DNA from: JBBIVP01 sp037439705 [NCBI: bacterium]
Lineage (GTDB): Bacteria > JBBIVP01
DNA length: 14,811 nucleotides
Direction: 5' to 3'
Assembly (NCBI GenBank): GCA_037439705.1
Contig: JBBIVP010000005.1
Location: forward strand, 13,248 to 28,058
Shown: in pieces, positions 1 through 14,811 of the stretch
How positions within the stretch are numbered: position 1 is the stretch's first letter
Layout: each line of letters opens with the position of its first letter
Notes under the pieces: generated by a model
Told to the model about the DNA's origin: nothing
Databases searched by the model: none
What the model saw: only the letters and a program-made list of their open reading frames with translations
Program-made: the position numbers and the translations under genes

Positions 1-272
1 GAGGCGAGGTAATTGATATTAATTCAGAAATAGCTGAATCCCCTGATATCCTCAATGATGACCCGGAATCCAAAGATAACTGGTTAATAGAAATTGAGCT
101 CTCTGACCCATCAGAACTTGACTTTCTCCTTGGCGAAGAATCATACGAACAACTGATTGAAGAAGAAGGCGAGGAACTAGAAGAAGAACTGGAAGAGGAG
201 GAATTTGAAGAAGAATTTGAAGAAGAATTTGAAGAGGAACTTGAAGAAGAGCCAGAAGACGAAGAAGAATAA
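1..272 (+). CDS. gcvH: Glycine cleavage system H protein, C-terminal part, with acidic tail (5' end outside window)
   Basis: The reading frame enters from the left edge (first full codon at 3) and stops at TAA 270-272. The visible start, GEVIDINSEIAESPDILND followed by a WLIEIELSDPSEL segment and LLGEESYEQLIEEE, matches the C-terminal half of GcvH. This small protein carries lipoate and shuttles the aminomethyl group between the P, T and L proteins of glycine cleavage. The lipoyl-lysine hairpin lies upstream of the window and cannot be checked. Family members normally end about where LIEEE occurs. Here roughly 33 more residues follow, almost all Glu with periodic Phe or Leu. The next gene, dapL, begins directly after the stop codon (taaATG), so the two are co-translated. 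Identification as a GcvH-fold protein is secure. Whether it serves glycine cleavage or lipoate relay cannot be told here. Confidence 0.88.
   Translation, partial: GEVIDINSEIAESPDILNDDPESKDNWLIEIELSDPSELDFLLGEESYEQLIEEEGEELEEELEEEEFEEEFEEEFEEELEEEPEDEEE
201..248 (+). repeat. 12-bp tandem repeat encoding EFEE units in the GcvH tail
   Basis: Four consecutive 12-bp units (GAATTTGAAGAA at 201 and 213, GAATTTGAAGAG at 225, GAACTTGAAGAA at 237) encode EFEE-EFEE-EFEE-ELEE. The first two copies are identical and the others differ by one base each. The low-complexity, in-frame structure suggests replication slippage, so copy number could vary between strains without breaking the frame. Confidence 0.85.
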
Positions 273-1430
273 ATGGATGTCTCGGAAAAATTAAAGAAAC
301 TCCCTCCTTACCTTTTTGCTGACCTTGACAGAAAAAAAGAAGAGGTTAGAAAAAGAGGGATAGATGTTATAAGTCTTGGAATAGGCGACCCTGACATTCC
401 TACTCCTGAAGAAATAATTGAAGCATTATATGAAGCAGTATGTGATCCGGTTAACCACAGATATCCCTCTTACGAAGGAATGCTCCTTTTGAGAGAAAAG
501 TTTGCTGAATGGTTCAAAAAAAGATTTGGTGTCCGTTTAGACCCTGAAAAAGAGATAATTACACTCATTGGAAGCAAAGAGGGAATTGCACATCTTCCCC
601 TTGGAATTGTTAACAAAGAAGAATTCGTTCTCATTCCTGACCCGGGATATCCTGTTTACTATGCATCCACAATTTTTGCCGATGGCATTCCGTTTTTCAT
701 ACCCCTTCTTAAAACCAACAACTTTATTCCCGATTTATCATCCATTCCGGAAGAAGTGGTAAAAAAAACAAAACTTATGTTCATAAATTATCCTAACAAT
801 CCAACTTCAGCCATAGCCCATTTGTCCTTTTTCAAGGAAGTAATAGAATTTGCTCAAAAAAATGGAATAATAGTTGCTTCAGATGCTGCCTATTCTGAAA
901 TCTTCTGGAATGAAAAACCTCACAGCATACTTGAAGTGGATGGTGCTAAAGAATGTGCTATAGAATTTCATTCACTTTCAAAAACATTCAACATGACCGG
1001 ATGGAGGATAGGTTTTGCGGTAGGGAATAAAAATGTTGTGAATGCACTTTTAAAGGTAAAAACAAATGTGGATTCCGGAGTATTTCAAGCAATTCAATAT
1101 GCAGGAATAAAGGCTCTTGAAATTTATGATAAAATATCACAGCAAAATCGGGAGATATACAAAAAGAGGAGGGAGAAGTTTTTAAGGGGAATTGAGAAAG
1201 TTGGTTTAAAAGCACATCTCTCAGACGCTACTTTTTATGTATGGATTGAATGCCCGAAAGGGGTTTCATCCATGGAAATGGCAGAAAAATGCCTTGAAAA
1301 AGGAGTAGTTCTTACCCCAGGAGTTGGATTTGGAAAATATGGTGAAGGATTTGTGAGAGCTGCTTTAACTGTGTCCGAAGAAAAAATTGAGGAAGCCTAT
1401 GAAAGGATAAAGGAAGTTTTCAACACTTGA
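273..1430 (+). CDS. dapL: LL-diaminopimelate aminotransferase
   Basis: This is a PLP-dependent fold-type I aminotransferase of 385 residues that converts tetrahydrodipicolinate plus glutamate directly to LL-diaminopimelate, bypassing the succinyl and acetyl branches of lysine and peptidoglycan precursor synthesis. Visible signatures are SLGIGDPDIPTP (34-45), NHRYPSYEG (61-69), NYPNNPT (172-178), SDAAYSEI (203-210) and the PLP-lysine motif SLSKTFNMTGWRIGF with Lys237 and Arg245. GSKEGIAHLPLG and the DSGVFQAIQ stretch fit the DapL group better than aspartate aminotransferase. The ATG directly follows the gcvH stop. The GA-rich acidic-tail codons upstream are the only candidate ribosome-binding sequence. 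The 3' end overlaps folK. A related aminotransferase specificity remains possible, but dapL is the best call. Confidence 0.88.
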   Translation: MDVSEKLKKLPPYLFADLDRKKEEVRKRGIDVISLGIGDPDIPTPEEIIEALYEAVCDPVNHRYPSYEGMLLLREKFAEWFKKRFGVRLDPEKEIITLIGSKEGIAHLPLGIVNKEEFVLIPDPGYPVYYASTIFADGIPFFIPLLKTNNFIPDLSSIPEEVVKKTKLMFINYPNNPTSAIAHLSFFKEVIEFAQKNGIIVASDAAYSEIFWNEKPHSILEVDGAKECAIEFHSLSKTFNMTGWRIGFAVGNKNVVNALLKVKTNVDSGVFQAIQYAGIKALEIYDKISQQNREIYKKRREKFLRGIEKVGLKAHLSDATFYVWIECPKGVSSMEMAEKCLEKGVVLTPGVGFGKYGEGFVRAALTVSEEKIEEAYERIKEVFNT

Positions 1431-1948
1431 AAGAAGTATACCTCCTTTTAGGGTCAAACAAAGGAAACCGTTTAGAAAATATAATTTCTGCTATTCTATA
1501 TTTAAAAAAAATTGACCCGGAAAAATTGAAGGTTCTGGAATTGTCATCCATTTATGAAACACAACCTGAGGGAATAAATTATATTCAGCCTGCCTACCTC
1601 AATATAGTCATTAAATGTATGACCACTTATCAACCCCTTGAACTCCTTGATGTTGTGGAATCTATTGAAAAAACTCTTGGAAGAAAAAACAAGGGAAAAA
1701 AAATGCCAAGAACAATTGACATAGACATCCTACTTTTCGGAGATATGATATTAAATACCCCCAGGTTAAAAATTCCCCACCCCCAGATATTAGAAAGAAG
1801 TTTTGTCCCCCATATTCTATGTGAACTCTCAGAAACTCTCCTCCATCCTGAATGCGGAAAAAAAATGATAGATATAGTTACGGAAAGAAAAGAAAAACCC
1901 CCTTCAATTTATTTGAAAAAAGAGAAATTAGAAACCCTTGTTTTATAA
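1427..1948 (+). CDS. folK: 2-amino-4-hydroxy-6-hydroxymethyldihydropteridine pyrophosphokinase
   Basis: This cytoplasmic folate-pathway enzyme transfers pyrophosphate from ATP to 6-hydroxymethyl-dihydropterin. Family signatures are LGSNKGNR (residues 8-15), YETQPEG (43-49), the magnesium/ATP motif PRTIDIDILLFGD (94-106) and IPHPQILERSFV (116-127). At 173 residues it is slightly longer than usual, the surplus being a charged C-terminal tail. The start is TTG at 1427, overlapping the dapL stop as TTGA. AAGGA about 12 nt upstream is a distant Shine-Dalgarno. The last 40 bp overlap, tail-to-tail, the coding end of the glycoside hydrolase on the opposite strand. Confidence 0.93.
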   Translation: MKEVYLLLGSNKGNRLENIISAILYLKKIDPEKLKVLELSSIYETQPEGINYIQPAYLNIVIKCMTTYQPLELLDVVESIEKTLGRKNKGKKMPRTIDIDILLFGDMILNTPRLKIPHPQILERSFVPHILCELSETLLHPECGKKMIDIVTERKEKPPSIYLKKEKLETLVL

Positions 1949-3789
1949 TAATGAATTATCCATAAAACAACTGCAATCAAAATCCATGAAAAAGAACTCT
2001 TCCCCTCGTTGCATCCACATCCTTTCAAAACCTTCCCTTTATATTTCAACTTAACCGCAATATCTCCTTTAAAAGGAATGACCTTTATCTTTGCAACCCC
2101 TTCTTTCACAACGAGATTTTCTCTCTCAACAATTCTTCCATCTTTTGTATCCCAGAATTCAAGAGAATACTCACCGTCAATCAATCCTTCTACATTCACA
2201 TTCAACTCAGTTCTTTCATGCGGAAAATTAGTTTTATCCCATTCACTGCTTTTATCGTGAATCCACAAAAGCGCTCCTGATTTTGACTTAATCCCCAGGA
2301 CTTCTACAGGAGAAAAATTAAATTTGCCAACTCCTTCATAGAAAAACTCCCTGTAATCGGTAAAACTCTCTCCCTTAACAAACTCAGAAATTCCCTTTAG
2401 GTGATACCAGAGGTTATTGGGTTCAATGTAATCATACCACCACCATGACATGGCAGTTCCTGCATTTCCTGAAAGGATGGATGCCCATACACCATTATGA
2501 ATGTTCACTCCATAAGGGTCATGGAGATTAAATGATGGCAACCAGTAAATACCGAACTCTCCTGCGAATGTTGGTTTATTGAATTTCCTCAAAGCCTCTG
2601 CTGACCTTACCATCTGTTCCGAAATTCCGAATACAGGGGCGAGATAAGCATGATATTGGGTGTAATCGAGCCCTTCCAGGTCCCAGAATTGATGCTCATC
2701 AAGAAAGTATGGGCTGGTGAAAGAAGTGGTTATAAGATGAGAATGAACATCCCATTTCCTTATCTTTCTAATTTTGTCAATATGCCAGTTCTTTATAACA
2801 TCTCTATTCCTGTAATAACCGATTATACCGTCAACTTCATTAAAGAGTTCCCAGGCAAGGAGATTGGGAGAGTACCCCCATCTTGCAATTATGTATCTCA
2901 ACCTTTTATCAAAAAAAGCATTTGCTTCATGGGATGAAAAAAACTCTATGGAAGAACTTAACATACCCCCATTTTTTATATTGAACGGATTCTCATTCCA
3001 TGAAGACCATATGGAGGTTTCAAAAGCAGTATGATAAAGAAGAACTAACTGGATATAAATGCCGAGAGATTCAGCCTTTTCAAATATTCTGTCAATTCTG
3101 TTCGCTGCTTCAAGACTATAAAATCCAAGTCCATGATAAATTCCTGATGGATGGGTTGAATTCCATTCTATTGTCTGCCCCTGAAAATAATGGGACATCC
3201 AGATTCTTGCATAGTTTCCACCTGCATTATGGAGTTTTTCAAGGAAATAATCGTAATAAAAACTTCCCGTATCATCTGATGTCCATGCGATGTTAAAACC
3301 TACTGGTATGTAAGGCTCACCATTATCAAAAGAGAAATAAAAGGGATTTTCTTTATTCACCCTTACAAAACCCTTATTATCTGGGGAAAGGCTTTCAAAT
3401 GCCATCTCATCTGTCTGAAACACACCTGAATGGTCTATTACCTTTATAAAAAATCTGTAGGTTCCTGTTTCAAAGGGTGTAAACCTTATTGCCCAGTAGG
3501 GAGCACCAAGGGGTTTAAATCGTTCAACTCCGGATTCTAAATACCTTTCAAAATCCTGGGTGTAAAAGGCTGGAACAAATAATGTAGTTCCTGAAGGAGT
3601 AATTATTTCAGCACCTGCATCAACCTCATCCGGGTCAAATGGATTAAGATATTCTTCTTCAATGTCAAATCTCACCTCAAATTTTTCAAATTTATGAACT
3701 GAAGGAGGAAATGATATGTTTTTTATCTTTTCTGAAGAAAAAATGGAAAGCAAAACAAAAATGTAACACTTTAATTCTCCGCCCATCAA
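1909..3789 (-). CDS. Secreted glycoside hydrolase (DUF5060-like domain plus GH5-like TIM barrel) with MYXO-CTERM-like C-terminal anchor
   Basis: This is an exported polysaccharide hydrolase of 626 residues. Residues 1-19 form a short signal peptide. Residues 25-135 resemble the beta-sandwich DUF5060 domain that precedes cellulase-like catalytic domains. The barrel runs from about 150 to 475 and contains FNIAWTSDD, NYARIWMSHYF, LLAWELFNEVDG (acid/base Glu318) and KPTFAGEFGIYW (nucleophile Glu411), the clan GH-A pattern. A beta domain follows (about 490-585). The protein then ends in GCGC (590-593), a hydrophobic helix (about 601-613) and KTR plus a short tail, a tripartite sorting signal of MYXO-CTERM style. 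The substrate is unknown but probably beta-linked. GGAAGG lies 6 nt before the TTG at 3789; the adjacent ATG at 3786 is an equally good start. It lies 26 bp downstream of the metallopeptidase gene and is probably co-transcribed. Confidence 0.82.
   Translation of the reverse strand: MMGGELKCYIFVLLSIFSSEKIKNISFPPSVHKFEKFEVRFDIEEEYLNPFDPDEVDAGAEIITPSGTTLFVPAFYTQDFERYLESGVERFKPLGAPYWAIRFTPFETGTYRFFIKVIDHSGVFQTDEMAFESLSPDNKGFVRVNKENPFYFSFDNGEPYIPVGFNIAWTSDDTGSFYYDYFLEKLHNAGGNYARIWMSHYFQGQTIEWNSTHPSGIYHGLGFYSLEAANRIDRIFEKAESLGIYIQLVLLYHTAFETSIWSSWNENPFNIKNGGMLSSSIEFFSSHEANAFFDKRLRYIIARWGYSPNLLAWELFNEVDGIIGYYRNRDVIKNWHIDKIRKIRKWDVHSHLITTSFTSPYFLDEHQFWDLEGLDYTQYHAYLAPVFGISEQMVRSAEALRKFNKPTFAGEFGIYWLPSFNLHDPYGVNIHNGVWASILSGNAGTAMSWWWYDYIEPNNLWYHLKGISEFVKGESFTDYREFFYEGVGKFNFSPVEVLGIKSKSGALLWIHDKSSEWDKTNFPHERTELNVNVEGLIDGEYSLEFWDTKDGRIVERENLVVKEGVAKIKVIPFKGDIAVKLKYKGKVLKGCGCNEGKSSFSWILIAVVLWIIHYYKTRVSNFSFFK
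1938..1970. terminator. AT-rich hairpin at the convergent folK / hydrolase ends (possible bidirectional terminator)
   Basis: TTGTTTTAT (1938-1946) pairs perfectly with ATAAAACAA (1962-1970). Inside it ATAAT (1948-1952) pairs with ATTAT (1955-1959), giving a long, nearly symmetric stem that contains the folK stop codon. Its position between converging genes suits a two-way terminator. Against this, the stem is AT-only apart from one pair, no clear U-tract follows on the + strand, and on the - strand it lies inside the hydrolase coding sequence. Confidence 0.3.
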
Positions 3790-3815
3790 AGTGAACCTTC
3801 CAATTCAGTCCAAAC

Positions 3816-4874
3816 TCATGGGGTTTGAGGAATAAATATCCCTTTTGTCTTGTAATTTTCGGCTAATGCTGAGACAAGGGAAATGAGCTCAATCATCTTC
3901 TTTTCCAGTTCCCTTTTTCTTACATAAAGCCCTATCTCATCCCCCCTTACTGCAAATTTCTTAAGAATGTCTGAAATTACTTCCTTTTTGACATCTGTGG
4001 CTTTTGAAATCCTCTCCGTCAGAAGTCTCTTTTCATTTTTTATCACTTCTGAAAGGAGTATATAAAGTTTTTCTTTCTTTGGATTTTTTGAAAAAATTTT
4101 GAGCAAATAAGGGTCAATATAGCCTGTAGCCTTCTTTATATATTTCTTTGGTGAAAGATTGAAAAATTTATAAAGCTGAATGTTGAACTCCTCTACCGGC
4201 TTCACTTTTATAGAAGGGTCATTTTCAACAACAGGAGGTTTTCTTTTAAGCTTTTTGATAATATTCTCTGTCCATTCAAGCTTCACCATTGCACCCGGTT
4301 TAAATCTGTAAACCTTTCTCCACTTTCTACCAAGGAGCATCACAGTTGCAAATGTTTCTGCAAAATCATCATCAGGATGCTTCTGGGCATAGTGGTCTCC
4401 TGTAAGATTTACATACTCCCTGCTCCATGGCTTCTTTTTAAAATAATCCTTTGATGGATAGGTATTAAAAAAATGTCCTTTCACGTTGAATATTCTTCTG
4501 AAAGGTCGGGCTCTGTAGAGTTTATAAAGATAACAAAATGCATGACCCACTTCGTGCCATATTACAGCAGGAAGTTCATCAATGGAAAAGAGCGTTTTTC
4601 CTGCTTCTATACAGAGTTCCCTTATTAATTTATTGGTGTCCCAGAACGGAACTGAAATATTGGATGTACCCATGCAACAAGAATACTCCACCCCAAGGTA
4701 AAAATTCGGTCTTATCACAAACCCCATCTCCTCCATTTTTTCCTTCACAGACTTTATAACTCCTTGAAGGGGTTCACCGTTCAAACTTACAGGGAGTCGG
4801 GAAATCGGGGTGGTAAGAAGTTCCGCCTTTTTCGTATTCTCTTCATAAAAAAGCAAAAACTCTGATGCTCTCAT
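3816..4874 (-). CDS. Putative zinc metallopeptidase (HEVGH)
   Basis: This 352-residue protein has no signal peptide and so is probably cytoplasmic. IWHEVGHAF (105-113) supplies the HExxH zinc motif. About 55 residues later DHYAQKHPDDDFAETFATVML (160-180) has the HP-x-x-DFAETFA arrangement seen in gluzincin-like 'putative zinc-binding metallopeptidase' families, where the Glu or Asp would be the third zinc ligand. The C-terminal half (about 210-352) is Lys/Glu-rich, mostly helical by composition, and unrecognised. The start is ATG at 4874. No Shine-Dalgarno precedes it, and a promoter-like -10 lies only 8 nt upstream. The target is unknown. Pairing with a secreted glycosidase does not by itself define a role. 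The peptidase fold is fairly secure and the function is not. Confidence 0.75.
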   Translation of the reverse strand: MRASEFLLFYEENTKKAELLTTPISRLPVSLNGEPLQGVIKSVKEKMEEMGFVIRPNFYLGVEYSCCMGTSNISVPFWDTNKLIRELCIEAGKTLFSIDELPAVIWHEVGHAFCYLYKLYRARPFRRIFNVKGHFFNTYPSKDYFKKKPWSREYVNLTGDHYAQKHPDDDFAETFATVMLLGRKWRKVYRFKPGAMVKLEWTENIIKKLKRKPPVVENDPSIKVKPVEEFNIQLYKFFNLSPKKYIKKATGYIDPYLLKIFSKNPKKEKLYILLSEVIKNEKRLLTERISKATDVKKEVISDILKKFAVRGDEIGLYVRKRELEKKMIELISLVSALAENYKTKGIFIPQTP

Positions 4875-4882
4875 GGAGAAAA

Positions 4883-4910
4883 ATAATAATTAAAAGGAAT
4901 TTTAAAGCAA
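4883..4910 (-). promoter_or_regulatory. Predicted sigma-70-type promoter for the metallopeptidase / hydrolase unit, leaderless configuration
   Basis: On the - strand, TTGCTT (4910-4905), a 16-nt spacer and TATTAT (4888-4883) form a good -35/-10 pair. Only 8 nt separate the -10 from the ATG at 4874, so transcription would begin at or within two bases of the start codon. The intervening TTTTCTCC is not a Shine-Dalgarno. Confidence 0.5.
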
Positions 4911-4956
4911 GTATTTGATGGGCGGAAAGTTAAAAAATTAACATGATGTTTTAAAA

Positions 4957-6371
4957 CTATCCTTTCTGAATGGATTCAAGAAGAAGGTAGGGCATTCCTT
5001 CCATATCTCCTGAAGACATAAAAATTACTACATCGCCCTCTTTAAGGGAATTCTTTATTTTTAATATATCCCTGTATCCATCAAGAGGATAAGCAATTTT
5101 TCCATTCATTTTTAATGAAGTTACAATAAAATCTTCAGAAATTGCTTCATCATTTTTGAGATTTGATTTTCCATAGGCAGGAAGTAAAAAAATTATATCA
5201 GCGTTTTGAAAAGATGAAATATATTCTTTTTCAAAAACTTTTTTTCTTGAAGAATGGGTTCTTGGCTCAAATACACATACAATCCTGCTTTCAGGAAAAG
5301 TCATTCTGAAGGCTTTTATTGTCTCAAGAACTGCAGTAGGGTGGTGGGCAAAATCATCATAGATTTTTATCCCCTTCGCCTCTCCAACAAACTCCTGACC
5401 CCCTTAAATTCTTCCATTGCTGAAACTACCCTGTTCAAATCCAGTCCAAGAAGGGCAGCCACCGCAATGACTGCTGAAAAATTTGATGCATTATGCATTC
5501 CAATCAAATATCTGTTTTTAACCACAATTCTCCCATTTGGCGTTTCAAAAATAAATTCACCGTTTTTAACTTCCACTGGTTTATAAAGACTCTCCTCCCC
5601 CCTTCCAAACCACAAAACATCCCTCCCTGACCTTCTTACCATATCCTTTAAATGTTCCCATTCAGAAGAACAGAGAATTTTTGTAGAAGAATTTCTGGTT
5701 ATAAGTTCAAGAAAGGTTCCTTTAAGATGGTTTATGTCCTTATAAATGTCTGCATGATCAAACTCAAGAGAGTTGATGAGCAAGATCTCTGGTGAAAAGT
5801 GAAAAAACTTTGGCTTTTTGTCAAAGAATGAGGTTTCATACTCATCTCCTTCCACAGCATAAAATTCCTCTCCGATAGAGAAAGACCTGTTTGTATTTTT
5901 AAGAATTCCACCGACAAAGAAACCTGCGGAAAGCCCCAGTTCCTTAAGCATCCATCCAATTGCAGAAGAAACAGTGGTTTTTCCGTGGGTTCCTGTTACG
6001 AGAATTACCCTTTTATTCTTTAAAAAAAAATTATTGAGTGCCTCGGGCATTGAAGTATATGGCTTACCACTTTCAATTATATGCCTTGCCTCTTCATTCG
6101 TTGAGGAAATGGAATTTCCTATTACATAGCAATCAAAATTTTCAGGTACATTTTCTTTTGAATAACCCCTTTTTAAAGGGATTTTTAGTTCGTTCAATAA
6201 GTCTGAGGCTGGAGGAAAAAATGCTTTATCAGAGCCTTCAACATGCCAGCCCGACTCTTTAAACATACCGGCCAGAGCGCTCATTCCTATTCCACATATT
6301 CCGACCAAATAAACTTTTTTTGTTGATTTTTTATCTACCAAATTATAGTTTTCTTCCTGTTGCTCTAACAA
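4957..6371 (-). pseudogene. mpl: UDP-N-acetylmuramate:L-alanyl-gamma-D-glutamyl-meso-diaminopimelate ligase, frameshifted
   Basis: Mpl reattaches the recycled murein tripeptide to UDP-MurNAc in the cytoplasm. The first part (6371 to 5367) shows YLVGICGIGMSALAG (21-35), the ATP loop VTGTHGKTTVSSA (125-137), AVEGDEYETSFFDKKPKF (172-189) and SLEFDHADIY (201-210), diagnostic for Mpl over MurC. It runs into TAA at 5367 just after EEFKGV. The missing remainder continues in another frame, open from 5403: QEFVGEAKGIKIYDDFAHHPT, then CVFEPRTHSSRKKVF, ending at 4957. The join lacks the Lys/Arg-Arg-Arg expected between GV and QE, so a short deletion explains both defects. TTG at 6371 has no Shine-Dalgarno. 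A second TTG at 6341, just past the DAHP synthase stop and about 12 nt after AGGAAG, may be the true start. A sequencing or assembly error remains possible. Confidence 0.85.
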
Positions 6372-7362
6372 ATTTTGAAAGATTTTCCATCATAATTTTA
6401 AACTTTTCTGGTTTAAGGGATTGGGTTCCATCACTGAGAGCCTCCTCTGGATTGGAATGAACCTCTACAAGAAGTCCATCCGCACCTGCTGCAATAGCTG
6501 CATAACACATAGAAGGCACATATTCCCAATAACCTGTTGCATGACTCGGGTCAACAATCACTGGCAGATGGGTCTTTTTCTTCAGAACTGGAATTGCTGA
6601 AATATCCAGTGTGTTCCTTGTGGCTGTCTCAAATGTTCTTATCCCCCTTTCACAGAGAATCACATTTGGATTTCCCTCGGAGAGAATATATTCTGCAGCA
6701 AGCAGGAATTCTTCAATTGTTGTCATCAATCCCCTCTTGAGAAGAACAGGTTTATTTATTTTGCCAAGTTTTTTCAAAAGAGGAAAGTTCTGGACATTTC
6801 TTGCTCCAACCTGAAGGACATCTGCATAGTCTGCAACTGTTTTCACATCTTCAGGTGACATCACTTCTGTCACCACAGGAAGTCCCGTTTTTTTCCCGGC
6901 CTCTGCCAACATTTCAAGTCCCTTTTTCCCGAGCCCCTGGAATGAATATGGAGCGGTTCTCGGTTTGAAAGCACCCCCTCTCAATGCGCGAGCTCCTGCT
7001 TCCTTCACTTTCTCGGCAATTTCCAGTATCTGTTCCTTACTCTCCACAGAACAGGGACCCGCTATCACAACAATTTTTTCTCCACCTATAATAACATCTT
7101 TGCCAATTTGAACCCTTGTCCCTTCAGGATTTGTAGTTCTTGAAGCAAGTTTGTAAGGTTCAAGGACCATAAGAACCTTCTCCACGGGCTCAATTGCTTC
7201 AAGAATTTTGTTGTCTTCCTTTCCCCTTTCATCTCCTATACAGTTTATAACGGTTCTCAACACTCCCCTGAGCAAATGGGGTTGATAGCCCAGCTCCTCT
7301 ACTTTTTTTTTGACCTTTTCTATGTCTTCTTCTTTTGCTCCTTCTTTAAGCACTACAATCAT
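6343..7362 (-). CDS. aroF: 3-deoxy-7-phosphoheptulonate (DAHP) synthase, type I-beta with N-terminal ferredoxin-like domain
   Basis: This enzyme catalyses the first committed step of the shikimate pathway, condensing phosphoenolpyruvate with erythrose 4-phosphate in the cytoplasm. Residues 1-70 ([20 protein letters not shown] onward) form the ferredoxin-like regulatory domain known from Thermotoga-type enzymes, where it mediates inhibition by aromatic amino acids. The catalytic barrel carries IAGPCSVES (100-108, metal ligand Cys104), [43 protein letters not shown] (metal His) and [16 protein letters not shown] (metal Glu and Asp). At 339 residues the length is typical. AAGGAG at 7374-7369, 6 nt before the ATG, overlaps the stop of the radical SAM gene, indicating coupled translation. 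Feedback regulation is inferred from the domain, not shown. Confidence 0.95.
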
Positions 7363-7372
7363 CTTTTTCTCC

Positions 7373-8392
7373 TTAAAATTTTATTCTTTCATTATATACC
7401 TTTCTTCGTGCATTCGCAAGCATACATGAATATTTTGAAGGCTGTTGAAAATTTTTATTCTCCAGAAAGTTGATACCTACACAATAATGACAAAAATCTA
7501 CTGATGGACATCCCTCGCACTTTTTTACTAATTTTCTGAGAAGCCTTCTTACTTTCTTTATCTCCTTTCCATTCCATATATTTTCAAAATTTTGTTGAAT
7601 TATGTTTCCACAGGGAATTCTCAATTGAATACATGGTGATACTGTACCCTGAGGGTCAATGTTAAAGAAATTTACACCCGCTCCACACAGATATCTACGA
7701 TTTTCAATTTTTTCATTGGGGATTTGCTCACAGGTGCTAAAAATTTCCCTCACAACCCGCAGGGCTTCCAGAAGTTCATCCTCATTCAGTCTTAAGGATG
7801 TTGGCGCCATATCGCCATTGTCCGCCGGAGTTATAAAAAAGTCAAAATATGTTTTTGAACCAAAAACTTCACCTATTTTGTTCGCTTTTTCAATTTCTTC
7901 CTTATTCTGTTTCATAACCACCATTTTTAAATTCACTTTAATTCCCCTTTTTCTTAAAAGTTCCAGAGATTTCAAAAGCTTCTTGAAAGAACCCTTCTCT
8001 CCTGTAATGGAATCGTGAACTCTTTCATCTCCATAAATGCTCATCTCCACTTCAAGGATTTTAAGTTTCTGAAGCCTTCTTGAAATATTCTCATTTAAAA
8101 AACTCCCGTTTGTGAATATCCTCAAAGCTATATCTTTTTCTGAAGCAAACTCCATAATTTTTATTGCATCTTTTCTCAAAAATGGTTCTCCTCCAGTAAA
8201 GGTTAAAAAAATGACCCCATTTTTTCTTAAAACTTCAATAACCTTTTTCCATTCTTCAAATCCGAGTTCTGAATAATAATGATTTTGGACATAACAGTGG
8301 ATGCACTTAAGATTACATCTGTAAGTAAGTTCAACGGTTGCTCCAATAGGAACAGGAATTTCCTGATCAAGAATTTTATAGGGAAAACTCAA
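7373..8392 (-). CDS. Radical SAM / SPASM-domain protein of unknown substrate
   Basis: This 339-residue iron-sulfur enzyme has the radical SAM cluster motif CNLKCIHC (Cys26, Cys30, Cys33), [10 protein letters not shown] (65-73) for SAM binding, and a C-terminal SPASM-type set. Cys236-x12-Gly-x4-Cys254 is followed by Cys292-x2-Cys295-x5-Cys301-x2-Cys304 and Cys323, close to the canonical spacing that binds auxiliary 4Fe-4S clusters. SPASM enzymes usually modify ribosomally made peptides or proteins (sulfatase maturases, PqqE, AlbA). No precursor peptide or sulfatase is visible in the window. The start is TTG at 8392 with AGGG about 8 nt upstream, 18 bp after rpmB and within the rpsT operon. Some members of this family act on heme or cofactors, so the substrate is open. 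Confidence 0.88.
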
Positions 8393-8410
8393 GATAGAAT
8401 CCCTTTAAAT

Positions 8411-8608
8411 TTATGCTAAAGCTTCCTTCAGATGAGCCCCTCTCTGGAGACAGCTTATGCATATTTTTATTCTCTTTGTCCCTTCTTTTGTTTTTATCCT
8501 TACTTTTTTAAGATTCGGAAACCATCTTCTTGAAGACCTATTGTTAGCGTGACTTACCTTATTTCCATAAATTGGACCCTTACCGCATATTTCACATCTC
8601 TTGGCCAT
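8411..8608 (-). CDS. rpmB: Large-subunit ribosomal protein bL28 (zinc-ribbon form)
   Basis: This is a 65-residue ribosomal protein, starting [20 protein letters not shown] and continuing with [15 protein letters not shown]. The two CxxC pairs (CEIC at 5-8, CISC at 50-53) make this the zinc-binding form, whereas many bacteria under zinc control also hold a Cys-free copy. The frame stays open 43 codons further upstream, but that stretch is the antisense-free overlap with rpsT in another frame, and only the ATG at 8608 gives the family N-terminus. GAAGGTG lies 5 nt before this ATG. The start codon shares its A with the rpsT stop (TAATG), so the two are translationally coupled. Confidence 0.96.
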
Positions 8609-8916
8609 TATGACACCTTCAACAAAATCTGGTTTGCCTTCTCGTAAAGTCTTGAAACATCCCTTGCTGCCTTTCTCGGATGAATTATACCATTCTGTCC
8701 CGCCCTCTGGATTATGGAAACCGCCTCCCTCAAACACTTCTCAACCTGTTCCTTATTCCCTGATTCTATCGCATCGAATAGAGCTTTTTTTGCAGCTTTT
8801 ATTCTTCCCTTCCACCACCTGTTCCTCAATCTTCTCTTTATATTCTGCCTCTCCCTTTTTTTAACCGATGGACTCTTCTTTGGTCCCTTCCTTTTCTTCT
8901 TTACTTCCTCTGCCAT
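8608..8916 (-). CDS. rpsT: Small-subunit ribosomal protein bS20
   Basis: This 102-residue protein is very basic, beginning [20 protein letters not shown]. It contains [20 protein letters not shown] and [20 protein letters not shown], the helical 16S-rRNA-binding pattern of bS20. The length is slightly above the usual 85-90 because of an N-terminal Lys-rich extension. It is the first gene of the five-gene unit rpsT-rpmB-radical SAM-DAHP synthase-mpl. No Shine-Dalgarno is present: the -10 box at 8928-8923 leaves just 6 nt before the ATG, so the message is probably leaderless. In other bacteria bS20 can repress its own translation; nothing here shows that. Confidence 0.95.
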
Positions 8917-8922
8917 GCGTTC

Positions 8923-8951
8923 TTTTTACACAATTATTATTTTTAAGTCAA
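8923..8951 (-). promoter_or_regulatory. Predicted promoter of the rpsT operon, leaderless configuration
   Basis: On the - strand TTGACT (8951-8946), a 17-nt spacer rich in A and T, and TAAAAA (8928-8923) form a strong -35 with an acceptable -10. Six bases (GAACGC) then lead to the rpsT ATG at 8916, which would coincide with the transcription start. Confidence 0.55.
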
Positions 8952-8999
8952 GTATTTCAAAAAAATGTAGACCAATATGGAAATCGCGCCCATGATGAA

Positions 9000-9052
9000 A
9001 ATTCTGATTAAAAAAACATGTCAAAAAGTTTTATTTTTCTAAAATCAGAATT
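9000..9052 (-). terminator. Inverted repeat around the GH13 stop codon (possible terminator or 3' end hairpin)
   Basis: AATTCTGATT (9000-9009) and AATCAGAATT (9043-9052) are perfect 10-bp inverted arms. The right arm encodes the last residues of the GH13 gene, and the 33-nt loop holds its stop codon. On the - strand the second arm is followed by only a short T run, so it is not a textbook intrinsic terminator. The remainder of 8917-9030 holds the rpsT promoter and nothing else I can recognise. Confidence 0.3.
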
Positions 9053-10650
9053 CGCCTCTGGTTCACTGGCATATATATTGAATAGGAGGTAAAGTTTTCC
9101 TCTGTGAGTGCTAAAACTTTTTCATCGTTAAAGGCATCAAGGACCTCTCCCCTTTTCTTCTCCCACGGAGTTCCCGTGAGGTCAATTTTTATTATTTTAT
9201 CAAAAAATGAAAGGTTTAAAATGACAAGAACCCAATCGTCCTCTTCACCTCTGAAATATGCAAAGACACCGTTATCTTTTGTATCAACTGAAATATATCC
9301 CCTTTTTCTTAAAGGCTGGATGGCGTTTCTCGTCCTTATCAATTTTCTGTAAAAATTGTAAAGAGAGGACGGGGCTTTCCTTTCTGATTCAACATTTTTG
9401 ATTTTATAGTTTCCTGAAGGAGGAATCCAGGGCTTTTTAGAACTGAAACCTGCATTTTCCTTATCATTCCATTGCATCGGCGTTCTTGCGATATCCCTCC
9501 AGTCAACAACCACATCCTTTCCGTTATTTATTCCTATTTCTTCCCCATAATAAACAAATGGGGTGCTCGGGAGCGTCATCTGGAGGAAAGCCAGATTTTT
9601 TGCCCTTTCATCATTTTCCCCCATTATAGAATAGGACCTTGGTATGTCGTGATTTCCTATAACAATTCCCTGCCATCCTCCTTCTGGAAACGAAAGAAAT
9701 GTCTCATGAAGAACATTATCAACAAACTCCTTTCCGCCAAAAAGAGCGGAGGAATAAAGGGCATATGTCAGAATAAAGTTGAAAATCATGTGAAGTTCAT
9801 CATTTCCAGTATATCTATTTATCTGGGATGGCAATCCCCACACTTCCCCTATCATCGCCCTTCCTTCATATTCATCAAAAACCCTTCTCATTTTTTTAAG
9901 AAATTCATGGGTTTCATTTCTGTGGACGCAGAGGTTATTTAATAGGTCCTCAAAATAGGAATCAGCCACATCAAGCCTGAAACCATCAACTCCCTTCTCA
10001 AGCCAGAACCTCACCACATCAATTATTGCGTTTTGAACATCCTCATTCCAAAAGTTCAAATCAGGCTGTTCCTTCAAGAACCTGTGAAAGTAATAGTGAT
10101 CAGTTTTTTGATGGTATGTCCACCTTTCTCCTCCAAATGTTCCCGGCATGACAATTATGTCATTACAGTTGAAATAAGGAGAATCCGACCAGACATACCA
10201 GTTCCTCTTGGGATTTTCTCTATTACTTCTTGATTCAAGAAACCATGGGTGCTGGTCAGATGTATGATTGAATACTCCGTCAAGAAATATCTTTATGTTC
10301 CTCCTGTGAGCCTCATAAAGAAGATCCTCAAAGTCCTTCATATCTCCGTAATCGGGATTAATCCCGTAGTAATCAGCGATATCATATCCTGAGTCCTTGT
10401 AAGGGGAAGGGTAAATCGGATTCAGCCATATCCCTCCGATTCCGAGGTCCTCAAGGTAGTCAAGTCTTTCTATTATTCCCCTCAAATCACCAATTCCATC
10501 CCCATCCGAATCCATGAAACTTCTCGGAAATATCTGATAAAAAACCACTTCCTTGAACCATTCCGGAAGTCCTGAGGGTGCTTTTTTGTCAAATTTCTTT
10601 TCTTCTGCACAGGAAAGGAAAATAACCAATAAAAACAGAAATCTCTTCAT
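9031..10650 (-). CDS. GH13 alpha-glucosidase-type lipoprotein (oligo-1,6-glucosidase / alpha-amylase family)
   Basis: This exported glycoside hydrolase of 539 residues acts on alpha-glucans or their oligosaccharides. MKRFLFLLVIFLSC is a lipoprotein signal peptide with acylated Cys14. The barrel then shows VVFYQIFPRSF (35-45), calcium-site DSDGDGIGDLRG (47-58), conserved region I DGVFNHT (124-130), QPDLNF (195-200, region V of the oligo-1,6-glucosidase subfamily), II DGFRLDVAD (nucleophile Asp227), III GEVW (acid/base Glu269) and IV GNHDIPR (transition-state Asp335). A C-terminal beta domain closes it. All three catalytic residues are present. The frame is open to 10680, but the ATG at 10650 gives the signal peptide and sits one base after the upstream stop (TGAAATG). 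Substrate size and linkage preference cannot be fixed from sequence. Confidence 0.9.
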   Translation of the reverse strand: MKRFLFLLVIFLSCAEEKKFDKKAPSGLPEWFKEVVFYQIFPRSFMDSDGDGIGDLRGIIERLDYLEDLGIGGIWLNPIYPSPYKDSGYDIADYYGINPDYGDMKDFEDLLYEAHRRNIKIFLDGVFNHTSDQHPWFLESRSNRENPKRNWYVWSDSPYFNCNDIIVMPGTFGGERWTYHQKTDHYYFHRFLKEQPDLNFWNEDVQNAIIDVVRFWLEKGVDGFRLDVADSYFEDLLNNLCVHRNETHEFLKKMRRVFDEYEGRAMIGEVWGLPSQINRYTGNDELHMIFNFILTYALYSSALFGGKEFVDNVLHETFLSFPEGGWQGIVIGNHDIPRSYSIMGENDERAKNLAFLQMTLPSTPFVYYGEEIGINNGKDVVVDWRDIARTPMQWNDKENAGFSSKKPWIPPSGNYKIKNVESERKAPSSLYNFYRKLIRTRNAIQPLRKRGYISVDTKDNGVFAYFRGEEDDWVLVILNLSFFDKIIKIDLTGTPWEKKRGEVLDAFNDEKVLALTEENFTSYSIYMPVNQRRILILEK

Positions 10651-10651
10651 T

Positions 10652-11743
10652 TCAATAATCCGAAAGATAGTGCACCTCAATTATCTCTTTATCTGCTGAA
10701 GCGAAAGCAAAAATGAAATCATCAGGAGGAATGGGAATAGCAGAAATCCACAATCCATTGAATCCCTTTGATTCAAGCCTTTTGAACCTCCAGAATTTTT
10801 CAAATTTTGATACAAAAACCACAGACCCATAACTTCCATCAAAGGCGAATATGGAAAGTGACCCATCAATCAAAAATGGATGCGAAAAAATTCCAAACCC
10901 TCCCCTTTTCAATGGATATTCGGGAGAAGACCAGACACCGTCATTCATAAGAATTCCGAGACAGCTTACATCCGGATGGCTATTATAAAAGGTTATGCCA
11001 AACAAATTTCCCTCCTGAAATGGCTTCATCCACTGGGCAATAAATTTCTTTGTGGAAGGGAGGAGTTTAAAAATGGTTGATGTATTCTTTATTTTTAATT
11101 CCATATCAAGAAGTGTTCCATCAAGGGTTCCTGATTCAAGATTTGTATAAAGAAGATGAACATCATTGCCAGATATAATAATAGTTGATGATACCCCGTT
11201 CAAAAGATTTTCTTCCTGAAGATTTTGATGTATCACCCCTTCTTTAACAGGGACATAATTTTTCCCTTTTACCAGCCACAACTTCCATCTCTTTTTGTCC
11301 TGAGAGATAAAATAATAAGATGTTATCAATTCTCCGGAAACATTTATTGCACTTATTCCAGCTGCATAACCTCCATCCTCTGAATGAAGAACATTTACTC
11401 CGTTTCTGAACGAGTAAACTCCATTTCCATTTGTGAAAACTATTAATGGTTCATCTGCTGAAATGAGAACGGATTCCATCCTTCCTGATGTGCTCTCCGC
11501 TATTGATTTCATTCCCCATGAGCCATCCCTTTTTGCCCCTGCAAATGTAAGATTCTTATTTAAATGGTCAAAAAATGTAAAAGCTGGCAATCCATCTTTT
11601 TTCAGGCTCAGAGAAATGGCTTCTCCCTTTCTATTTATAATCCTCTGGAAGTTCGGTTTTGAGGAAGTGCTCTTACAAACCTCCTGGGAAGCGATTGAGA
11701 ATGGCAGGAATAATAAAAAAACGCTCAAAAATTTAAACCTCAC
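10652..11743 (-). CDS. Secreted beta-propeller-like protein, function unknown
   Basis: This 363-residue protein is not recognised as a named family. MRFKFLSVFLLFLPFSIAS is a classical signal peptide (cleavage near SIAS|QEV). The mature part is beta-rich, with repeating segments such as GLPAFTFFDHLNKNLTFAGA followed by GSWGMKSIAES, the same Asp-x-x-x-x-x-Leu-x-x-Ala ... Trp pattern seen in the preceding lipoprotein. It also has repeated Trp/Phe-Gly turns, suggesting a propeller of about five to seven blades; later repeats are degenerate. The start is GTG at 11743, overlapping the upstream stop (GTGA). It lies directly before the GH13 lipoprotein gene, so a binding or presentation role in glycan handling is plausible but unproven. 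Confidence 0.7.
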   Translation of the reverse strand: MRFKFLSVFLLFLPFSIASQEVCKSTSSKPNFQRIINRKGEAISLSLKKDGLPAFTFFDHLNKNLTFAGAKRDGSWGMKSIAESTSGRMESVLISADEPLIVFTNGNGVYSFRNGVNVLHSEDGGYAAGISAINVSGELITSYYFISQDKKRWKLWLVKGKNYVPVKEGVIHQNLQEENLLNGVSSTIIISGNDVHLLYTNLESGTLDGTLLDMELKIKNTSTIFKLLPSTKKFIAQWMKPFQEGNLFGITFYNSHPDVSCLGILMNDGVWSSPEYPLKRGGFGIFSHPFLIDGSLSIFAFDGSYGSVVFVSKFEKFWRFKRLESKGFNGLWISAIPIPPDDFIFAFASADKEIIEVHYLSDY

Positions 11744-12840
11744 TGAAAAACCTCCATATTTTCCTCAGCAAATCTGACCTCCCTGTTCAATCTGTCCGAA
11801 ATGACCAGCCCCAATTTTTCAGAATATATTTTTGCATCAAACTCTGATACGAGAACAGGACAGTTATCTTCCCTCGTTTGAGAAATTTGAAAAATCTTCC
11901 AGTTTCCTTTTTTCCTCCTTGCCATCCTTATGCTTGCATCTTCAACATCAAAATATAGAATGACAGGCTCTCCCTCTTCATCCTCAAGAAGAATGGGAAA
12001 TTTGCCCACATTCAAATCAGAAGTATCAACACTTTCTATCTTCCAGTTTTCTTTTTTTTCTGCAAAAATAAGGTTTCTCACGTTCATATCGTAATAGGCA
12101 ATACGAATACAATCGCAGGATGATGAATAGAATATGGAATTAAATCTTCCCCTGTCAGAATTACCATCCACCACTTCTACATTCCACCCGCTTTTATCTT
12201 CCTTTAACCATGCATGTTTTAAAACACCGTGAAATCCTTCATAATAGGAGATGTGGGGAATCATTTTTTTATCCAGGGTAATTGATGTGGCTGAAAAAAC
12301 CTCTCCTCCTCCAACAAGTTCATAATATCCTGGATCAACGGTCTCCCTCAAAATCTCTCCGAGATAAACCCTCGCATATATAAGGTCCAGACCTGAAAGG
12401 TTCACATAGGAAAAATTTAATCCACCATCCCTGTCCTCTACCATATCTGAACAAGCCCCTGTATCTCCCTCAGCATCAATTAGTGTAGAAATCCAGCCAC
12501 CTGCAGTCTTTCTGAACATAGTAAGATTCCCCATATCATAACCTGTAAATGCAAAATTTTCTGTTGATGTCCATATTGCCTTTCCAATTTCAAGAACCGG
12601 ATAGGAAATTCCAATTTTTGATACCATCCATTCATTTCCTCTTAAAATTCCAAATTCAGCCTGAGCAATTTCTTCGTTAACAAACACAACCGCTGGTTCT
12701 CCGTCTCTGTTAAACGCCAATTTCGGAGATGATGACAGAACATCCCTTTTTATAACATTCGTGGAAACAGCAACAGGAATAACTTTTTCTTCGCCGCATC
12801 CCAACAGAAAAAGAAAAATTATGGAAAATGTCCTTTTCAC
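11740..12840 (-). CDS. Beta-propeller-like lipoprotein, function unknown
   Basis: This is a 366-residue lipoprotein. MKRTFSIIFLFLLGC carries a clear lipobox (LLGC, Cys15). The mature chain contains several 45-55-residue repeats. The best-preserved are PHISYYEGFHGVLKHAW...WNVEVVDG, IRIAYYDMNVRNLIFAE...WKIESVD and PVILYFDVEDASIRMAR...WKIFQIS. Each repeat has strands of the form IxYYDxxxxxLxxA, then Trp-x-x-x-x-Val, typical of propeller blades related to sialidase/BNR-like proteins. No catalytic signature is visible. A SCDC pair near residue 240 may form a disulfide. The start is GTG at 12840, with a promoter-like -10 ending 7 nt upstream and no Shine-Dalgarno. It is the first gene of a three-gene unit leading to the GH13 lipoprotein, suggesting a surface complex. 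Confidence 0.75.
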   Translation of the reverse strand: MKRTFSIIFLFLLGCGEEKVIPVAVSTNVIKRDVLSSSPKLAFNRDGEPAVVFVNEEIAQAEFGILRGNEWMVSKIGISYPVLEIGKAIWTSTENFAFTGYDMGNLTMFRKTAGGWISTLIDAEGDTGACSDMVEDRDGGLNFSYVNLSGLDLIYARVYLGEILRETVDPGYYELVGGGEVFSATSITLDKKMIPHISYYEGFHGVLKHAWLKEDKSGWNVEVVDGNSDRGRFNSIFYSSSCDCIRIAYYDMNVRNLIFAEKKENWKIESVDTSDLNVGKFPILLEDEEGEPVILYFDVEDASIRMARRKKGNWKIFQISQTREDNCPVLVSEFDAKIYSEKLGLVISDRLNREVRFAEENMEVFQ

Positions 12841-12847
12841 TCTTTAA

Positions 12848-12876
12848 ATTTCAAACCATTTTTCACAAAATGTCAA
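12848..12876 (-). promoter_or_regulatory. Predicted promoter of the propeller/GH13 unit, leaderless configuration
   Basis: On the - strand a consensus TTGACA (12876-12871), a 17-nt spacer and TGAAAT (12853-12848, four of six matches to TATAAT) precede the GTG at 12840 by 7 nt (TTAAAGA). The perfect -35 and optimal spacing support it, and the weak -10 limits confidence. Confidence 0.5.
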
Positions 12877-12898
12877 GCCGTTGTACAAGTTATATACT

Positions 12899-12995
12899 TA
12901 TGCGACATTTTATGAGTTTGAATGAGATAATTTAAGGGGCTTTTTAAACCAAGGGATTTGTTTCATCTCTCCCTCTCACTCCTTAATGTCGCATA
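12899..12995. repeat. 11-bp perfect inverted repeat TATGCGACATT / AATGTCGCATA
   Basis: TATGCGACATT (12899-12909) and AATGTCGCATA (12985-12995) are perfect inverted copies separated by 75 nt. In - strand RNA they could close a large stem-loop. As DNA they could be a pair of operator half-sites upstream of the lipoprotein promoter. The intervening 75 nt hold a purine-rich ribosome-binding-like stretch and an 18-codon frame ending exactly at the arm. Confidence 0.7.
12910..12966 (-). CDS. Possible 18-residue leader peptide
   Basis: ATG at 12966 opens a frame MKQIPWFKKPLKLSHSNS that stops with TAA at 12912-12910, exactly abutting one arm of the inverted repeat. Upstream on the - strand are AAGGAG (12 nt before the ATG) and GGGAG (2 nt before), neither at ideal spacing. 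The peptide is basic with one Trp. It may be chance; no homology is claimed. It lies between rsfS and the propeller lipoprotein gene, upstream of the predicted promoter for the latter. Confidence 0.25.
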   Translation of the reverse strand: MKQIPWFKKPLKLSHSNS

Positions 12996-13010
12996 TACCT
13001 TAACTTTTCC

Positions 13011-13034
13011 AGAGGGGGTTTGTTTGAGAGGGGG
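13011..13034. repeat. Short G-rich direct repeat AGAGGGGG
   Basis: AGAGGGGG occurs at 13011-13018 and 13027-13034, separated by TTTGTTTG, giving a 16-bp period. The second copy overlaps a 6-G run. On the - strand the stretch is CCCCCTCT-rich and CCCTCTCA (13032-13025) is complementary to TGAGAGGG (12978-12971) just before the possible leader ATG. Confidence 0.6.
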
Positions 13035-13048
13035 GCTGTCTGTTATCT

Positions 13049-13429
13049 CTACTTAATTCTCCTGATCTCTATTATCTCGTCCTTTTCAGGGTCGTATTTG
13101 AAAAATGGCATATCAATCCATAGTCCCTCAAGGTCATAAAATCTCCTGACATCCGGAAGAAAGAGGTGAAGAATCACATCTCCATAATCCATCAAGATCC
13201 ATCTCGAGCCAGGATACCCTTCTATTCCTTCAGGATATATGCCAAGCGGAGAAAGTTCCTCCTGGATAAAAAGACAGAGGCTCTCTATGTGCCTTTCGGA
13301 TGTCCCACTTGCTATCACGAAATAGTCAGCGAAAGGAAATCTCTCACGGACATCAATAATTATAAGGTCTTCTCCTTTTTTCTCATAAATTTTCTTTGCA
13401 ATTGTTTTTACCACATCATCCACCTTCAT
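13049..13429 (-). CDS. rsfS: Ribosomal silencing factor RsfS (Iojap family)
   Basis: This 126-residue cytoplasmic protein binds uL14 on the 50S subunit and blocks subunit joining when nutrients are scarce. Family features are EDLIIIDVRERFPFADYFVI (20-39), ASGTSERHIESL (40-51), GIEGYPGSRWILMDYGDVIL and HLFLPDVRRFYDLEGLW. The length matches the family. The start ATG at 13429 overlaps the end of nadD by 14 bp, and GGAAGAGG sits 4-5 nt upstream inside nadD. proA-nadD-rsfS is a common conserved order, which supports the call. Confidence 0.96.
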   Translation of the reverse strand: MKVDDVVKTIAKKIYEKKGEDLIIIDVRERFPFADYFVIASGTSERHIESLCLFIQEELSPLGIYPEGIEGYPGSRWILMDYGDVILHLFLPDVRRFYDLEGLWIDMPFFKYDPEKDEIIEIRRIK

Positions 13430-14060
13430 TTAACCTCTTCCAGTATTTCTGCAATCTATGCATTTTTATATACTCAAGAACTTTATCTGGCAGAAGATAC
13501 CTTGCACTTTTCCCTTCAACCATAAGCCTTCTTATTTCATCTCCTGATATATCAAGCCAAGGACCGGAAATTATCTCTATTGTCCTTCCAGATGATGGAT
13601 TGTAAAACCCTGATGCTTTTTCCTTATATCCCGGAGGAGGAGAAGGCTCGTGGTTTTTTCTCTTATAAACTATAAGGTTTGAAAGCATGAGGATTTCTTC
13701 CCAGTTCTTCCATGTGTGAATCTCATTTAGAGAATCGGAACCCATGATAAGAAACAAGTCTCTATCCGGATATCTCTTTTTCAATTCCCTGAGAGTATCT
13801 ACCGTATATGAAATTCCCCTTCTTTTTATTTCCACAAGAGAAATTGAAAAATTTTTGTTTCCCTTTAATGCGATTCTGAGCATTTCTACCCTGTGGTGTG
13901 GTGGCTGGAGAAATTCCTGGGACTTATGTGGGGAAATATAAGTTGGAATAAACAGAACCTTCTCAAGAAAAAACTCTTCTCTCGCCACCTCTGCAATTCT
14001 CAGATGTGCATAATGAACGGGATTGAAACTTCCTCCAAATATTCCTAACCTCTTCTTCAG
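13416..14060 (-). CDS. nadD: Nicotinate-nucleotide adenylyltransferase, apparently CTG-initiated
   Basis: NadD adenylylates nicotinate mononucleotide in NAD biosynthesis. The N-terminal nucleotidyltransferase motif reads RLGIFGGSFNPVHYAHLRIA (HxGH variant HYAH). Further signatures are VLFIPTYISPHK, FLIMGSDSLNEIHTWKNW and the second ATP motif DISGDEIRRLM. The first conventional start in frame, GTG at 13988, would remove the whole GGSFNPVHYAH motif, so it cannot be right. Upstream, in-frame codons run back only to a TAG at 14072-14070, with no ATG, GTG or TTG between. CTG at 14060 is the sole NTG, two bases after the proA stop, with AGGGAG (14071-14066) 5 nt before it. This gives 214 residues, normal for NadD. 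Family identity is certain and the CTG start is inferred. Confidence 0.93.
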   Translation of the reverse strand: MKKRLGIFGGSFNPVHYAHLRIAEVAREEFFLEKVLFIPTYISPHKSQEFLQPPHHRVEMLRIALKGNKNFSISLVEIKRRGISYTVDTLRELKKRYPDRDLFLIMGSDSLNEIHTWKNWEEILMLSNLIVYKRKNHEPSPPPGYKEKASGFYNPSSGRTIEIISGPWLDISGDEIRRLMVEGKSARYLLPDKVLEYIKMHRLQKYWKRLNEGG

Positions 14061-14062
14061 TT

Positions 14063-14811
14063 CTACTCCCTAACCTGCCCGTTTCCAAACACTATGAACT
14101 TTGTGGTGGTGAGTTCCTCAAGACCCATCGGACCAAAAGCGTGGATTTTTGTAGTGGAAATTCCTATTTCTGCACCCAGACCGTATTCAAATCCATCAGA
14201 AAATCTTGTTGAAGCATTTACCATCACTGAAGAAGAATTGACCATTTTAATAAACTTCATCGCGGAAGAATAATTCTCGGTAACGATGACGTCGGTATGC
14301 TCCGAACCATATTTTCTTATATGCTCAATAGCCTCATCAAGAGAATTAACAACCCTGACTGCGAGAATAAGGGCTAAATACTCTTCATACCAATCATCTT
14401 CTATGGCTGGCTTTGCCTCAGGTATTATCCCTCTTGTCTCTTCACATCCCCTTATTTCCACTCCTCTCCCAATAAGCTCTTTTGCTGCAGGTGGAAGGAA
14501 TTTTTCCGCCACATCTTTATGGACGAGAAGGGTCTCCATTGCATTACACACACCCGGACGCTGTGTTTTTGCATTTATTACAATTCTCAATGCCTTTTCA
14601 AGATCAGCATCTTTGTCCACATAAACATGACATACCCCTTTATAATGCTTAATAACCGGAATTTTTGAATTCTCAACAACAAATCTGATAAGCTCTTCAC
14701 CCCCTCTTGGAATTATAAGGTCTATATTTCCTTCTTCCTTAAGCATATAATTTACTGCGGATTTATCTTGAGTCGGGATGAGCTGAACTGAATCTTCCGG
14801 AATGTAATCCT
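14063..14811 (-). CDS. proA: Gamma-glutamyl phosphate reductase, C-terminal 248 residues (5' end outside window)
   Basis: ProA reduces gamma-glutamyl phosphate to glutamate semialdehyde with NADPH, the second step of proline synthesis. The frame enters at the right edge with [20 protein letters not shown], then [47 protein letters not shown] with the catalytic Cys, [41 protein letters not shown] and [18 protein letters not shown]. All are standard ProA (aldehyde dehydrogenase superfamily) segments. It is not a short gene starting at the Met at 14746, because homologous sequence continues without a break to 14811. It ends with TAG at 14065-14063, immediately before nadD. Confidence 0.96.
14066..14071 (-). 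promoter_or_regulatory. Shine-Dalgarno that decides the nadD CTG start
   Basis: AGGGAG on the - strand lies inside the last codons of proA and 5 nt upstream of CTG at 14060. This is ideal spacing for CTG and would be far too distant for the internal GTG at 13988. Confidence 0.6.

What the first reader, a model, noticed from the sequence alone, without database searches (positions are those of the whole stretch)
1909..2030. MYXO-CTERM-like Cys-Gly-Cys sorting signal on a DUF5060/GH5-like hydrolase
The protein ends GCGC, then a polar linker, a hydrophobic helix and a basic KTR cluster. This tripartite layout matches C-terminal sorting signals of the MYXO-CTERM type, in which a Cys is thought to be processed by a CPBP-family intramembrane protease (myxosortase). 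A short, odd extension (VSNFSFFK) follows the basic cluster and is encoded in the overlap with folK. If other proteins of this genome share GCGC-helix-basic ends, the lineage has its own surface-sorting system.
Basis: partly seen in the sequence, partly recalled or inferred. Interest (0 to 1): 0.62.

Follow-up and report, generated by a model that had tools for sequence, protein, structure and literature searches.

The report
Cysteine-tagged membrane tail on sugar-cutting enzyme
A secreted sugar-cutting enzyme from an unplaced bacterium ends in an extra tail (a Cys-Gly-Cys pair, a membrane helix and a few positive charges) that resembles the tags which fix proteins to the surface of myxobacteria, but whether this bacterium has the matching machinery could not be tested.

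Summary
The DUF5060/GH5-like hydrolase (1909-3786, minus strand) ends in GCGC, a short polar linker, a 15-17-residue hydrophobic stretch and K-T-R. The tail (residues 586-626) is an appendix: the conserved enzyme ends at about residue 583-585, and 0 of 64 distant homologous frames that reach a stop codon carry a C-terminal membrane helix or close Cys pair. The mature chain is otherwise cysteine-free. The layout is unlikely by chance: 14 of 400,000 random C-termini pass a rule that the known tag TraA also passes. The first tail Cys lies 25 residues before the Lys and 27 before the Arg of KTR; in TraA the Cys-Arg distance is 27.

Membership in MYXO-CTERM is not shown. The curated model TIGR03901 does not report the tail, while the TraA control scores over its cut-off. 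No genome is held for the window and its lineage could not be placed, so the decisive test (other such tails, a CPBP protease) could not be run. Best reading: a Cys-type C-terminal sorting signal that works like MYXO-CTERM, in a variant the curated model misses. Main rival: a plain C-terminal membrane anchor.

The parts
1909..3786 (-). DUF5060 + GH5-like glycoside hydrolase with N-terminal signal-peptide-like segment and C-terminal tail
   Evidence: ORF, Pfam, solved homologue 9gmj over residues 32-585, E 4.8e-87; ATG start inferred from Shine-Dalgarno-like site
2011..2022 (-). GCGC signature (G590-C593); its two cysteines are the only ones besides Cys8 in the signal-peptide-like segment
   Evidence: sequence; Cys positions 8, 591, 593
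1945..1995 (-). hydrophobic stretch SFSWILIAVVLWIIHYY (S599-Y615, predicted membrane helix)
   Evidence: Kyte-Doolittle mean up to 2.29 over 15 and 1.95 over 16 residues starting at S598; no dedicated TM predictor was available
1936..1944 (-). basic K-T-R after the helix
   Evidence: sequence; Lys and Arg 25 and 27 residues after the first tail Cys, Arg 27 after it in TraA
1912..1935 (-). terminal extension VSNFSFFK, inside the overlap with folK
   Evidence: sequence
1427..1948 (+). folK, convergent, overlapping the last 40 bases of the hydrolase gene
   Evidence: TIGR01498 111.2 bits, cut-off 54.1
3816..4874 (-). gene directly upstream on the same strand: HExxH protein weakly similar to Peptidase_Mx; possibly co-transcribed, role in the tail not shown
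   Evidence: Pfam PF15887 23.6 bits, under its cut-off of 27; 29-base gap to the ATG

Best explanation
The tail is a Cys-type C-terminal sorting signal that works like MYXO-CTERM. The enzyme is exported by Sec (inferred). The C-terminal helix holds it in the inner membrane with KTR on the cytoplasmic side (inferred). One of the two tail cysteines is lipidated and an intramembrane CPBP protease removes the helix, leaving the hydrolase lipid-anchored at the cell surface (inferred by analogy with MrtX/TraA). Shown here: an appended tripartite module, absent from the distant homologues seen, on a hydrolase whose mature chain has no other cysteine. Not shown: lipidation, cleavage, the protease, or any second substrate.
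For: Layout and coordinates. The enzyme domain ends at about 583-585: a solved homologue aligns over 32-585, and of 35 homologues aligned to residue 575 or beyond, 26 end within 10 residues of the alignment's end. 0 of 64 homologous frames that reach a stop have a C-terminal helix or a close Cys pair. Cysteines only at 8, 591 and 593, against about 6.4 expected in residues 21-585. Chance 14 of 400,000 with a rule that TraA passes in full and that 4 of 4 PEP-CTERM tails tried pass on helix and basic end. Cys-to-basic spacing 25-27, TraA 27. In the MrtX work the Cys are needed for cleavage, the motif is described as generic GCGC, and hydrolases are among the predicted clients.
Against: No NCBIfam model reports the tail, while TraA scores 20.6 bits on TIGR03901, cut-off 20. 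(Pfam reports neither the tail nor TraA, so it says nothing.) Only two basic residues follow the helix, then VSNFSFFK. The helix is short. No second tail among the window's other genes, which include three exported-looking proteins. No protease gene of the CPBP kind recognised in the window. Lineage unknown.
Confidence: 0.52

Rival explanations
1. A plain C-terminal membrane anchor: the helix stays in place and tethers the enzyme to the inner (or only) membrane. The Cys pair is incidental, or binds metal or forms a disulphide.
For: Helix plus basic end without any Cys motif is common enough: 8 of 322 ORFs in fetched loci pass helix + basic end, none of them with a Cys before the helix. No sorting model reports the tail. 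Weak basic cluster.
Against: Both cysteines of an otherwise Cys-free mature chain sit just before the helix, at the spacing of TraA.
Confidence: 0.3
2. Artefact: an indel in the draft sequence, or a lost stop codon, makes the reading frame run on past the true end of the enzyme.
For: Homologues end at about residue 583-585; the other two frames have stops at about the same place; the same contig has a frame change in the mpl gene.
Against: Reading random DNA to its stop gives Cys pair + helix + basic end in 2 of 300,000 cases and helix + basic end in 195 of 300,000.
Confidence: 0.08
3. A sorting tag of another kind (exosortase, rhombosortase or archaeosortase type), with the Cys pair not the processed site.
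For: Same tripartite plan as PEP-CTERM and GlyGly-CTERM.
Against: No PEP signature in the tail; no PEP-CTERM or GlyGly-CTERM model reported.
Confidence: 0.1

Closest known systems
MYXO-CTERM (TIGR03901) and its protease myxosortase MrtX (NF040593)
   Same: Cys signature just before a C-terminal helix with basic end; GCGC is the generic motif (PMC11980579); Cys-to-Arg distance 27 in TraA and here; exported hydrolases are among the predicted clients.
   Different: Not reported by the model; K-T-R instead of an Arg cluster; eight further residues after it; Ile/Val/Trp helix where TraA has Leu/Ala; lineage not placed; MrtX could not be sought because no genome is held.
JDVT-CTERM / MrtJ (and, recalled only, Synerg-CTERM / MrtS and CGP-CTERM / MrtA)
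   Same: Other sorting signals with an invariant Cys paired with CPBP proteases (JDVT; the other two recalled from a paper that is not in the library).
   Different: No NCBIfam model of this kind was reported for the tail; I did not check separately that each of them is in that library.
DUF5060 / GH5-like enzymes, solved example 9gmj
   Same: Same family over residues 32-585; two glutamates that I take for the GH5 catalytic pair align (WELFNEVDG with WEFWNEVDI, AGEFG with VGEFG; their role is recalled).
   Different: The solved chain has no tail (568 residues, alignment to 565); it may be a trimmed construct, which was not checked.

Membership tests
MYXO-CTERM (TIGR03901) | score over the curated cut-off of 20 bits | tested here: not met
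   No report at E<=10 for the whole protein or for the tail alone; TraA control 20.6 bits. HMMER filters may hide weak scores.
MYXO-CTERM (TIGR03901) | signature with invariant Cys, then helix, at the extreme C-terminus | tested here: met
   GCGC 590-593, hydrophobic 599-615 of 626
MYXO-CTERM (TIGR03901) | Arg-rich cytoplasmic cluster | tested here: inconclusive
   K616, R618, K626 only
MYXO-CTERM (TIGR03901) | N-terminal signal peptide | tested here: inconclusive
   MGGELKCYIFVLLSIFSSEK looks like one by eye; no predictor available
MYXO-CTERM (TIGR03901) | several to dozens of tagged proteins in one genome | not testable with these tools
   no genome held; 0 of 16 other window genes has a helix + basic end
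MYXO-CTERM (TIGR03901) | cognate CPBP protease (MrtX and kin) in the genome | not testable with these tools
   no genome held
MYXO-CTERM (TIGR03901) | host in the phylum Myxococcota | not testable with these tools
   none of the ten contigs reached is titled as a myxobacterium, so no Myxococcota genome could be searched; best DAHP synthase identity 62% in G217 (phylum of G003) and 59% in G105 (phylum of G010)
PEP-CTERM (TIGR02595) | PEP signature before the helix | tested here: not met
   no PEP in the tail; no model reported
GH5-like hydrolase with DUF5060 | DUF5060 over cut-off and glutamates of the GH5 motifs aligned with a solved member | tested here: met
   PF16586 36 bits against 27.2; alignment. 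PF00150 is 23.4 against a cut-off of 23.5, just under.

The most novel reading that the evidence does not exclude
A low-GC bacterial lineage outside Myxococcota has its own Cys-type C-terminal surface-sorting system, with a GCGC-helix-Lys/Arg signal too different in composition for TIGR03901 and its own CPBP protease, used to display polysaccharide-degrading enzymes.
Probability: 0.3. Interest if true: 0.55.

Novelty: new variant of a known kind. Interest (0 to 1): 0.36.

Why it matters
MYXO-CTERM is described as a tag specific to myxobacteria, and the enzyme thought to lipidate its Cys is unidentified. A low-GC user of the same trick in another lineage would widen the reach of CPBP sorting proteases and give a second place to look for the acyltransferase. 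On one protein from one contig it is only a lead.

Tried and rejected
Whole-genome search for other tails and for CPBP proteases: not possible, no genome held. Finding relatives with the hydrolase: none in genome contigs or viral contigs; in plasmids four records at 22-26% identity, C-termini not looked at. With DAHP synthase in genome contigs: 10 loci, 32-59% identity over the best segment. Placing the lineage: DAHP best 62% (G217) among 198 genomes of the phylum of G003 and 59% (G105) among 199 of the phylum of G010. LL-DAP aminotransferase was sought in 20 chosen genomes: 54-59% in five small ones of the former phylum, next best 52% in G008. Gene order in the stretches fetched from those five: in one (L096, G241) a Mur-ligase-like match of 28% identity follows DAHP synthase on the same strand, 444 bases on, as mpl does in the window; in L089 dapL, an amylase-family match and DAHP lie within 15 kb; otherwise no shared neighbours were seen. 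Too little to place the window. TIGR03901 gave 0 matches in those five genomes, which says little since kinship is unproven. TIGR03901 in the first ten genomes: matches in 6 of 10, one over the cut-off. Of the ten matches held as loci, eight are PEP-CTERM ends without Cys and two (L014, L016) lie inside longer proteins (one search had read the four minus-strand ones on the wrong strand). Weak matches also occur in 6 of 14 (E<=1) and 7 of 14 (E<=10) control genomes, none over the cut-off. Fold prediction from the single sequence was poor (mean pLDDT 37.2); no fold search was made with it. Literature: 'DUF5060' gave one paper, on vaginal Lactobacillus (listing only); '9GMJ' none; 'Synerg-CTERM' none; 'JDVT-CTERM' only the MrtX paper. 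My first helix rule missed TraA and one of four PEP-CTERM tails, so I repeated the homologue check and the chance estimate with a laxer rule.

Full report
What is there. The minus-strand gene 1909-3786 encodes a 625-residue protein (626 if counted from the TTG at 3789; numbers below use that count). It starts with a signal-peptide-like segment (MGGELKCYIFVLLSIFSSEK, judged by eye), followed by DUF5060 (Pfam E 8.7e-9) and a GH5-like catalytic region (PF00150, 23.4 bits, cut-off 23.5). A solved protein of the same type, 9gmj, aligns over residues 32-585 at E 4.8e-87, with the NE and GEFG glutamates in place (their catalytic role in GH5 is recalled). The last 41 residues are KVLKGCGCNEGKSSFSWILIAVVLWIIHYYKTRVSNFSFFK. 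Two corrections: KTR as well as VSNFSFFK lies in the 40-base overlap with folK, and the basic cluster is thin.

The tail is an added module. I searched the hydrolase in six samples of whole genomes: 149, 198, 39, 246, 299 and 247 genomes, of which 1, 8, 2, 41, 5 and 6 had a match at the thresholds used (E 1e-5 for the first three, 1e-20 for the next two, 1e-30 for the last). 68 matches were held as loci; one search listed many more matches but gave loci for only 30. All 68 loci gave a homologous frame and 64 of these frames reach a stop codon. In none of the 64 do the last 60 residues hold a membrane-helix-like stretch or two close cysteines, also with a laxer helix rule. Some of the 64 frames may be shifted or broken before their true end (for instance L034 and L073, whose alignments stop at residues 320 and 511). 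The safer set is the 35 whose alignment reaches residue 575 or beyond: 26 end within 10 residues after it, and the nine others have longer extensions without a helix. All homologues are distant (20-38% identity, 25-38% in the 35), so they cannot tell when the tail was gained or whether close relatives share it. Single-sequence fold prediction was poor overall; only a C-terminal beta region (about 530-585) was moderately confident, and confidence fell from residue 588 of the 625.

Is it more than chance. With residues drawn from the window's own proteins, 1,279 of 400,000 random C-termini had a helix with a basic end and 8 of 400,000 also a close Cys pair. With the laxer rule, which TraA passes in full and four PEP-CTERM tails pass on helix and basic end, the figures were 1,562 and 14 of 400,000. 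For random DNA read to its stop, 195 and 2 of 300,000. Among 322 ORFs of the fetched loci 8 had helix and basic end, none of them with a Cys before the helix. The rules were written after seeing the tail. The chain has three cysteines, at 8, 591 and 593; residues 21-585 have none, where about 6.4 would be expected from the window's average (P about 0.0016 on a simple binomial; exported proteins are often poor in Cys, so this overstates it).

How it most likely works. MrtX of Myxococcus xanthus cleaves MYXO-CTERM proteins in a Cys-dependent way; lipidation of the Cys before cleavage is proposed, not shown. Clients then reach the surface by type II secretion (PMC11980579: abstract, introduction, section 7, part 1 of 2 of the discussion and passages seen; of PMC3325183 only passages). 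The generic motif is given there as GCGC. In TraA the first Cys precedes the first Arg by 27 residues; here the first tail Cys precedes K616 by 25 and R618 by 27. I therefore take the tail for a Cys-type sorting signal (0.52). A plain anchor remains a serious rival (0.30), since the basic end is weak and nothing shows processing.

Membership. TIGR03901 does not report the tail, nor does any other NCBIfam model, while the TraA control is found at 20.6 bits, over the cut-off of 20. Pfam reports neither the tail nor TraA. HMMER's filters drop weak scores, and I infer that the model leans to Leu/Ala/Arg-rich tails of GC-rich genomes, so a low-GC variant could fail it. The model also fires on PEP-CTERM ends in other genomes: eight of the ten matches that I could read. 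The tail is not filed as MYXO-CTERM. 'Works like' is kept apart from 'is'.

What could not be done. The window (38% GC) has no held genome, no close relative was found, and its phylum is unknown. If the contig proves to come from a low-GC member of Myxococcota, the finding becomes an ordinary, diverged member of a known system.

Artefact check. The same contig carries a frame change in mpl, near the end of its first part at 5367, so indels are possible. The other two frames of the hydrolase have stops close to the conserved enzyme end, so an indel there could in principle have exposed the tail. The random-DNA control makes it unlikely that an accidental read-through looks like this.

Noticed in passing
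window 3-269 (+): C-terminal part of a glycine cleavage H protein (GCV_H, E 4.2e-10) followed by an extremely acidic tail of about 35 residues, almost all Glu/Asp with a few Leu, Phe and Pro (read), just before dapL.
   Followed up: no
window 4957-6371 (-): mpl/murC-like ligase is split: the N-terminal frame ends at 5367 and the rest continues in another frame. Sequencing error or a broken gene.
   Followed up: partly
window 3816-4874 (-): HExxH protein weakly like Peptidase_Mx (23.6 bits, under cut-off), no NCBIfam match, 29 bases upstream of the hydrolase; possible operon partner.
   Followed up: no
window 9031-12840 (-): An alpha-amylase-family protein and two proteins with no Pfam or NCBIfam match at the thresholds used overlap head to tail; two of the three start with lipoprotein-like signals (by eye), so N-terminal lipoproteins seem to coexist with the tail.
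   Followed up: no
L048: The closest homologue found (38-40% identity, G403) has its own C-terminal extension of 78 residues, whose last part is very rich in Asp, Glu and Tyr, in place of a membrane tail.
   Followed up: no
L083, L084, L087-L096: Five small genomes (1.3-1.8 Mb, fetched stretches 29-40% GC) in the phylum of G003 hold the closest dapL matches of 20 genomes searched (54-59%) and the top five DAHP synthase matches of that phylum's sample (59-62%); in L096 a Mur-ligase-like gene follows DAHP synthase as in the window. Possibly distant kin of the window, or only similar composition.
   Followed up: partly
L011, L012, L013, L015, L017, L018, L019, L020: MYXO-CTERM model TIGR03901 cross-matches PEP-CTERM ends in genomes reached through Planctomycetota contigs.
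   Followed up: yes
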